64,000 nt of DNA from Pseudomonadota bacterium (GTDB lineage Bacteria > Pseudomonadota > Alphaproteobacteria > Rhizobiales > Xanthobacteraceae), in assembly GCA_018240595.1 (NCBI GenBank), contig JAFEFL010000043.1, positions 1-64,000 of the forward strand, read 5' to 3'. The notes under the pieces are model-generated. The model saw only the letters and a program-made list of their open reading frames with translations, ran no database searches and was not told the DNA's origin. Position numbers and translations under genes: made by a program. Numbering within the stretch: position 1 is the stretch's first letter; the number at the start of each line of letters is the position of its first letter. This document shows positions 1-64,000 of the stretch, one piece after another.

Positions 1-1737
1 CAGGGCGAATGGCACCAGGCCAATGTCTATACCCGCGACCAGCTCAGGATCGGCGCCAAGGTCAAGGGCGCCGCCATCATCATCGAGCCGCACCAGACCA
101 TCGTCGTCGAACCGGGCTGGCAGGCCGAGCTGACGGCCAAGAACCATCTCGTGCTCGCGCGCATCAAGAAGCTCAAGCGCGTCGCCGCCATCGGCACCCA
201 TGCCGATCCGATCATGCTCGAGGTCTTCAACAACCTGTTCATGTCGATCGCCGAGCAGATGGGCGTGTCGCTACAGAACACCGCCTATTCGGTGAACATC
301 AAGGAGCGCCTCGACTTCTCCTGCGCCGTGTTCGCCGCCGACGGCACGCTCGTCGCCAACGCGCCGCACATGCCGGTGCATCTCGGCTCGATGGACCGCT
401 CGGTCGAAACCGTGATCCGCGACAACAAGGGCAAGATCGCGCCCGGCGACGTTTACGCCATCAACGCGCCCTACAACGGCGGCACGCATCTGCCGGACAT
501 CACCGTCTGCACGCCGGTGTTCGACGACAAGAAGAAGAACATCCTGTTCTGGGTCGCCTCGCGCGGCCACCACGCCGATGTCGGCGGCATCTCGCCCGGC
601 TCGATGTCGCCCAACGCGACCACCATCGAGCAGGAAGGCGTCTATATGGACAACTTCAAGCTGGTCGACCGCGGCAGGTTCCGCGAGAAGGAATTGATGG
701 CGGCGCTGCTGGGGGCAAAATATCCGGCGCGCAACCCGATCCAGAACATCAACGACATGAAGGCGCAGATCGCCGCCAATGAAAAGGGCGTGGCCGAGCT
801 GCGCAAGATGGTGACGCAGTTCACGCTGCCCGTGGTCAAGGCCTACATGCAGCATGTCCAGGACAACGCCGCCGAGAGCGTGCGCCGCGTCATCGATCGC
901 CTGCACGATTCCGAATACAGCTACGAGATGGACCAGGGCACCTTCATCAAGGTGAAGATCACGGTCGACAAGAAGAAGCGCGAGGCCACGGTCGATTTCA
1001 CCGGCACCTCGGCGCAGCAGCCGAGCAACTTCAACGCGCCCGAGCCGGTGACGCGCGCCGCCGTGCTCTACGTGTTCCGCGTCATGGTCGATGACGACAT
1101 CCCGATGAACGCCGGCTGCCTCAGGCCGATCAACATCGTCATCCCGAAAAAGACGATGCTGACGCCGGAATATCCGGCCGCCGTGGTCGCCGGCAATGTC
1201 GAGGTGTCGCAGGCGGTGACCAACACCTTGTTCCTCGCGCTCGGCGCGCTATCGGCGGCACAGGGCACGATGAACAATCTCAACTTCGGCAATGCCAAGT
1301 ATCAATACTACGAGACGATCTGCTCGGGCTCACCGGCCGGCCCCGGCTTCAACGGCACCGACGCCGTGCACACCCACATGACCAATACGCGGCTGACCGA
1401 TCCGGAGATTCTCGAATTCCGCTATCCGGTGCTGCTTGAGGACTTCCACATCCGCAAGGACTCCGGCGGCCAGGGCGAATACCACGCCGGCGACGGCATC
1501 CGCCGCACCATCCGCTTCCTGGAGAAGATGGAATGCACCATCCTTTCCGGCCACCGCCGCGTGCCGCCGCCCGGCCTTGCCGGCGGCAGAGCCGGCCAGG
1601 TCGGCGAGAACTGGGCGCGCCGCAAGGACGGCACCATGGAGCGGCTGAAAGGCTGCGACGACACCACGATCGACGCCGGCGAAGCGGTCATCATCCAGAC
1701 CCCGACCGCGGGCGGGTACGGGAAGGCGAAAGGGTAA
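1..1737 (+). CDS. 5-oxoprolinase (HyuA-HyuB fusion), C-terminal part
   Basis: The reading frame is open from the first base, so the gene starts upstream; 578 codons are visible. The family hydrolyses 5-oxo-L-proline to glutamate with ATP, or the related hydantoins, in the cytoplasm. The first ~40 residues resemble the end of a HyuA subunit ([18 protein letters not shown]). The HyuB domain then begins near residue 63 ([13 protein letters not shown]) and includes the conserved stretch [12 protein letters not shown] and a glycine-rich C-terminus (TPTAGGYG). HyuA and HyuB in one frame fits the ~1,200-residue 5-oxoprolinase type rather than split hydantoinase genes. An internal ATG at 151 would cut off conserved HyuA sequence and was not used as the start. 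Substrate is inferred. Confidence 0.85.
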
Positions 1738-1746
1738 GAGGCTTTG

Positions 1747-1866
1747 TCCGTTCGTCCCCGCGCATAGCCGTTCAAAGAACGGCGTTCTTTCAGAACGCCT
1801 ATGAGCGGGGACCCAGTTCTGCATCGCAAGTAAGCCTGGGTTCCCGCTTGCGCGGGAACGAACGGA
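1747..1866. repeat. Three-arm palindromic element, copy 1 (with nested module)
   Basis: The ends are complementary: TCCGTTCG (1747-1754) and CGAACGGA (1859-1866). The left arm is GTCCCCGC (1754-1761) with GCGGGGAC (1805-1812), the middle CCCAG (1812-1816) with CTGGG (1836-1840), and the right arm TTCCCGC (1841-1847) with GCGGGAA (1852-1858). The apex of the left arm is not a short loop. It carries a nested module bounded by CATAG (1763-1767) and CTATG (1799-1803), with two hairpins: GCCGTTC/GAACGGC (1767-1783) and GGCGTTC/GAACGCC (1781-1799). It lies between convergent genes, so it might also end transcripts. Confidence 0.85.
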
Positions 1867-1887
1867 GCTTGCTGCACGGCCGTCTTT

Positions 1888-2826
1888 TTACGCCCTCACC
1901 TCCTGGCGCTGAAATGCGACGTAGCCGCCGACGAACAGCAGGATGCTCGCGGCGATCAAGCCGACGATCTGCGGCCAGGCCACCATCACGCTGCTCCACA
2001 GCGGCAGCGGCGAACCCATCACCGCGCCCTGCAGTTGGCTGATATAGACCGGGCCGAGCGTGCGCGTCGCCGGATGCAGGATCGCGGTCACCGCCTCGGC
2101 ATAGAGCACCGAGGGCGACAATCGCGCCAAGGACTGTGCGGCGATCACCAACGTCGCTTCGTCATTGCTCGGCACGAAGGCCGTGACAATCGCCGGCGAC
2201 AAGGCCGGCCAGATCAGCGTGATGAACAGCCAGAAGCCGAGCGTCACCAGCGCCGCGGTCGCCGCGGAGCGGAACACGATCGACGCCAGCATGGCGAGCG
2301 CCAGCCACACCCCGGCATAGGCGATGGTCACCAGCAGGAAGATGAAGGCGCGGCCCATCTCCTCGGCGCCCGGCGGCACGCCGAGCATGATCAGGCCGAG
2401 ACCGATGGTGAGCAGCCACAGCACGATCAGGCTGACAGACAGGGTCGCGAGCCCGGCGAGGAATTTGCCGAACAGCAACGCGTCGCGATAGATCGGCTGC
2501 GACAGGATACGCGACAGAGTGCGGCGCGAATGCTCGCCGTTCACCGCATCGAAGCCGAGCCCGATCGCCATCAGCGGCACCAGGAAGCCGAGGAAGGCGG
2601 TGAACGACGGCAAGGGATCGCGCGCCGTGGTGAACAGGCGCAGAAACAGGAACGGATCTTCCGCCGTGACGTCGCGCACCTGCGTGATCGCGGCATAGAC
2701 CGCCGCCAGCGCCACCAGCACGACGAGCCATTCCAGCACGCGCATGCGCGCGCTGGTCATGTGGTCGGATATCTCCTTCAGCGTCACGACGCCGAGCCCG
2801 CGCAGGGCCGAACCTTCACGCCGCAT
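1888..2826 (-). CDS. ABC-2 type transporter permease (NosY-like)
   Basis: A 312-residue membrane protein with about six hydrophobic segments (near residues 33-50, 90-112, 135-160, 168-195, 200-225 and 285-305). The first periplasmic loop is followed by the family pattern GEHSRRTLSRILSQPIYRD and GKFLAG, as in NosY/ABC-2 permeases that pair with a separate ATPase. Its start overlaps the end of the ATPase gene by 11 bp, so the two are translationally coupled. It should form the membrane channel of the exporter whose ATPase and NEW3-domain partner lie just upstream. The transported substrate is unknown; nothing in the sequence points to copper or nitrous-oxide metabolism. Confidence 0.88.
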   Translation of the reverse strand: MRREGSALRGLGVVTLKEISDHMTSARMRVLEWLVVLVALAAVYAAITQVRDVTAEDPFLFLRLFTTARDPLPSFTAFLGFLVPLMAIGLGFDAVNGEHSRRTLSRILSQPIYRDALLFGKFLAGLATLSVSLIVLWLLTIGLGLIMLGVPPGAEEMGRAFIFLLVTIAYAGVWLALAMLASIVFRSAATAALVTLGFWLFITLIWPALSPAIVTAFVPSNDEATLVIAAQSLARLSPSVLYAEAVTAILHPATRTLGPVYISQLQGAVMGSPLPLWSSVMVAWPQIVGLIAASILLFVGGYVAFQRQEVRA

Positions 2827-3823
2827 GCGGCACCTCCCGGGGATTGTCGTGGCTCTGGAAGTAGCGCGTGTAGATGGTCTCGAGGCTCGGCCGGTCGAGC
2901 GAAAGCTGCTTCAGCCGCCCCTTCCCCGCCACCACTTCGGCGGCGGCTTCGGCGCGCAGGTCGCGGTCGCAGACCATGCGGAAGCGCCCCGGCGCCGGCT
3001 CGGTCACCTGGCGCACGCCGGGCAACGCCGCCAGACGCTTCGGCAGATTGTCACCGCCGTCGGCTTCGACCTCGACGGCGAAGCCCCCACCCAGCACCTG
3101 GGCGCCAAGCTCGCCAACCGTGCCCATCAGCGCGATCTTGCCGGCGTTGAACAGCGCGACGCGATCGCAAATGCTCTGCACGCGGTCGAGCAGATGCGAC
3201 GACAGCAGCACCGTCATGCCGTTGGCCTTGAACGAGCGGATGAGGTCGAGCAGTTCGAGGCTGGCTTGCGGATCGAGCCCGTTGGTCGGCTCGTCGAGAA
3301 TGGCGATGCGCGCCTCCTTCATGACGATCTCGGCGAGGCCGAGCCGCTGCCGCATGCCGCGCGAGAACGCGCCGACCTTCTTGTCGGCAACATCCTTGAG
3401 GCCGACGCGGTCGAGCGCCGCGGCGATCTTCTTGCCCCGTTCGGCCTTGGCAATGCCGATCAGCCGCGCCGTGTAATGCAGGTTATCGGCGGCGCTGATG
3501 TTGTCGTAGAAGCCGACGGTGTCCGGCAGATAGCCGATCAGCCGCTTGACCTGAAGCGGTTCGCGCATCGGATCGTGGCCGAAGACGCGTGCCGTGCCGG
3601 CGCTGATGTCGCTGAGGCCGAGCAGCATCAGGATGGTCGTGGTCTTGCCGGCGCCGTTCGGCCCGAGCAGGCCGAAGATCTCGCCGGCGCCGACGTCGAA
3701 CGAGATGCCGTCGACCGCCACGGTCGTGTCATAGCGCTTGGTGAGCCCGTTCACCGCGATCACCTTCTGCGCCGGCGCGGCTGATGGAGCCGAACCGGCG
3801 CGGGGCATGGCCAGCGCGTCCAT
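2816..3823 (-). CDS. ABC transporter ATP-binding protein (ABC-2 exporter)
   Basis: A 335-residue ATPase of the CcmA/NosF type that powers the permease encoded next. Walker A is GPNGAGKT (about residues 54-61), followed by the signature FSRGMRQRLG, Walker B with ILDEPTNGLDP, and the H-loop SSH. After the ATPase core comes a ~100-residue C-terminal domain, common in ABC-2 exporters. The start is the ATG at 3823, which shares its A with the TGA of the upstream gene (TGATG), a coupled junction. An upstream in-frame ATG at 3904 adds an arginine-rich stretch lying inside the preceding gene and was rejected. Confidence 0.92.
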   Translation of the reverse strand: MDALAMPRAGSAPSAAPAQKVIAVNGLTKRYDTTVAVDGISFDVGAGEIFGLLGPNGAGKTTTILMLLGLSDISAGTARVFGHDPMREPLQVKRLIGYLPDTVGFYDNISAADNLHYTARLIGIAKAERGKKIAAALDRVGLKDVADKKVGAFSRGMRQRLGLAEIVMKEARIAILDEPTNGLDPQASLELLDLIRSFKANGMTVLLSSHLLDRVQSICDRVALFNAGKIALMGTVGELGAQVLGGGFAVEVEADGGDNLPKRLAALPGVRQVTEPAPGRFRMVCDRDLRAEAAAEVVAGKGRLKQLSLDRPSLETIYTRYFQSHDNPREVPHAA

Positions 3824-4983
3824 CAGCGCCGTCCGAAGCGGGCGACGGCGCCGACCATGATGAGCAGCGCCGCGCCAATGAGGCCGGCGCCGGCGATGCC
3901 CCACATCGTCGAGGTGGTGACGGCGACGCGGAAATTGGCGCTGCCGGTCTCGCTATGCGCCGAGGCATTGAGTACGGCGGCATAGTCGCCGGCGATCGCC
4001 TTGGCCGGCGGTGTGATCAGGGCCTGCACCTGCGCGTGCTGGTTCGGCGCGATGCGCTCGATGCTCTTCGGCTCGAAGCTCACCTTCCAGCCGCTCGGCG
4101 CATTGCCGGACAGCTTGACGTTCTCCGCCGGCGCCGTGCCGGTGTTGCTGATCACGACGGGGATGGACGATTCCTTGCCGGCCGTCGCGGTGGCGCTGAG
4201 CAGGCCGTCGCGGCCGGACAGCGACAGCTTCGGCTGGCCGGTGATGTCGAGCGCGACTTCCGAAGCCGCCTTGGCGTCGTCGGCGACCACACTCACTTTG
4301 ACCGGGTAGTGCCCGGCGTCGACGGTGTCGGGCGGCGTGACCTTGAGCTTGACGTCCTTGGTCTTGCCGGCATCGACCGGGATCGCGGTCAGCTGCTGCG
4401 TGCCATAGGCTTCGGTGAACGAGGTGTCGAAATTGTTCGGCGCCTGCGCCGCGAGGCTGACCAGCAGCTTCTTGCCGCTGTCGTTCTTGATGGTGAAGGT
4501 GTATTCGAAGCTCGAATGCGCGTTACCGCGCAACTCCGGCAGCTGCGAGGACAGCGTGAGCTTGGCCGGCAGTTGCTTGGCGAGCGACACCGCCACAGGC
4601 AGCGCGATATGCGTGTTCGGCCCGTCGGCGTTCACCGTGATGGTCTGCGTGCCGATCGCCGCATCCTTCGGCACGTCGAGGCGCAGGTCGATCGACGTCG
4701 TGTCGTCGGCCGCCGGCATCGCCGCGGCGATCGGCTGGCCGCCGCCGAGCAAGGTCGCGGTCCAGCCTTTCGGCACGCCGTTCACCGACAGCGCCAGGCG
4801 CTCCGGGGCCATGTCGTAATTGTGCAATTTGATGTTGACGGTCGAGGTCGCGCCCGGCTGCACGGTGACGGCCGGATAATCGGACAGCAGATAAAGACCT
4901 TTGACGTCGTGCGTGTCGGCGGCAAATGCGGGCGCGGCGAAGACGCACAGTGCCGCGGCGATGGCGATGAAACGATGATTCAT
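3823..4983 (-). CDS. Exported NEW3-domain protein, membrane-anchored
   Basis: A 386-residue protein starting MNHRFIAIAAALCVFAAPAFAA, a clear Sec signal peptide cleaved near residue 22. The rest is a series of beta-sandwich repeats of the NEW3 type (first described next to alpha-galactosidase NPCBM domains), with recurrent patterns such as PGATSTVNIKLHNYD and VVISNTGTAPAENVKL. It ends in one membrane segment (GIAGAGLIGAALLIMVGAVA) and a short basic tail. It is first in an operon with an ABC ATPase and ABC-2 permease. It is probably the extracytoplasmic partner of the exporter, held in the inner membrane with its domains in the periplasm. Function is inferred from context only. The start at 4983 was chosen for the signal peptide. 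Confidence 0.8.
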   Translation of the reverse strand: MNHRFIAIAAALCVFAAPAFAADTHDVKGLYLLSDYPAVTVQPGATSTVNIKLHNYDMAPERLALSVNGVPKGWTATLLGGGQPIAAAMPAADDTTSIDLRLDVPKDAAIGTQTITVNADGPNTHIALPVAVSLAKQLPAKLTLSSQLPELRGNAHSSFEYTFTIKNDSGKKLLVSLAAQAPNNFDTSFTEAYGTQQLTAIPVDAGKTKDVKLKVTPPDTVDAGHYPVKVSVVADDAKAASEVALDITGQPKLSLSGRDGLLSATATAGKESSIPVVISNTGTAPAENVKLSGNAPSGWKVSFEPKSIERIAPNQHAQVQALITPPAKAIAGDYAAVLNASAHSETGSANFRVAVTTSTMWGIAGAGLIGAALLIMVGAVARFGRR

Positions 4984-5192
4984 GGCGAGCGATCCCAGAG
5001 CCCGGCCCAAAAGGCCGTGCACTCGATGACGTCGCCCCCATGTGAAAACCACGACGAACGCCGTGGAAACGGTCAAACGTCTCTCGCACAATTTGGACGA
5101 AATTGGTGCCGCATTTACGCGGTCGAACATTAAATTATTGCAATATTTTTTCGCGTCGCCGCATCACGGCCAGCGCCGGTCCTGGCGCCAAC
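4984..5192. other. Intergenic region with AT-rich promoter-like stretch
   Basis: About 200 bp separate the NEW3 gene and the next membrane-protein gene, both on the minus strand. An unusually AT-rich block (TTAAATTATTGCAATATTTT at 5129-5148) stands out in this GC-rich DNA. It lies about 150 bp upstream of the NEW3-operon start codon and may hold its promoter. No exact -35/-10 pair could be fixed. Confidence 0.4.
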
Positions 5193-5702
5193 CTAGGCCA
5201 ACGATAGCGGGACACTCCGGCTTTGGCTCCGGAGCCGCCGCACCAATAACACGAACATGATCCCGTGCGTGATGAGCGCGAAAGGCACCAGCACGGTCGG
5301 GATGAAGTACGCCGCACCGAGATGGCCGAAAACGATGCCGCCGGCATTGGCTTGGTAGAAGGCGTTGAGCAGGTCGGCGCTGCCCCACAGATTGAAGATC
5401 CACAGCATCGGAATGGCGAGCCGCGTCTGCAGCGACGCCAGCGCGGCAACAGCGAGCAGTGCCGCGAACACATCGCCGTAAGCCGCGTCGAAAGTGAAAT
5501 TCACCGGCAGGTCGCCCGACACCACGCCCGGCACCAGGAACGACAGGCCGATGAATCGAAAGCTGTGCAGCAGCAGCAGCGGCCGCATCGCGTCGGCAAA
5601 GCTGCGCTCGCGCAACGCGGGCCAGATCGCGTAGGCGGTGACCACCCCCCAAGCGAGGAAGCTGAAGGCGATGCTCAGTCCAAACAGTGCGACAGTCGGC
5701 AT
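5193..5702 (-). CDS. Small multi-pass membrane protein, unknown function
   Basis: A 169-residue hydrophobic protein with about five membrane segments (near residues 5-28, 43-62, 77-95, 97-115 and 122-155) and an arginine-rich tail (RRLRSQSR), which suggests a cytoplasmic C-terminus by the positive-inside rule. No catalytic motif was recognised. It begins 23 bp after the efflux gene emrB ends, on the same strand. It could therefore be the last gene of the efflux operon, though no functional link is visible. Length, hydrophobicity and codon use are like those of its neighbours, so it is probably a real gene. Confidence 0.7.
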   Translation of the reverse strand: MPTVALFGLSIAFSFLAWGVVTAYAIWPALRERSFADAMRPLLLLHSFRFIGLSFLVPGVVSGDLPVNFTFDAAYGDVFAALLAVAALASLQTRLAIPMLWIFNLWGSADLLNAFYQANAGGIVFGHLGAAYFIPTVLVPFALITHGIMFVLLVRRLRSQSRSVPLSLA

Positions 5703-5725
5703 GGCGCGCTCCTTATTGCTGAATT

Positions 5726-7336
5726 TCAGTGGCCACCGGCGCCGGACGCGCCGGCCGGGGCCTGCGGCTTCTTCATCATGAAGCCGGCGGCCGCGAGGGC
5801 GACGAACATCACCGTCAGCATGAAGAACACGTCGGCGAAGCTCATCACCAGCGCCTGCTGGCGCGCCATCATCGACACCTGCTTGAGCGCCAGCAGCGCG
5901 CCATCGCTGCCGCCGAATTTCTGCGTCAACTGATCGAGCGTCTCGGTCGCGGCGACGCTGGCGCCATTGACCGCCTCGTGCAGCCGCACGAGATGCAGGT
6001 CCATGCGGTCGTTGAGCAGTGTGTTGATGACGGCAAGGCCGATGGCGCCGCCGAGATTACGCGTCAGGTTGAACAGTCCGGAGGCATTCTTGAGCCGGGC
6101 CGGGTCGAGCGTACCGAGCGCCGTGTTGGTCACCGGCACCATCGCCGCCATCAGGCCGACGCCGCGGAAGATCTGCGGCCACAGCAGCTCCCAGAAATCC
6201 CAGTCCTTGGTGAGGCCGGTCATCTGCCAGGTGCCGATGGCGAACAGCAGGAAGCCGGTCATCAGGATGTAACGCGGATCGACGCGCTGCGTGAGCTGGC
6301 CGACCACCGGCGCGGTCATGAACATGGCGACGCCGGAGACGAACATGGTCTCGCCGATCATCAGCGCGTTGTAGCCGCGCACCTGAGCCAGATAGACCGG
6401 ATAGAGATAGGTCAGGCCGTAAAGACCGATGCCGAGCACGAACGAGAACAGGCTGCCCATCGCGAAGTTGCGGTTGGTGAAGGCGCGCAGATCGACGATC
6501 GGATTCTTCGCCATCAGCGAGCGTGCGAAGAAGGCGACGGCGCAGACGATCGAGATGACCGCCAGCATCAGGATGGCATCCTCGTCGAACCAGCCCTTGC
6601 GCGGCCCCTCTTCCAGCACGTATTCGGCGGCGCCGAGAAAGCCGGCCATCGAGATCAGGCCCCACCAGTCGAAGCGGCTGAGCAACGAATAGTCCGGCTT
6701 GTCGATGTCGATCAGCGTCCACGCCAGCAGCGACACGGCGATGCCCGGCACGATGTTGATGAAGAACAGCCAGTGCCATGACAGCGCTTCGGTAACGTAA
6801 CCTCCGACGGTCGGGCCGATCGTGGGGGCAAGGGTTGCGATCAGCCCGACCACCGGAGCCACCATCTTCTGCCGGGGACCGGGGAAGATGATGTAGGCAG
6901 CAGCGAAAACGGTGGGGATCATGCCGCCACCGATGAAACCTTGAAGCGCGCGCCACACGATCATGCTGTTGATCGAGGACGACAGGCCGCACATCACGCT
7001 GGCCAGGGTGAAGCCGGCGGCGGCGGTCGTGAACAGCACGCGCGTGCCGAGCGCGCGCGATAGGTACCCCGAGAGCGGGATCGCGATGACTTCCGCGATC
7101 AGATACGATGTCTGCACCCACGGGATTTCGTCGGCGGAAGCAGACAGGCCGGCCTGGATCTCGCTGAGCGAGGCCGAGACGATCTGGATGTCGAGGATCG
7201 CCATGAACATGCCGAAGCACATCACGACGAAGCCGAGCAGCCGCCGCCGGGCGGCGAGAGATTCCGCGCTTCCGGCGCCGCCTGTCGGGGAATGGGCGGC
7301 AACCGGAAGCGCGTCGTTGGCGGTAAGCGTACTCAT
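5726..7336 (-). CDS. emrB: DHA2-family drug efflux MFS transporter (EmrB/QacA type)
   Basis: A 536-residue major facilitator with the 14 membrane segments expected of the DHA2 family. Visible motifs are the family pattern WRALQGFIGGGMIPT, the motif A-like YLSRALGTR, and GPTVGGYVTEALSWHWLFFIN. It exports toxic hydrophobic compounds by proton antiport. With the membrane-fusion protein encoded 12 bp upstream it would form an inner-membrane unit that joins an outer-membrane channel of the TolC type, which is not in this window. It is co-transcribed with emrA and placed under the TetR regulator encoded divergently. The drug specificity cannot be read from the sequence. Confidence 0.93.
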   Translation of the reverse strand: MSTLTANDALPVAAHSPTGGAGSAESLAARRRLLGFVVMCFGMFMAILDIQIVSASLSEIQAGLSASADEIPWVQTSYLIAEVIAIPLSGYLSRALGTRVLFTTAAAGFTLASVMCGLSSSINSMIVWRALQGFIGGGMIPTVFAAAYIIFPGPRQKMVAPVVGLIATLAPTIGPTVGGYVTEALSWHWLFFINIVPGIAVSLLAWTLIDIDKPDYSLLSRFDWWGLISMAGFLGAAEYVLEEGPRKGWFDEDAILMLAVISIVCAVAFFARSLMAKNPIVDLRAFTNRNFAMGSLFSFVLGIGLYGLTYLYPVYLAQVRGYNALMIGETMFVSGVAMFMTAPVVGQLTQRVDPRYILMTGFLLFAIGTWQMTGLTKDWDFWELLWPQIFRGVGLMAAMVPVTNTALGTLDPARLKNASGLFNLTRNLGGAIGLAVINTLLNDRMDLHLVRLHEAVNGASVAATETLDQLTQKFGGSDGALLALKQVSMMARQQALVMSFADVFFMLTVMFVALAAAGFMMKKPQAPAGASGAGGH

Positions 7337-7348
7337 GTTACGCGTCGC

Positions 7349-8677
7349 TTACCGCCGGAGAGACTGGTCGTTCGATGCGGAGCGGGTCGCGGTTGGCGCG
7401 GCCTTCGCCGCGAACCAGGAGCCACCGTCCGCGACGGACGAATTCGAGGCCGACTTGGTGTTGACGCTCACCACCACCGACATGCCGGGCCGCAGCAGCT
7501 TGCGGTTGGCGACGTCGGCCGGCACCCTGATGCGCACCGGAATGCGCTGAACGATCTTGGTGAAGTTGCCGGTCGCGTTGTCCGGCGGCAGCAGCGAGAA
7601 CACCGAGCCGGAAGCCGGCGACATGCTCTCCACCTTGCCCTTGATGTCGTGTTCCGGCAGCGCATCGACGCTGACATCGACAGGCTGGCCGGGGCGCAGC
7701 CGCGTGAGCTGCGTTTCCTTGAAATTGGCGTCGATATAGACGTCGTCGAGCGGCACCAGGCTGGCGAAGCGCTGCCCGGTCTGCATGAAGTCGCCGGTCT
7801 TGGCGGCGCGGTTGCCGATGACGCCGTCGATCGGCGCGCGGATTTCGGTGAAGGAAAGATCGCGTTCGGCCTTGGCCTGCGCGGTCTTGAGTTCGTCGAG
7901 CGTGCGCGAGGCCTCGACCTGCTGCGCCTTGAGCACATCGACATTGGCGTTGGCGGCGACGATCTGCGCCTTGGCCGAGACGACCGCGGCATTGGTCTGG
8001 TCGCGGTTGGACTGCGCCTGCTCCAGGGTCTGCTGGCTGGCGAAGGCATTGCCGGCGAGCTTCTGCTGCCGCGCGAGTTCGAGTTCGGCGCGCTTGGCCT
8101 GCGCTTCGGCGGAGAGCAACTGCGCCTGGGCCTGCGTCACCAGCGCCTGCTGGGCGTCGATCTGCCGGCCGATACGGGCGACGGTCGCTTCCTGCGTCGC
8201 GGCCTTGTCGCGGGCGGCGTCGACCGCAAGGCGGTAGTCGCCGTCGTCGATGCGGGCGATGACGTCGCCGGCATGCACATAGCTGTTGTCGCCGACGGCG
8301 ATCGAGGCGACGTAGCCGGACACCTTGGCGGCGAGCGTGGTCGCGTCGGCACGCACATAGGCATCGTCGGTCGAGACGAGATAGCGGCCCGTGGTCACGT
8401 AATTGTACCCGCCCCACACCGCGGCGACGGCGACGACGGCGGCGACGCCCATGAGCACGCGCTTGCGGTTCGCCTTGAGCGCCGCGCCGAGGCCCGCCTT
8501 GGCGCCCTGCTTGGCGGCCGGCGCTTCCGACGGCGCCGCCTTGGCGTCCTCTCTGGCGATCACCTGCTCCGCGGCCTCGCCCGCCGGTACCGCGGCAGCG
8601 GCCGGCGCGGGGGCGGCCTGATCCGGGGCGACGACGCTGAGCCGGGACCCTTCGGAACTCTTGGCGCGCTGCAACAT
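7349..8677 (-). CDS. emrA: HlyD/EmrA-family membrane fusion protein
   Basis: A 442-residue periplasmic adaptor. A proline/alanine-rich cytoplasmic N-terminus (1-70) precedes one membrane segment (about 73-93). Next come the EmrA signature TDDAYV (103-108), the first half of a biotinyl-lipoyl domain (VSGYVASIAVGDNSYV), a long coiled coil (about 150-270), and the second half (FTEIRAPIDGVIGNRAAKTG), then beta-barrel strands. It bridges EmrB in the inner membrane to an outer-membrane exit duct. It is the first gene of the emrAB operon; its start codon lies about 15 bp from the nearer TetR operator, so repression should act directly at its promoter. Confidence 0.93.
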   Translation of the reverse strand: MLQRAKSSEGSRLSVVAPDQAAPAPAAAAVPAGEAAEQVIAREDAKAAPSEAPAAKQGAKAGLGAALKANRKRVLMGVAAVVAVAAVWGGYNYVTTGRYLVSTDDAYVRADATTLAAKVSGYVASIAVGDNSYVHAGDVIARIDDGDYRLAVDAARDKAATQEATVARIGRQIDAQQALVTQAQAQLLSAEAQAKRAELELARQQKLAGNAFASQQTLEQAQSNRDQTNAAVVSAKAQIVAANANVDVLKAQQVEASRTLDELKTAQAKAERDLSFTEIRAPIDGVIGNRAAKTGDFMQTGQRFASLVPLDDVYIDANFKETQLTRLRPGQPVDVSVDALPEHDIKGKVESMSPASGSVFSLLPPDNATGNFTKIVQRIPVRIRVPADVANRKLLRPGMSVVVSVNTKSASNSSVADGGSWFAAKAAPTATRSASNDQSLRR

Positions 8678-8691
8678 AGAATAGCTCCAAA

Positions 8692-8710
8692 TGACCGAAC
8701 CGTTCGGTCA
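8692..8710. promoter_or_regulatory. TetR-type operator 1 (emrA-proximal)
   Basis: A 19-bp perfect palindrome, TGACCGAACCGTTCGGTCA, centred on 8701. It lies downstream of the predicted emrAB -10 box, where a bound repressor would block transcription. A second near-identical site is centred 57 bp away. It is the probable binding site of the TetR protein encoded from 8896. Confidence 0.88.
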
Positions 8711-8716
8711 GCGGTG

Positions 8717-8745
8717 GAAATACGCCGGTATAGGGGGACTGTCAA
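8717..8745 (-). promoter_or_regulatory. Predicted emrAB promoter
   Basis: Read on the minus strand, TTGACA (8745-8740) is followed by a 17-bp spacer and TATTTC (8722-8717), a good sigma-70-like pair. It sits exactly between the two TetR operators, the classic arrangement for an efflux pump switched on by its substrate. Confidence 0.7.
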
Positions 8746-8748
8746 GAT

Positions 8749-8767
8749 TGACCGAACGGTTCGGTCA
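8749..8767. promoter_or_regulatory. TetR-type operator 2 (tetR-proximal)
   Basis: A 19-bp perfect palindrome, TGACCGAACGGTTCGGTCA, centred on 8758. It differs from operator 1 only at the central base. It abuts the upstream side of the emrAB -35 box and lies about 130 bp before the tetR start, so it may also serve autoregulation of tetR. Confidence 0.88.
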
Positions 8768-8895
8768 TTGATTCTTTAGATGGATTGCGCCATATAAATT
8801 TCTGTGGGCAACGGGCGGATTCGTCGGGGGACCAGCTGTCCGGGGCCAAGCAAAGGACTGACGCGACGATAGAATTCGTCTCGGGGAGATTGATG

Positions 8896-9543
8896 ATGAG
8901 TGAAATCCTGGCCGGCAACCTGCTGGAGCGTCCGAGCGACACCGCTGATGACAGCGCCAAGCGGCGCCAGATTCTGGATGGCGCCCGCAAGGTGTTCCTG
9001 GACCGTGGCTTCGACGCCGCCAGCATGATGGATATCGCCAAGGCGGCCGGCGTGTCGAAGGGTACGCTCTACGTCTACTTCAAGGACAAGGACGATCTGT
9101 TCGACGGCATGGTGCGCGGCGAATGCATCATGCAGCTCGACGGCGTGTTCGACTTCGACCCCAACGACCACGACGTCGAGGCGGTGCTGCTCAAGCGCGG
9201 CAAGGCTTTCGTCAAGGCGCTCGGCAACCCCCAGCGCCTGTCGTCCTGGCGCACGGTGATCGCGGTCGCCGAGCGCATGCCGGAAGTCGGCCGCAAGCTC
9301 TACGAATCCGGCCCTGCCCGTGGCCTTGCCAGTCTGACCGCCTATCTCAAGGCGCAGGTCGAGGCTGGCGTCCTCGATATCGACGACTGCGAAATCGCGG
9401 CGGCGCAGTTCATCGAAACCTGCCACGCCACCATGCTCAAGCCGATGCTGTTCAACTTCGGCCCACCGCCGACCGACGAACGCATCGCCTATGTCGTCGG
9501 CATCGCCGTGCGCACGTTCATGCGGGCGTACAAGGTTCGTTAA
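8896..9543 (+). CDS. TetR/AcrR-family transcriptional regulator of emrAB
   Basis: A 215-residue repressor. The N-terminal TetR DNA-binding domain is clear, with the helix-turn-helix at about residues 41-62 (MMDIAKAAGVSKGTLYVYF). The rest is the ligand-binding, dimerising region. The gene diverges from emrAB, and the shared gap holds two identical-armed 19-bp palindromes, so it very probably represses the pump and is released by its substrate. ATG 8896 lies 7 bp after GGGGAG (8883-8888). An ATG at 8893 is also possible, and the longer frame from the TTG at 8785 has no good ribosome site. Confidence 0.92.
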   Translation: MSEILAGNLLERPSDTADDSAKRRQILDGARKVFLDRGFDAASMMDIAKAAGVSKGTLYVYFKDKDDLFDGMVRGECIMQLDGVFDFDPNDHDVEAVLLKRGKAFVKALGNPQRLSSWRTVIAVAERMPEVGRKLYESGPARGLASLTAYLKAQVEAGVLDIDDCEIAAAQFIETCHATMLKPMLFNFGPPPTDERIAYVVGIAVRTFMRAYKVR

Positions 9544-9600
9544 GCATATCCGGCTGGTTTTTTTGAAACCGCACGCGCCTTGGCCGTGTTAGAATTCGCC

Positions 9601-9978
9601 ATGGCCAAAGCATCGATCATCGCTGCCCTCGCCGCCCTCGCCATGACGATGGCCGCTCCGGCATTCGCCGACAATTACCCGATCGCCGGCCGCTGGGGCG
9701 TCAGCACCTCGACCGCGAAGGGCCCGATCGATTGCGCGAAGCTGCGCGTCATCGCTTTCAACGGCGATCAGCGCACCGACAGCAACGGCGGCGTGCCGGC
9801 CTATCGCAACAAATCGGTGCAGCCGGGCGGGACCTCGGAGTTCCGCGTCGTCGACATCTTCACCAGCGGCCAGATCAGCAACGCCGAGGCGCGCTACACG
9901 CTCAAGCTCATCGACGCCGATCGCGTCGAGATGAACCAGCAGCCCGGCGGCCGCGTGACGCTGCGGAAGTGCAAATGA
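9601..9978 (+). CDS. Small secreted protein, unknown function
   Basis: A 125-residue protein with a typical Sec signal peptide (cleavage likely after APAFA, residue 23). The mature part has two cysteines, one in GPIDCAKL and one in the last residues (LRKCK), which could form a disulfide in the periplasm. The secreted part looks like a small beta-rich domain. The family was not recognised. A TTG at 9580 would add eight residues before the signal peptide and is less likely. A palindromic element follows 10 bp after the stop. Confidence 0.7.
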   Translation: MAKASIIAALAALAMTMAAPAFADNYPIAGRWGVSTSTAKGPIDCAKLRVIAFNGDQRTDSNGGVPAYRNKSVQPGGTSEFRVVDIFTSGQISNAEARYTLKLIDADRVEMNQQPGGRVTLRKCK

Positions 9979-9988
9979 TTTGATTGGA

Positions 9989-10044
9989 TCCCCGCCATAG
10001 GCGTTCTGAAAGAACGCCGTCCTTTGGACGGCTATGCGCGGGGA
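9989..10044. repeat. Palindromic element, solo arm with nested module (copy 2)
   Basis: The outer stem TCCCCGC (9989-9995) pairs with GCGGGGA (10038-10044). Its apex is the same nested module as in copy 1: CATAG (9996-10000) with CTATG (10032-10036), enclosing GGCGTTCT/AGAACGCC (10000-10018) and GCCGTCC/GGACGGC (10016-10032). One hairpin has the same sequence as in copy 1 while the other has changed on both sides and still pairs. Confidence 0.8.
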
Positions 10045-10053
10045 CGACCATTT

Positions 10054-10608
10054 CTAATTCCGCGCGATAATCTCGTGCTCGTCGCGGTAGACCGCCATCG
10101 CCTGCGCCGCGGCACCCGCCTTGCGCCGGGCAAGAAACAACGGCCGGCGGCGCTTGAGCGAACTGTGCCGGCGGCGGCGTGGACGAACCTTCGTCGCCCT
10201 CACCTCACCGATGCGGCGCCAGCCTTCTTTGGTGTCGTTGACGATCATCGGCAGGCCGAGCGCATCGCTCCAGCCCTGCCACGCCGTGCCGATGTCCTCG
10301 CTATGCTCGGACGCATGAAGCGACACGGTCAGCCCCGGATCCTTGTGCTCGAGCGTGATCTCGGCGCTGCCCGGCATACCGTGCCGGCCGCGCACCAGTT
10401 TGAGCGCCACGCCCTCATAGGCCGAGACCGGCATGTTGAGCGCCATCACCATACCGGACAGCGACCGCCGCACGACCACGCGCTCAGGATAGATTTCGAC
10501 CACCCGCACCCCGGCCGCGCCGTCGCTCGTCGCAAACGACACCGGTAGGGCGAACGGGTCGAGCCGCTCCTGACGACTCGACCCGGCGGGACCCCCGCCA
10601 CTTCGCAT
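10054..10608 (-). CDS. DUF6101 family protein
   Basis: A 184-residue protein matching the pattern I know for DUF6101 proteins of Bradyrhizobium and relatives: an N-terminal PAGSSR..RLDPFALPVSF block, a central domain with MVMALNMPVSAYEGVAL and ITLEHKDPGLTVSL, and a very basic C-terminus (RPRRRRHSSLKRRRP). The basic tail might bind nucleic acid or membranes, but the function is unknown. The ATG at 10608 was chosen because the conserved block begins there; the frame stays open further upstream without recognisable family sequence. It is transcribed towards the secreted-protein gene. Confidence 0.8.
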   Translation of the reverse strand: MRSGGGPAGSSRQERLDPFALPVSFATSDGAAGVRVVEIYPERVVVRRSLSGMVMALNMPVSAYEGVALKLVRGRHGMPGSAEITLEHKDPGLTVSLHASEHSEDIGTAWQGWSDALGLPMIVNDTKEGWRRIGEVRATKVRPRRRRHSSLKRRRPLFLARRKAGAAAQAMAVYRDEHEIIARN

Positions 10609-10882
10609 ATTTGACGCCTCAAACTCTCCCAGCGTCGGGCTTATTGCCCGTATCGCCTGGAGCCCACTTTGACGCAGGACCGTCCGAAACCCCTTAAAAA
10701 GCGCGGTTAATCGTCGTTCATACTCTGGGGATTGAGCCTCATGCTTGACGGTGCGTTGCCGTCCATGATTGACGAGGTGTTGATGCCGGCGGCACAAATC
10801 GAGACAACGCGGTTGCGCCGGAACCGCGCAAGCGCCATCTGAAGTGTGCTGTTATTCCGGTTGTTTCCACGAAAGAGGCCGC
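10609..10882. other. Divergent intergenic region DUF6101 / pmbA
   Basis: This 274-bp gap must hold both promoters. It contains a perfect 7-bp hairpin, CGCGGTT (10808-10814) with AACCGCG (10822-10828), and a shorter one, GACGG/CCGTC near 10745-10770. A ribosome site AAGAGG (10873-10878) precedes pmbA. No known regulatory motif was recognised. Confidence 0.4.
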
Positions 10883-12247
10883 ATGCTCGCTCCCGTTCAA
10901 TCGCTGTTCGACCAGTCCACCCTCACCGATCGCGCCGAGCGCCTGGTGAAGGCCGCGATCGCGGCTGGCGCCGATGCCGCCGATGCAGTCGCGGTGCGCG
11001 GGCTGTCGCAGTCGATCGAGGTCCGTGACGGTCAGGTCGAGGAGAGCGAGAGTTCGGAGGGCGACGATCTCGGGCTGCGCGTGCTCATCGGCAAGCGTCA
11101 GGCGGTGGTTTCGACCAACGACACGGCCAGCGACGGCTTCCGGGTTCTGGCCGAGCGCGCCGTCGCCATGGCCCGCGTTGCGCCGGAGGACAAGTTCGCC
11201 GGCCTCGCCGATCCTTCTCAACTGACTCACGAGTTTCCCGATCTCGATCTGATCGACCGCAATCTGCCGGCGGTCGCCGATCTCGAAGCCATGGCGCGCC
11301 AGGCCGAAGAGGCCGCGCTCGCGGTGAAGGGCGTGTCCAAGTCGGGCGGCGCTTCGGCTTCCGCGGGCATCGGCGGCATGGTGCTGGTGACGAGCCACGG
11401 CTTCCGTGGCGAATATCTCGGCTCCAGCCACAGCGTCTCGGCCATGGCCATCGCCGGCGAGGGCACCGGGATGGAGCGCGACTACGATTACTCCTCGACG
11501 CGGCACGCCGCGGATCTGGAATCGCCGCAAGCGATCGGCCGCAGCGCCGGCGAGCGCGCCATCGCTCGGCTCAATCCGCGCAAGGTGACGACGCGCAAGG
11601 TGCCCGTCGTGTTCGACCCGCGCGTCGCCAGTTCGCTGGTCTCGCATCTCGCCGGCGCCATCAACGGCGCCTCGATCGCCCGCAAGACCTCGTTCCTGCG
11701 CGACAAGATGGGCGCCAAATTGTTCGCCGACGGCGTGCGCATCATCGACGACCCGTTGCGCAAGCGCGGCCTGCGCTCGCATCCGTTCGATGGCGAGGGC
11801 GTTGCCGGCAAGAAGCTGGCGCTGATCGACGACGGTGTGCTCACCACGTGGATCCTCGATTGCGCCACCGCGCGCGAACTCGGCCTCGCAACCACCGGCC
11901 ATGCCTCGCGCGGCGTCTCATCGTCACCGTCGCCATCGGCTTCCAACCTGCACATGGAAGCGGGCAAGGTGTCGCCGGAGGATCTGATCGCCGACATCAA
12001 GGACGGTTTCTATGTCACCGATCTGATCGGCAGCGGCGTCAACGGCGTGACCGGCGATTACAGCCGCGGCGCGTCCGGATTCTGGATCGAGAACGGCAAG
12101 CGCACCTACGCGGTGAGCGAAGTCACCATCGCCGGGCATCTCCTCGACATGTTCAGGAACCTGACGCCGGCGAACGACCTCGTGTTCAAACACGGCATCA
12201 ACGCGCCGACCATCCGCCTGGAGGGACTGACCGTTGCCGGCCAGTAA
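10883..12247 (+). CDS. pmbA: Metalloprotease-related protein PmbA (TldE)
   Basis: A 454-residue member of the TldD/PmbA family. In E. coli, PmbA (TldE) and TldD form a complex that unfolds and degrades small peptides, matures microcin B17 and acts on CcdA. The catalytic HExxxH is in TldD; this protein lacks it, as expected for the PmbA partner. Family features include the N-terminal AERLVKAAIAAGADAADAVAV and the C-terminal GVNGVTGDYSRGASGFWIENG. No tldD lies in this window. The ATG at 10883 follows AAGAGG. The gene opens a run of six same-strand genes leading into lipid A synthesis, and its 3' end overlaps the next gene by 14 bp. Confidence 0.92.
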   Translation: MLAPVQSLFDQSTLTDRAERLVKAAIAAGADAADAVAVRGLSQSIEVRDGQVEESESSEGDDLGLRVLIGKRQAVVSTNDTASDGFRVLAERAVAMARVAPEDKFAGLADPSQLTHEFPDLDLIDRNLPAVADLEAMARQAEEAALAVKGVSKSGGASASAGIGGMVLVTSHGFRGEYLGSSHSVSAMAIAGEGTGMERDYDYSSTRHAADLESPQAIGRSAGERAIARLNPRKVTTRKVPVVFDPRVASSLVSHLAGAINGASIARKTSFLRDKMGAKLFADGVRIIDDPLRKRGLRSHPFDGEGVAGKKLALIDDGVLTTWILDCATARELGLATTGHASRGVSSSPSPSASNLHMEAGKVSPEDLIADIKDGFYVTDLIGSGVNGVTGDYSRGASGFWIENGKRTYAVSEVTIAGHLLDMFRNLTPANDLVFKHGINAPTIRLEGLTVAGQ

Positions 12248-13049
12248 TTTCGCCAGCGACGCCGCCGCGCTACGCGAGCCGCTCGAACTGATCATGCGCG
12301 AGGCGGGCCAGATCGCCCGCGAGACCGCGCGTGGCGAGTTCAAGCGCTGGACCAAGGGCCACGACAATTCGCCGGTGAGCGAGGGCGACATCGCCGTCAA
12401 CAATTTCCTGCGCGCGCGGCTCGGGGCATTGGCGCCGGACGCCGGATGGCTGTCGGAAGAGACCGAGGACGATCCGTCGGCGCGCAGCATGGACGCGGTA
12501 TGGATCGTCGATCCGATCGACGGCACGCGCGCCTACATCACGCATCGTCACGACTGGACCGTTTCGGTGGCGCTGGTCGCGGGCGGCCGACCGCAGCTCG
12601 CCGCGCTCTTCGCGCCGGTGACCGACGAGATGTTCATGGCCGTGGCGGGACAGGGCGCCACCCGCAACGGCGCCCGGATCGCGGTCAGCCCCGGCGGCGA
12701 CCTGCAAGGAGCGCGGCTCGCCGGACCGAAACGCGTGCTCGATCGGCTCGTGGCGGTCTCGCCGCAGGCCCGGCCTCAGGACAAGGTGTTTTCGCTGGCG
12801 CTGCGGCTGACCAGGGTCGCCGAGGGAGTGTTCGAGGCGGCGTTGTCCACACCGGGCAGCCACGACTGGGATCTTGCCGCCGCCGATCTTTTGGTGCACG
12901 AAGCCGGCGGCGTTCTGACCGACGTTGCCGGGCGGAGCCTGCTGTATAATCAGGCGAAAACCGACCACGGCGCCTTGATCGCCGCGAGTCCTGCCCGCCA
13001 TGGTACGCTCATCGAACTGATGCGCGATCGCCTGCCCGAATTCGCGTAG
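12234..13049 (+). CDS. Inositol-phosphatase-family protein, CysQ-like 3'(2'),5'-bisphosphate nucleotidase
   Basis: A 271-residue Mg-dependent, Li-sensitive type phosphatase. The three metal-binding motifs are visible: WLSEETEDD, the signature WIVDPIDGTRAYI and the C-terminal GSHDWDLAAADLLVHEAGG. Candidates are PAP phosphatase (CysQ) or inositol monophosphatase; sequence alone does not decide. The start is a TTG at 12234, which overlaps pmbA by 14 bp and sits 7 bp after a strong ribosome site GGAGGGA (12220-12226). No in-frame ATG occurs before residue 21, inside the conserved domain, so TTG is well supported. Confidence 0.88.
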   Translation: MPASNFASDAAALREPLELIMREAGQIARETARGEFKRWTKGHDNSPVSEGDIAVNNFLRARLGALAPDAGWLSEETEDDPSARSMDAVWIVDPIDGTRAYITHRHDWTVSVALVAGGRPQLAALFAPVTDEMFMAVAGQGATRNGARIAVSPGGDLQGARLAGPKRVLDRLVAVSPQARPQDKVFSLALRLTRVAEGVFEAALSTPGSHDWDLAAADLLVHEAGGVLTDVAGRSLLYNQAKTDHGALIAASPARHGTLIELMRDRLPEFA

Positions 13050-13118
13050 AACGGGTTCCAATCCCCATTCTGCGGTAGCCCATTAGGTCCCACGCCGGGA
13101 CTTCGCGAAGGAACACGA

Positions 13119-13361
13119 ATGTCCGCGAAACCCGCCAAACAGCTCCTTCACCTGGTCATCGGCGGTGAACTGACCAGCCTGGACGGCGTCGAATTCAAGG
13201 ACCTCGACAAGGTTGACCTGGTCGGCGTCTATCCGAACTATGCGTCGGCCTACGCCGTGTGGAAGGCGAAGGCGCAGCAGACCGTCGATAACGCGCAGAT
13301 GCGGTATTTCATTGTTCACATGCACCGCCTGCTCGACCCGGACAAGCCGGACCAGAACTGA
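13119..13361 (+). CDS. DUF4170 family protein
   Basis: An 80-residue protein that I recognise as DUF4170, a small alphaproteobacterial family with no known function. The conserved core is HLVIGGELTSL, VDLVGVYPNYASAYAVWKAK and MRYFIVHMHRL. It looks like a single alpha-beta domain with no membrane segment or metal site. A strong ribosome site GAAGGA (13107-13112) precedes the start by 6 bp. It lies between the phosphatase and the DUF374 acyltransferase in the lipid A run, suggesting a helper role in envelope synthesis; this is context only. Confidence 0.85.
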   Translation: MSAKPAKQLLHLVIGGELTSLDGVEFKDLDKVDLVGVYPNYASAYAVWKAKAQQTVDNAQMRYFIVHMHRLLDPDKPDQN

Positions 13362-13410
13362 CCGCTGCCCGGACGAAACGCTGATCAAGCCGACCGAAGA
13401 GTGAGTGCCG

Positions 13411-14142
13411 ATGCCATTGATGAAGCGGATCGTCGCATCGGCCGCATTCCAGTCCGCCGCCGGCTCGCTGGCGGCCAACTATCTGCGACTGGTGTGGAAA
13501 ACCAGCCGCCTCATCTGCGATCCTCCCTACATGTACGAGGAAGTGCAGATGCCGGCGATCATCGCCTTCTGGCACGGCCAGCACTTCCTCGCGCCCTTCA
13601 TCAAGCGCAACCACGACACGCACCGCACCAAGGTGCTGATTTCGCGGCATCGTGATGGCGAGATCAATGCGCGTGCCGCCGAGAAGCTCGGCATCGAGAC
13701 CATCCGCGGCTCCGGCGCGCATAACGGCGAATTCCATCGCAAGGGCGGTGCCGCCGGTTTCTCGGCGATGCTCGACGCGCTGGCCGAAGGCTACAACGTC
13801 GCACTCACCGCCGACGTACCGAAAGTGTCGCGCGTCTGCGGCATGGGCGTCATCAAGCTGGCGCAGCATTCCGGCCGGCCGATCTATCCGATCGCGCTCG
13901 CTTCGAGCCGGCGCATCGAACTCGACAACTGGGACAAGAGCGCCATCAACCTGCCGTTCTCGCGCGTGGCGTTCTGCGGCTGCGGTCCGTTTCTGGTGCC
14001 GCGCGACGCCGACGACGCGACGCTCGAAGCCAGACGCCAGGAAGTCGAAGCTGCGCTCAATGACATGACGGCCCGCGCCTATGCGATCGTCGACGGCAAG
14101 GCGCAGATCGCGAACACCGTGCGCGGGGACGTGGCGGCATGA
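13411..14142 (+). CDS. DUF374 family lysophospholipid acyltransferase-like protein
   Basis: A 243-residue protein of the DUF374 family, distantly related to the acyltransferases of the LpxL/PlsC superfamily. The candidate active-site histidine is in IIAFWHGQHFLAPF, followed by LISRHRDGE and a Gly-Ser-rich loop (TIRGSGAHNG). It has only a weak N-terminal hydrophobic stretch. Its ATGA overlap with waaA, followed directly by lpxK, suggests that it acylates lipid A or a precursor at the inner membrane. The substrate has not been shown here. The ATG at 13411 was chosen; two GTG codons just upstream (13401, 13405) are alternatives only a few codons longer. Confidence 0.85.
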   Translation: MPLMKRIVASAAFQSAAGSLAANYLRLVWKTSRLICDPPYMYEEVQMPAIIAFWHGQHFLAPFIKRNHDTHRTKVLISRHRDGEINARAAEKLGIETIRGSGAHNGEFHRKGGAAGFSAMLDALAEGYNVALTADVPKVSRVCGMGVIKLAQHSGRPIYPIALASSRRIELDNWDKSAINLPFSRVAFCGCGPFLVPRDADDATLEARRQEVEAALNDMTARAYAIVDGKAQIANTVRGDVAA

Positions 14143-15449
14143 GCGACGCGCCTCTGACCCTGACGCTGCACGCCTATCGTCTGCTGTCGCGCCTGGCGAC
14201 ACCGCTGACGCCTCTGTTGCTGGCGCGGCGGCTCAAGCGCGGCAAGGAAAATCCCGCGCGTCTCGGCGAACGTTACGGCAGAACGCAGGATGCGCGGCCT
14301 GACGGGCCGCTGGTGTGGCTGCATGGCGCCAGCGTCGGCGAGCTGCTCAGCACCATGCCGCTGATCGAACGCATTGCCGGACATCACGTGAACGTGCTTG
14401 TCACCACCGGCACCGTAACCTCGAGCGAGGCCGCGGCCCGGCGGCTGCCGCCGGGCGTCATCCACCAATTCGTGCCGCTCGACACGCCGAAATTCGTTCG
14501 CCGCTTCCTCGACCGCTGGCAGCCCGACCTGGTGCTGCTGGTCGAATCGGATTTGTGGCCGAACATGATGATCGAGTCGTCGCGCCGCGGCGTGCCGATG
14601 ATCCTGATCAACGGCCGCATGTCCGAAAGCTCGTTCAATCGCTGGCGCAAGCTGCCGCGCACCATCTCTAGTCTGTTGCGCCGCTTCGACCTTTGCCTGG
14701 CTGGCACGCAAGCCGACGCCTGGCGCTTGGGCGAGCTCGGTGCGCCACGCGTCGTCACCACCGGCAACCTCAAACTGGATGTGCCGGCGCCGCCGGCCGA
14801 TCCAGCCAGGCTTGAGGCCTTCGGCAACGCCATCGGCAACCGGCCGATGATCGCCGCCGCCTCGACCCATCCCGGCGAGGACGCGCTGATGATCGAGGCG
14901 CACGCGCGCCTGCGCGGCAATTTCCGCGGTCTCATCACCGTGATCGCGCCGCGCCATCCCGAGCGCGGCGAGGACATCATGCAGCTCGCGCGCGAGGCCG
15001 GCCTCAAGGCGGCGCTGCGCTCGCGCGGCGAGCCGATCAAGGCCGACACCGACATCTATGTCGCCGACACGATGGGCGAGCTCGGCCTGATCTATCGCCT
15101 GGCGCTCGCGGTGTTCGTCGGCGGCTCCCTGGTCGAGCACGGCGGGCAGAACCCGATCGAGCCGGCCAAGCTCGGTGCCGCCATCCTGCACGGCCCGCAT
15201 GTTTGGAATTTCGCCGACATCTACGATGCCCTCGACGCCGCCCACGGCGCCGAACCGGTCGACAGCGCCGACCGTCTCACTGCGGCCTTTGCCGCCATGC
15301 TGTCGAGCCGGGAAACGCGCGACAGCGTCGCGGCGGCGGCGCGCACGACGGTGGATGCGCTCGGCGGCGCGCTTGCGCGCACGCTGCAATCGCTCGATCC
15401 TTATCTGATGCATCTCATCATGCTGCGTCAGCGAGGCGATCATGCGTGA
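14139..15449 (+). CDS. waaA: 3-deoxy-D-manno-octulosonic acid (Kdo) transferase
   Basis: A 436-residue GT30 glycosyltransferase that adds Kdo from CMP-Kdo to lipid IV-A on the cytoplasmic face of the inner membrane. It has the membrane-associated N-terminus (LHAYRLLSRLATPLTPLLLA), the family motif WLHGASVGE with the presumed catalytic glutamate near the N-terminus, and the CMP-Kdo-binding C-terminal part (VFVGGSLVEHGGQNPIEPA). Length is normal. It overlaps the upstream acyltransferase by 4 bp (ATGA) and the downstream lpxK by 8 bp, so the three are co-translated. Confidence 0.95.
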   Translation: MSDAPLTLTLHAYRLLSRLATPLTPLLLARRLKRGKENPARLGERYGRTQDARPDGPLVWLHGASVGELLSTMPLIERIAGHHVNVLVTTGTVTSSEAAARRLPPGVIHQFVPLDTPKFVRRFLDRWQPDLVLLVESDLWPNMMIESSRRGVPMILINGRMSESSFNRWRKLPRTISSLLRRFDLCLAGTQADAWRLGELGAPRVVTTGNLKLDVPAPPADPARLEAFGNAIGNRPMIAAASTHPGEDALMIEAHARLRGNFRGLITVIAPRHPERGEDIMQLAREAGLKAALRSRGEPIKADTDIYVADTMGELGLIYRLALAVFVGGSLVEHGGQNPIEPAKLGAAILHGPHVWNFADIYDALDAAHGAEPVDSADRLTAAFAAMLSSRETRDSVAAAARTTVDALGGALARTLQSLDPYLMHLIMLRQRGDHA

Positions 15450-16431
15450 GCCGGGCTTCTGGTGGCGCCGGCCGGGGCTCGCATCGAGCCTGCTGGCGCC
15501 GCTGGGCCTGGCTTACGGTTCGATCGCGGCGCGGCGCATGGCCAAGCCCGGCGCGTTCGCCGGCATTCCGGTCATCTGCGTCGGCAATTTCACGCTCGGC
15601 GGCACCGGCAAGACGCCGACCGCCTTGATGCTGGTGGCATTGCTGCGCGAACTGGGCGCGACGCCATTCTGCCTGACGCGCGGCTATGGCGGCTCCATCG
15701 AAGGCCCACACCGCGTCGATGCCGACCAGGACAACGCGGCGCAAGTCGGCGACGAGGCGCTGCTGTTGGCGCGCGCCGCGCCGACGGTGGTGGCGCGCGA
15801 TCGCGTGCTCGGCGCCGCTTTCGCCAAGGCGATGGGCGCCAGCGTCGTCGCCATGGATGACGGTCTGCAGAATCCGTCGCTCGCCAAGACGCTGACCATC
15901 GCCGTGGTCGATGGCCGCCGCGGCATCGGCAATGGCGAGGTGTTTCCCGCCGGGCCGCTGCGCGCCCCGCTCGCCGCGCAGATGGCGCGCTGCGACGCGC
16001 TGCTCGTCGTCGGTGATGGAGAAGGTGCGCGCCGCGTCACCTCGCGCGCCGGGGCGCGACCGGTGCTGCATGGCCGGTTGATGCCGGATGAGGCTGCCGT
16101 CACGGCGCTGCGCGCGCGCCCCGTGCTGGCCTTTGCCGGCATCGGCGATCCGGACAAGTTCTTCGCCACCGTCGAAGCCAGTGGCATCGAAATCGCGCAG
16201 CGCCGCGCCTTTGCCGATCATCACCGCTTCAATGCCGAGGAAGCCGCCGAGCTGGTGATGGCGGCCGAGCACGACGCGCTGGCGCTTGTCACCACCGAGA
16301 AGGATCACGCCCGCATGACCGGCGACCCGGCGCTGGCCGCGCTGGCGGCAAAGGCGCATGCGCTCCCGGTGACGATGGTCGTGGAGGAGAAGGAAACGTT
16401 GCGCGCGTTGCTTGCGCGGGCGCTAACTTGA
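15442..16431 (+). CDS. lpxK: Tetraacyldisaccharide 4'-kinase
   Basis: A 329-residue kinase that phosphorylates the 4' position of the lipid A disaccharide, the step before Kdo transfer. The P-loop is in NFTLGGTGKTPTALML (about residues 50-65), preceded by the membrane-associated N-terminal helix. Other family stretches are FCLTRGYGG and VVAMDDGLQNPSLAKTLTI (the DDGxQ motif). It overlaps waaA by 8 bp and ends the run pmbA, phosphatase, DUF4170, DUF374, waaA, lpxK. A palindromic element directly follows the stop codon. Confidence 0.95.
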   Translation: MREPGFWWRRPGLASSLLAPLGLAYGSIAARRMAKPGAFAGIPVICVGNFTLGGTGKTPTALMLVALLRELGATPFCLTRGYGGSIEGPHRVDADQDNAAQVGDEALLLARAAPTVVARDRVLGAAFAKAMGASVVAMDDGLQNPSLAKTLTIAVVDGRRGIGNGEVFPAGPLRAPLAAQMARCDALLVVGDGEGARRVTSRAGARPVLHGRLMPDEAAVTALRARPVLAFAGIGDPDKFFATVEASGIEIAQRRAFADHHRFNAEEAAELVMAAEHDALALVTTEKDHARMTGDPALAALAAKAHALPVTMVVEEKETLRALLARALT

Positions 16432-16433
16432 TT

Positions 16434-16519
16434 CTCCGTTCATTCCCGCGAAAGCGGGAATCCATCCTTCTCGAAAAAAGAAGAACTCTGGGTCCCCGCT
16501 TTCGCGGGGACGAATGGAG
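16434..16519. repeat. Three-arm palindromic element, copy 3
   Basis: Nearly complementary ends, CTCCGTTC (16434-16441) and GAATGGAG (16512-16519). The left arm is ATTCCCGC/GCGGGAAT around the loop GAAA, and the right arm is GTCCCCGC/GCGGGGAC around TTTC. The centre is AT-rich (TTCTCGAAAAAAGAAGAA). It begins 3 bp after the lpxK stop and lies between convergent genes. Confidence 0.85.
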
Positions 16520-16539
16520 TTGTTCGCGACAGACCTAAG

Positions 16540-16770
16540 TTACGGCCTTGGCACGGCGCGGTAACGCTCGAGCACCGCCTCGGGCGTGGCGTAAGCCTCC
16601 TGGCGATCGACGCTCCAGTATTTCAGCTCGTCGAGCGCGATCGGCGCGCCGGTCACGGCGCAGCGCACGAAATTGCCCGGCCGCACCACGCGAAAATCGC
16701 CGTCGAGGTATTTGACCTCGGCCTCTCCGCCGGACGGCTGACTGGGATCGAAACGGTTGAGCACGGGCAT
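16540..16770 (-). CDS. DUF2093 family protein
   Basis: A 76-residue protein that I recognise as DUF2093, a small alphaproteobacterial family of unknown function. The conserved core is AEVKYLDGDFRVVRPGNFV followed by CAVTGAPIALDELKYWSV. It has one cysteine and no membrane segment. In related genomes it often lies close to lipid A genes; here it faces lpxK across a palindromic element. The start at 16770 (MPVLNRFDP) gives the usual family length. GGAG lies only 2 bp before it, closer than ideal, but the longer frame up to 16911 is arginine-rich and unlike the family. Confidence 0.8.
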   Translation of the reverse strand: MPVLNRFDPSQPSGGEAEVKYLDGDFRVVRPGNFVRCAVTGAPIALDELKYWSVDRQEAYATPEAVLERYRAVPRP

Positions 16771-16912
16771 TTCTCCGCAAGGCGACGTAACGCGTCGAAC
16801 ATAATGCCTCGCTCGCCCGAGCGAAACCCGTCCGCTTCGCTGCAGCCGCAGCCCCGAGACCGTCGCCGCCGATTCCGGTTTGTCCCGACGGCGCTTGACT
16901 CCCCGCCGCATA

Positions 16913-16932
16913 TGTAATGTTATAATATTACA
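16913..16932. promoter_or_regulatory. Zur box overlapping a -10 element
   Basis: The 20-bp site TGTAATGTTATAATATTACA is an almost perfect palindrome and matches the known Zur consensus core (ATGTTATA-N-TATAACAT). It contains TATAAT (16921-16926), which looks like the -10 box; TTGACT at 16895-16900 could be a -35, although with a 20-bp spacer. Zinc-bound Zur would therefore block transcription of the receptor gene starting at 16975. Confidence 0.8.
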
Positions 16933-16974
16933 TTTCTGAGGCAGGCTCGTCCGCTCATATTCTCGGGGTCCTTC

Positions 16975-19164
16975 ATGTCGCTTCGGTTCCGCCGCAGCTT
17001 GCGGCTCGCTGTGTCTTTTTCCGCCCTCACCGCCGCCGCGCCGGCGCTGGCGCAGACCGCGCTGACGCTGCCGCAGGTCAATGTCACGGCGCCGAGCCCG
17101 ATTCAGCGGAGCGCTCCTGAAGCCGCGGATGCCGCCCAGGGCACCCTGCCCGTCGTCACCGACCAGTTCGCCACCGTCACCGTGGTGCCGTCGCAGGAAC
17201 TACGGCGCAGCGGCGCGGCGACCCTCGGCGACCTCCTGTTCGACAAGCCCGGCATCACCGGTTCGCAATTCGCCCCCGGCGCCTCGAGCCGGCCGATCAT
17301 CCGCGGCCTCGACGTCAACCGCGTCCGCATCCAGGAGAACGGCATCGGCGCCAACGGCGCCTCCGATCTCGGCGAGGATCACTTCGTCCCGGTCGATCCG
17401 CTGACCACCGAACGCGTCGAGGTCATCCGCGGCCCCGCCACCTTGCGCTTCGGCTCGCAGGCGATCGGCGGCGTGGTGGAAGCCGACAACAACCGCATCC
17501 CGACCACGCTGCCGCCGCGCGGCATCGGCGCCGAGGCGCGCTTCGGCTTCTCGTCGGTGGACAAGGGCATCGACAGCGCCGTGCTGCTCGACGGCGGCGC
17601 CGGCAATTTCGCGCTGCATGCCGACGCCTTCGGCCGCAACGCCAGCGACTATCGCGTGCCGTCCTATCCGTATCTGACCGCGCCGAACCCGGCCGATCTG
17701 CCGAACGCGACGCAGTCCGGCGGCTTCAACGGCCGGCAACCGAACTCCAGCCTGCGCAACAGCGGCGAGGCGCTCGGCGGCTCGTATCTGTTCAACGACG
17801 GCTACATCGGCCTCGCCATCGTTCAGAACAACGCGCTCTATCACATCCCCGGCGCCGAGCCGGAGAGCAACCAGACGCGCATCGAGGCGCACCAGACCAA
17901 GATCCTCACCAAGGGCGAATGGCGCGCCCCGAATTCGGCGATCGACGCCATCCGCTACTGGGGCGGCTTCACCGACTACAAGCACAACGAGATCGGCCTG
18001 TCCGATCCGGCCGACTTCAACAGCACCGGCATCCAACAGACCTTCATCAACAAGGAGCAGGAAGGCCGCGTCGAGGCGCAGCTCGCGCCCTTCGATCTGC
18101 GCTTTGCTTCACTCACGACCGCGATCGGCGTGCAGGGCGGCCACCAGATGCTCGACGCGCCGGCCCCCGGCGGCATCGGCTTGTGGGACCGCAACACCAA
18201 CAACCGCATCGCCGGCTACATGTTCAACGAGTTCAAGCTGAGCCAGGTGACGAGGCTGCAGGTCGCCGGCCGCATCGAGCGCGTGGCGCTCGACGGCACC
18301 GGCCGCACCTTCGACGCCGTCGGCACCCTGACGCAGACCGCCGCCTCGCGCGACTACACGCCGAAGAGCTTCAGCTTCGGCGTGCTGCGCGACCTGCCGC
18401 TCGACCTGACCGCCAGCCTCACCGCGCAATATGTCGAGCGCGCGCCCAAGCCCGCCGAACTGTTCTCCGGCGGCGTGCACGACGCCACCACCACCTTCGA
18501 CAAGGGCAACGTCAATCTCGGCATCGAGGCGGCGCAATCGCTCGAGCTCGGCCTCAAGCGCGCCAAGGGCCCGTTCCGCTTCGACGCTTCGATCTATTAC
18601 ACGCGCTTCAAGGGCTTCATCTATCGCCGCTTCACCGGCAATACCTGCACCGAGGCCGGCGACTGCACCGGCGCCGCCGAGCTCAACGAGGCGATCTATT
18701 CGCAGAACGACGCCACCTTCCGCGGCGGCGAATTCCAGAGCCAGTGGGACATCGCACCGCTCGGCTCCGGGCTCATCGGCATCGAAAACCAGTTCGACGT
18801 CGTGCGCGCCACCTTCGCCGACGGGTCCAACGTGCCGCGCATTCCGCCCGTGCGCGTCGGCGGCGGCGTCTACTGGCGCGACGCCAACTGGTTCGCCCGC
18901 GTCAAGCTGATCCACGCCTTCGCCCAGAACGACGTCGCCGCCATCGCCGAAACCACCACCGGCGCCTATGACGATCTGCGCGCCGAAGTCAGCTACAACT
19001 GGAAGAACGCGCAGCCGCGCTTCGACCAGATCAGCGAATTCACCGTCGGCATCCGCGGCGCGAACCTGCTGAACCGCGACATTCGCAACGCCGCGTCCTA
19101 CAACAAGGACGAGGTGCTGATGCCCGGCGCCAATGTGCGGGTGTTCGCGAGCGTGAAGTATTGA
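16975..19164 (+). CDS. znuD: TonB-dependent outer-membrane receptor, probable zinc receptor (ZnuD-like)
   Basis: A 729-residue outer-membrane receptor. The signal peptide (1-27, ending APALAQ) is followed by a TonB-box-like segment (LPQVNVTAP) and the plug domain with RPIIRGLDVNRVRIQENGI, GEDHFVPVDPLTTERVEVI and RGPATLRFGSQAIGGVV. The DH in the plug and the overall pattern resemble neisserial ZnuD. A 22-strand barrel would end at the C-terminal aromatic residue (FASVKY). The Zur box at 16913-16932 supports zinc uptake during starvation, with TonB energy. No long histidine-rich loop is present, so zinc specificity rests on the operator and on similarity. No ZnuABC genes lie nearby. Confidence 0.85.
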   Translation: MSLRFRRSLRLAVSFSALTAAAPALAQTALTLPQVNVTAPSPIQRSAPEAADAAQGTLPVVTDQFATVTVVPSQELRRSGAATLGDLLFDKPGITGSQFAPGASSRPIIRGLDVNRVRIQENGIGANGASDLGEDHFVPVDPLTTERVEVIRGPATLRFGSQAIGGVVEADNNRIPTTLPPRGIGAEARFGFSSVDKGIDSAVLLDGGAGNFALHADAFGRNASDYRVPSYPYLTAPNPADLPNATQSGGFNGRQPNSSLRNSGEALGGSYLFNDGYIGLAIVQNNALYHIPGAEPESNQTRIEAHQTKILTKGEWRAPNSAIDAIRYWGGFTDYKHNEIGLSDPADFNSTGIQQTFINKEQEGRVEAQLAPFDLRFASLTTAIGVQGGHQMLDAPAPGGIGLWDRNTNNRIAGYMFNEFKLSQVTRLQVAGRIERVALDGTGRTFDAVGTLTQTAASRDYTPKSFSFGVLRDLPLDLTASLTAQYVERAPKPAELFSGGVHDATTTFDKGNVNLGIEAAQSLELGLKRAKGPFRFDASIYYTRFKGFIYRRFTGNTCTEAGDCTGAAELNEAIYSQNDATFRGGEFQSQWDIAPLGSGLIGIENQFDVVRATFADGSNVPRIPPVRVGGGVYWRDANWFARVKLIHAFAQNDVAAIAETTTGAYDDLRAEVSYNWKNAQPRFDQISEFTVGIRGANLLNRDIRNAASYNKDEVLMPGANVRVFASVKY

Positions 19165-19193
19165 GCGGTTCGCGCTGGACTGAGGAACTCACA

Positions 19194-19284
19194 CTCCGTT
19201 CGTCCCCGCGAAAGCGGGGACCCAGCGCTTTCCTTCGGGGAAGGATGGAATTGCTGGATCACCCGCCTTCGCGGGTGATGACGG
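19194..19284. repeat. Three-arm palindromic element, copy 4
   Basis: The left arm GTCCCCGC/GCGGGGAC surrounds GAAA, the middle CCAGC (19222-19226) pairs with GCTGG (19253-19257), and the right arm ATCACCCGC (19258-19266) pairs with GCGGGTGAT (19271-19279). The left end (CTCCGTTCGTCCCC) matches copies 1 and 3, while the right arm (CACCCG..CGGGTGATGAC) resembles the group ending in ATGAC. It is therefore a hybrid of the two types. It lies between the convergent receptor and xseA genes. Confidence 0.85.
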
Positions 19285-19291
19285 CTTCAGA

Positions 19292-20890
19292 TCACCCGAA
19301 AAGGCTGCCCTGCCCGCCGCCGCCTTCATCACCGCCGCGCGGCTTCTTCGGTTTCGACGCCGGCTTCGGCGTCACTTCGACCACCGTGGTTTCGGTCACG
19401 ACGGTCTCGCGCACCACGACCGACGCCGTGCCGCCGGCCGTCGCCGCGACGCGGCCGTCGGCGAACTCGATGTCGAGCAGCGCGCCGGCCGACACCTGCG
19501 CCGCGGCGCGCAGCGGCTGGCCCTTGTCGTCGCGCACCAGGGCAAAGCCGCGGTTCAAGACCTCGCGATAGGAGAACGCCGCCAGCAGACGCTCGGCGCG
19601 CTCGATGCGGACATGGTGCTGCTTGAGCAGCGCGTCGGTGGCGCGCCGCGAGCGTTCGCCGAAGGCGGTGACGCGCTGTTTCGCGAGATCAATTCGCCCC
19701 CGATACGCTTGCGCATTGGCCAGCAAACCTGTCTTGAGGCGCTGATTGAGATTATCGTACCGCTCCTTGCGGCGCTCAAACATATTGATCAGCAGCGGCG
19801 GCGACAGCCGCGTGGCGACGCGGGTGTACTGCGTGTGATGCACATGGGCGTTGGCGCGCAAGGCGCGCGGCAATCTCTCGGCCAGGCTATCGAGGCGCTG
19901 GCGCGGCTCGGCCAGGATGTCCTTGGGCAGCGCCCGTGTCAGCATCGTCAGTTCGCGGCGCAGCCGCTCCATGCCGCGCTGCATGCAGGCGAGCTTGCGC
20001 GAGGCGAGGCCGTTCAGCGTCTGCAGCAGCTCGACGCGCACCGGCACCGCCATCTCGGCGGCCGCGGTCGGCGTCGGCGCCCGCTTGTCGGAGGCAAAAT
20101 CGATCAGCGTCACGTCGGTTTCGTGGCCGACCGCGGAGATCAGCGGGATCATGCTCGCGGCCGCGGCGCGCACCACGATCTCCTCGTTGAACGACCACAG
20201 GTCCTCGAGCGAACCGCCGCCGCGCGCGACGATGATCAGATCAGGACGCCGCATGGCGCCGGTTTCCGGCATGGCGTTGAAGCCCTCGATGGCCGCCGCC
20301 ACTTCGGCCGCCGATTGCTCGCCCTGCACGCGCACCGGCCACACCATGACGTGACGCGGAAAGCGGTCGGACAGCCGGTGCAGAATGTCGCGGATCACCG
20401 CCCCGGTCGGCGAGGTGACGACGCCGATCACCTCGGGCAGGAATGGAATGAGCTGCTTGCGCGCCTCGTCGAACAGGCCTTCGGCGGCGAGCTTCTTCTT
20501 GCGCTCCTCGAGCAGCTTCATCAGCGCGCCGACGCCGGCGGGCTCCAGGCTGTCGATGACGATCTGGTATTTCGAGGATCCGGGGAACGTCGTCAGCTTG
20601 CCGGTGGCGATGACGTCGAGGCCTTCTTCCGGCTTGACGCGCATGCGGCCATAGACGCCCTTCCAGATCACGCCCTCGATGACGGCGCGGTCGTCCTTGA
20701 GGCGGAAATAGCAGTGCCCGGAGGGCGATGCGCCCTTGAAGCCCGACACCTCGCCGCGCACCCGGACGAAGCCATAGGCGTCCTCGACCGTCCGCTTCAG
20801 CGCGGCGGACAGTTCCGAAACACTCCATTCGGTCAGGTTGGACGCGGGCGCCTCGGCGCGGCCTTCGGCTGTGATTCTGGGGCTCGGCAT
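19292..20890 (-). CDS. xseA: Exodeoxyribonuclease VII large subunit
   Basis: A 532-residue nuclease subunit that, with several copies of XseB, degrades single-stranded DNA to oligonucleotides. The N-terminal OB-fold ([33 protein letters not shown]) is followed by the catalytic domain with [32 protein letters not shown] and [17 protein letters not shown], and then a long helical region. The C-terminus has a repetitive Thr/Val then Lys/Gly-rich tail ([13 protein letters not shown]) ending in SLFG. The start at 20890 gives the conserved family N-terminus. The xseB gene is not in the window. It diverges from purD. Confidence 0.95.
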
Positions 20891-21021
20891 CGCCCCGATA
20901 TACGCGCTCCGGCCGCCCGCCGGAATACCGCGATTTTCCCCTGTCGATAGCGCCGTCCCGGGGCCTTGTCCCGGGCGGTTCCGCCCGCTAAGGCCGGAGC
21001 GGTATCGGACAGGGCAGCGCA

Positions 21022-22305
21022 ATGAACATTCTCATTCTCGGTTCCGGCGGCCGCGAGCATGCGCTCGCCTGGAAGATCGCCGCCAGCCCGCTGACCACCA
21101 AGCTCTATTGCGCGCCGGGCAATGCCGGCATCGCGCAGGAAGCCGAATGCGTCGCGCTCGACATCGCCGACCACCAGGCGGTGATCGCCTTCTGCAAGGA
21201 CGCCAAGATCGACTTCGTTGTCGTCGGCCCGGAAGTGCCCTTGGTCGCCGGCATTGTCGATGATCTCGAAGCCGCCGGCATCAAGACCTTCGGCCCGACC
21301 AAATGGGCGGCGCGGCTCGAGGGCTCCAAGGGCTTCACCAAGGACTTGTGCAAGGCCAACAATATCCCGACCGCCGCCTATGAGCGCTTCAAGAGCGGCG
21401 ACCTCGCCAAGGACTATGTCCGCAAGCGCGGCGCGCCGATCGTCGTCAAGGCCGATGGCCTCGCCGCCGGCAAGGGCGTCGTCGTCGCCGCGACGGTCGA
21501 GGAAGCCGAAGCCGCCATCGACATGATGTTTTCCGGCGGCCTCGGCGACAAGGCCTGGGAGATCGTGATCGAGGATTGCCTCGTCGGCGAGGAAGCTTCG
21601 TTCTTCGCGCTGTGCGACGGCGACACCGCGCTGCCGCTCGCCTCGGCGCAGGACCACAAGCGTGTCTTCGATGGCGACAAGGGTCCGAACACCGGCGGCA
21701 TGGGCGCCTATACGCCGGCGCCGATCATGACCGAGGCAATGAACAAGCGCGTCATGGACGAGATCGTCATCCCGACCGTTCAGGCGCTGAAGAAAGCCGG
21801 CGCGCCGTTCAAGGGCGTGCTGTTCGCCGGGCTGATGATCACCAAGGACGGCCCGCAGCTCATCGAATACAACGTGCGCTTCGGCGATCCGGAAACGCAG
21901 GTGATCATGCTGCGGATGATGTCGGATCTGTTGCCGGCGCTGATTGCCGCGCGTGACGGACAGCTGAAGCATTTCGATCTGCGCTGGTATCCCGACGCCG
22001 CGCTGACCGTGGTGATGGCGGCCAAGGGCTATCCTGGCAGTTACAAGAAGGGCACCGTCATCAACGGCCTCGATCAGGCGGCGCAACTCGACGGTGTCGA
22101 GATCTTCCATGCCGGCACGCGCAGCGACAACGGTTCCATCGTCGCCAATGGCGGTCGCGTGCTCAATGTCTGTGCACGCGGCAAGACCGTCGCGGAAGCG
22201 CAGGCACGCGCTTATGCCGCTGTCGACAAGATCGACTGGCAGGATGGTTTCTGCCGCCGCGACATCGGCTGGCAGGCGATCGCGCGCGAACAAAATCGCC
22301 GTTAA
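21022..22305 (+). CDS. purD: Phosphoribosylamine-glycine ligase (GAR synthetase)
   Basis: A 427-residue ATP-grasp enzyme that joins phosphoribosylamine and glycine in the second step of purine synthesis. It starts with the typical [19 protein letters not shown]. The ATP-grasp region includes [29 protein letters not shown] and the family motif [12 protein letters not shown]; the metal-binding part is [12 protein letters not shown]. Length is standard. It diverges from xseA with 131 bp between the start codons. No other purine gene is adjacent, as is usual in this order. Confidence 0.97.
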
Positions 22306-22503
22306 CAACGCGACATACGCGTCCTAGTCTTTCGTCGTAGACACGCAAGCGCGCGGTTGTCCCGTCGCCGCGTTCGCAAACATAACCGCGGCATAAAACG
22401 CGCATGCGCATATCACGCATGCGTGACGATGCTCTTCCTTTCATCGCGGCTCTGCCTAGCTCCCGGTCAAGGGCAAGCTACGAATATGAATTGGAGTCGA
22501 ACG
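22306..22503. other. Intergenic region with paired CGCATGCG palindromes
   Basis: About 200 bp between purD and the next small gene. It contains two 10-bp palindromes, GCGCATGCGC (22400-22409) and ACGCATGCGT (22415-22424), centred 15 bp apart. They could be an operator pair. GGAG (22493-22496) is the ribosome site of the next gene. Confidence 0.4.
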
Positions 22504-22749
22504 ATGAAGAAAATTCTGATCGCCGGTGTTCTCGCTGTTGTCGCGGCCTCGCCTGCCCTGGCCGCCTCGAGGCATCACCGCAACGCCGCGGCCGATTCTT
22601 ACGCTTATGTGCCGGCCACCGCTTCGGCCTACGGACCGACCATGGGCACCTATGCGGTGTCGAATGGTCAGCTCCTCGGCGCCGACCCGGATCCGTTCAT
22701 TCGCGAGAGCCTGATCCGCCAGGGTTCGCCGGCCGACTTCAACAACTAA
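22504..22749 (+). CDS. Small secreted protein, unknown function
   Basis: An 81-residue protein with a signal peptide (MKKILIAGVLAVVAASPALA). The ~60-residue mature part is rich in Ala, Tyr, Ser and Pro and ends GADPDPFIRESLIRQG plus a short tail. It has no cysteine. Similar short exported proteins with a conserved DPDPFIR-like end occur in Bradyrhizobium-type genomes as far as I recall, but I know no function. The ATG at 22504 lies 7 bp after GGAG; an ATG at 22486 would add six residues ahead of the signal peptide. Confidence 0.7.
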   Translation: MKKILIAGVLAVVAASPALAASRHHRNAAADSYAYVPATASAYGPTMGTYAVSNGQLLGADPDPFIRESLIRQGSPADFNN

Positions 22750-22863
22750 GCCGCCGCACCGAACGTCATGCAAAGCCCGGCCCGATGCCGGGCTTTGCCA
22801 ACTCTTCGGCCCTGTCATCGGACCGCTTTTCCGGCATAATCGAACCTCATTGCCGGAGGTCCG

Positions 22864-23763
22864 ATGACGGTGCTGCCCGACCTGTATCCCGATTTCGCCA
22901 CACGTCACGCCGAGACCTCGGCCGGGCGGCTGTTCGCGCGCGCCGACGGCAGCGGCCCGCCGCTGCTGCTGATCCACGGCTATCCGCAGACGCATGTGAT
23001 GTGGCATCGCGTCGCGCCGGCGCTCGCCGCACGCTTCACGCTGATCATCCCCGACCTGCCCGGCTACGGCGCCTCGGCGGCGCCCGAGTCGGACGCCGCG
23101 CACGCGCCCTACGACAAGCGTTCGATGGCCAAGGCGCTGGTCGAGCTGATGCGCGGCCTCGGCCATGAACGCTTCAGCCTCGCCGGTCACGATCGTGGCG
23201 GCCGCGTCGCCTATCGCCTCGCGCTCGATCACGCCGCGCGCGTTGAACGTCTCGCCACGCTCGACATCATCCCGACCGGCGAGATGTGGGCCGGCATGGA
23301 CATGACCATGGCGATGAAGACCTATCACTGGCTGTTCCTGGCGCAGCGCGCGCCGCTGCCGGAACGGATGATCGGCACCATGCCGGAAGCCTATCTCGAA
23401 TGGACGCTGGCGAGCTGGACCAAGGCAAAGAACCTGTCGGCCTTTGCGCCGGAAGCGCTGGCGCATTATCGCGCTGCCTATGTCGAACCGCACATTCATG
23501 CGCTGTGTGAGGACTACCGCGCCGGCGCCACCACCGATCTTGCGCATGACAATGCCGACCGCGCCGCCGGCCGCACCATCGGCTGTCCGATGCTGGCGAT
23601 CTGGGGCGATGCCGGCATTCCCGATGAGACCTCGGCGCCGCTCGAGACCTGGCGGCGCTGGGCGAGCAATGTGCAGGGCCGCGCCATCGATTCCGGGCAT
23701 TTCCTTGCCGAGGAAAATCCGGATGAGACGGCGAAAGCTTTGCTCGCCTTCTTCGCGGCGTGA
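22864..23763 (+). CDS. Alpha/beta hydrolase, haloacetate (fluoroacetate) dehalogenase-like
   Basis: A 299-residue alpha/beta hydrolase closely resembling fluoroacetate dehalogenase of Rhodopseudomonas palustris. The oxyanion stretch HGYPQTHVMWHRVAP and the nucleophile elbow GHDRGGRVAYRLALDH carry the catalytic Asp and the two Arg that bind the carboxylate in that enzyme. The KTYHWLF stretch provides the His-Trp pair that holds the halide, and DSGHF supplies the catalytic His. Predicted reaction: haloacetate + water to glycolate + halide. The related kinase-like gene starts 6 bp downstream, so they form one operon. A broader role in hydrolysing small alpha-substituted acids is possible. Confidence 0.85.
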   Translation: MTVLPDLYPDFATRHAETSAGRLFARADGSGPPLLLIHGYPQTHVMWHRVAPALAARFTLIIPDLPGYGASAAPESDAAHAPYDKRSMAKALVELMRGLGHERFSLAGHDRGGRVAYRLALDHAARVERLATLDIIPTGEMWAGMDMTMAMKTYHWLFLAQRAPLPERMIGTMPEAYLEWTLASWTKAKNLSAFAPEALAHYRAAYVEPHIHALCEDYRAGATTDLAHDNADRAAGRTIGCPMLAIWGDAGIPDETSAPLETWRRWASNVQGRAIDSGHFLAEENPDETAKALLAFFAA

Positions 23764-23769
23764 CGCATC

Positions 23770-24855
23770 ATGGCCATTGACCGTCAACAGGCCTTCTCCG
23801 GCACCAAGGAAACCCCGGCGGCCTTGCGCATCGACGAGGCGCGCCTCGCCGATTATCTCGCAAGGCATATCGACGGCTTCGCCGGCCCGCTGACGGCGCG
23901 GCAGTTCAAGGGCGGCCAGTCGAACCCGACTTACCTCTTGGAAACACCGTCGCGGCGTTACGTGCTGCGGCGCAAGCCGCCGGGCAAGCTGCTGCCGTCG
24001 GCGCATGCGGTGGACCGCGAGTATCGCGTCATCGGCGCGCTGTTCGCGCAAGACTTCCCGGTCGCCGAACCGCTTTGCTATTGCGCCGACGAGAGCATCG
24101 CCGGCACGGCGTTCTATGTCATGAGCTTCGCCGATGGCCGCGTGTTCTGGGAGCCGCAGATGCCGGGCTCCGACCCGGCCGAGCGCGGCGCGATCTACGA
24201 CGCGATGAACGACACCATCGCCCGGCTGCATGCCTTCGATCCGGCCGCCATCGGCCTCGGCGATTTCGGCAAGGGCGAGAACTACGTCGCCCGCCAGGTC
24301 GAGCGCTGGTCGAAGCAGTACCGCGCCTCGCAGACCGAGACCATCGAGCCGATGGAGCGCCTGATCGACTGGCTGCCGCAGCACCTGCCGCCGCCTGGCC
24401 CGGTGCGGCTGGTGCATGGCGACTATCGCATCGACAACCTGATCATGGCCAGGGACGAACCGCGCGTCATCGCCGTGCTCGACTGGGAATTGTCGACGCT
24501 CGGCGATCCGCTCGCCGATTTCACCTATCACCTGATGGCCTGGCACATGCCGCCGACCGACACCGCCGCCGGCACCGCGACGCTGGCCGGCCACGACCTC
24601 GGCGCGCTCGGCATTCCCGCGATGATGGATTACGTCGACGACTATGTGGCGCGCACCGGGCTCGATCCGCGGCCGCATCTTGCCGTCTATCTCGCCTACA
24701 ACTTCTTCCGCATCGCCGCGATCCTGCAAGGCATCATCGGCCGCGTGCGCGACGGCACCGCGACCTCGGAGTTCGCGCCGGCCCGGGCGGAGCTGATCCG
24801 CCCGCTCGCCGACAAGGCCTGGGAGTTCGCGCGCCAGGCCGGTGCGATGGAATAA
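23770..24855 (+). CDS. APH-family phosphotransferase (ACAD10/11 N-terminal type)
   Basis: A 361-residue protein with the aminoglycoside-phosphotransferase / choline-kinase fold. The catalytic loop is VRLVHGDYRIDNLIM (HGDxxxxN) and the metal-binding Asp is in AVLDWELSTLGDPLADF. Similar proteins are the kinase part of ACAD10/ACAD11, where they phosphorylate 4-hydroxyacyl-CoA, so a hydroxyacyl substrate is more likely than an antibiotic. It starts 6 bp after the dehalogenase gene. No acyl-CoA dehydrogenase lies next to it here, so its pathway partner is unknown. Confidence 0.85.
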   Translation: MAIDRQQAFSGTKETPAALRIDEARLADYLARHIDGFAGPLTARQFKGGQSNPTYLLETPSRRYVLRRKPPGKLLPSAHAVDREYRVIGALFAQDFPVAEPLCYCADESIAGTAFYVMSFADGRVFWEPQMPGSDPAERGAIYDAMNDTIARLHAFDPAAIGLGDFGKGENYVARQVERWSKQYRASQTETIEPMERLIDWLPQHLPPPGPVRLVHGDYRIDNLIMARDEPRVIAVLDWELSTLGDPLADFTYHLMAWHMPPTDTAAGTATLAGHDLGALGIPAMMDYVDDYVARTGLDPRPHLAVYLAYNFFRIAAILQGIIGRVRDGTATSEFAPARAELIRPLADKAWEFARQAGAME

Positions 24856-24956
24856 ATAATACTAAAATATTCTGTTTATTTTATCCGCATGCGAGCGGAT
24901 TTGTCCGCGCTTCCTTCATGCGTGCCTGCCTAACTTGACCGATCGGAGGTCAAGCC

Positions 24957-25154
24957 ATGACGGACTCGAGCATCGGGATCCAGGCGATTTCGCCGTTCAC
25001 CGGCACATCCCAGGGCCGCAACGAAGCGTTCCGCGATCAGAGCGCGCAGCAGGCTGCGATCCAGCTCGCCAATCAGCAGCAGGATCAGCAGGACGAACAG
25101 CAGCAGCACGCGTCCTCGGGCGGTTCCGCGCATCAGCTCGACGTCACGGTTTGA
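24957..25154 (+). CDS. Small glutamine-rich protein, unknown function
   Basis: A 65-residue protein without signal peptide or membrane segment. The middle is strongly Gln/Asp-rich (residues 28-50, with QQQDQQDEQQQ), probably disordered or coiled. The ends are MTDSSIGIQAISPFTG and GGSAHQLDVTV. A very good ribosome site, GGAGG, lies 8 bp before the ATG, which argues that it is translated. The 100 bp upstream include the most AT-rich stretch of this part of the window (AATAAATAATACTAAAATAT), suggesting its own promoter. The family was not recognised. Confidence 0.6.
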   Translation: MTDSSIGIQAISPFTGTSQGRNEAFRDQSAQQAAIQLANQQQDQQDEQQQHASSGGSAHQLDVTV

Positions 25155-25172
25155 TCTGCCGGGCGCGCCGGG

Positions 25173-25631
25173 CTAGCGGCGCGCCGCGAAGAACTCCCGC
25201 AAGAGCGCAGCACATTCACCTTCGCCAATGCCGCCATAGACCTCCGGTCTGTGGTGGCAGGCGGCGTTGGCGTAGAAGCGCACGCCGCTTTCCACCGCCC
25301 CGCCCTTGGGATCCACCGCGCCGAAATACAGCCGCCGGATGCGCGCGAACGAGGCCGCCGCCGCGCACATCGTGCACGGCTCCAGCGTGACATAGAGGTC
25401 GCAGCCGGTCAGCCGCTCGCTGCCGATTTTGGCCGCCGCCGCGCGGATGGCGATCAATTCGGCATGCGCCGTCGGGTCCTTGTCGGCGAGGGTCCGGTTA
25501 CCGGCGCGCGCCAGCACCTCGCCATCGCGGACGATGACGCAGCCGATCGGCACCTCGCCCCGCGCCGCCGCGGCACGGGCTTCCTCGAGGGCGAGTTGCA
25601 TGAAAGAGGGCGATGCCATAAACGCCGTCAT
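25173..25631 (-). CDS. tadA: tRNA-specific adenosine deaminase
   Basis: A 152-residue zinc deaminase that converts A34 of tRNA-Arg(ACG) to inosine. The zinc and catalytic residues are visible in TAHAELIAI (His and Glu) and LEPCTMCAAA (two Cys). The length is that of TadA. It starts 24 bp from the rluB start codon on the opposite strand, so the two promoters overlap. A second ATG four codons in (25619, MASPSF) may be the true start; neither has a clear ribosome site. Confidence 0.93.
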   Translation of the reverse strand: MTAFMASPSFMQLALEEARAAAARGEVPIGCVIVRDGEVLARAGNRTLADKDPTAHAELIAIRAAAAKIGSERLTGCDLYVTLEPCTMCAAAASFARIRRLYFGAVDPKGGAVESGVRFYANAACHHRPEVYGGIGEGECAALLREFFAARR

Positions 25632-25655
25632 AGCCGGGCATCACGGCGGAGACAA

Positions 25656-26651
25656 ATGAGCGACAAAGCGAACAGCGGCGAGCGCATCGCCAAGGTCATG
25701 GCCCGCGCCGGGCTTGCCTCCCGTCGCGAGGCCGAGGCCTGGATCGAGGCCGGCCGCGTCTCGGTCAACGGCAAGGTCATTTCTTCGCCGGCGCTCAACG
25801 TCACCGCCGCCGACCGCATCGTCATCGACGGCCAGCCGATGCCGCGCCGCGAGCGGACCCGGCTGTTCCTCTACTCGAAGCCGCGCGGGCTGGTGACGAC
25901 GCACTCCGACCCGGAAGGCCGCCCCACCATCTTCGGCGCGCTGCCGAAAAAGCTGCCGCGGCTGATCAGCGTCGGCCGCCTCGACATCAACACCGAAGGC
26001 CTGCTGCTGCTCACCAATGACGGCGGGCTGGCCCGCGCACTGGAACTGCCGTCGACCGCCTGGCTGCGCCGCTACCGCGTGCGCGCCAATGGCCGCGTCG
26101 AACAGGCCGCGCTCGACAAATTGCGCGACGGCATCACCATCGACGGCATTCACTACGGCGCCATCGAGGCGCTGCTCGAACGCCAGCAGGGCGCCAATGT
26201 CTGGCTGAGCTTCGCCATCCGCGAGGGCAAGAACCGCGAAGTGCGCAAGGTGCTGGAACAGCTCGGCCTGCGGGTCAACCGGCTGATCCGCGTGTCCTAC
26301 GGCCCGTTCATGCTCGGCGACCTGCCGGAAGGCAGCGTCAAGGAAGTCGAAACCGCGGCGCTGCGCGCCGAACTCGGCGAGAAGATCGTGCGCGAGAGCG
26401 GCGCCGATTTCGCGGCGCCGCTGGTCAGCGACGATGAGCGAGTCCCTCGCCGTCATGCCGGGGCGTCCCGCAGGGACGAACCCGGAATCCAGCGGCAGGC
26501 GCAGCGACCGCGTCTGGATTCCGGGTCCCCGCTGCGCGGGTCCCGGAATGACCAACCCGAGCCAGACAAGCGCCCGTCTCACAAAAAGCGCGCACCACGC
26601 CGCGACCGCCGCAAGAGCGGCCCGCGTCCCGCCTATCCGCGAGCCAAATAA
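25656..26651 (+). CDS. rluB: 23S rRNA pseudouridine synthase RluB, with a palindromic element inserted in frame
   Basis: A 331-residue RluB/RsuA-type synthase that modifies 23S rRNA near position 2605. The S4 RNA-binding domain (about 8-60) is followed by the catalytic domain with VGRLDINTEGLLLLTNDG, which holds the catalytic Asp, and AIREGKNREVRKVLEQLG. The conserved domain ends near residue 255. Residues 266-299 are encoded by a 101-bp palindromic element (26452-26552) read in frame, and a basic Lys/Arg tail follows. GGAG lies 4 bp before the ATG. The rsmD start overlaps the stop by 1 bp (TAATG). Confidence 0.93.
   Translation: MSDKANSGERIAKVMARAGLASRREAEAWIEAGRVSVNGKVISSPALNVTAADRIVIDGQPMPRRERTRLFLYSKPRGLVTTHSDPEGRPTIFGALPKKLPRLISVGRLDINTEGLLLLTNDGGLARALELPSTAWLRRYRVRANGRVEQAALDKLRDGITIDGIHYGAIEALLERQQGANVWLSFAIREGKNREVRKVLEQLGLRVNRLIRVSYGPFMLGDLPEGSVKEVETAALRAELGEKIVRESGADFAAPLVSDDERVPRRHAGASRRDEPGIQRQAQRPRLDSGSPLRGSRNDQPEPDKRPSHKKRAPRRDRRKSGPRPAYPRAK
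26452..26552. repeat. Three-arm palindromic element inside rluB, copy 5
   Basis: A 101-bp element with ends GTCAT (26452-26456) and ATGAC (26548-26552) that lies wholly inside the rluB reading frame without a stop. The left arm is CGTCCCGCAGGGACG, the middle GGAATCCAG pairs with CTGGATTCC, and the right arm is built on GACCCGCGCAGCGGGGACCC read on the minus strand. It has exactly the same length and ends as copy 10 (46696-46796). Confidence 0.88.
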
Positions 26652-27205
26652 TGCGCGTCGTCGGCGGCCGCTTGCGCTCGCGCCCCATCGCCGGACCGAA
26701 AGGCGACGGCTTACGCCCCACCGCCGATCGGCTGCGCGAGGCTTTGTTCAACATTCTGGCGCATGGCTACGGCAATCCGGTCGAGGGCGCGCGCGTGCTC
26801 GACCTGTTTGCCGGCACCGGCGCACTCGGCATCGAGGCTCTGTCGCGCGGCGCGTCTTACGTGCTGTTCGTCGATGACGGCGTCGAGTCGCGCGCTTTGC
26901 TGCGCAACAACACCGAGGCGCTGGGGCTGGGCGGTACCAGCCGCATCTTCCGCCGCGACGCCACCAGGCTCGGCCCGGCGCATCCGATCGAGCCGTTCAC
27001 GCTCGCCTTTCTCGATCCGCCTTACGGCAAGGGCCTCGCGGAAAAGGCGCTCGCCTCGGCACGCGACGGCGGCTGGCTGGTCACGGACGCTTTGGTCGTG
27101 GTCGAGGAAGCGGTCAGCGCCAAGTTTTCAGCGCCGGAGGGTTTCGAGGAACTGGAACGGCGCGACTATGACGACAGCGAGTTGATTTTCCTGCGTGCCG
27201 TCTAA
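26651..27205 (+). CDS. rsmD: 16S rRNA (guanine(966)-N2)-methyltransferase
   Basis: A 184-residue SAM-dependent methyltransferase acting on G966 of 16S rRNA in the 30S subunit. The N-terminus MRVVGGRLRSRPI and the substrate-binding TADRLREALFNIL are typical. The SAM site is in VLDLFAGTGALGIEALSRGA and the catalytic motif is FLDPPYGKGL. It is coupled to rluB by a TAATG junction, so two rRNA-modifying enzymes are made together. It converges with mutL, whose stop lies 1 bp away. Confidence 0.95.
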   Translation: MRVVGGRLRSRPIAGPKGDGLRPTADRLREALFNILAHGYGNPVEGARVLDLFAGTGALGIEALSRGASYVLFVDDGVESRALLRNNTEALGLGGTSRIFRRDATRLGPAHPIEPFTLAFLDPPYGKGLAEKALASARDGGWLVTDALVVVEEAVSAKFSAPEGFEELERRDYDDSELIFLRAV

Positions 27206-27206
27206 C

Positions 27207-29027
27207 CTACTTCCGTCCGAACAACCGCTCAATATCGCCGAGCTTCAGTTCGACATAAGTCGGGCGGCCGTGATTGCACTGGCCGGAATTCGGCGTCGTT
27301 TCCATCTCGCGCAGCAGTGCGTTCATCTCATCTGGTTTCAAACGACGCCCGGCGCGCACCGAACCATGGCAGGCCATGGTCGCGGAGACATGCAGCAGAC
27401 GCCGCTCCAGCGGCAATGAGTCGTCCCACTCGGCCATATGCTCGGCGAGATCACTAACCAACCCGCGCACATCGACCTCGCCCAATAAAGCCGGCGTCTC
27501 GCGCACCGCCACCGCGCCGGGGCCGAAGGCTTCCAGCACCAGGCCGAAGCGCTCCAGATCCGCGGCGCGCGCAACGAGCCGCGCCGCGTCGGCCTCGTCG
27601 AGTTCGACGATCTCCGGGATCAGCAATATCTGCCGGCCGATGCCGCTCTTCTCCAGCGCCGCCTTCATGCGCTCGTAGACGATGCGCTCATGCGCGGCGT
27701 GCTGGTCGACGATGACCAGACCGTCGCGCGTCTGCGTCACGATATAGGTCTCGTGGATCTGCGCCCGCGCCGCGCCAAGCGGCTTGTCGATCAGATCCGG
27801 CGCCGGCGCGAAGCTTTCGACGCGGGCGTCGGCCGACGGTCCGCCAACGTCAAACGCCTCCTGATAGGTCTCTTGCGCCGCCTCGGCGAAGCCGAACGCG
27901 CCGCCGCCTACCGACGGCATTGTCATCGGCGCCGACGGCCGCGCCGGCGACGAACGCCAGTCGTAACCTGGCCGCCGCGCCATCGGCCGGAACGCGGCGA
28001 TGGTGGCGCCGCCGCCGGTCGATGCCGCACGCTGGCCTTCGCGCGCCAGCGCATGCTTGAGCGCGCTGACGATCAGGCCGCGCACCAGCCCGGCGTCGCG
28101 GAAGCGCACTTCGGTCTTGGCCGGATGCACGTTGACGTCGACCTCGCTGGTCGGCAGCGTCACGAACAAAGCGAGCACCGGATGGCGGTCGCGCGGCAGG
28201 TAGTCGGCGTAGGCGCCGCGCACCGCGCCGACCATCAGCTTGTCGCGCACCGGGCGGCCGTTGACGAACAGATACTGGCCGAGCGAATTGGCGCGCGACA
28301 GCGTGGGCAGTCCGGCGAAGCCTTCGACGCGCACACCGTCGCGCTCGGCCTCGATGGCAATGGCATTGGCGCGGAAGTCGGCGCCCAGCACGTCGCCGAG
28401 CCGCACCAGCGGCTCCTCCTCGCCCGCCGCGCTCCACGTCACCGGCGCGCGTTCCTCGCCGGCCAAGGTGAAGGAAACATCGGGCCGGCTCATGGCGAGG
28501 CGCCGCACCACCTCGCGCACCGCCTCGCCTTCGCTGCGGTCGGTCTTCAAGAACTTCAGCCGCGCCGGCGTCGCGTAGAACAGGTCGCGCACCTCGATGG
28601 TGGTGCCCTGGCTCAGCGCCGCCGGCTTGATCTCCGACTTGTCGCCGGCATCGACGGTGAGGCTCCAGGCATGCGGCTCGCTCGCGTGCCGCGTCGTGAT
28701 GGTCAGCCTTGCGACCGAGCCGATGGACGGCAAGGCCTCGCCGCGAAAGCCGAGCGTATGGATCGCCAGCAGGTCGTCGGCCTCGAGCTTCGAGGTGGCG
28801 TGACGCTCGACGCAGAGATCGAGATCGGCGCGCGTCATGCCGGCGCCATCGTCGGTGACGCGGACGAGGCGGCGGCCGCCGCCATCGGTCAGCACGTCGA
28901 TGCGGCGCGCGCCGGCGTCGAGCGCGTTCTCGACCAGTTCCTTGACGACGCTGGCCGGGCGCTCGACCACTTCGCCGGCGGCGATGCGGTTGACGACGGC
29001 TTCGGACAACTGGCGGACGGGCATCAA
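27207..29027 (-). CDS. mutL: DNA mismatch repair protein MutL (endonuclease-type)
   Basis: A 606-residue mismatch-repair mediator. The N-terminal GHKL ATPase has [17 protein letters not shown] and [13 protein letters not shown]. After a linker (about 340-410) comes the C-terminal dimerisation domain with the metal-binding endonuclease motif DQHA(x)2E(x)4E ([12 protein letters not shown]), plus [10 protein letters not shown] and CNHGRPT near the end. These mark the nicking MutL type of bacteria that lack MutH, so strand incision should be done by this protein. The end (IERLFGRK) keeps the conserved FGR. It converges with rsmD. Confidence 0.96.
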
Positions 29028-29117
29028 TTTCGGCCTGATTCGGGGATCGGGGCCAATCTAGTGGCGGAAAGCGCCGCCCGCGAGGCGGCGGGGCCGGCTT
29101 TGCCCGTTATCCCGCCC

Positions 29118-29537
29118 TCAATCCCACCGCGCCTTGCTGCGCCCGGCCTTGATCTCGCTGCGGCGTTTCTTGCCCTCGACGCGCTTCTTCTTCTCGGATT
29201 TCGGCACCTTGGTCTCGCGCCGCACGGTGGGTTTCACCGCGGCCTGGCGGATCATGTCGAACAGCCGCTCGCGGGCCTCGGCGCGGTTGCGCGACTGATC
29301 GCGGTATTCCTGCGCCACGATGACGATGACGCCCTCCTTGGTCAGGCGCGAGCCGGCGAGCTTCATCAGGCGGATGGCGACGTCGTTCGGCAGCGACGGC
29401 GAGCGCCGCGCATCGAAGCGCAGTTGTACGGCCGACGACACCTTGTTGACGTTCTGCCCGCCCGGTCCCGAAGAGCGCACGAAGCTTTCCTCGAGCTCGC
29501 TATCGTCGATGGCGATGGTTTTAGTGACTTGGTGCAT
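29118..29537 (-). CDS. arfB: Alternative ribosome-rescue factor ArfB (YaeJ), peptidyl-tRNA hydrolase
   Basis: A 139-residue class-I release-factor-like protein that frees ribosomes stalled at the 3' end of mRNAs. The catalytic GGQ is in VRSSGPGGQNVNKVSSAVQ (near residue 26). The C-terminal ~40 residues are Lys/Arg-rich (KSEKKKRVEGKKRRSEIKAGRSK), the tail that enters the empty mRNA channel in E. coli ArfB. The start at 29537 (MHQVTKTI) gives the standard length. A composite palindromic element lies upstream. Confidence 0.93.
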   Translation of the reverse strand: MHQVTKTIAIDDSELEESFVRSSGPGGQNVNKVSSAVQLRFDARRSPSLPNDVAIRLMKLAGSRLTKEGVIVIVAQEYRDQSRNRAEARERLFDMIRQAAVKPTVRRETKVPKSEKKKRVEGKKRRSEIKAGRSKARWD

Positions 29538-29569
29538 GGTTTGTCCGCGGCGCAACCGCAATCTACACC

Positions 29570-29721
29570 GTCATCACCGGGCATAGCCCGTCGAAAGACG
29601 GGCATAAACGCCCTTTTCCCCGGTGATCCCGCTTAGGGACGCACTGCCTTCCTGAGCGGGATGGCCGGGTCATAGCCGTTCGAAGAACGGCGTTCTTCGA
29701 ACGCCTTTGCCCGGCCATGAC
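29570..29721. repeat. Three-arm palindromic element with two nested modules, copy 6
   Basis: A 152-bp element with ends GTCAT and ATGAC. The arm TCACCGGG (29574-29581) / CCCGGTGA (29619-29626) and the arm ATGGCCGGG (29661-29669) / CCCGGCCAT (29710-29718) each carry a nested module in the loop, starting CATAG at 29582 and 29671. The middle ATCCCGCT..AGCGGGAT matches copies 8 and 9. Without the two modules it would be close to their length (85-91 bp). The orientation is opposite to copy 8. Confidence 0.88.
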
Positions 29722-29746
29722 AAGGGAAATTGTGACGCCGAGGGCC

Positions 29747-30046
29747 TCAGCCCTCGCCCACCCCTTCCGCGAACACCAAGGTCCGGTCCAGCGCGGCGAA
29801 ACGGAATTTCAGCGTCTCGGCATATTCCGGCGAGCGGTACCATTCGCGCGCTTTGGCCATGTCGGGAAACTCGACGATGATGAATTGCTTGTCGCGGTCG
29901 CGCTCGCCCTCGACCAGTTCGACGGCGCCGGAGCGCACCAGATAGCGGCCGCCGTATTTCTTGATGCTGGCGGCGGCGCGGTCGCGATAATTGCCGATCA
30001 GATCCTGATCGAGAATGCGAACTTCGGAAATCACATAAGCGGGCAT
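29747..30046 (-). CDS. DUF1330 family protein
   Basis: A 99-residue protein of the DUF1330 family, a ferredoxin-like alpha-beta fold of the dimeric alpha-beta barrel type. The conserved parts are YVISEVRILDQDLIGNYRD, GGRYLVRSGAVE and FIVEFPDMAKAREWYRSPEY. No enzyme activity is established for the family. It starts 2 bp after the pgi stop codon, so it is co-transcribed with pgi; a functional link is not evident. Confidence 0.88.
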   Translation of the reverse strand: MPAYVISEVRILDQDLIGNYRDRAAASIKKYGGRYLVRSGAVELVEGERDRDKQFIIVEFPDMAKAREWYRSPEYAETLKFRFAALDRTLVFAEGVGEG

Positions 30047-30048
30047 GG

Positions 30049-31365
30049 TTACGCCGTCAGATACTTCTTGGCCAGCACCTTGCCCTCTTCCACCGCCGGC
30101 TGGTCGAAGGCATCGACGCCGATGAGATGCGCCGCAATGATGGTCTCGAGCATGAAATGCATCAGCAGTTCGCCGATGCTCTCCTCGTCGATCACCGGCA
30201 GATGCAGCGTGCGCACCGGGCAGCCGTTCTTCGCCAGGGTCTCCGCCGTGGCCCGGCCCTGCGCGCCGACCAGATCGCCGATGGTCTTGCCTGCAAAGCC
30301 AGGCTCGCCGGCGATCTTCGACAAGTCCTTGTCCATGCGCGGGCCCTTGCCGGCGCGGTCGGTGGTGATGACGGTGAACAACTTGTCGCGCGGCCCGGCG
30401 ATGAAGAGCTGCAACTGGCTGTGCTGATCGACCGGACCGAGCGCGCCGATCGGCGTCGTGCCCTTGCCGTCCTTGCCGAGGCTTTCCGCCCAGAGCTGCA
30501 CGTACCAGCGCGTGAAGCGCTCCAGCCGGTCGGCATAGGCCATGACAACGCTGATGCCCTTGTTCTTGGTCTCGGCCAATGCGACGGAGAGCGCCGCGCC
30601 GAGCGCGGCCGGCACGTCCCTGGCCTTCTTCTTCTCCAGCACCGGCTTGAGCGCCAGCGACGCGCCTTCGCGGATCGCCGCGACGTCGAGGCCGAGCAGC
30701 GCCGCCGGCAGCAGGCCGACATTGGTCAGCACCGAGAATCGGCCACCGACGCCGGTGTGATGCTCGAGCATCGGCACCTTGTACTGGCCGAGCAGTTCGC
30801 GCAGGCCGTTCTTCTTGCCGGGCTTGGCCGGCTCGGTGAGGCCGAGGAAGATATCGGGAATGCGCGGCCCGAGACCCGCGTCATGCAGCGCCGCCAGCAC
30901 GGCGATGGTCTGCATCAAGGTCTCGCCGGTGCCACCGGATTTCGAGATCGGCACGAAGCGCGACGTCGGCAGAGGCAGGTGTTTGAGCAGCGACGCGAAC
31001 GAGTCGGGATCGAGATTGTCCATGAAGTGCAGCCGCGGACCGGCGCGCAAGGCGCCGACGCCCGGCACCATGTGGCCGGCAAGCTGCGCCAAGGTCTGGC
31101 CGCCGAGCGAGGAGCCGCCGGTGCCGAGCAGCACGATGTCGGTGGCGCGATCGGCGAGCGCCACGGCGCGGTCGCGCAATTCCGGCAGGTCGCCGTGGGC
31201 TGCCGGCAATTGCAGCAGCGGCAGGCCACCATCGGCATGACGGGCACGCAGCCAGTCGAGCGCACCTTCGGCGCGCGCCAGCGTCGCGTCGAGCGCCTCG
31301 GACGGCGCGCCGTGCTGGCCGATGTTGTCGTGAAGCGCGCTGTCGATGGACTGGATCAGAGGCAT
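30049..31365 (-). CDS. pgi: Glucose-6-phosphate isomerase
   Basis: A 438-residue cytoplasmic isomerase that interconverts glucose-6-phosphate and fructose-6-phosphate. It has two SIS domains with VLLGTGGSSLGGQTL, the signature stretch SKSGGTGETLMQ and the first PGI signature VGGRFSVLTNVGLLP. It is about 110 residues shorter than the E. coli enzyme, fitting the shorter bacterial type. The start at 31365 follows GGAG by 6 bp; an in-frame ATG six codons upstream lacks that spacing. A palindromic element ends 28 bp before the start. Confidence 0.93.
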   Translation of the reverse strand: MPLIQSIDSALHDNIGQHGAPSEALDATLARAEGALDWLRARHADGGLPLLQLPAAHGDLPELRDRAVALADRATDIVLLGTGGSSLGGQTLAQLAGHMVPGVGALRAGPRLHFMDNLDPDSFASLLKHLPLPTSRFVPISKSGGTGETLMQTIAVLAALHDAGLGPRIPDIFLGLTEPAKPGKKNGLRELLGQYKVPMLEHHTGVGGRFSVLTNVGLLPAALLGLDVAAIREGASLALKPVLEKKKARDVPAALGAALSVALAETKNKGISVVMAYADRLERFTRWYVQLWAESLGKDGKGTTPIGALGPVDQHSQLQLFIAGPRDKLFTVITTDRAGKGPRMDKDLSKIAGEPGFAGKTIGDLVGAQGRATAETLAKNGCPVRTLHLPVIDEESIGELLMHFMLETIIAAHLIGVDAFDQPAVEEGKVLAKKYLTA

Positions 31366-31392
31366 GATGACTCCGTCTTGCAATTGCTACTC

Positions 31393-31479
31393 GTCATGGC
31401 CGCACTTGTAGCGGCCATCCACGTCTTTTCCTGATCATTGAAGCAAGACGTGGATGCCCGGCACAAGACCGGGCATGAC
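31393..31479. repeat. Three-arm palindromic element, copy 7
   Basis: An 87-bp element with ends GTCAT and ATGAC. The left arm is ATGGCCGC/GCGGCCAT around ACTTGTA, the middle CATCCACGTCTT pairs with AAGACGTGGATG, and the right arm is GCCCGG/CCGGGC. It lies between the end of the M16 peptidase gene and the start of pgi, all on the minus strand, so it would be part of any readthrough transcript into pgi. Confidence 0.85.
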
Positions 31480-31515
31480 CGAGAAAAAATTATAACGCAC
31501 GAATGGAACAATCGT

Positions 31516-32841
31516 TCACTGCGTGCTCGACGAGAGACCCTTCGGCCGCCCGGCCACCGTCACCAGCATGCCGTTGCCGTAGAGGCGCTTGGCGACGCGT
31601 TTGGCGTCGTCGAGCGTGACGGCGTCGATCATGGCGCCGCGACGCTGGATGTAGTCGATGCCGAGCTTGTCGAGCTGGATCTGCGTGAGCTGGGCCGCGA
31701 TCTTCGACGAGGTGTCGAGCGACAGCGCATAGGCGCCCTTGAGATAATCCTTGGCCGACGTCAGTTCGTCGGCGGTCGGCCCCTCCTCCGCCATCTTCTT
31801 GGTCTCGTTCTCGATGATGGCGAGTGCATCGGCGGTGCGGTCGGCGCGCGTTGCGGTGCCGCCCATGATCAGCGCGGCGTGGTCGAACCAGGCGAGACTT
31901 TCGGAGACGCCGTAAGCCAGCCCGCGCTTTTCGCGCACTTCCCTGTACAGCCGCGACGAGAACGAGCCGCCGCCGAGAATGTGGTTGACGACATAGGCGG
32001 CCATGAAATCCGGATCGTCGCGGGCAATGCCCGGGCCGCCGAAGGTGACGACTGCCTGCGGCACGTTCAATTCCGCGACGATGCGGCGGCCGAGGCCCTG
32101 CGGCTTGACGTCGGCGACGGGCTTGAGATCGTTCGCCGCCGGCAGTCCGCCGAAAGCCTTGTCGATCAGATCGCCGGCGGTCTTCTCGTCGATGTCGCCG
32201 ACGATGGAGACGGTGAGGCCGTTGCGCGCGAAGACGCGCTTGGTGAAATCGCGCAGATCGTCGGGCGTGATCGCCGGCACGGTTTCGAGCGAGCCCTTGG
32301 TTTCGAGCCCGTACGGATGTCCCGGAAAAGCGGTCTGCCACCAGGTGCGGCTGGCGATGCTGTTGGGATTGGTGATCTCGCGGCGCAAGCCGGCCAGCTC
32401 CTGGCCGCGCACGCGCTCGACCGCCGACGGCTCGAAGCGCGGCTGCGCCAGCGCCATGCGCAACAGGTCGAAGGCTTCGTCGCGGTGCTCGTTGAGCGCG
32501 CGCAGCGAGCCGCGGAATTCGTCGCGGTTGGCGCTGAACGACATCTCGATGGCATGCCGCTCGAGCCGATCGTGGAAAGCGTTGCTGTCGAGATCGCCGG
32601 CGCCTTCGTCGAGCGTGTCGGCGACCAGATTGGCGGTGCCGCCCTTGCCGGCGGAGTCCTGCGTCGCGCCGCCCTTGAAGGCGTAATTGAGCGCGACCAG
32701 CGGCACGGCCTTCTCGCGCACCAGCCAGGCGGTGATGCCTTTGGGACTGACGATCTTCTCGATCGTCATCGCCGATGCCGGCGACAGTTGAACGAGCGCC
32801 AGCGTCAGCGCGCCGGCGGCGACCGCAAGAAGCCGCATCAT
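31516..32841 (-). CDS. M16-family peptidase-like protein, exported, lacking the zinc motif
   Basis: A 441-residue protein with a signal peptide (MMRLLAVAAGALTLALVQLSPASA). It has the two-domain M16 fold, but the HxxEH zinc motif is replaced by ANLVADTLDEG, so it should be catalytically inactive. It probably pairs with the active subunit encoded upstream, as in mitochondrial-type processing peptidases and other bacterial M16 pairs. It keeps the R/Y-type substrate stretch (GGGSFSSRLYREVREKRGLAYGV). Its start overlaps the upstream gene (ATGA) and follows GGGGAG by 8 bp. It probably acts in the periplasm. Confidence 0.9.
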   Translation of the reverse strand: MMRLLAVAAGALTLALVQLSPASAMTIEKIVSPKGITAWLVREKAVPLVALNYAFKGGATQDSAGKGGTANLVADTLDEGAGDLDSNAFHDRLERHAIEMSFSANRDEFRGSLRALNEHRDEAFDLLRMALAQPRFEPSAVERVRGQELAGLRREITNPNSIASRTWWQTAFPGHPYGLETKGSLETVPAITPDDLRDFTKRVFARNGLTVSIVGDIDEKTAGDLIDKAFGGLPAANDLKPVADVKPQGLGRRIVAELNVPQAVVTFGGPGIARDDPDFMAAYVVNHILGGGSFSSRLYREVREKRGLAYGVSESLAWFDHAALIMGGTATRADRTADALAIIENETKKMAEEGPTADELTSAKDYLKGAYALSLDTSSKIAAQLTQIQLDKLGIDYIQRRGAMIDAVTLDDAKRVAKRLYGNGMLVTVAGRPKGLSSSTQ

Positions 32842-34268
32842 GACCGCTTCTCCCCGGTGCTGCCGGATCTGGCTGGCGGGCCCTGCTCCGCCTTGTTGAC
32901 CGCGGGCCCGGCCTCCTTGACCAGATAGCCGGTCACCGAGCGGATCTTGACGAGCCATTGCCGGGCGGCGTCCCGCACCTGCGCCGCCGTCACCGCCTTG
33001 ATGCGTTCGGGCCAGCTCTGCACGTCGGCGACGCTGGCGCCGGTCATCAGCGCCTGGCCGTACCAGCGCGCCATGGTGGCCTGATTGTCCTGGGCGTAGA
33101 TCGCCTCGGCAACCAGCCGCGATTTCGAGCGATCGAGTTCGTCGGCGGTGACGCCCTTGTCGATCAGCTCGGCGATCACCGCGTCGGTCGCGGTTTCAAG
33201 GTCGGTGAGCGTCACGCCCTCGCTCGGCGCTCCATAGACGCCGAACTTCGACATGTCGAAGGCGGAGGAGTCGTAATAGGCGCCGGCGCTGGTCGCGATG
33301 TGCTTGTCGACCACCAGCGTGCGGTACAGCCGGCTGTTCGACCCGGCGCCGAGAATATGCGCCAGCACTTCCAGCGCCTCGGACTCGCCGGGCTTGGCGG
33401 TGTGGAACGACGGCACCAGATAGGCGCGCTGCAGCGTCGGCTGCTCGACGCGCGGATCGGCGAGCGTCAGCGACCGCGCCGCGGCCGGCGGCGGCTCCTG
33501 CGGCCGCGCCCGCGGCGGAATGTCGGCGTGGGCTTTCAGCTTGCCGTAGGTGTCCTTGGCGAAGGCCAGCGCCTGCTCGGGCTCGATGTCGCCGGCGATC
33601 ACGACCACCGCGTTGTTCGGGCCGTAGAAGCGGCGATAGAAGCCGATCGCGTCGTCTTTGGTCAGGCCTTCCATCTCGTGGCGCCAGCCGATCACCGGGC
33701 GGCCATAGGGCGAATTGAGGAACAGCGCCGCGTCGATCTGCTCACCGAGCCGCGCGCGCGGATTGTTCTCCATGCGCTGGTTGCGCTCTTCGAGAATGAC
33801 GTCGCGCTCGGGCAGCACCACGGCGTCGGTCAGCACCAGGCCGGTCATGCGATCGGCCTCGAAGCCCATCACTTCCTTGAGCTTCTCGCTCGGCACGCGC
33901 TGGTAATAACCGGTGTAGTCGTTCGAGGTGAAGGCGTTCTCCTGCCCGCCCATGCGGGCGACGACCTGCGAGAACTGTCCGGCCGGATGGGTGGCCGTGC
34001 CCTTGAACATCAGGTGCTCGAGAAAATGCGCCAGTCCGGATTTGCCTGGCGTCTCGTCGGCGGCGCCGACCTTGTACCAGATCATGTGCGTGACCACCGG
34101 CGCGCGGTGGTCGGGGATGACGACGAGTTCAAGACCGTTGTCGAGCTTGAAATCGGAAACTTTCGGCCCGGCCGGTTCTGCGGCGGCCAGCGCCGGCCAC
34201 AACAGAAGCGCAAACGCAGCCGCCCATGTCACGGCGTCTGCGCGTTCGACGAGTTTTCTGAAGTCCAC
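32838..34268 (-). CDS. M16-family zinc peptidase, exported (active subunit)
   Basis: A 476-residue pitrilysin/processing-peptidase-type protein. A signal-like hydrophobic segment at residues 15-30 ends in ALAAAEP. The inverted zinc motif is intact: GLAHFLEHLMFKGT (HxxEH), with the distal Glu expected about 75 residues later in the ERDVILEERNQRMENN region. It is coupled to the inactive partner by a 4-bp overlap, so a heterodimer is likely. In this order the pair sits near lspA and ileS. The physiological substrate is unknown; peptide breakdown or processing in the periplasm is inferred. Confidence 0.92.
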   Translation of the reverse strand: MDFRKLVERADAVTWAAAFALLLWPALAAAEPAGPKVSDFKLDNGLELVVIPDHRAPVVTHMIWYKVGAADETPGKSGLAHFLEHLMFKGTATHPAGQFSQVVARMGGQENAFTSNDYTGYYQRVPSEKLKEVMGFEADRMTGLVLTDAVVLPERDVILEERNQRMENNPRARLGEQIDAALFLNSPYGRPVIGWRHEMEGLTKDDAIGFYRRFYGPNNAVVVIAGDIEPEQALAFAKDTYGKLKAHADIPPRARPQEPPPAAARSLTLADPRVEQPTLQRAYLVPSFHTAKPGESEALEVLAHILGAGSNSRLYRTLVVDKHIATSAGAYYDSSAFDMSKFGVYGAPSEGVTLTDLETATDAVIAELIDKGVTADELDRSKSRLVAEAIYAQDNQATMARWYGQALMTGASVADVQSWPERIKAVTAAQVRDAARQWLVKIRSVTGYLVKEAGPAVNKAEQGPPARSGSTGEKRS

Positions 34269-34368
34269 GAAGCAGACCTATGGCGTTAGAGTTGGCGTCG
34301 CCCGCATGACGGCGTCTCACGCGCGAACCGCTATCCGGCCGGCGCCCCCGGCGCCGCCGCGCGACGGC

Positions 34369-35097
34369 CTAGTGGTCCGTGCTCGTGCCGTGCTCGAGGT
34401 AGTAGTTGGTCGCCTTCGGCGCCCTGTCCTTGTCGGTGCCGGCGCCGTAAGGCTGATCGGCCGACGGCGTCTGATAGCCGACCGGCGGATCGGTCAGCGA
34501 GGCGCGCGGCGGCTCCCCGGTGAAGCGCGCCTGCTCGTCGTCCTTCTTGCCGCCGAACAGGTTGCCGAGCAGGCCGCCGTTGTAGCCAAGCTGCGACGGC
34601 GACAGGCGCTGGTTGTTTTCGTTGAAGGTGCCGGCGGTGCGATTGCCGGTGCCGACGCGCGGCATGGGATTGCTGGCGCTGACGCCGGGCGTCATTTCGC
34701 TGGGATTGAGCACGCGGTTTTCGTCGCGGAACTTGTCGTCGGCCGAACGCATCGCCCCGATGCGGTTACGCTTGGCTTCGGCCTTCTTGCGCGCGATGTC
34801 CGGGTCCTTCGGCCAGGCCGGATTGCCGGCGATGCCGGCGTCGGCCTTCTCCGGCGTCGGCAGGTCGGTCGACGGCGGAATGACCAGCGGCGCGCGCTCC
34901 TGATAGACGATCGGATCCTTGTTCGGCGACTGCAGGCCGAGGCCCTCGAGCATGTTGCCGATCAGCTTGGAATCCCACGGCCGGTCGTCGCCGGCATCGG
35001 CGGCGCGCGCCATTCCGGGCGCCGCGACCGCGGCAACGAAACCACCGAGCACGAGGGCCGCGAACGCGGCCTTGCGGGAGGAGCGACGAGCGATCAT
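34369..35097 (-). CDS. Exported protein of unknown function, possibly BamF/DUF3035-related
   Basis: A 242-residue protein with a twin-arginine-like or Sec signal (basic MIARRSSRK, then hydrophobic AALVLGGFVAAVAAPG, cleaved near ARAA). The mature part is low in hydrophobic residues and rich in Pro, Asp and Gly, with YQERAPLVIPPSTDLPTPEK, a Lys/Arg-rich helix (DIARKKAEAKRNR) and NMLEGLGLQ. The APLVIPP stretch recalls DUF3035 (BamF) proteins, which act in outer-membrane protein assembly, but the lipobox cysteine of BamF is missing. It lies between lspA and the M16 pair, all on the minus strand. The assignment is tentative. Confidence 0.6.
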   Translation of the reverse strand: MIARRSSRKAAFAALVLGGFVAAVAAPGMARAADAGDDRPWDSKLIGNMLEGLGLQSPNKDPIVYQERAPLVIPPSTDLPTPEKADAGIAGNPAWPKDPDIARKKAEAKRNRIGAMRSADDKFRDENRVLNPSEMTPGVSASNPMPRVGTGNRTAGTFNENNQRLSPSQLGYNGGLLGNLFGGKKDDEQARFTGEPPRASLTDPPVGYQTPSADQPYGAGTDKDRAPKATNYYLEHGTSTDH

Positions 35098-35186
35098 GGA
35101 ACTTGCCCCTTCTTGTCGAGTGTCCGCCGGATTGGGCGCCAGACTTGCCTGAAACGGCCTCTTGCCAGCCGCCTATTGCATTGGGA

Positions 35187-35708
35187 TCAGGGCGCTTTTA
35201 CGGCACGTCCGCCGAAGAAGGACTCATACAGCAGACCCGCCACCCCGGCAACGATGGCCACATCGGCGAGGTTAAAAACGTACCATTTGAACTGCCAGCC
35301 TGCCCCGGAAACGTGAAAAAACACGAAATCGACCACCCAGCCATGAAGCAGGCGGTCGACGGTATTTCCGGCCGCGCCGCCGATGATCAGGCCGAGCGAG
35401 GCCGCCGTCAGCCGGTCCTCGGCCTTGGCCAGCCAGGCCCACAGCAGCGCCACCGCCAGCACCTTGAAGCCGACCAGCGCCCACTGCCCGGCCTCGCCCG
35501 GCATCTGCAGCAGGCCGTAGCTGATGCCGTAATTCCGCGTCAGCACGAAATCGAAGAACGGCCCGAGCCGGATGGGATTGGCGTCGAGGTCGTGCACGAA
35601 GACGAGATAGAGCTTGCTGGCCTGGTCGACGACCAGCGCCAGCGCCGCGATGGTGAGGCCCAGCGCGGTCAGCGGACCGGAGAGATAGGATCTGAACATG
35701 TTGGCCAT
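35187..35708 (-). CDS. lspA: Lipoprotein signal peptidase (signal peptidase II)
   Basis: A 173-residue inner-membrane aspartic protease that removes signal peptides from diacylglyceryl-modified prolipoproteins. It has four membrane segments and the catalytic motifs GNTVDRLLHG and VFNLADVAI, each with its Asp. It lies directly downstream of ileS, the common proteobacterial order. A palindromic element fills the ileS-lspA gap and ends 18 bp before the start codon. A ribosome site GAGAGG lies about 9 bp before ATG 35708; an alternative ATG three codons in is possible. Confidence 0.95.
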   Translation of the reverse strand: MANMFRSYLSGPLTALGLTIAALALVVDQASKLYLVFVHDLDANPIRLGPFFDFVLTRNYGISYGLLQMPGEAGQWALVGFKVLAVALLWAWLAKAEDRLTAASLGLIIGGAAGNTVDRLLHGWVVDFVFFHVSGAGWQFKWYVFNLADVAIVAGVAGLLYESFFGGRAVKAP

Positions 35709-35725
35709 GAATGAAGCCTCTCCAA

Positions 35726-35810
35726 GTCATGGCCGGGCTTGACCCGGCCATCCCGCTTAGGGACGCAGTGCCTTCCTGAACGGGATCACCGGGACAAGCC
35801 CGGTGATGAC
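35726..35810. repeat. Three-arm palindromic element at the ileS-lspA junction, copy 8
   Basis: An 85-bp element with ends GTCAT (35726) and ATGAC (35810). The left arm ATGGCCGGG pairs with CCCGGCCAT, the middle CCCGCT..AACGGG pairs imperfectly, and the right arm ATCACCGGG pairs with CCCGGTGAT. It supplies the last seven codons and the stop codon of ileS (35786-35788). Confidence 0.88.
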
Positions 35811-38800
35811 AGTTGAGAGGTCTTCATCGTCTCCCATTCGCGCAGCGCCTTGGCATCGCGCGGCGAGACGTCGGGATAGTCGGGATCGGCGCCGATGGTC
35901 GTGAGGATCTTCCACGACCGCGCGCACTTGGTGCCCTCGGCGAGGTTCGACACCACCGCGACGCCCGACACGTCCGGCAATCGGAACGCGTTCGCCGGGC
36001 CTTCGTCGGTCACCAAAGTCAGCGCCGAGGTGATGCAGATCTCCGCCATGTCGACGTCGAGCACAGCCTCATAGAGCTCGCCGTTCGACACGTGCACGAT
36101 CGGATGCGCCTCGAGCGAGGAGCCGATGCGCTTCTCGGCGCGCGCCACCTCGAGCGCGCCGGTGACGACGCGGCGCACGGTGCGCACCTTGCGCCATTTC
36201 TCGGCGAGTTTGTCGTTGCGCCACGATGCCGGCACGTCCGGGAAGGTTTGCAGATGCACCGACTTGGCATCCGAACCGTAGCGCGACAGCCAGCTTTCTT
36301 CCGCGGTGAAGCACAGCATCGGCGCCAGCCAGGTCACGGTGCAGCGGAATAGATGATCGATCACGGTCAGCGACGCCTTGCGCGCCGTCGACGAATAAGG
36401 ATCGCAGTACAAGGTGTCCTTGCGGATGTCGAAATAGAACGCCGACAGGTCCGACGTCATGAAGGCCGACAGCGCCGCGAAGATCTTCTTGTAGTCGAAA
36501 TCGGCATAGGCCTTGCGCACGACCTCATCCAGTTCCGCGAGCCGGTGCAGCATCAGCCGCTCCAGCTCCGGCATCGCCTCGACCTTGACCGCCTCGTCCT
36601 CATGGAAATGCGCTAGCGAGCCGAGCATCCAGCGGATGGTGTTGCGCAGCTTGCGATAGGTGTCGGCGGTGGTCTTGAGGATTTCCGGGCCGATGCGCAG
36701 GTCGTCGGCGTAGTCCGAGGCGCACACCCACATGCGCAGGATGTCGGCGCCGGACTGCTTGATGACGTCCTGCGGCGCGACCACGTTGCCGAGCGACTTC
36801 GACATCTTGCGGCCGTTCTCGTCGAGCACGAAACCGTGCGTCAGCACGACGTCGAACGGCGCGCGGCCGCGCGTGCCGCAGCTCTCGAGCAGCGACGAGT
36901 GGAACCAGCCGCGATGCTGGTCGGAGCCTTCCAGATACATCACGGTGTCGTCGCCGCCATCGACCTTGCGCTTGATGCCGGCGAGCTGCGGGAAATGCAG
37001 CGCATCGTCGAGCACGAAGGCATGCGTCGAGCCCGAATCGAACCAGACGTCGCAGATGTCGTCGACTTTCTTCCAGCTGTCGGTGGCGAGCTTGGCCCCG
37101 AGGAAGCGCTCGCGCGCGCCTTCCTTGTACCAGGCGTCGGCGCCTTCGGCCGCGAAGGCCTCGACGATGCGCAGTTCGACATCCGGGTCCTGCAGAATCT
37201 CGACCGAGCCGTCCGGCTTTTCCTTGATGAACACCGCGATCGGCACGCCCCAGGCGCGCTGCCGCGAGATCACCCAGTCCGGGCGGCCGGAGATCATGCC
37301 GTTGATGCGGTTCTCGCCCGCCGCCGGCACCCAGCGCGTCTTGGCAATGGCGTCGAGCGCCACTTCGCGCAAGGTGCGCTGATCGTTCGGCGCGACGCCC
37401 TGCGGCGTCGCCGCCACTGCCGCCACGCTCGACGCGCCGACGAACGACTTGTCCATGGCGATGAACCATTGCGGCGTATTGCGGAAGATGATCGGCTTCT
37501 TCGAACGCCACGAATGCGGATACTGATGCTTGAGGCGGCCGCGCGCGATGATCCCATAGTGCTCGACGAGCGCTTTGATCACCGCCTCGTTGGCGTCACC
37601 CTTTTCGCCCTTGTCGTTGATGACGCGCTTGCCTTCGAAGCCGGGCGCCTGCGCGGTCAGCGCGCCATTCTCATCGACGGTGTACGGAATGGCCGGATTG
37701 ATGCCGCGCGCTTCGAGCCTGGCCTTGTTGTCCATCCACACTTCGAAGTCTTCGCGGCCATGACCCGGCGCGGTGTGCACGAAGCCGGTGCCGGCATCGT
37801 CGGTGACGTGATCGCCGGGGAGGAGCGGGACCGGGAAGTCATAGCCAAGCGTGGCGAGCGGATGCTTGCAGACGATTGCCGAGAGCGTATCGGCTGAAAC
37901 GTCGCTCACTTTCTCGAACGCAGCCACCTTCGCCTGCTTGAACACATCGGCGGCGAGCTTGTCGGCAAGGATCAAGAGATCGCCAACCTTGGCCCAGTTC
38001 TCTGCGGGCGCCTCGGTGACCTTGTAAAGTCCGTAGCCGATCTTCGGCGAGAACGAGATGGCGCGGTTGCCCGGCAGCGTCCACGGCGTCGTGGTCCAGA
38101 TGACGACGGAAGCCTTGGCGATGTCGCCCTGGCCATTGGCCACCGGAAACTTCACCCACACCGTATCGCTGGTGTAATCCTCGTATTCGATCTCCGCTTC
38201 GGCGAGCGCGGTCTTCTCGACCACCGACCACATCACCGGCTTCGAGCCGCGATACAGCAAGCCGTTGGCGGCGAACTTCATCAGTTCGCGCGCGATCTGC
38301 GCCTCGGCCGGATAGCTCATCGTCGTATAGGGATGATCCCAGTCGCCCTCTACGCCGAGGCGCTTGAACTCGGTGCGCTGCACGTCGAGCCACTTCTGCG
38401 CATAGGCGCGGCATTCCTGGCGGAACGCGACCATCGCTGCCGGGTCGGAGAAATTCGGCTTCGCCTTGTTCTTGGAGCGGTAGTTCTCTTCCTCGATCTT
38501 CCACTCGATCGGCAGGCCGTGACAGTCCCAGCCCGGCACGTAGTTGGAATCGTAGCCGAGCATCTGCTGCGAGCGCGTCACCACGTCCTTGAGGATCTTG
38601 TTGAGCGCGTGGCCGATGTGAATGTTGCCGTTGGCGTAAGGCGGACCGTCGTGCAGCACGAACTTCTCGCGGCCCTTGGCCTCGGCGCGGAGCTGGGCAT
38701 AGAGGTCGCTGTCCTGCCAGCGCTTGAGCAGCTCGGGCTCCTTCTGCGGCAGGCCGGCGCGCATCGGGAAATCCGTCTGCGGCAGGAACAGGGTCTCGGA

Positions 38801-38824
38801 ATAATCTTTTTCGGGCTTCGACAT
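35786..38824 (-). CDS. ileS: Isoleucine-tRNA ligase
   Basis: A 1,012-residue class I synthetase. The HIGH motif is at residues 69-72 ([10 protein letters not shown]), the KMSKS motif is [10 protein letters not shown], and the editing domain contains [12 protein letters not shown] and [12 protein letters not shown]. The C-terminus lacks the Cys-rich zinc site of E. coli IleS. The last residues after [11 protein letters not shown] (SSPGLSR) and the stop codon are encoded by the palindromic element (35726-35810), so the original end was probably slightly different. The start at 38824 ([11 protein letters not shown]) fits the family. Promoter and leader lie in the 509-bp gap upstream. Confidence 0.97.
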
Positions 38825-38932
38825 CGTTTTTTCGGGCAAATTCAAGGGGTCGGCGGGGTGTTTAGCAGGGCCATTTTGGCGGCGCAAAGGCTTCAAGCCA
38901 GTAAACGGCGGCGCCCCGCATGACAGCTCCGC

Positions 38933-38961
38933 TTGACTGTCTATAGTCCTAGGATTATAGT
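38933..38961 (+). promoter_or_regulatory. Sigma-70-like promoter pointing into the hairpin region
   Basis: TTGACT (38933-38938), a 17-bp spacer and TATAGT (38956-38961): five of six bases match each of the consensus boxes. It points away from ileS into the hairpin chain, and no protein gene follows on this strand. It is the main reason to suspect a transcribed RNA. Confidence 0.6.
38941..38960. promoter_or_regulatory. Palindromic operator-like site with a second -10 on the minus strand
   Basis: CTATAGTCCTAGGATTATAG is a 20-bp palindrome with one mismatch. It overlaps the spacer and -10 box of the forward promoter. On the minus strand it contains TATAAT (38959-38954), which may be the -10 box for ileS, although no good -35 lies 17 bp before it. 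A dimeric regulator here would control both directions; which one is unknown. Confidence 0.5.
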
Positions 38962-38971
38962 TTTAGGCGAT

Positions 38972-39273
38972 CCGGCCGAGGCCTCCGCCGCCGTCATGAC
39001 GCGGCGGGGCGCGGCGGCCGGGTCCGGCGCCCGACAATGGCGCCGTGACCGGTCTTTCGCCCCTCCGGGGCGCTGGGCCGGCGGTGGAGCGCCGGGAGGC
39101 GCAGCGCCGTGGCGGCGGGCCTCGCAAACCTGCCGTCCTCCGGCGCGCGCGCCTCGGGTGCGGGTCTCGCAAGCCCGCGCCCGGACGGCGTGCGGGCTTC
39201 CCGATCGCAAGGGAGGCCCAAAGGAGGTCTCGCAAACCTCCTGGCGCCTCCCGGCGCTCCATCCCCTCCGGGG
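38972..39273 (+). ncRNA. Candidate structured RNA: chain of hairpins with shared TCGCAA loops
   Basis: Consecutive stem-loops fill this stretch. A two-part stem is formed by CCGGCCG/CGGCCGG (38972-39021) around CCGCCGC/GCGGCGG. Next come CGGCGCC/GGCGCCG (39025-39045, loop CGACAAT) and CGCCCC/GGGGCG (39058-39072). Then four stems differ in sequence but share TCGCAA in the loop: 39111-39119/39129-39137 (9 bp, two G-U), 39154-39165/39173-39184 (12 bp with G-U pairs), 39194-39202/39211-39219 (9 bp) and 39222-39228/39236-39242 (7 bp, perfect). Two small GC hairpins follow. Strand is inferred from the promoter at 38933. It could instead be a leader of ileS on the other strand, or a DNA-level repeat. 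Confidence 0.45.
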
Positions 39274-39333
39274 GGCAGGAAAACGGGACAAGGGCCACCC
39301 CGGGCCTTCGACAACAGGGGCGATGACGCGCGC

Positions 39334-40311
39334 CTAAATTTTCCCCAACCGCGGAAACGCCTTGCCCGACCGTTGCAGCGCTGCGCGCGCCTGGGCGACG
39401 TCGGCCATCATGTGCTTCTTCAGCGCCTCGATCGACGGGAATTTCTGCTCATGACGGATCCAGCCGATGAAAGCGACGTCGAGCGTCTTGCCGTAGAGAT
39501 CGCCCTCGTAGTCGAGCAGGAAGATCTCGAGCAGCGGCGCGCCGTCGTCGAACATCGGCCGCGTGCCGAACGAGGCGACGCCATCGACGCGCTGGCCGTC
39601 GATATCGGCGCGCACCGCGTAGATGCCGTGCTTGAGCGCGCAGGTCGGATCGAGCCTGATGTTCGCGGTCGGAAAGCCGAGCTCGCGGCCGCGCTTTTCA
39701 CCGTGGATGACTTCGCCGGTGATGAACCACGGCGCGCCGAGCAGTTCGGCGGCTTCCACGACCTTGCCCTGCGCCAGCGTCTCGCGGATCGAGCCGGACG
39801 ACACCGGCCGGCCCTCGTCTTCCAAAGGCGGCACGACATCGACCGGAAAGCCGAGCCGCGTGCCTTCGAAACTCAGGAAGTTCGGCGAGCCGGCGCGGCC
39901 CTTGCCGAAGTGGAAGTCGTAGCCGATGGCGACGCCGCCGACGCCGAACTTCTCGACCAGGATGCGGCGCACGAAATCCTCGGCCGTCGTCGCGGCAAAG
40001 GCGGCGTCGAAGCGGAACACGATGGCGCCGTCGAGCCCGGTCGCGGCGAGCAATCGCAGCTTGTTGCGCTCGCTCGACAGCGAGAACAGCGGCGTCTCGG
40101 GGCGGAAGAACTTGCGCGGATGCGGCGAGAAGGTCAGGGCCGCCGCCTTGCGGCCGAGCTGCGCGGCGCGCTCCAGCGCGGCGCCGATCACCTGGCGATG
40201 GCCGCGATGCACGCCGTCGAAATTGCCGATGGCGACCACGGCGCCGGCCAGCGCGCCCGGCTCGCCGTCGGTCACGACGGTAAACGGCCGGTCGGACGAA
40301 ATTTCGCTCAT
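39334..40311 (-). CDS. ribF: Bifunctional riboflavin kinase / FAD synthetase
   Basis: A 325-residue enzyme that makes FMN and then FAD from riboflavin. The N-terminal nucleotidyltransferase domain has AIGNFDGVHRGHRQVI with its HxGH-like site, and LTFSPHPRKFF. The C-terminal kinase domain has GRELGFPTANIRLDP and EIFLLDYEGDLYGK. Order and length are normal. The start at 40311 (MSEISSDRPF) was preferred over an in-frame ATG eight codons upstream. It lies upstream of ileS on the same strand, but the 509-bp gap with its own promoters argues against a simple ribF-ileS operon here. Confidence 0.95.
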   Translation of the reverse strand: MSEISSDRPFTVVTDGEPGALAGAVVAIGNFDGVHRGHRQVIGAALERAAQLGRKAAALTFSPHPRKFFRPETPLFSLSSERNKLRLLAATGLDGAIVFRFDAAFAATTAEDFVRRILVEKFGVGGVAIGYDFHFGKGRAGSPNFLSFEGTRLGFPVDVVPPLEDEGRPVSSGSIRETLAQGKVVEAAELLGAPWFITGEVIHGEKRGRELGFPTANIRLDPTCALKHGIYAVRADIDGQRVDGVASFGTRPMFDDGAPLLEIFLLDYEGDLYGKTLDVAFIGWIRHEQKFPSIEALKKHMMADVAQARAALQRSGKAFPRLGKI

Positions 40312-40531
40312 GGTCGGGTCAGATTCAAACGCCAAATTGGGCCATTGTTACAGCAGGTTGCCCGTCTTTACGCCTCAGCCGCCGGCCAACGCAACTGCCA
40401 TATCGAGGTGTGGACAGCGTTAAGAGTTATTAGTCCGTTACCAAACCTTCAAGTTAACCGGATATTCAAAAGCAGAACATTAGAGTGCGAACGATAGCGA
40501 CGGGGACGCCTGGACGGGCGTGGATTGAGTC
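40312..40531. other. Divergent intergenic region ribF / response regulator
   Basis: A 220-bp gap. Its right half is AT-richer than its surroundings and contains TTAA-N7-TAGT (40420-40434) and TTAACC (40454-40459), which resemble imperfect CtrA sites (TTAA-N7-TTAA and TTAACCAT). This would fit a motility or cell-cycle regulator gene, but the match is partial. Confidence 0.35.
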
Positions 40532-40936
40532 ATGGCGGTCGATCTTGCGATGCCGGTGCTGGTCGTGGACGATTATTCCACGATGGTCCGCATCATCCGC
40601 AATCTTTTGAAGCAGCTTGGCTTCGTCGAAATCGACGAGGCCAATGACGGCACGGCGGCGCTGGCCAAGATGCGGGCGCGCAAATACGGCCTCGTGATCT
40701 CCGACTGGAACATGGAGCCGATGACCGGCTACGACCTCCTGCAGCAGGTGCGCGGCGACGAGGACCTGTCGGCAACGCCCTTCATCATGATCACCGCCGA
40801 ATCCAAGACCGAGAACGTCATCGCCGCCAAGAAGGCCGGCGTCTCGAACTATATCGTCAAGCCGTTCAACGCCCAGACACTGAAGGCCAAGATCGACGCG
40901 GTGTTCGAAGCGCCCGCCGACGCCCCGGCGGCGTAG
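40532..40936 (+). CDS. CheY-like single-domain response regulator
   Basis: A 134-residue receiver domain with no output domain. The acidic pocket is DD at 13-14, the phospho-acceptor Asp is at 58 (LVISDWNMEPMTG), the conserved Thr is at 88 (FIMITAES) and Lys at 110 (NYIVKPF). The DWNMEPMTG pattern is close to CheY proteins of chemotaxis, so it may act on the flagellar motor switch or as a phosphate sink. No chemotaxis gene lies next to it. The upstream gap has weak CtrA-like motifs. Confidence 0.9.
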   Translation: MAVDLAMPVLVVDDYSTMVRIIRNLLKQLGFVEIDEANDGTAALAKMRARKYGLVISDWNMEPMTGYDLLQQVRGDEDLSATPFIMITAESKTENVIAAKKAGVSNYIVKPFNAQTLKAKIDAVFEAPADAPAA

Positions 40937-40970
40937 CGGCCTTTTCACCAGCCTCGCAAATTGTCTCCGT

Positions 40971-41061
40971 GTCATGGCCGGGCTTGACCCGGCCATCCCG
41001 CTTAGGTGGGCAGGGTCTGCGCGACCCTCAGCGGGATCACCGGGGCAAGCCCGGTGATGAC
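40971..41061. repeat. Three-arm palindromic element, copy 9
   Basis: A 91-bp element with ends GTCAT (40971) and ATGAC (41061). The left arm ATGGCCGGG/CCCGGCCAT is identical to copy 8. The middle is ATCCCGCT..AGCGGGAT enclosing the hairpin AGGGTCTGCGCGACCCT, and the right arm is ATCACCGGG/CCCGGTGAT. Compared with copy 8 the central loop differs and is longer, while the outer arms are conserved. Confidence 0.88.
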
Positions 41062-41132
41062 AGACAGTTGGACCTTCCGCCACCTTCCCTCACCGCCCGC
41101 GCGCGCTATATTAGGCGTCTGCCCGGAGACGT

Positions 41133-42686
41133 ATGATGACCATACCTGTGAAGCCGCCGTCCGAAGAGCCGCGCTACATCAAGCTCAACGATGCCGACAA
41201 CGTCGCCATCGTCGCCAATGCCTTCGGCATGCCGGCCGGCTCGCGCTTCCCCGACGGCCTGACCCTGAAGGACTACGTGCCCCAGGGCCACAAGGTTGCG
41301 CTGGTCGACATCCCGAAAGACCAGGCCATCGTCCGCTACGGCGAGGTCATCGGCTACGCGGTGGACGACATCGCCGCCGGCGCCTGGGTCGAGGAAGCCC
41401 GCATTCGCATGCCGACGCCGCCGAGCCTCGATGGCCTCGAACTCGCCACCCGCACCCCACCAGAGCTGCCACCGCTCGAGGGCTTCACCTTCGAGGGCTA
41501 CCGTAACGCCGACGGCACCGTCGGCACCAAGAACATCCTCGCCATCTCGACCAGCGTGCAATGCGTCGCCGGCACGCTGGAGATCGCGCTCAAGCGCATC
41601 AAGGACGAGTTGCTGCCGAAATATCCGAATGTCGACGACGTCGTCGCGGTGACGCATGTCTATGGCTGCGGCGTCGCCATCAACGCGCCGAAGTCCGAGA
41701 TCCCGATCCGCACGCTGCAGAACATCGCCCGCCATCCGAACTACGGCGGCGAGGTCATGGTGGTCGGCCTCGGCTGCGAGAAACTGTCGCCCGAGCGCCT
41801 CTTGCCCGCAGGCAAGACCGCCGATCACGAGATCATGCGCCTGCAGGACGAGAGCCTGACCTCCTTCGGCGCCATGATCGAACTGATCATGCGCATGGCC
41901 GACGAGCGGCTTAAAGTTCTCAACGAACGCAAGCGCGAGACCTGCCCCGCTTCCGACCTCGTGGTCGGCATGCAGTGCGGCGGCAGCGACGCCTTCTCCG
42001 GCGTCACCGCCAATCCGGCGCTCGGCTTCGCCGCCGATTTGCTGGTGCGCGCCGGCGGCACCGTGATGTTCTCCGAAGTCACCGAGGTGCGCGACGCCAT
42101 TCATCTGCTGACCCCGCGCGCCGCGAACGAGCAGGTGGCGCGCGATCTGATCCGCGAGATGGCCTGGTACGACGATTATCTCGACAAGGGCGGCGTCGAT
42201 CGCTCGGCGAACACCACCCCCGGCAACAAGAAGGGCGGCCTCGCCAATATCGTCGAGAAGGCGCTCGGTTCCTCGGCCAAATCCGGCTCGTCGGCCATCA
42301 GCGGCGTGCTGGCGCCCGGCGAACGGGTGAACACCAAGGGACTGATCTTCGCCGCCACCCCCGCCTCCGACTTCATCTGCGGCACGTTGCAGCTCGCCTC
42401 CGGCATGAACGTGCACATTTTCACGACGGGGCGCGGCACCCCCTACGGGCTCTCATCGGTGCCGGTGATCAAGGTGGCGACGCGCAACGAACTGGCAACG
42501 CGCTGGTCCGATCTCATCGATCTCAATGCCGGCACAATCGCCACCGGAGAGGCCACCATCGAAGAGGTCGGCTGGCAGCTCTTCCACCTCATTCTCGACG
42601 TCGCCAGCGGCCGCAAGAAGACCTGCACCGACAAGTGGGGCCTGCACAATCAGCTGGCGCTGTTCAATCCGGCGCCGATTACGTGA
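41133..42686 (+). CDS. garD: Galactarate dehydratase (UxaA/GarD family)
   Basis: A 517-residue enzyme of the altronate/galactarate dehydratase family. A short N-terminal SAF-like domain (about 15-100) precedes the dehydratase part with [31 protein letters not shown] and [17 protein letters not shown], whose cysteines probably bind iron. The length matches E. coli GarD (523). Predicted reaction: D-galactarate to 5-keto-4-deoxy-glucarate and water. No aldolase or transporter gene of the pathway is adjacent, so substrate is assigned by similarity. GGAGA precedes the double ATG (41133/41136), and TATATT lies about 25 bp further upstream as a possible -10. Confidence 0.88.
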
Positions 42687-43544
42687 TCACCAGATGAGGT
42701 GCTTCATCACCGCGGTCGGCGTTTCGCCGGCGGCGGTGAAGACAGTCTTCATCGCATCGCGCTGCGGCGTGTCGCGGCCGCCGAATTCCTCGGCGTGAAT
42801 GCCGGCGGCGATGAACAGCATGTCGACGCCGAAGGCGCGCGCGCCTTTCAGATCGGTGCGCACCGAATCGCCGATCGCCATGACGCGCTTGCGATCGACC
42901 TTGCGGCCGAGCGCGGCTTCCGCCTTCGCCAGCGCCATGTCGTAGATCGGCCGGTACGGCTTGCCGGCGTAGAGCACTTCGCCGCCCATCGTCGCATAGA
43001 GATCGGCGATCGCGCCGGCGCAATAGATCAGCCGCGAGCCGCGCTCGACGACGAGATCGGGATTGCCGCAGACCATGAACAGCTTGCGCTTCAGCGCGAT
43101 CTCGAGCCGCGCGCGATAGTCTTCCGGCTTCTCGACTTCGTCGTCGAACAGCCCGGAGCAGACGATGTAGTCGGCGCTCTCCAGCGGCGCGAACTCGGCG
43201 CGTAGATCCTTGAAGATCGAATGATCGCGCTCCGGGCCGATGTGACAGATGGTCTGGCCCTTGCGGTGGGCGATGACATCGCGGGTGACGTCGCCGGACG
43301 ACACGATGCCGTCATAGGCTTCGTGCGGCACGTGCAGGTGGTCGATCTGGCGGATCACCGCCTCGCCCGGGCGCGGCGCGTTGGTGATCAGGATCACGAC
43401 CTTGCCCATCGCCCGCGCGCGCATCAGGGCGTCGCAAGCGTCGGGAAACGACACTTCGCCGTTGTGCACGACGCCCCAGACGTCGGACAGGAACACGTCA
43501 TAGGCTGACGCAATCGCCGAGAAATGCGGCTCGAGGCTGGGCAA
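42687..43544 (-). CDS. HAD-superfamily hydrolase, class IIA (TIGR01459 type)
   Basis: A 285-residue phosphatase-like protein. Motif I is FLSDVWGVVHNGEV (the nucleophile is the Asp of SDVWG), with the motif II region ILITNAPRPGEAVI, a Lys in YAGKPYRPIYDMAL and motif IV in MAIGDSVRTDLKGARAFGVD. The C2-type cap places it with the NagD/PGP group. I recognise it as the TIGR01459 family found mostly in alphaproteobacteria; the substrate is not known. The stop codon converges on garD with no gap. Confidence 0.88.
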   Translation of the reverse strand: MPSLEPHFSAIASAYDVFLSDVWGVVHNGEVSFPDACDALMRARAMGKVVILITNAPRPGEAVIRQIDHLHVPHEAYDGIVSSGDVTRDVIAHRKGQTICHIGPERDHSIFKDLRAEFAPLESADYIVCSGLFDDEVEKPEDYRARLEIALKRKLFMVCGNPDLVVERGSRLIYCAGAIADLYATMGGEVLYAGKPYRPIYDMALAKAEAALGRKVDRKRVMAIGDSVRTDLKGARAFGVDMLFIAAGIHAEEFGGRDTPQRDAMKTVFTAAGETPTAVMKHLIW

Positions 43545-43556
43545 GATCGATATCCG

Positions 43557-44939
43557 TCAGACGGTATGGGCGTTGGCGGCGAGATATTCGCTCAACGTCT
43601 TGGTGGCGGCAGGATTGTCCGGCGCCGGCGGCGGCGATGCGGCACCCTGCAGCGCCTCGGCGCGCACCGGGCGCGGCGCCGAGAACAGGAAGCCCTGACC
43701 GAAGCGCACGTCATAGTCGAGGAGATCGACCACGGTGCTCTCGTTTTCGATGCGCTCGCCGATCAGGTCGATGCCGTTGCGCGCCAGGAGATCGGCGAGA
43801 TCCTCGGCCTGGATATCGCTCTGCGCCGTGGCGGCGCGATTGAGCAGCAGATTGGCCGGCACCTTGACGAAGCGGAACGAGCGGTCGGCCAGTTCCTTCG
43901 GCTCGAAGCGCAGATCGGTGACGTGATCCATCGAGAAGCGGAAGCCGCAGTCGGCCAGCGCCGCGAGACTCTCGTGCTCGATCGGCCCGAACGACCGATA
44001 GGCGGCCTGGGTGAACTCGAACATCAGCGAGCCGCCGAGCGCGCGGTTGGCACGCATGAAATCGAGGAACTGCTTGAAATAGACGCTGTCGGTCAGCGTC
44101 GTGCCGTTGATGTTGCAGAACAGGCCGACGTCGCGGCTCTTGAGCTGCAGCCGGCGCACCACCTGCACGCAGCGGAACACCAGCATGTTGTCGATCTTGG
44201 GCATCAGCCCGGCGGTCTCCGCGACCTCGACGAAATCGACGGCCGGGATGATCTCGCCGTCCTCGGTGCGCAGCCGCGACAGCGCTTCATAGAAGCGCAC
44301 CTTGCGCTGCGGCAGCGTGACGATCGGCTGCAAATAAAGGTCGATGCGGTTGGCGTCGGCCGCGGCGGCGACCATCTCGCTGATATGCTCGCGCGACATG
44401 GTCTGGATGCGGCGCGGCCCGCTGACCGCATCCGTCTCCTTCAGCGCCAACGGCGCGTCCTCGGCCGGAGTCGCGAAAGCGGTCGCGGTGGCCGGCGCGG
44501 CGGCCCGCGGCGCCGCCTGACCGATGCCGTTCGGCGCGCCGAGCATGGTCTCGTGCGCGGCCACGGTCTCGGCGAGTTGCCGCACCAGGCCGCCGAGCTC
44601 GCCGATCTCGGCGGCAATTGGATCGACAGCGCCGCGGGCGCGGCTGACGGTCTGCTCGACGCGGCTCTCCACGGCGGCGAGACGCCGCGACATTTCCGCC
44701 ATCTGCCGCGACAGGTCGGCGGTGCCGCGCGACAGATCGGCGATCTGGTCGCCGAGCACACCGCGGTCGCGCAGCCGGTTGGTGATCGAATTGTACAGTG
44801 CCATGACGACGAGCGCGCCGAGCGCGATGATGGCGGAGGTGCGGACGTCCAGCCGAACGCCATAAAACAGGACTACGCCGATCGCGCCCGCGATGAGCAC
44901 CATGCAGACCGCGATGAAGATGGCGCTGAGCCGAAGCAT
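43557..44939 (-). CDS. Membrane-anchored EAL-domain protein, probably degenerate
   Basis: A 460-residue protein. Two N-terminal membrane helices (about 3-24 and 30-48) precede a coiled coil (50-120), an Ala/Pro linker and a C-terminal EAL domain (about 180-430). The EAL triplet is present (FYEALSRL), as are the later Asn (NINGTT), Glu (FEFTQA), Lys (VKVPANL), Glu (GERIEN) and QGFLFS. However, the usual DDFG is SMDHV, so the second metal-loop Asp is His. It may bind cyclic di-GMP without cleaving it, or cleave it poorly. The start at 44939 (MLRLSAIF) was chosen; the longer frame to 45035 has no membrane-protein start. Confidence 0.85.
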   Translation of the reverse strand: MLRLSAIFIAVCMVLIAGAIGVVLFYGVRLDVRTSAIIALGALVVMALYNSITNRLRDRGVLGDQIADLSRGTADLSRQMAEMSRRLAAVESRVEQTVSRARGAVDPIAAEIGELGGLVRQLAETVAAHETMLGAPNGIGQAAPRAAAPATATAFATPAEDAPLALKETDAVSGPRRIQTMSREHISEMVAAAADANRIDLYLQPIVTLPQRKVRFYEALSRLRTEDGEIIPAVDFVEVAETAGLMPKIDNMLVFRCVQVVRRLQLKSRDVGLFCNINGTTLTDSVYFKQFLDFMRANRALGGSLMFEFTQAAYRSFGPIEHESLAALADCGFRFSMDHVTDLRFEPKELADRSFRFVKVPANLLLNRAATAQSDIQAEDLADLLARNGIDLIGERIENESTVVDLLDYDVRFGQGFLFSAPRPVRAEALQGAASPPPAPDNPAATKTLSEYLAANAHTV

Positions 44940-45171
44940 GTGAGTCAGGATCCCGCGGAGTCTCGGCCAGGTCTTTGCAGTTCGGGCAGCCCGGGCGGTG
45001 GCAAGTGATTCGCATCCGCCCGCCCCAATGTCCATGAGCCGACGCGCCTGTGCAACCGGGAATTCCTGCTATGGTAACGGCGTTTCGCCTCTCTTCCCCA
45101 GCACATTTGGCGCACGCCGGTTAAGCGGCTAAGTCCGGTCCCAGGGCCGACCCAACCGGAACTTTCCTCCG

Positions 45172-46719
45172 ATGCAGGCATCCCGTTCGACGTCCATTTT
45201 CGCCGCCATCGCGGCCGCACCCGAGCGCGCGCTCCTCGCCATCCTCGCGGCCCATGCCGTGCTCTGGACGGTACTGCCGGACCTCCTTTATCCGAACCTG
45301 CCACTCGACCTGATCGAGGCCCTGACCTATGGCCGCGAATGGCAGGTCGGCTACGACAAGCTGCCGCCGTTGCCATGGTGGCTGGTCGAGGTTGCCTGGC
45401 GCATCGCCGGCCACGACTTTGCCTATTACCTCCTGGCCCAGATCGCGGTCGTCGCGGCGCTGGCCCTCGTCTTCGTCACGGCCCGGCCATTGGTCGGGCC
45501 GCTGGGCGCGCTGTTGGCAGTACTGGTCGTCGACGGCCTGCACTACCTCAACTACACCGCCGCCAAGTTCAATCACGACGTCATTCAGCTGCCGTTTTGG
45601 GCACTGGCCGGGTATGCGCTGCACCGCGGCCTGCGCGGCGGCCGCCTCATGCACTGGCTGCTGCTCGGCATCGCTATCGGCATCTCGCTGTGGGCGAAAT
45701 ACTTCGTCGTCGTCCTGGTGGCGCCGATGGTGGCCTTTGCCCTGTTCGACGAGGACGCCCGCAAGTCGCTGAAGACGCCCGGGCCCTATGTCGCCGCTGT
45801 GGTCGCACTGATCATCGCCGCGCCGCATCTCGTCTGGCTGGTGCGCAACGATTTTCTGCCCTTCGCCTATGCCGAGCACCGCGCCGTGCTGCCGCGCGGC
45901 TGGTACGACCACCTGCTGCACCCCGGCGAATTCGCCATCAGCCAGTTGTTCTTCCTGATCCCGTCGCTGCTGATCGCCGGCCCGCTGTTCATCCCAAAGC
46001 GCCGCGCCGACGAGCCGCCGCCGGTGCCGGCGGCCGCCGACGCCTTCGACCGCCGCATCGTCACCTGGCTCGCCTTCGGCCCCTTCGTCGTCGTGCTGCT
46101 GATGGGTGTGGTCACGGGGCGCGGCGCCGTCGCCATGTGGGGCTATCCGCTGTGGCTGTTCCTCGGCCTGTGGCTGGTGCTGATGGGGCGACATGCGATT
46201 GCCGGCTTCCGCCTCGCGCGCGTCGTGCTGACCTGGGCCATCGTCCTGGTGCTGCTGGCGATCGCCTTCGTCACCAATTACGAAATCCTGCCGCGGTTCG
46301 ATCACCGCTATCGCGCGGTGTTCTTCCCCGGCAGCGCGCTCGCCGACGAGATCGCGTTGCGCTATCGCGCCGTCACCGGACAGCCGCTGGCCTATGTCAT
46401 CGGCACGATGTGGGACGGCGGCAATATCGCGCATTACGCGCCGAGCCATCCGCGGGTGCTGATCGATGGCAAGCCGGAACGCGCGCCATGGATCAATCTC
46501 AACGACCTGCATGCACGCGGCGCCGTCATCGTCTGGACCGACGCCGATCTCAAGGTCGTGCCGCCGGCCTATCGCACCGTAGCGCCGGACGCGGCGGTGC
46601 AGCCGTCGTTCACGCTGCCCTATCGCCGCGGCCCGGGACAGGTCGCCGTCGGCTGGGCCATCGTGCTGCCGAAGCCGTCGTTTGCGTCCAACGCTGTCAT
46701 TCCGCGGCGCGGCGGTTAG
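45172..46719 (+). CDS. GT39/ArnT-like membrane glycosyltransferase
   Basis: A 515-residue protein with about 10-12 membrane segments. The first periplasmic loop has the family pattern LIEALTYGREWQVGYDKLPP, where a conserved acidic residue binds the lipid-linked sugar donor, followed by KFNHDVIQLPFWALAGYAL. Such enzymes transfer a sugar from an undecaprenyl phosphate carrier to lipid A or another envelope glycan on the periplasmic side. The acceptor is not predictable here. The last seven residues (VIPRRGG) and the stop codon come from the palindromic element starting at 46696. It diverges from the EAL gene. Confidence 0.85.
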   Translation: MQASRSTSIFAAIAAAPERALLAILAAHAVLWTVLPDLLYPNLPLDLIEALTYGREWQVGYDKLPPLPWWLVEVAWRIAGHDFAYYLLAQIAVVAALALVFVTARPLVGPLGALLAVLVVDGLHYLNYTAAKFNHDVIQLPFWALAGYALHRGLRGGRLMHWLLLGIAIGISLWAKYFVVVLVAPMVAFALFDEDARKSLKTPGPYVAAVVALIIAAPHLVWLVRNDFLPFAYAEHRAVLPRGWYDHLLHPGEFAISQLFFLIPSLLIAGPLFIPKRRADEPPPVPAAADAFDRRIVTWLAFGPFVVVLLMGVVTGRGAVAMWGYPLWLFLGLWLVLMGRHAIAGFRLARVVLTWAIVLVLLAIAFVTNYEILPRFDHRYRAVFFPGSALADEIALRYRAVTGQPLAYVIGTMWDGGNIAHYAPSHPRVLIDGKPERAPWINLNDLHARGAVIVWTDADLKVVPPAYRTVAPDAAVQPSFTLPYRRGPGQVAVGWAIVLPKPSFASNAVIPRRGG

Positions 46720-46796
46720 GCCGCGAGCCGGAATCCATAACCCCTGCTGCGGCGTATGGATTCCGGGCCCACCGCTTCGCGGTGTCCCGGAATGAC
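46696..46796. repeat. Three-arm palindromic element at a gene end, copy 10
   Basis: A 101-bp element with ends GTCAT (46696) and ATGAC (46796). The left arm is CCGCGGCGCGGCGG with its complement region, the middle GGAATCCAT pairs with ATGGATTCC, and the right arm has CACCGCTTCGCGGTG. Same length and ends as the rluB copy (26452-26552), although the internal arm sequences differ. Confidence 0.88.
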
Positions 46797-46804
46797 AGAC
46801 GCTT

Positions 46805-48148
46805 TTACGCCCCCTGCTTGATGATCGCCGCGACCTTGGAGATGATCTCGTCGATCTGATCCTCGGTGACGATCAGCGGCGGCGACATGGCGATGGCATC
46901 GCCCGACGTCCGGAACATGATGCCGTGGTCGTGGAAGCCGCTTTCCAGCGCGTCGTAGCCGCGCTTGCCGACAGCATCCGGCTTGGAGGCGAGATCGATG
47001 CCCGCCATCAGGCCGACGACGCGGATGTCGAGCACGCCCGGCAGGCCCTTGAGGCTCATCACCGCATCGGCCCATACCGGCTCCAGTTTCTTGGCGCGCT
47101 CGAACAGCTTCTCGTCGCGATAGACGTCGAGCGTGGCGAGGCCGGCCGCGCAGGCCAGCGGATGCGCCGAATACGTGTAGCCGTGGAACAGTTCGATGAC
47201 ATGATCCGGTCCGGTCATGAAGGCGTCGTGAATGTGCTTGCGGGCGATGACGCCGCCCATCGGCACCGAGCCCGAGGTAATGCCCTTGGCGAAGCAGATC
47301 AGGTCCGGCACCACGCCATAGCGCTCGGCGGCAAAGGCATGGCCGAGGCGGCCATAGCCGGTGATGACTTCGTCGAACACCAGCAGGATGCCGTGCTTGT
47401 CGCAAATCTGGCGCAGGCGCTTGAGGTAGCCCTTCGGCGGCGGCAGCACCGCGGTCGAACCGGCCACCGGCTCGACGAACACCGCGGCGATGGTCGAGGC
47501 GTCGTGCAGCGCGACGAGACGGTCGAGTTCATCGGCGAGGTGCTCGCCCCAGTCCGGTTCGCCGACCGAGAACGCCTGCTCGGCTCTGTTATAGGTCGAT
47601 TGCAGATGATCGACGCCGGCGAGCAGCGTGCCGAACTGCTTGCGGTTGGCGACCATGCCGCCGATCGAGGTGCCGCCGAAGCCGACGCCGTGATAGCCGC
47701 GTTCGCGGCCGATGAATCGCACCCGCGAGGCTTCGCCCTTGGCACGGTGATAGGCCAGCGCGATCTTCATCGCGGTATCGTCGGCTTCCGAACCGGAGTT
47801 GCAGAAGAAAACGTGGTCGAGGTCGCCCGGCGCCAGCGCCGCGATGCGGCTTGCCAGTTCGAAGGCCTTCGGGTGGCCGAACTGGAAGGTCGGCGAGAAG
47901 TCGAGCTCCGCCGCCTGCTTCTGAATCGCGGCGACGATGGAGTCGCGGTTATGACCGGCGTTGGTGCACCAAAGGCCGGCGGAGGCGTCGATGATCTTGC
48001 GCCCCTCGGGGGTGAAGTAGTGCATGTCCTTGGCGCTCGCGATCATGCGCGGCCGGGCCTTGAACGAGCGGTTGGACGTGAACGGCATCCAGAACGGCGC
48101 GAGGTCGTTGGGGACGGAGGTCGATGCGATTTTGGGGGCCAAGGCCAT
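46805..48148 (-). CDS. Class III omega-amino acid:pyruvate aminotransferase
   Basis: A 447-residue PLP enzyme closely resembling beta-alanine:pyruvate transaminase (EC 2.6.1.18): WMPFTSNR near the N-terminus, FQFGHPKAFELA, FCNSGSEADDTAMK (phosphate-binding), RERGYHGVGFGGTS, VFDEVITGYGR with the cofactor Asp, and the PLP lysine in LICFAKGITSGS. Predicted to move the omega-amino group of beta-alanine or similar amines to pyruvate. The start at 48148 gives the family length, though the ribosome site is weak; the frame is open to 48298 with an atypical sequence. It diverges from hisS. Confidence 0.92.
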   Translation of the reverse strand: MALAPKIASTSVPNDLAPFWMPFTSNRSFKARPRMIASAKDMHYFTPEGRKIIDASAGLWCTNAGHNRDSIVAAIQKQAAELDFSPTFQFGHPKAFELASRIAALAPGDLDHVFFCNSGSEADDTAMKIALAYHRAKGEASRVRFIGRERGYHGVGFGGTSIGGMVANRKQFGTLLAGVDHLQSTYNRAEQAFSVGEPDWGEHLADELDRLVALHDASTIAAVFVEPVAGSTAVLPPPKGYLKRLRQICDKHGILLVFDEVITGYGRLGHAFAAERYGVVPDLICFAKGITSGSVPMGGVIARKHIHDAFMTGPDHVIELFHGYTYSAHPLACAAGLATLDVYRDEKLFERAKKLEPVWADAVMSLKGLPGVLDIRVVGLMAGIDLASKPDAVGKRGYDALESGFHDHGIMFRTSGDAIAMSPPLIVTEDQIDEIISKVAAIIKQGA

Positions 48149-48285
48149 GGGGTGCACTCGCTTCCTGCCGCCAGATGGCGGATGTTCGGACAAGCCCATG
48201 AGATATCCGCTTTTGCCTCTAATGACAAAGCAGGAAACGGCTGCTACGACGCGCACGCCAATAATTTTAAGCTGATTTTGCACCG

Positions 48286-49797
48286 ATGACCGACACAAAA
48301 TCCGGCAAAAAGCCGCAGAAACTCAAGGCTCGCCTGCCGCGCGGCCTCGCCGACCGGGGCCCGGCTGAGATCGCCGCGACGCGCATGATGGTCGACACCA
48401 TCCGCGGCGTGTTCGAGCGCTACGGCTTCGAGCCGGTCGAGACGCCAGCGATGGAGTACACGGATGCGCTCGGCAAATTCCTGCCCGACCAGGACCGGCC
48501 GAACGAGGGCGTGTTCTCATTCCAGGACGATGACGAGCAGTGGCTGTCGCTGCGCTACGATCTGACGGCGCCACTGGCGCGCTACGTCGCCGAGAACTAC
48601 CAGCACCTGGCCCTGCCCTATCGCAGCTATCGCTTCGGTTGGGTTTTCCGCAACGAGAAGCCGGGCCCCGGCCGCTTCCGCCAGTTCATGCAGTTCGACG
48701 CCGACACGGTCGGCGCCGGCACCATGGCCGCCGACGCGGAGGTCTGCATGATGGCCGCCGACACGATGGAAGCACTCGGCGTGCCGCGTGGCTCTTACGT
48801 CGTGAAGGTTTCCAACCGCAAGGTGCTGGACGGCATCCTCGAAGCCATCGATCTCGGCGGCGATGCCAACGCGGGGCGCCGCCTCACCGTGCTGCGCGCC
48901 ATCGACAAGCTCGATCGTCTCGGTCTCGACGGCGTGCGCGATCTGCTTGGCCCCGGCCGCAAGGACGACAGCGGCGACTTCACCAAGGGCGCCGGCCTCG
49001 ATGAGAAGGCTTGCGATACCGTGCTCGGCTTCCTGCGCGTCGAGACGAACAACGTGCCGCAGATGCTCGACCAGATGGAAGCCCTGGTATCGGGCTCCAA
49101 TGCTGGACTCGACGGCGTCAACGAACTGCGAGGCATCGCTGATCTGGTGAGCGCCGGCGGTTATGACGACGGCCGCGTTCGCATCGACACGTCAGTCGTT
49201 CGCGGCCTCGAATATTACACCGGCCCGGTTTACGAGGTTGAACTGACCTTTGAGATCAAGGACGACAAAGGTCGCCCGGTGCGCTTCGGCTCGGTCGGCG
49301 GCGGCGGCCGTTACGACGGCCTCGTGTCGCGCTTCATGGGCCAGCCGGTGCCGGCGACCGGTTTCTCCATCGGCGTCTCGCGCCTGCAGGCGGCGCTGAC
49401 CGCGCTCGGCAAATTGTCGAACAAGCCGGAAGCCGGCCCGGCCGTGGTCACGATTTTCGACCGCGACCGCGTTGCCGATTACCAGAAGATGGTGTCGGCC
49501 CTGCGCAATGCCGGCATCCGTGCCGAACTCTATCTCGGCAATCCGAAGAACAACGTCGGCCAGCAGTTGAAGTACGCCGACAAGCGGCACTCGCCCTGCG
49601 CCATCATCCAGGGCTCGGACGAAAAGGCGGCCGGTCAGGTCGTCATCAAGGACCTGATCCTCGGCGCCGAACTCGCCGCCGCGAATGCCGGCGACCGCGA
49701 GGATTATCTCAAGAAGCAGTCCGAGGCGCAGTTTTCGGTCAGCGAAGCTGACCTTGTCGACGCCGTGCGCAAGGTGCTGTCGCGCCATAAAGCGTGA
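48286..49797 (+). CDS. hisS: Histidine-tRNA ligase
   Basis: A 503-residue class II synthetase. Motif 1 region [16 protein letters not shown], motif 2 region [27 protein letters not shown], the HisA loop [17 protein letters not shown] and motif 3 region [18 protein letters not shown] with [14 protein letters not shown] are all present. The C-terminal anticodon-binding domain follows ([12 protein letters not shown]). It carries the longer N-terminus ([16 protein letters not shown]) common in alphaproteobacteria. hisZ and hisG, related to histidine synthesis, lie 2.1 kb downstream on the same strand. Confidence 0.96.
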
Positions 49798-49933
49798 CGC
49801 GTCGTCAATTCATCATCGCGTCATGAAGCGGTAACGCGGCGGCAACCGAAATCCATTACGAAGCGCGGAACGAAACCTGTTCCGGCGCATTATCCGCACC
49901 GATCCAACCAACAATAAAGTGGGGAGTCGGTCT

Positions 49934-50113
49934 ATGGATGATCGCTGGGCTTATCCGATTCCAATGACCATGCAGCGCCAGGCCGGCTCGGCGCTGAAAC
50001 CGCGCAACATCGAGAGCCCGCCCGTCGCCCCTTGCACCGTGCCGAGCGAGACCGCCGCCGAGCGCGGCAGCGCAAAGGAAGCGGCCGAATCCGAGATCCG
50101 TTTCAACACCTGA
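49934..50113 (+). CDS. Small protein, unknown function
   Basis: A 59-residue protein starting MDDRWAYPIPMTMQRQAG and ending AAESEIRFNT, without signal peptide or membrane segment; acidic and probably largely disordered in its second half (ETAAERGSAKEAAE). A strong ribosome site GGGGAG (49921-49926) lies 7 bp before the ATG, which supports translation. It converges with the DUF3617 gene, leaving 4 bp between the stop codons. No homologous family was recognised. Confidence 0.6.
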   Translation: MDDRWAYPIPMTMQRQAGSALKPRNIESPPVAPCTVPSETAAERGSAKEAAESEIRFNT

Positions 50114-50117
50114 TCGG

Positions 50118-50630
50118 CTACCGGCGCGGTGCGCCCGGCGGCGTCATCTCCAGAATGTTCATCTTCATGCCGTTGGCCATGATGATGTCGCCCGGTTTCT
50201 GGCCGGCCTCGCAGGCTCCGAGCCACTTCGCCGCTATTTTCATGTGGCTCTTGCCGCCGCCCGGCATTGGCGGACCGCCTTCATGCGAGGATTCGACGTC
50301 CACGGAATAAGCGCTGTCGAAGCTGCCCGACACCACCGCATGCGAGGTCACGGTGGCGGGCCCGAATTTGCAGACAGAATCGATCGTCATCACGCCGCCG
50401 GTATTGGACACGTCCTGCTTGGCGCAAGCTTCCTTGCTGGCGCCACCATAGGCCTGGTTCATCAGTTTGTCGGTGGCGGCATCGACGCACTGTTTCATCG
50501 TCTGGCCCGGCAGGTTGCGGCCGACGAAATCCATCTTCAATTCCCATAGGCCTGCCTTGCGCGACGGCATGTCGAGGGCCAAAGCGGGCGTTGCGGCGAG
50601 GAATATAGCGGCGGCTAGCACAGGGCGCAT
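50118..50630 (-). CDS. DUF3617 family exported protein
   Basis: A 170-residue protein with a signal peptide (MRPVLAAAIFLAATPALA). The mature part matches DUF3617: KAGLWELKMDF near the start, TMKQCVDAATDKL, four cysteines that could form two disulfides, a ...GGVMTIDSVCKFGP core and YSVDVESSHEGG. Such proteins are small periplasmic beta-rich proteins of unknown function. It has an ordinary length and codon use, and no operon partner. Confidence 0.85.
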   Translation of the reverse strand: MRPVLAAAIFLAATPALALDMPSRKAGLWELKMDFVGRNLPGQTMKQCVDAATDKLMNQAYGGASKEACAKQDVSNTGGVMTIDSVCKFGPATVTSHAVVSGSFDSAYSVDVESSHEGGPPMPGGGKSHMKIAAKWLGACEAGQKPGDIIMANGMKMNILEMTPPGAPRR

Positions 50631-50711
50631 GCTCGATCTCCGATCCTTGGATGGACCGGAGACTACGCGCTGCGCGGGCGTTGCGGCGTGACGGCCATCA
50701 CACGGCGGCAG

Positions 50712-51200
50712 TCAAAGGGTGACGATATTTCCATCCGCCAGCGGCGGCGCGTCACCGACCTCGGCGGCCAGGTCGATATTGTGGCCGAGCACCTGCTCGG
50801 CGGCATCGAAACTGTCCATCAGCGACACGTTTTCGATGAGCTTGCCGTCCTGGAAACGGAAGAAATTGGCGATGCGATAACTGATGGTGCGGCCGTCGGC
50901 GGTCAGCGTCGCGGTCAGGCGCGTCAGCGCCGCGCCGCGATTGCCCTGCACCAGGAAATGCTCGCGTACGACCGTGGTGATGCCAAGCACGTTCCGCGCC
51001 CGGCGCGCCATGACATCGATGACGGCGGCCTTGCCGACATGGACGCCGCAATACGGAATGATGTCGACGGGCCCGCTGATCGTCCAGCGCACGTCGTCAT
51101 GCAGGAATGCGGCGAAAGCCTCGGTGTCGCGCGCGGCGAAGGCGTCGAAATAGGCCTCGACCAGCGCGCGGTCGACGATGTGCTCCGCGGCGGCCGTCAC
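50712..51200 (-). CDS. SnoaL/NTF2-like protein (second of a tandem pair)
   Basis: A 162-residue protein of the nuclear-transport-factor-2 fold (SnoaL-like): VEAYFDAFAARDTEAFAAFLHDDVRWTISGP, RIANFFRFQDGKLIENVSLMDSF, and a C-terminal VLGHNIDL. The family includes isomerases, hydrolases and binding proteins; no activity can be assigned. The start is a GTG at 51200 that overlaps the upstream stop as GTGA, a coupled junction. It is clearly a paralogue of the gene directly upstream. Confidence 0.82.
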   Translation of the reverse strand: MTAAAEHIVDRALVEAYFDAFAARDTEAFAAFLHDDVRWTISGPVDIIPYCGVHVGKAAVIDVMARRARNVLGITTVVREHFLVQGNRGAALTRLTATLTADGRTISYRIANFFRFQDGKLIENVSLMDSFDAAEQVLGHNIDLAAEVGDAPPLADGNIVTL

Positions 51201-51679
51201 AGGAACACCAGATCGTTGAGCAGATTTGGATCGGAGCCCGGCTGCGTCACCGCGCCGTCTGTCGGCAGCGCATGGCCGAGGACCTGCTCGGCGGCGTTGA
51301 ATGAGTCGATGATGGTGGTCGTTTCGATCACCTTGCCGTCCTTGAAACGGAAGAAGTGCGCAAACCTGTAGGTAATGACGCGGCCATCGGCGCAGCGCTG
51401 CGCGGTCTGGAAGTTCAGCGCGGCGGCCCGGTCGCCGTCGATCACCAGCGACTCGCGCACCAGCCTGATGTCGCGAAAAAGCTTGGGGAGTATCTGAGTA
51501 CTCAGCTCCAGCACCTGGGCCTTGCCGTGATGCGTACCGCAAAAGCTCAGCACTTCGATCGGTCCGCGCGTCGTCCAGCGCACGTCGTCATGAACCAGCG
51601 CGGCCAGCTTCTCGCCGTCCGGTTTCACGAAGGCGTCGTAGAACGCGTCCACCAGCTCTTTGGTGACCGGGTTGGTCAT
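51197..51679 (-). CDS. SnoaL/NTF2-like protein (first of a tandem pair)
   Basis: A 160-residue SnoaL-like protein (VDAFYDAFVKPDGEKLAALVHDDVRWTTRGP; RFAHFFRFKDGKVIETTTIIDSF; EQVLGHALP). It aligns along its whole length with the next gene, showing a tandem duplication followed by divergence. A strong ribosome site AGGAGG lies 10 bp before ATG 51679; the longer frame to 51739 has no such site. The conserved acidic and Trp residues (DDVRW) could line a shared pocket. Function unknown; the two may form a heterodimer. Confidence 0.85.
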   Translation of the reverse strand: MTNPVTKELVDAFYDAFVKPDGEKLAALVHDDVRWTTRGPIEVLSFCGTHHGKAQVLELSTQILPKLFRDIRLVRESLVIDGDRAAALNFQTAQRCADGRVITYRFAHFFRFKDGKVIETTTIIDSFNAAEQVLGHALPTDGAVTQPGSDPNLLNDLVFL

Positions 51680-51924
51680 TGGGCACTGGCCTCCTGATAC
51701 CAGTGAAGCCGCGTTACGTTGAAATTTTCTTACCCACAACGCAGCGATTTGCCCGGGGCGCCCATCCGGCCCCGCGAGAAATTACCAAGCCGAACCAGCG
51801 AGGAAAATTTGTTAACGTCACCAGACGTTTACCGAGAGGCCCCGTTAACGGCCGGGGGCTTTCTTCGTCGAAACCTTAAACCTGGCGTGCTAAAGGGCCG
51901 CGGGACTTGAGATCTGGGACGGTA
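51680..51924. other. Divergent intergenic region and hisZ leader
   Basis: The gap separates the NTF2-like pair from hisZ. On the hisZ side it has two hairpins: AACGTC (51814-51819) with GACGTT (51824-51829), and AGGCCCC (51837-51843) with GGGGCTT (51855-51861) followed by TCTTCG. The second looks like a weak terminator placed inside the leader. No leader peptide with a run of His codons was found. Confidence 0.4.
51837..51865 (+). terminator. Terminator-like hairpin in the hisZ leader
   Basis: A 7-bp stem, AGGCCCC (51837-51843) with GGGGCTT (51855-51861), is followed by a short pyrimidine tract (TTTCTT overlapping the stem). It lies 60 bp upstream of the hisZ start and could attenuate hisZG or end stray transcripts. 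The T-run is short, so efficiency is doubtful. Confidence 0.35.
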
Positions 51925-53088
51925 ATGGACGCGAATTTGGAACAATTGGGCCTAGGAACGGCGGCCCCGGACGCGCGCGCCGAGGCGCTGGTCGCCTCCT
52001 ATGAGCGCGCCGGTTACGCCCGGGTATCGCCGCCGATCCTGCAGCCGGCCGAGCCCTTCCTCGACCTGTCGGGCGAGGACATCCGCCGCCGCATGTTCCT
52101 GACCACGGCGCCGGGCGGCACGGAATTGTGCTTGCGGCCTGATCTGACCATCCCGGTCTCCCGCCACTATCTGGCCTCGGCCGCCGCCGGCAAACCCGCC
52201 GGCTATTGCTATGTCGGCCCGGTCTTCCGTCACCGTACCGACGCCAGTCCCGAATTCCTCCAGGCCGGCATTGAGAGCTTCGGGCGCAGCGACCAGGCCG
52301 CTGCCGATGCCGAAATGCTGGCCCTCGGCCTGGAAGCCACCGCCAATTACGACCTCGCCGCACCGGACATCCGCACCGGCGACGTCGCCCTGTTTGCCGC
52401 TCTGATTGCCGCGCTCGATCTCGCGCCGGCGTGGAAGCGCCGCCTGATCAAGGATTTCAACCGCAAGACCAATCTGGCGCAAGACCTCGACCGCCTGGTG
52501 CTGGGCGGTAACAACAGCCGGCCGGAATATCAGGGCGTGCTCGCCGCGCTCGCCGGCTCCGACCCGAAGGGCGCGCACGCGCTGGTCACCGATTTGTTGT
52601 CGATCGCGGGCATCAGCGCCGTCGGCGGCCGCTCGGTCGCCGAGATCGCCGACCGTTTCCTCGAGCAGTCGGCACTCGGCGCCTCGACCAAACTGCCGCG
52701 CGACGTGCGCGGCCTGATCGAACGCTTCCTCGCGGTCGCCGGCGATCCGGACGAGGCCGCTGCAGAACTGCGCGCGCTCGCCGCCGACGCCAATCTCGCC
52801 GGCGAACTGGCGCCGGCGCTCGATCTCCTCGAAAGCCGCAACGGATTTCTGGCCGCGCGCGACATCGATCTCAAGCGCGTGCACTTCTCCACCGCCTTCG
52901 GGCGCGGCTTTGATTACTACACCGGCTTCGTTTTCGAGCTCACCGACCCGAGCCGCACCGGCGATCCGCTGGTCGCGGGCGGTCGCTATGATGGCCTGCT
53001 GACCCGGCTCGGCGCCGCCGCTCCGATTCCGGCCATCGGCTTTTCCGTCTGGATCGAGCGCCTCGCCATCTATGGAGGCGCCGCATGA
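51925..53088 (+). CDS. hisZ: ATP phosphoribosyltransferase regulatory subunit
   Basis: A 387-residue paralogue of histidyl-tRNA synthetase that activates HisG and senses histidine. It keeps class II synthetase motifs ([69 protein letters not shown]) but lacks an anticodon-binding domain, the hallmark of HisZ. It has a normal length. The hisG start overlaps its stop (ATGA). Two hairpins lie in the leader. Function in the first step of histidine synthesis. Confidence 0.95.
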
Positions 53089-54056
53089 GCACGCCGCTCG
53101 TCCTTGCCGTGCCCGCCAAGGGCCGGCTCCAGGAAAACGCCGAAGCGTTCTTCGCGCGCTCGGGCCTGCAACTCGTCAAGCCGCGCGGCGCCCGCGACTA
53201 TCGCGGCGCCGTCGCCGGCCTCGACGGCGTCGAGGTGGCTTATCTGTCGGCCAGCGAAATTACGGCGCAGCTCGCCGCCGGCAGCGTGCACATGGGCGTC
53301 ACCGGCGAAGACCTGATCCGCGAGCAGATCGCGGACGCCGACGCCCGCGTCGTGCTCATCGAGCCGCTCGGCTTTGGCTTTGCCAATGTCATCGTCGCCG
53401 TGCCGCAGGCCTGGATCGACGTGCGCACCATGGCCGACATCGACGACGTCGCCACCGGCTTCCGCCAGCATCACGGCCGCAAAATGCGGGTCGCGACCAA
53501 ATACATCAACCTGACGCGCGAGTTCTTCGCCAAGCACGGCGTCATCGACTATCGCATCGTCGAAAGCGCCGGCGCCACCGAAGGGGCGCCGGCCGCCGGC
53601 ACCGCCGAGCTGATCGTCGACATCACCACCACCGGCGCCACGCTCGCCGCCAATGCGCTGAAGATCATCGACGACGGCGTCATCCTGCGGTCGCAGGCCA
53701 ATCTCGTCGCCGCGCGCAAGGCGGAGTGGACGAGCGAGCAGCGCGACACTGCGCGGGTCATCCTCGACCGCATCGCCGCGCAGGCGCGCGCGAGAGCCTT
53801 CCGCGAGGTGCGCTCGCGCTTTGCCGCCTGCGACGGCAAAGTGGTGGAGGAAGCCAAGGCGAAGTTCGGCGTTGCGACGCCATTCGGCGGTCCGACCTCG
53901 TCCGGCATGCTGACGCTGCATTGCCCGCCGGGTGAGGTCTACGCCCTGACGGCTTACTTGCGCGAGCGGGGCGCCGAAGCCGTCGCGGTGGCCGACCTCG
54001 ACTACGTGTTCTCGAAGGACAATCCGCTTTTCGCCAAGCTGGAAGCGGCGCTGTAG
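53085..54056 (+). CDS. hisG: ATP phosphoribosyltransferase
   Basis: A 323-residue enzyme that condenses ATP and PRPP in the first step of histidine synthesis. It starts [11 protein letters not shown] and has the PRPP-binding region with [19 protein letters not shown]. Unlike the short HisG (~210-230 residues) normally paired with HisZ, it has ~90 extra C-terminal residues ([19 protein letters not shown].., [11 protein letters not shown]) that resemble the regulatory domain of long HisG. It is coupled to hisZ by a 4-bp overlap. Confidence 0.94.
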
Positions 54057-54071
54057 CAAGCGCGACGCATT

Positions 54072-54890
54072 TTAGATGATGGCCTGCCGCACCTTGGCGG
54101 AGATCCATTCGCTGAACACGACGCTGGCGATGATCACCAGCAGGATCAGCGACACCTTGGTCCAGGCGAGCGTCGTGATCGCCGAGTTCAGCGGCAGGCC
54201 GATGCCGCCGGCACCGACCAGTCCGAGCACGGTCGACTCGCGGATGTTGATATCCCAGCGGAACACGGAAATCCCGGCGAAAGCCGGCAGCACCTGCGGC
54301 ACGATGCCATAAGCCGTCACCTGCGCCGCGCTTGCGCCGGTCGAACGCACCGCCTCGACCTGCTTTTCGTCGATCTCCTCGATCGCTTCGTACAGCAGCT
54401 TGGCGCAGAAGCCGATCGAGCGCAGGCCGATCGCCACCATGCCGGCGAGCACGCCGGGGCCGATGATTGTCACCAGCATCAAGGCCCAGATCAGCGAATT
54501 GATCGACCGCGACGAAACGATCACGAACAGCGCCAGCGGCCGCAGCACGGCGGCGCTCGGCGTCGTGTTGCGCGCCGCGCAATAAGCGACCGGCACAGCG
54601 ATGACGATGCCCATGACGGTGCCGAGCGTCGCCATGTTGAGGGTGTCCCACATCGGCCGCCACAACTGGCCGATGAAGCTCCAGTCCGGCGGCACCATGC
54701 GCACGCCGAGATCGGCGGCCTGCTGCGGCGCGTCGAGCACGAAGGGCCAGATTGTCTTCTCGCTGATGAAACTCCAGCTCACGACCAGAACGGCGACGCC
54801 GACCAGCCACGCCGCCCAGATGGCGAACTGAGCGGCACGCTCGCGCCGCTGCCAGACTTTGACGCCTTGGCGGACCGGAACCGTCATCAC
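54072..54890 (-). CDS. phnE: Phosphonate-type ABC transporter permease 2
   Basis: A 272-residue membrane protein of the PhnE family with about five to six segments. The EAA-like loop that contacts the ATPase is EEIDEKQVEAVRSTGASAAQVTAYG, followed by RESTVLGLVGAGGIGLPL. It forms the channel with the paralogous permease encoded upstream. The start overlaps the previous gene by 4 bp (ATGA). It converges with hisG. It is the last gene of the phnDCEE operon on the minus strand. Confidence 0.93.
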   Translation of the reverse strand: MMTVPVRQGVKVWQRRERAAQFAIWAAWLVGVAVLVVSWSFISEKTIWPFVLDAPQQAADLGVRMVPPDWSFIGQLWRPMWDTLNMATLGTVMGIVIAVPVAYCAARNTTPSAAVLRPLALFVIVSSRSINSLIWALMLVTIIGPGVLAGMVAIGLRSIGFCAKLLYEAIEEIDEKQVEAVRSTGASAAQVTAYGIVPQVLPAFAGISVFRWDINIRESTVLGLVGAGGIGLPLNSAITTLAWTKVSLILLVIIASVVFSEWISAKVRQAII

Positions 54891-55702
54891 TGCACCCAGC
54901 GCCGGACATAGCCGGACGAGTATTCCATCAGCATGACGATGCCGATGATGACCAGCAGGATGGCGGCGGCGGAATCGAATTCATAGCGGTTGAAGGCGGT
55001 GTCGAGCGTCGCGCCAATGCCGCCGGCGCCGACGATGCCGACCACCGCCGACTCGCGGAAATTGATATCGACGCGGTACAGCGCAAGGCCGAGCATGCGC
55101 GGCAGCACCTGCGGCTGGATGCCGAAATTGACCCATTGCAGCCAGCTCGCCCCGGTCGCGCGCACCGCTTCGGCCTGGCCCGGGTCCATGTCCTCGATGT
55201 CCTCGGCGAGCAGCTTGCCGTAGAAGCCGATCGTCGCGAAGGCGAGCGTGACGACGCCGGCGAACGGGCCGAAGCCGAACAATTTGACGAAGAAGATCGC
55301 CAGGATGATCTCCTGGAAGCTGCGCGACACGGCGAGAAAGCCGCGGCAGAAGTAATACACCGGCGCCGGCGCGATGTTCTTCGCCGCGCCCAGCCCGACC
55401 GGAATCGACAGCACGATGCCGATCGCGGTGGCGACCACCGTCATCCAGATGCTTTCAAGAATGCCGTCGAAGATTTCCGACGAACGCGTGGTGAAGTCGG
55501 GCGGGAAGAACGCGGCGAAGAACCGCGCGCCGCGCGGCAGGCCTTCCCAGACGCGGCCCCAGTTGATCTCGGTGGTGCCGAAAGCGGCGGCGAGATAAAG
55601 CGCCACGGCGATGCCGATGCCCCAGCGCAGCGCCGCGCTCTTGATCAGCGGCGGCTTGCGCCAGACCCGCGGCACCGCGGGCGCTGCACCGGCGGCGCTC
55701 AT
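54887..55702 (-). CDS. phnE: Phosphonate-type ABC transporter permease 1
   Basis: A 271-residue PhnE-family permease. The EAA-like loop is LAEDIEDMDPGQAEAVRATGASWLQWVNFG, followed by RESAVVGIVGAGGIGATL. Its first membrane segment is about residues 28-45. It starts 1 bp after the phnC stop (TGACATG), so it is tightly coupled. With the next gene it makes a heterodimeric channel; two divergent phnE genes are a known variant of the phosphonate/phosphite importer. Confidence 0.93.
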   Translation of the reverse strand: MSAAGAAPAVPRVWRKPPLIKSAALRWGIGIAVALYLAAAFGTTEINWGRVWEGLPRGARFFAAFFPPDFTTRSSEIFDGILESIWMTVVATAIGIVLSIPVGLGAAKNIAPAPVYYFCRGFLAVSRSFQEIILAIFFVKLFGFGPFAGVVTLAFATIGFYGKLLAEDIEDMDPGQAEAVRATGASWLQWVNFGIQPQVLPRMLGLALYRVDINFRESAVVGIVGAGGIGATLDTAFNRYEFDSAAAILLVIIGIVMLMEYSSGYVRRWVQ

Positions 55703-55703
55703 G

Positions 55704-56555
55704 TCAGGTCAGCCCCGCCATGCGATCGCGATCGAGCGGCGCCGGCGCTGTCATAGCGGGCGACTCGTGATCGTCGTCTTCCCCGGCTTCCGGCGCGCGC
55801 TTGGCCGTCGCCGCCCAGTCCTCCTCGCCGTAGATGCGCGTCAGCACGTCCGGCGTCAGCCCGTCCGGCGCGCCGTCATAGACGATGCTGCCCTGGCGCA
55901 GGCCGACGATGCGCGAGGCGAACATCTGCGCCAGTTGCACGTCGTGAATGTTGACGATGGCCGACAGGTTGCGCTCGCGGCACAATTCCGTAATCAGCCG
56001 CATGATCTGCCGCGACGTCTTCGGATCGAGCGAGGCGGTCGGCTCGTCGACCAGCAGCAGATCGGGATTCTGGATCAGGGCGCGGCAGATGCCGACGCGC
56101 TGGCGCTGGCCGCCCGACAGCGCATCGGCGCGCTTGTCGACCATGTGGTCGAGGCCGACGCGCGCCAGCAGCCGGAAGGCCTCGTCGATATCGGCCTGCG
56201 GAAACTTGCGCATGTAGCTGCGCCAGAAGCCGACATAACCGAGTCGGCCGCTGAGGACGTTTTCCATCACGCTCAGCCGCTCGACCAGCGCGTATTCCTG
56301 GAAGATCATGCCGAGCTTGCGGCGGGCGCGGCGCAGCGCGGCCTTGCCGAGGGTGGTGAGTTCGACGCCGTTGAGCGCGATGGTGCCGGCGGTCGGCTCG
56401 ACCAGCCGGTTGATGCAGCGGATCAGCGTCGATTTGCCGGCGCCCGACGGACCGATCAGCGCGACGACCTCGCCTTGCGCGACGTCGAGGTCGATCTTGT
56501 CGAGCGCCAGATCGCCGGTGCGATAGCGCTTGGTCAGGCCGCGGATGTGCAGCAT
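55704..56555 (-). CDS. phnC: Phosphonate-type ABC transporter ATP-binding protein
   Basis: A 283-residue ATPase. Walker A is [10 protein letters not shown], the signature is [15 protein letters not shown], Walker B is [13 protein letters not shown], and the H-loop follows (VNIHDVQLA). The order fits PhnC, which drives import through two PhnE permeases. A ~35-residue acidic tail ([13 protein letters not shown]) is unusual. The start at 56555 ([11 protein letters not shown]) was chosen; the frame upstream lies inside phnD. Confidence 0.95.
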
Positions 56556-56569
56556 GGGCGCAGGCCCAG

Positions 56570-57535
56570 CTACTTGCACGAATACTTCACGCCGTTCGCC
56601 GCGTCGATCTTGCGGATGACGTTCCAGTCCTTCTTGTAGGTGATCGGCACGAAGCGGTCCTGCTCCTTGAACTCGGCCTTGAGCGCCGAGCCTTCCCACG
56701 GGAAGGTGAAGAAGGCCTGCTTGATCTTCTCGGTCAGCGCCGGGTCGAGATTGTGCGCGACGCCGTAGCCGGTGGTCGGGAAGGTTTCCGACTTGTAGAT
56801 CGTGCGGATCTTCGCCTTGTCCACGACGTTGCGGGCGAACATGCGGAACATCACTTCGTTGGCGATGGCGGCGGCTTCATAGTCCTTGTTGGCGACGCCG
56901 ATCACCGAATTGTCGTGCTTGCCGGAGAACACCGCAGTGTAGTCGCGGTCCTTCTCCAGGTTGAAATCCGCCTTCAGGATCGCCGACGGCGCCTTGAAGC
57001 CGGAGTTCGAGGTCGGCTCGGTGAAGGCGATCTTCTTACCCTTGAGGTCGGCCGGCGACTTGATGGCGCTGTCGGCCGGCACGATGATTTCCATCTCGTA
57101 GCCGAACTCGCCGTTCTTGCCGCCCATGATGGCGAAAGGCACGAAGCCGGCGCAGTTCACCGCGATCGGATTGGAGCCGGTGTTGAAGCCGGCGACGTGC
57201 AGACGGCCGGAACGCATCGCCTCGATCTCGGCGGCGTTCGACTGCACCGGGAAGAACACGACCTTCTTGCCGGTCGTCTTTTCCATGTGCTTGATGAAGC
57301 CGTCCCAGACCTTGCCGTACACCGCGGGGTCTTCGACCGGCGTATAGGCGAACACCAGCACCGAGGGATTGACGCGCTGCTTCGGATCGGTCGGCGTATC
57401 CGCCACCATGTCGCCGTCGGCGTCGCAATAGGCGGCATCGAGCGCGCCGCGCTCGCAATTCTGCGCATGTGCCGCCGCCGTGCCGAACATGCAGGCCGCG
57501 AACAGTGCGGCGATCGCCGTGATAGACCGTGCCAT
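56570..57535 (-). CDS. phnD: Phosphonate/phosphite-type substrate-binding protein
   Basis: A 321-residue periplasmic binding protein. A signal peptide ([24 protein letters not shown]) is followed by the PhnD pattern: [45 protein letters not shown] and [18 protein letters not shown]. It captures phosphonate, phosphite or a similar anion for the PhnCEE importer; no C-P lyase or phosphite dehydrogenase gene lies near, so the ligand is open. The start at 57535 was chosen for the signal peptide; the ATG four codons upstream lies in its G-rich ribosome-site region (GGGGGG). The first gene of the operon. Confidence 0.93.
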
Positions 57536-57550
57536 GGTGCCCCCCATTAT

Positions 57551-57568
57551 GTTCCGTGAACCCGGAAC
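57551..57568. promoter_or_regulatory. Inverted repeat upstream of phnD
   Basis: GTTCCG (57551-57556) and CGGAAC (57563-57568) form an inverted repeat with a 6-bp gap, 16-33 bp upstream of the phnD start codon. It could be an operator or an RNA hairpin near the ribosome site. It does not match a Pho box. Confidence 0.4.
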
Positions 57569-57633
57569 TTTCGAGAAGCTTAGCATCGGGCCGCGAACTG
57601 ACAAGCCGGAGTATCGCGGCTATCCCGCCGCGG

Positions 57634-58914
57634 TCAGCCCTGTGCCAATGCCTGGGCGATGTCGGCGACCAGATCGTCCGGATGCTCGATGCCGACCGAC
57701 AGGCGGATCGTCGTGTCGAGCACGCCGATGCGCGCGCGCACGTCCGCCGGCACGCCGGAATGCGTCATCGCCGCCGGGTGACTGGCGAGCGACTCGGTGC
57801 CGCCGAGACTGACCGCGAGCTTGAACACCTGCAGCGCATTGAGGAAGGCGAAGGCTTCCGGCTGGCCGCCCTTGATGTCGAACGAGAAGGTCGAGCCCGC
57901 GCCGGTGCATTGGCGCTCGAAAGTCGCACGCGCGGCGCCTTCCGGGAGAAACGGCAGGTAGTGCACCTTGGCGACGCGTGGGTGGTCACGCAGGAATTCG
58001 GCGACGACTCTCGCGTTGGCGTTCGACTTCTCCATGCGCAGCGCCAGGGTTTCGAGCGAGCGGCCGAGCATCCAGCACGAATGCGGATCGAGCTGCGTGC
58101 CGATGGCACCGCGTAGCGCCTTGACCGTGCCGATTACTTCCTTGCTGCCGAGCGCCGCGCCAGCGATCAGATCGGAATGACCGCCAACATATTTGGTCAG
58201 CGAGTACAGCGACAGGTCGGCGCCGAAATCCAGCGGCCGCTGGAAGACCGGCCCGAGCAACGTATTGTCGCAGGCCAGGATGGGTCGGTGCCCTTGCGTC
58301 TTGCCGACCTCGTCGGCAAGACGGCGCACCAGTGCGATGTCGACCAGCGTGTTGGTCGGGTTCGACGGTGTCTCGATCAGGACGACGGCGATGCGGCCGA
58401 GCTTTTGCGCTTCTGTCAGCGCCGCGCGAATGGCGCTCTCGCTGACACCGTCGGCAAACGGCACCGACTTGATGCCGAACTGCGCGAAGGTCTTGGTCAA
58501 CAGGGTTTCGGTGCCGCCATAGAGCGGCTGCGAATGCACGATGACGTCGCCGGGGCGGGCATAGGCCATCAGCGACGTCGAGATCGCCGACATGCCGGAC
58601 GAAAACAGGATTGCCGACTCGGCACCTTCATAAACGGCAAGGCGATCCTCGACGATCTCACTGTTCGGATGATTGAAGCGCGAGTAGACCAGCCCGGCGC
58701 CGGTGCCGGCCGGCGGCTTCTTTCGTCCCGATACGTAGTCGAAGAAATCGCGCCCCTCCTCCGCCGTGCCGAACACGAAGGTGGAGGTCAGGAATACCGG
58801 CGGTTTCACCGCGCCTTCCGACAGCATCGGATCGTAGCCGTAACCGAGCATCAGGGTCTCGGGATTCAGCACGTGATTGCCGATCTTGGTCTTGGAAGCG
58901 CGCGGTGCAGCCAT
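57634..58914 (-). CDS. Cystathionine gamma-synthase-family PLP enzyme
   Basis: A 426-residue Cys/Met-metabolism PLP enzyme. It has [18 protein letters not shown], the cofactor-binding [29 protein letters not shown], the PLP lysine in [17 protein letters not shown], and the C-terminal [19 protein letters not shown]. It could be cystathionine gamma-synthase, O-acetylhomoserine sulfhydrylase or methionine gamma-lyase; motifs alone do not decide. The start at 58914 follows AAGGAC. It ends 98 bp before phnD on the same strand but has no clear functional link to it. Confidence 0.9.
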
Positions 58915-59070
58915 GGCGAGGTCCTTTCGTGCGGTCGAACTGCCGCAACTTACCTGCGCGCATGACATTGGTCGATGCCGGCCCGGCGGCGGTTCGCCGA
59001 TGCCATGCTTGATCTATCGCAAGGCCGTTCTGTCACGCATTTGCTGTTGTTTTTCTAAAGAGGACGCCGC

Positions 59071-60021
59071 ATGCGCAACATCATTCGCGGCCTGCTGGCC
59101 GCCGCCATTGCATTTGCCACCACCGCGATAAGCCAGGCAGCGGAGCCACCCCGCACCTTGACCGCGGGAAGCTGGCAAGCCGATGACGCCGACAAGCCGG
59201 CCCAACTCACCTTCGCGACAGCGGCGCGTGCCGACGATCCCGAGCTGTTCGTGTTCTGCGATCGGGCCAACACCGAGCTCAAGTTGCTGTATCGCAGACT
59301 GCCCTCGGAAGAAGCCGAAGGCATGAGCGAGCGGCCCGGCGCACTCGATGGCAGTCTTGTCGCCGCTGGACAAACATGGCCGCTTGCCGGCTTCCTGTCG
59401 CGCGCTCCGGAAGCCACCGGCATCGGCTACGATATCCTCGTCACCGCCAACAGCCTGGCGCTGCTGACCACGCCGGACCTGACGTTGCGGTTTCCCGGTT
59501 TCGACATCGCCGCGCCACAAGACGGCCTGCTGGCGCGCTTCGCCAGCGCCTGCCCCAGCGTCAGCACCGTATTCGAGGCCGCCGGCTGGCGCCGGCGCTT
59601 CAATCTGCAAGCCGGCTTTGCCGTCGACATTCCGGTCCAGCAGTTTCGCCTGAGCGATGCCGACCGCACCGGGCGCTTCTATCGCGACGGACCGGGCCAC
59701 GCGACCTTGCAGCTCACCATCGCGATCAACCAGGACGAGCTCGGCCCGCGCGAGGCGCTGCGCCGCATGTCGCGCGACAAGGACGCCGTGACGAAAGTGG
59801 CGAAGAGCAATTCCGGCGCCGATTTCTTCATGCTGAACGGCAGCAAGGGCGATCGCGCCGTATCCCTCAAGGCGTTACTGACGTGCGGCAAGAGCATGTG
59901 GGCGATGCTGCGCGTCGAATACGATCCGGCGGCGCGCGCCCAGGTCGAGCCGCTGTTTGCCCGCATGGCGCAATCGCTGACGACCGAAGCCGGCTTCGAC
60001 GGCATGGCGGCTTGCGAATAA
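59071..60021 (+). CDS. Exported protein of unknown function
   Basis: A 316-residue protein with a signal peptide (MRNIIRGLLAAAIAFATTAISQAA). The mature part has cysteines near residues 63, 160, 273 and 315 (FVFCDRAN, ASACPSV, LLTCGKSM, MAACE), which could form two disulfides in the periplasm. It has no recognised domain and no transmembrane segment beyond the signal. It ends 6 bp before the oppositely directed exported protein, so the two converge. Confidence 0.7.
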   Translation: MRNIIRGLLAAAIAFATTAISQAAEPPRTLTAGSWQADDADKPAQLTFATAARADDPELFVFCDRANTELKLLYRRLPSEEAEGMSERPGALDGSLVAAGQTWPLAGFLSRAPEATGIGYDILVTANSLALLTTPDLTLRFPGFDIAAPQDGLLARFASACPSVSTVFEAAGWRRRFNLQAGFAVDIPVQQFRLSDADRTGRFYRDGPGHATLQLTIAINQDELGPREALRRMSRDKDAVTKVAKSNSGADFFMLNGSKGDRAVSLKALLTCGKSMWAMLRVEYDPAARAQVEPLFARMAQSLTTEAGFDGMAACE

Positions 60022-60027
60022 AGCGGC

Positions 60028-60537
60028 TCAGCGTTTCGGCAAGCGGATGCTGCCGACAATACGGTCGAGCAGCGGGCCGAGCGTCGCCCATTTCGTCGAA
60101 TCGCCGTCGAACAGGAAGGCCGGCATCCGGCTGTCGGTGAAATAGATGATGATCTGACGGCGGCGCGGCGGCGGATCGTCGGCCCGCGTCAGGAAATCCG
60201 TCAATCGCGCCGGACGGCCATCGACGGTCGTCGGTTGTTCGGCGCGATCCGGATCGAGCAATTCTTCGTTGCCAGGAAATACGCTGAACCAGGCGCCGGC
60301 GGTAAGGTTTCGCGCGTTCTCGGCGAACATGACTTCGTCGTGATCTTCGGGCGGCTTGCGGTATTCGACTCTCTTCCAATTGGCCGGAATTTCGAGTTCG
60401 ACGCCGAAGGCTTTCTCCTTGCGCCAGCCATCGGCGCTCAGCGCGCCAACCGGCAGCCCACCCGACAAGAGACATACGCCGGTGCCGATGACGATGTCTC
60501 GGCGCCGCAGGCACAGTCTGTCATGGTTGTCGCCCAT
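60028..60537 (-). CDS. Exported protein of unknown function with a possible Tat signal
   Basis: A 169-residue protein with a twin-arginine-like N-terminus (LRRRDIVIGTGVCLLSGGLPVGALSA), so it may be exported folded. The mature domain has WRKEKAFGVELEIPANWKRVEY, ENARNLTAGAWFSVF and RPARLTDFLTRADD, reminiscent of small periplasmic proteins that handle effector-like or pyochelin-type ligands, but no family was recognised. It overlaps no other gene and converges with the secreted protein at 59071-60021. Confidence 0.65.
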   Translation of the reverse strand: MGDNHDRLCLRRRDIVIGTGVCLLSGGLPVGALSADGWRKEKAFGVELEIPANWKRVEYRKPPEDHDEVMFAENARNLTAGAWFSVFPGNEELLDPDRAEQPTTVDGRPARLTDFLTRADDPPPRRRQIIIYFTDSRMPAFLFDGDSTKWATLGPLLDRIVGSIRLPKR

Positions 60538-60602
60538 GCGCGTTTGTAGCGAGGCGGGCGAACGGCCGGGTTGATCTGCCTCAAGCCCCGCGCGGTAGCC
60601 GG

Positions 60603-63209
60603 TTAGACCAGGCTCGAAGCCACACCGAAGCGGCTGCGCGCCACCGCTTCTACGAGATCCGCCTGCGAATAGGGTTTGCGCAGTCGCATCACATCAATCT
60701 CGGCTTCGGCCGGCAGTTCGGCGTAGCCGGTCGCCAGGATGATCGGCAGATCCGGCCGCAATGTTCGCAACTCCTTGACAAGCTGCGCGCCGGTGGTGTG
60801 CGGCATGGCGTGATCGGTGATGATCAGATCGAAGGTCGCGCTCTTGAATTGCTCGAGTGCCTGGCGCGCCGAACTGGCGCCGACGACGGCATGGCCCATG
60901 TCCTCCAGCATTTCCACAGTGTTCATGAGCACTAGCGGATCGTCATCGACGGCGAGAATATTGAGCCGCGACGCCATCTCCATCGGCACAGGCAATCCGG
61001 GCTGCTGGACGTCTCCTGTCAAGCTGGCCCGGGGCGCCGCGGCAACCGCCGGGAGCCAAATCTCCGCGGTGGTGCCGACACCGACCGTGCTGTGAAGAAT
61101 GAGCGTGCCGCCCGACTGCTCGGCGAGGCCATGCACCATCGACAGTCCGAGCCCGGTGCCTTTGCCGATCCCCTTGGTGGTGAAGAACGGTTCGGTGGCG
61201 CGGCGCAAGGTGGCGTCATCCATACCGGCACCCGCATCCGACATCGTCAGGACCACATAGGGCCCCGGCTTTAGCCGGCCCTGAAGTTCGCCGCCATTGG
61301 CGCGGCGCGCGCCGATGACAATCGGGCCTTCGCCGTTCATCGCATCGCGCGCATTGACAGCGAGGTTGAGGATGGCCGCCTCGAGCTGGTTCGGATCGAT
61401 CTCGACGGCCGGCAGGTTGCGGTCGGTTTCGATGTTGACGCTGATCGTCGGGCCAAGCGCGCGCGCCATCAGATCGGCCATGCCGCCGATCAATTCGCCA
61501 AGGTCGACGCGCTCGGGCTTGAGGTCCTGCTTGCGGGCGAAGGCCAGCATGCGCTCGGTCAGCGACTTGCCGCGCCGCGCGCCTTCGGATGCATTATCGA
61601 CGAGGCGCAGCAGCGCCGGATCGGCGGGCATGCGCTTGCGCAAGAGTTCGAGGCTGCCAAGCACGGCCATCAGTAGATTGTTGAAATCGTGAGCGATGCC
61701 GCCGGTCAGATTGCCGATGGCCTCCAGCTTGATGGCCTGCTGCAGCGCCTCCTCGGCCCGCACGCGCGCCGTAATCTCGACCGACTCGGGCACCAGCGCC
61801 ACGACATTACCGGCCTCGTCGAGCGCCGGGCGCATCGAGAATTCGTAGAGCCGCCGGCCCTTCGGCAGATCGAGGGCCATCGACATCTGCACGTGCTCGC
61901 CGGCGGCCGCGCGCGCGATGCCATCGCGAACCTTGTCGCGCACGCCCGGCGAGTTTTCGAACCACGGCGAGTCGGCGTAATCCATGCCGACGACATCCTC
62001 GAGCCTGCGGTCGATGGCGGCGAGCGAGGTCGCGTTGACGTAGACGATCATGCCGTCGACCGTCAGAAGCCCCTGGTTCAGATAGGATGTCTCAAACACG
62101 GTGCGCAGGTTCTTCTCGCTCTGTTGGAAGTCGGCGGTGCGGTCGGCGACTTCGCGCGCCAGCTTCTGGCGATACTCCTGTTCGGCGCGCAACGTTTCGG
62201 CTTCGGCGCGCACGCGTTCGATATGCGCCCAGGAGCGCTCCGTGACTTCCGCGAGCAGAGCCAATTCGTCGGCGGTCCAGACGTGCGGATCCTTGTGATG
62301 GATCGCCATCAGCGCGGTGAGCCGGCCTTCCTTGACCAGCGGCATGCAGATCGTCGAACTGATGCCGATCGACTGGAATGTTGCCGCCTCTTCCGGCGCG
62401 AGTTCCCGCAGGTTGTCGTTGATGATGAGCGGCCGCCCGGCGTGCAGATCGTTCACGGCGCGCTTGCCGAAATCCGCCAGGCTGTAGTGGCCGAGGATAT
62501 GCATCGCCCCCGGCGCGGCCCAATCGCCGCGAATGGTGAAGCCGTCCTGGTCTTCATCCATATCGGCATAGGCGCAGTTCGATACGCCGAGATGTTCGCC
62601 CGTCATCCGCGTCGTGACCTTCATCACCGCATCGGCATCGCGCTCGGCGGCGGTGGCCTTCGACAGTTGATCGAGAAACTTCAGCCGCGCTTCGTTGGCG
62701 CGAAGCTGGCGCTCCATCTTCACTCGCTCGGTGGTTTCGACGACGATGGCGATGATGCCGATGGGCTTGCCGCCCTCGCCGATGACCGGCGAATAGTCGA
62801 GGTTCATCCACACGGGCTCGAGCACGCCCCGGCGCTGCAGCGCCAGCTCCTGGTCCTGATATGACAAGGTGCCGCCGGACAGGCCCACCTTCATCACGTT
62901 ATCGTTGAAGTCCGCGACTTCCGGCCAGCCCTTGCGCACCTCGGAGCCGAGCAGTTCCGGATGCCGCCCGCCGGCGAATTCGGAATAGGCATCGTTGTAG
63001 ATCATGATGCCCGCTTCACCCCACAGCGTCACGATGGGAACGGGCGAACGCAGGATCAGGCCGACGGTGGTCTTGATCGAGGTCGGCCAGAACACGATGG
63101 GGCCAAGCGGCGTCCGCGACCAGTCGAAGCCGGCAATGATGGCGCCGAGGACCCCGCCCCCGGCCAGAAATGCCTCTGCCGACCCTGCATTCTGGGTGCC
63201 GATGACCAT
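60603..63209 (-). CDS. Hybrid sensor histidine kinase (PAS-GAF-PAS-HisKA-HATPase-REC)
   Basis: An 868-residue cytoplasmic hybrid kinase with no membrane segment. A PAS domain at the N-terminus (MIYNDAYSEFAGGRHPELLGSE) is followed by a GAF domain (about 190-330), a coiled coil, and a second PAS domain (about 365-490). The phospho-accepting His is in NLTGGIAHDFNNLLMAVLGS, the ATP-binding part has DPNQLEAAILNLAVNARDAM and GTGLGLSMVHGLAEQSGG, and the C-terminal receiver has its Asp in LIITDHAMPHTTG. Family resemblance suggests a light- or redox-type stimulus, but none is proven. The start at 63209 fits the family; the frame is open to 63581, across another gene. Confidence 0.9.
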   Translation of the reverse strand: MVIGTQNAGSAEAFLAGGGVLGAIIAGFDWSRTPLGPIVFWPTSIKTTVGLILRSPVPIVTLWGEAGIMIYNDAYSEFAGGRHPELLGSEVRKGWPEVADFNDNVMKVGLSGGTLSYQDQELALQRRGVLEPVWMNLDYSPVIGEGGKPIGIIAIVVETTERVKMERQLRANEARLKFLDQLSKATAAERDADAVMKVTTRMTGEHLGVSNCAYADMDEDQDGFTIRGDWAAPGAMHILGHYSLADFGKRAVNDLHAGRPLIINDNLRELAPEEAATFQSIGISSTICMPLVKEGRLTALMAIHHKDPHVWTADELALLAEVTERSWAHIERVRAEAETLRAEQEYRQKLAREVADRTADFQQSEKNLRTVFETSYLNQGLLTVDGMIVYVNATSLAAIDRRLEDVVGMDYADSPWFENSPGVRDKVRDGIARAAAGEHVQMSMALDLPKGRRLYEFSMRPALDEAGNVVALVPESVEITARVRAEEALQQAIKLEAIGNLTGGIAHDFNNLLMAVLGSLELLRKRMPADPALLRLVDNASEGARRGKSLTERMLAFARKQDLKPERVDLGELIGGMADLMARALGPTISVNIETDRNLPAVEIDPNQLEAAILNLAVNARDAMNGEGPIVIGARRANGGELQGRLKPGPYVVLTMSDAGAGMDDATLRRATEPFFTTKGIGKGTGLGLSMVHGLAEQSGGTLILHSTVGVGTTAEIWLPAVAAAPRASLTGDVQQPGLPVPMEMASRLNILAVDDDPLVLMNTVEMLEDMGHAVVGASSARQALEQFKSATFDLIITDHAMPHTTGAQLVKELRTLRPDLPIILATGYAELPAEAEIDVMRLRKPYSQADLVEAVARSRFGVASSLV

Positions 63210-63336
63210 CGAACTGCCATACCCCGACCACGGCGCCGGCGGATCCGGCGTCCCGAAGGCACGCCGGTACCGGCCCTCGCTCCAAAGCCTGAAAACCTCA
63301 AAGGTTCCATCGGGATGGTCGGCAGCAGGGGATGGC

Positions 63337-63639
63337 TCAGGGCGTCGGCGTTCGTCCGGCGCGGTCGGGCCTGACCGAATCAACGGCCATGCCGCTTTCG
63401 AACGGCACCTGGCCGGCGGCACATTGTTCGTAGAAGTCGTCCCACTCCTCGCGCTCGACATGAACGCCGCGCACCCAGCCGAGCTTGAAGCAGTCGTCAT
63501 AGGTCGGCGCACGGGACGAACTCTGGACCGACGGGCTCGCGCTCGAAGGATGCCAAGTCTGAACGTACGAGTCCTCGCCAAGGCAAGGGGTAACGATACC
63601 CGCCGTCATGGCAATGACGGCCAAGGTCAGGCAGCGCAT
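63337..63639 (-). CDS. Small exported protein, unknown function
   Basis: A 100-residue protein with a signal peptide (MRCLTLAVIAMTAGIVTPCLG). The mature part has a Ser-rich stretch, then TYDDCFKLGWVRGVHVEREEWDDFYEQCAAGQVPF with two cysteines and many aromatic and acidic residues. It looks like a small folded domain. It lies upstream of the kinase gene on the same strand, but 127 bp separate its stop from the chosen kinase start. No family recognised. Confidence 0.6.
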   Translation of the reverse strand: MRCLTLAVIAMTAGIVTPCLGEDSYVQTWHPSSASPSVQSSSRAPTYDDCFKLGWVRGVHVEREEWDDFYEQCAAGQVPFESGMAVDSVRPDRAGRTPTP

Positions 63640-63868
63640 GTCTGGCTCCGAGACGCCCCCAAGATCGAGCAGCGGTCACGCTCTGCCGTTTGTCTAACCG
63701 GCTCAGGCGATCACGCCGCTTTCGCCGTGAAAACTAGGAGGCGGCAGCGCACGTGAAACGACAAAAGGTTCTTTAATAAATGCCGCGCGGCGTAGCGCCG
63801 GCGTAGATGCAGCATAGCGGCGGCGTAGATGCCGCGTAGCCGCGCCATAAACCGGTTTGGATGCGGAA
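63640..63868. other. Intergenic region with short tandem repeat
   Basis: A 229-bp gap between threonine synthase and the small exported protein. It includes AAAAGGTTCTTTAATAAA around 63763-63780 and a GC-rich tandem repeat at 63801-63842 (annotated separately). No gene or clear terminator was seen. Confidence 0.4.
63801..63842. repeat. Two-unit tandem repeat
   Basis: GCGTAGATGC begins at 63801 and again at 63823, a 22-bp period, each unit ending in a TAGC-type half (GCATAGC / GCGTAGC). A third partial unit, GGCGTAGCGCC, precedes it at 63789-63799. It lies 27 bp downstream of the threonine synthase stop. Confidence 0.6.
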
Positions 63869-64000
63869 TTACAGCGCCGCGTAATCGATCGGCTTATGGC
63901 GATCGAGCTTCTTTTCGATCTTCGGCAGCGGGTACTTCAGGCCACTGGCGCAATTGAACAGCACGACGCGGTCGCTCTTCTTGACGCGGCCGTCGGCCAG
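63869..64000 (-). CDS. thrC: Threonine synthase, C-terminal fragment
   Basis: Only the last 43 codons and stop (63869-63871) lie in the window; the gene continues beyond it. The sequence reads VKKSDRVVLFNCASGLKYPL..., then KIEKKLDRHKPIDYAAL, which matches the C-terminus of the PLP enzyme threonine synthase in related bacteria as far as I recall the family (FNCATGLKYP). It would convert O-phosphohomoserine to threonine. Being so short, the assignment is tentative. Confidence 0.6.
   Translation of the reverse strand: MADGRVKKSDRVVLFNCASGLKYPLPKIEKKLDRHKPIDYAAL

Follow-up and report, generated by a model that had tools for sequence, protein, structure and literature searches.

What lies between ileS and ribF in the window, the whole 64,000-nucleotide stretch of Pseudolabrys DNA analysed here? 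The two genes, both on the minus strand, border a structured-RNA unit at 38933-39335 that is read on the plus strand (Table 1). An earlier note on this DNA had described a promoter, TTGACT-N17-TATAGT, pointing into a chain of hairpins with shared TCGCAA loops, and had offered as readings a structured ncRNA, a leader of ileS or ribF, and a hairpin-array DNA repeat. The promoter is indeed present at 38933-38961, and two promoter-like sites were found in the analysis of the unit, against a shuffle mean of 0.1. All four stems (9, 12, 9 and 7 bp) appear in the plus-strand MFE structure where the note had placed them, with CTCGCAA, CTCGCAA, GATCGCAA and CTCGCAA at their apices, as does the CGACAAT loop on the 39025-39045 stem. 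The hairpins exist but do not form the free chain that had been described, being surrounded by an outer stem, P1 (39083-39102/39244-39263), in which 18-20 bp pair perfectly around all four TCGCAA hairpins. P1, the 3′ pseudoknot at 39291-39320, the promoter palindrome at 38941-38960 and the existence of multiple copies go beyond that description.

Folding of the plus strand at 38940-39345 gives an MFE of -271 kcal/mol (z = -9.4), equalled by 0 of 100 shuffles, and the minus strand of the ileS-ribF gap region gives z = -5.4. The word CTCGCAA is not enriched across the window (7 occurrences vs 14.6 expected), and its oddity is its placement at hairpin tips, not its frequency. The GTCATGACG or GTCATCTAGAG-type tip of the 5′ stem-loop is also present in homologues, and the hairpin at 39049-39081 varies in length and sequence among orthologues. 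No intrinsic terminator was found in a search 3′ of the unit on the plus strand. A 462-aa open frame (39109-40497, plus strand) runs antisense to ribF, and is very likely spurious, since GC-rich DNA often has such long antisense frames.

Table 1. Parts of the structured-RNA unit between ileS and ribF, in window coordinates.
Feature	Position	Strand	Basis or remark
Sigma-70-type promoter, TTGACT -35 and TATAGT -10	38933-38938, 38956-38961	+	N17 spacer
Candidate operator, palindrome CTATAGTCCTAGGATTATAG, TCCTA/TAGGA class, overlapping the promoter	38941-38960	no strand	
5′ stem-loop GATCCGGCCG...CGGCCGGGTC, tip CGTCATGACG	38969-39024	+	MFE
CGACAAT-loop hairpin	39025-39045 (stem 39025-39031/39039-39045)	+	MFE
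Variable hairpin CCGGTCT...GGGCCGG	39049-39081	+	MFE
P1 outer stem, 5′ arm GGTGGAGCGCCGGGAGGCGC	39083-39102	+	MFE; family search signature
P1 outer stem, 3′ arm GCGCCTCCCGGCGCTCCATC	39244-39263	+	MFE
Hairpin 1, 9 bp, CTCGCAA tip	39104-39146 (tip stem 39111-39119/39129-39137)	+	MFE; within GCGCCG/CGGCGC stem
Hairpin 2, 12 bp, CTCGCAA tip	39147-39193 (tip stem 39154-39165/39173-39184)	+	MFE; on GCGCGCC/GGCGTGC
Hairpin 3, 9 bp, GATCGCAA tip	39194-39219 (39194-39202/39211-39219)	+	MFE
Hairpin 4, 7 bp, CTCGCAA tip	39222-39242 (39222-39228/39236-39242)	+	MFE
Short hairpin CCCC-UCC-GGGG, 3′ of P1	39263-39275	+	Sequence altered yet paired in homologues
Purine-rich linker GGAAAACGGGAC	39278-39289	+	Consensus GGAAAAAGGGA in homologous tails
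H-type pseudoknot	39291-39320	+	S1 39291-39296/39303-39308; S2 39298-39301/39317-39320; A-rich loop 39309-39316
3′ end of conserved unit CGATGACGCGCGCCT	39321-39335	+	Last block common to dispersed copies

Selection on the RNA structure is visible in an alignment of 31 related P1 domains containing 49 pairs, 20 of which change on both sides. Double-change cells number 129, versus 42 ± 7 in shuffles, and the covariation score is 0.262, versus 0.125 ± 0.007; none of 500 shuffles reaches the observed values, a count that is not a probability because the shuffles ignore relatedness. For this reason the argument rests on the size of the effect and on a control in which the pairing is slid by 1-3 columns, giving far lower values. 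Double-sided changes occur in hairpin 1 (alignment pairs 24-63, 25-62 and 35-49), in six of the eight tip-stem pairs of hairpin 2 and in all four counted pairs of hairpin 3, and the closing pair of hairpin 4 is divided between UA (16) and CG (13). P1 itself is invariant in this alignment, partly because its left arm served as the search key, and varies with compensation in other copies, e.g. TGGAGCGCCGTGAGGCGC with GCGTTTCACGGCGCTCCG at two loci. On the plus strand G-U cells far exceed A-C cells (156 vs 38), which marks the promoter strand as the RNA. The pseudoknot scores at least 26 in 72% of 109 distinct tails, compared with 11% of dinucleotide shuffles, and its 34 distinct S1 and 33 distinct S2 helices pair at one position. 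In the four nearest ileS-ribF orthologues, which are 87% identical, 11-16 of the window's predicted pairs are broken and 9-15 are kept through changes. This test (MAFFT alignment, variable stems aligned without structure, MFE structure) is weak and gives no support; with breaks about as frequent as retained pairs, the case for covariation rests on the wide alignment. The proposal of a structured ncRNA with fixed loops on changing stems is thus backed by covariation and strand asymmetry. A peptide-coding role is disfavoured, as the free variation of element lengths and the compensation in the stems argue against it.

The family has a common order of parts, comprising a promoter, a 5′ hairpin block, often a CGACAA-loop hairpin, the P1 domain, a short hairpin, the GGAAAAAGGGA linker and the pseudoknot. 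In type I, to which the window's copy belongs, the P1 domain spans ~175 nt and holds three to four TCGCAA hairpins; in type II it is 90 nt, and the 5′ domain is larger and different. At 34 type II loci the P1 and tail follow the same logic as in type I, and the 5′ domain, of roughly 200-300 nt, has its own conserved hairpins with tips GAG and CACTARGA; type II is probably a second large structured RNA. Other genera fit different hairpin sets into this frame, their tips including GUAA, GUGA and TACGTCACT, and some Afipia copies, judged by eye, lack the pseudoknot and seemingly have a plain hairpin instead. Across 96 distinct homologous P1 domains, TCGCAA occupies 171 of 347 predicted hairpin tips and is apical in 173 of its 175 occurrences. 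The commonest tip is CTCGCAA, seen in 87 loops, CTCGTAA being one of its variants. As TCGCAA tips are exchanged for GUAA, GUGA and GCAA tips, they may have a GNRA-like role. Of 114 elements, 46 have a CGACAA loop closed by a stem of 4 bp or more, and 20 distinct stems are represented among them. Directly 3′ of the element, GCTGTTTGAAAATTGAATC recurs at seven loci in different genomes, and is possibly a linked repeat or terminator region. In the ribF-ileS gap, palindromic repeats of the CCGGAATCCATA type (Br-REP-like), or other repeats, adjoin the element or take its place at three loci, at one of them in the 3′ flank.

BLAST of the element against its own genome finds 16 places, and BLAST, pattern and promoter searches together find 33, about 18 of which resemble half-copies cut at contig ends, leading to an estimate of roughly two dozen copies. 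Fifteen contigs of this assembly start or end inside type II copies; the repeat is therefore a main cause of the assembly breaks, and the true copy number is uncertain. Matches are found in 30 of 60 relatives, the strong ones all from the window's genus. When named GTDB contigs were scanned for exact matches to the left P1 arm, these turned up in Pseudolabrys, Afipia, Rhodoplanes, Pseudorhodoplanes and Tardiphaga, with a minority of chance matches in coding DNA without a second arm. Genomes were also surveyed with the arm pattern TGGAGCGCCGNNRGGCGC, using the reversed pattern as control: within the GTDB family, positives number 59 among 145 good genomes and cover 26 of the 41 sampled genera, one genome having as many as 81 arms, and the reversed control is near zero. 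A genome from another genus of the same family, G168, holds ~35-40 copies. A class-wide sample gave 5 positives among 144 genomes; one of them is the window's own genome and the other four have one match each, which is the control level; some single-match genomes inside the GTDB family may also be due to chance. BLASTN searches of plasmid and phage collections returned no match to the element. The viral contigs gave a lone exact arm match, dismissed as chance because the inspected sequence around it reads as coding DNA of an ordinary kind and has no second arm.

The earlier note's observation that the element matches no known RNA family is borne out by the Rfam 15 covariance models, which give no match in the window at the gathering score (GOLLD, ROOL, OLE, HEARO, 6S, tmRNA and group I/II introns included), and at E <= 1 give three weak sub-threshold matches across five element loci, none on the element by position. 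Open-licence literature on the sRNAs and repeats of this lineage yielded Br-REP1/2 and the BjsR sRNAs, neither of which is this RNA family, and the family is previously uncatalogued.

The TTGAC promoter is retained at the matching position in most homologues. In G168, the promoters of 30 of 31 fully read copies contain an exact LexA box, GAACN7GAAC/GTTCN7GTTC, in both orientations depending on the subfamily, compared with one such word per 34 kb in the flanks of the same loci. This is the consensus box of alphaproteobacterial LexA (PMC3091678), and it is found at lexA in G168, in G136, in G033 and in the genome of the window, as well as in 10 of 17 copies in G136, which is from the same genus as G168. 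Genome-wide, GAACN7GAAC occurs 227 times in G168 versus 189 for the control, so the motif alone is uninformative and its position is what counts. At the window's copy no LexA box was found in the 460 nt upstream of P1, which speaks against this box as its operator, and a TCCTA/TAGGA palindrome is there instead. Of 31 distinct family promoters, 24 contain TCCTA/TAGGA, against a background of 0.010 per 46 nt; this class, often with a palindrome over the -10, is that of Pseudolabrys, Afipia and most others. TTGACN3-9TCCTA sites fall in the RNA family in 16 of 19 cases in the window's genome and in six or seven of 11 in G033, and in the former the candidate operator appears near-dedicated, i.e. 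almost exclusive to the family. A switch between the LexA and TAGGA/TCCTA operators has occurred inside one genus (G168 and G136 vs G112). There is also a third promoter class, CTTATCCCCG...TTATATTC, which suggests another sigma factor or repressor. At twelve loci, promoters of this class lack TTGAC and have AACTTATCCCCGC...CCTTATATTC, spaced similarly from the RNA.

Synteny groups were built from flanking proteins, with some pairs not matched on both sides. One syntenic copy is common to 10 genomes labelled Afipia, Tardiphaga or Bradyrhizobium, a second to seven Pseudolabrys and a third to six Afipia, and the ileS-ribF copy is common to four genomes. The ileS-ribF site holds a decayed copy in G027 and none in G033 or G004, from which it follows that no single copy is essential. 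Compared by eye, filled and empty gaps differ by a small replacement, with no clear target-site duplication. Beyond the syntenic copies, no shared neighbouring protein was found that could be a partner, and no reverse transcriptase, transposase or nuclease was found among the neighbours of the copies.

These properties bear on several alternatives. The position in the ribF-ileS gap would suit an element acting in cis on ribF, ileS or other neighbours, whether as an attenuator, a terminator or the leader that the earlier note had considered, but the RNA strand is opposite to that of ribF and ileS, homologues have random neighbours on either strand (the strand of the nearest downstream gene is split 42 vs 34 across copies, itself a point against a cis leader), and the element is missing from relatives in which the gene order is the same, making such a role scarcely credible. 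A non-autonomous mobile DNA (a MITE or hairpin array), with hairpins read as single-stranded DNA by a transposase acting in trans and with an incidental promoter, would account for the many dispersed copies and the assembly breaks at contig ends, for near-identical cores in unrelated flanks, and for the filled, decayed and empty states of the ileS-ribF site. It is nevertheless rather improbable, given the excess of G-U over A-C on one strand, as in RNA, the retention of operators in 30 of 31 G168 copies, the synteny of several copies across species or genera, and the lack of a common neighbouring gene. Within the G168 subfamily, moreover, identity is 97.6% over the P1 domain, 84% over the tail, 55% over the promoter and 5′ part, and at random level in the flanks, unlike a DNA transposon, which is expected to keep its ends best; nor do terminal inverted repeats bound the unit, the P1 arms being internal and the homology running from the promoter to beyond the pseudoknot. 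The element thus looks like a multicopy RNA gene with a core that is homogenised or strongly constrained, and of the hairpin-array DNA repeat first envisaged, dispersal and multiplicity stand; a single RNA strand under selection, a promoter and operator in each unit, and ends that diverge faster than the core do not fit it.

A self-spreading RNA gene, analogous to a SINE, whose structured RNA could be functional or selfish and whose core would be homogenised by gene conversion, is compatible with the explanation preferred below, from which it differs in the purpose of the RNA, and would fit the high copy number, the 3′ tail conserved across types with unrelated 5′ domains, the concerted cores within a genome, and SOS control, which is seen in many mobile elements. 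We consider it unlikely, as neither a reverse transcriptase nor a transposase lies among the neighbours, copying through RNA would not by itself account for copies of a promoter that lies upstream of the start, and syntenic copies are long-lived. Each RNA also presents three to four CU-CGC-AA loops, the layout of an anticodon loop (Y32 U33 N34-36 R37 A38), which together with the predominance of CTCGCAA and its CTCGTAA-like variants might indicate a decoy for a translation or tRNA-handling factor; many tips are, however, of other form (GATCGCAA, TACGTCACT, GUAA, GUGA) and the stem length is not fixed at 5 bp, and we regard this role as improbable. Guide RNAs of the HEARO or omega-RNA kind, standing alone and serving an RNA-guided nuclease encoded at another locus, would likewise be multicopy and structured, with a 3′ pseudoknot beside unrelated flanking DNA, but neither a HEARO or other Rfam match nor a nuclease neighbour was found, and in the copies inspected the 3′ end enters ordinary flanking DNA with no visible guide-target logic, making this reading very improbable.

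The fold, its strand and covariation, the copy number and taxonomic range, the operator-like sites and the synteny together point to 38933-39335 as probably the gene of a new multicopy ncRNA family, which on this sequence evidence would be independently transcribed, controlled by a repressor, and trans-acting in a stress response. The promoter would be shut by LexA in one genus and by a TAGGA/TCCTA-binding factor in the window's genome, and release of the repressor under stress would yield a transcript of ~370-400 nt. This would fold into the 5′ hairpin block, the long P1 helix around three to four fixed-tip hairpins, and the 3′ H-type pseudoknot, which may cap the transcript end. The fixed tips (TCGCAA, GNRA-like, CGACAA) on free stems could serve tertiary docking or protein contacts, with the folded RNA acting in trans as an RNA-protein scaffold or a sponge. 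A more specific proposal, which we put forward tentatively, is a stress-controlled RNA machine without known counterpart, in which dozens of dispersed, repressor-gated genes per genome, under SOS control in one genus and under the near-dedicated TAGGA/TCCTA operator in others, supply a large tertiary-folded RNA, with exchangeable GNRA-like hairpins and a 3′ pseudoknot, to a protein partner, e.g. in DNA-damage or phage defence, and which is possibly self-spreading.

Among known systems, GOLLD and ROOL are, like this family, non-coding RNAs of several hundred nt with many hairpins and a pseudoknot. GOLLD is reported to rise on prophage induction, a parallel to the SOS control suggested by the G168 and G136 boxes. 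Unlike GOLLD and ROOL, the family has no covariance-model match, is chromosomal with dozens of copies, and was not found in the searched collections of phages, plasmids and viral contigs. Sponges of the CsrB/RsmZ type have several hairpins in which a conserved tip sits on stems that vary, presumably for multi-site binding. The family has such repeated tips on variable stems too, and the TCGCAA tips may serve multi-site binding by a protein, the example given in the earlier note; unlike CsrB, with its GGA tips, its tip is TCGCAA, its hairpins lie inside one long invariant stem, and there are many copies per genome. By these comparisons, the family would work most like GOLLD/ROOL and, for its repeated tips, like sponges of the CsrB kind, and lies outside every Rfam family.

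SymE/SymR (PMC1891008) and dinQ/agrB (PMC3567139) are enterobacterial SOS-controlled small-RNA loci, at which the RNAs pair with or encode a toxin. They have a LexA-controlled promoter at a small-RNA locus, as is predicted for members of the family with a LexA box, and differ in that the family has no evident ORF, an extensive fold and dozens of paralogues. Br-REP1 and Br-REP2 of Bradyrhizobium are dispersed intergenic palindromes of ~20-40 nt, described without a promoter of their own (PMC5082802). Both they and the RNA family are dispersed in related bacteria, but the Br-REP sequences are other (CCGGAATCTCGAGATTCCGG etc.) and much shorter. The RNA unit, of ~400 nt and with a promoter, is likewise not a RAYT-linked REP/BIME, i.e. 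a palindrome of ~20-40 nt.

An abundant and elaborately folded RNA family has thus been overlooked in common soil and water bacteria, relatives of Pseudolabrys, Afipia, Tardiphaga and Rhodoplanes, some of them cultured. Its copies amount to as many as dozens of promoter-bearing loci per genome, and assemblies are broken by them. The LexA boxes offer an immediate handle on the RNA and its partner through SOS induction, and the bacterial damage response would gain a large RNA component from the family, which also raises the question of how structured RNA genes become numerous within one genome.
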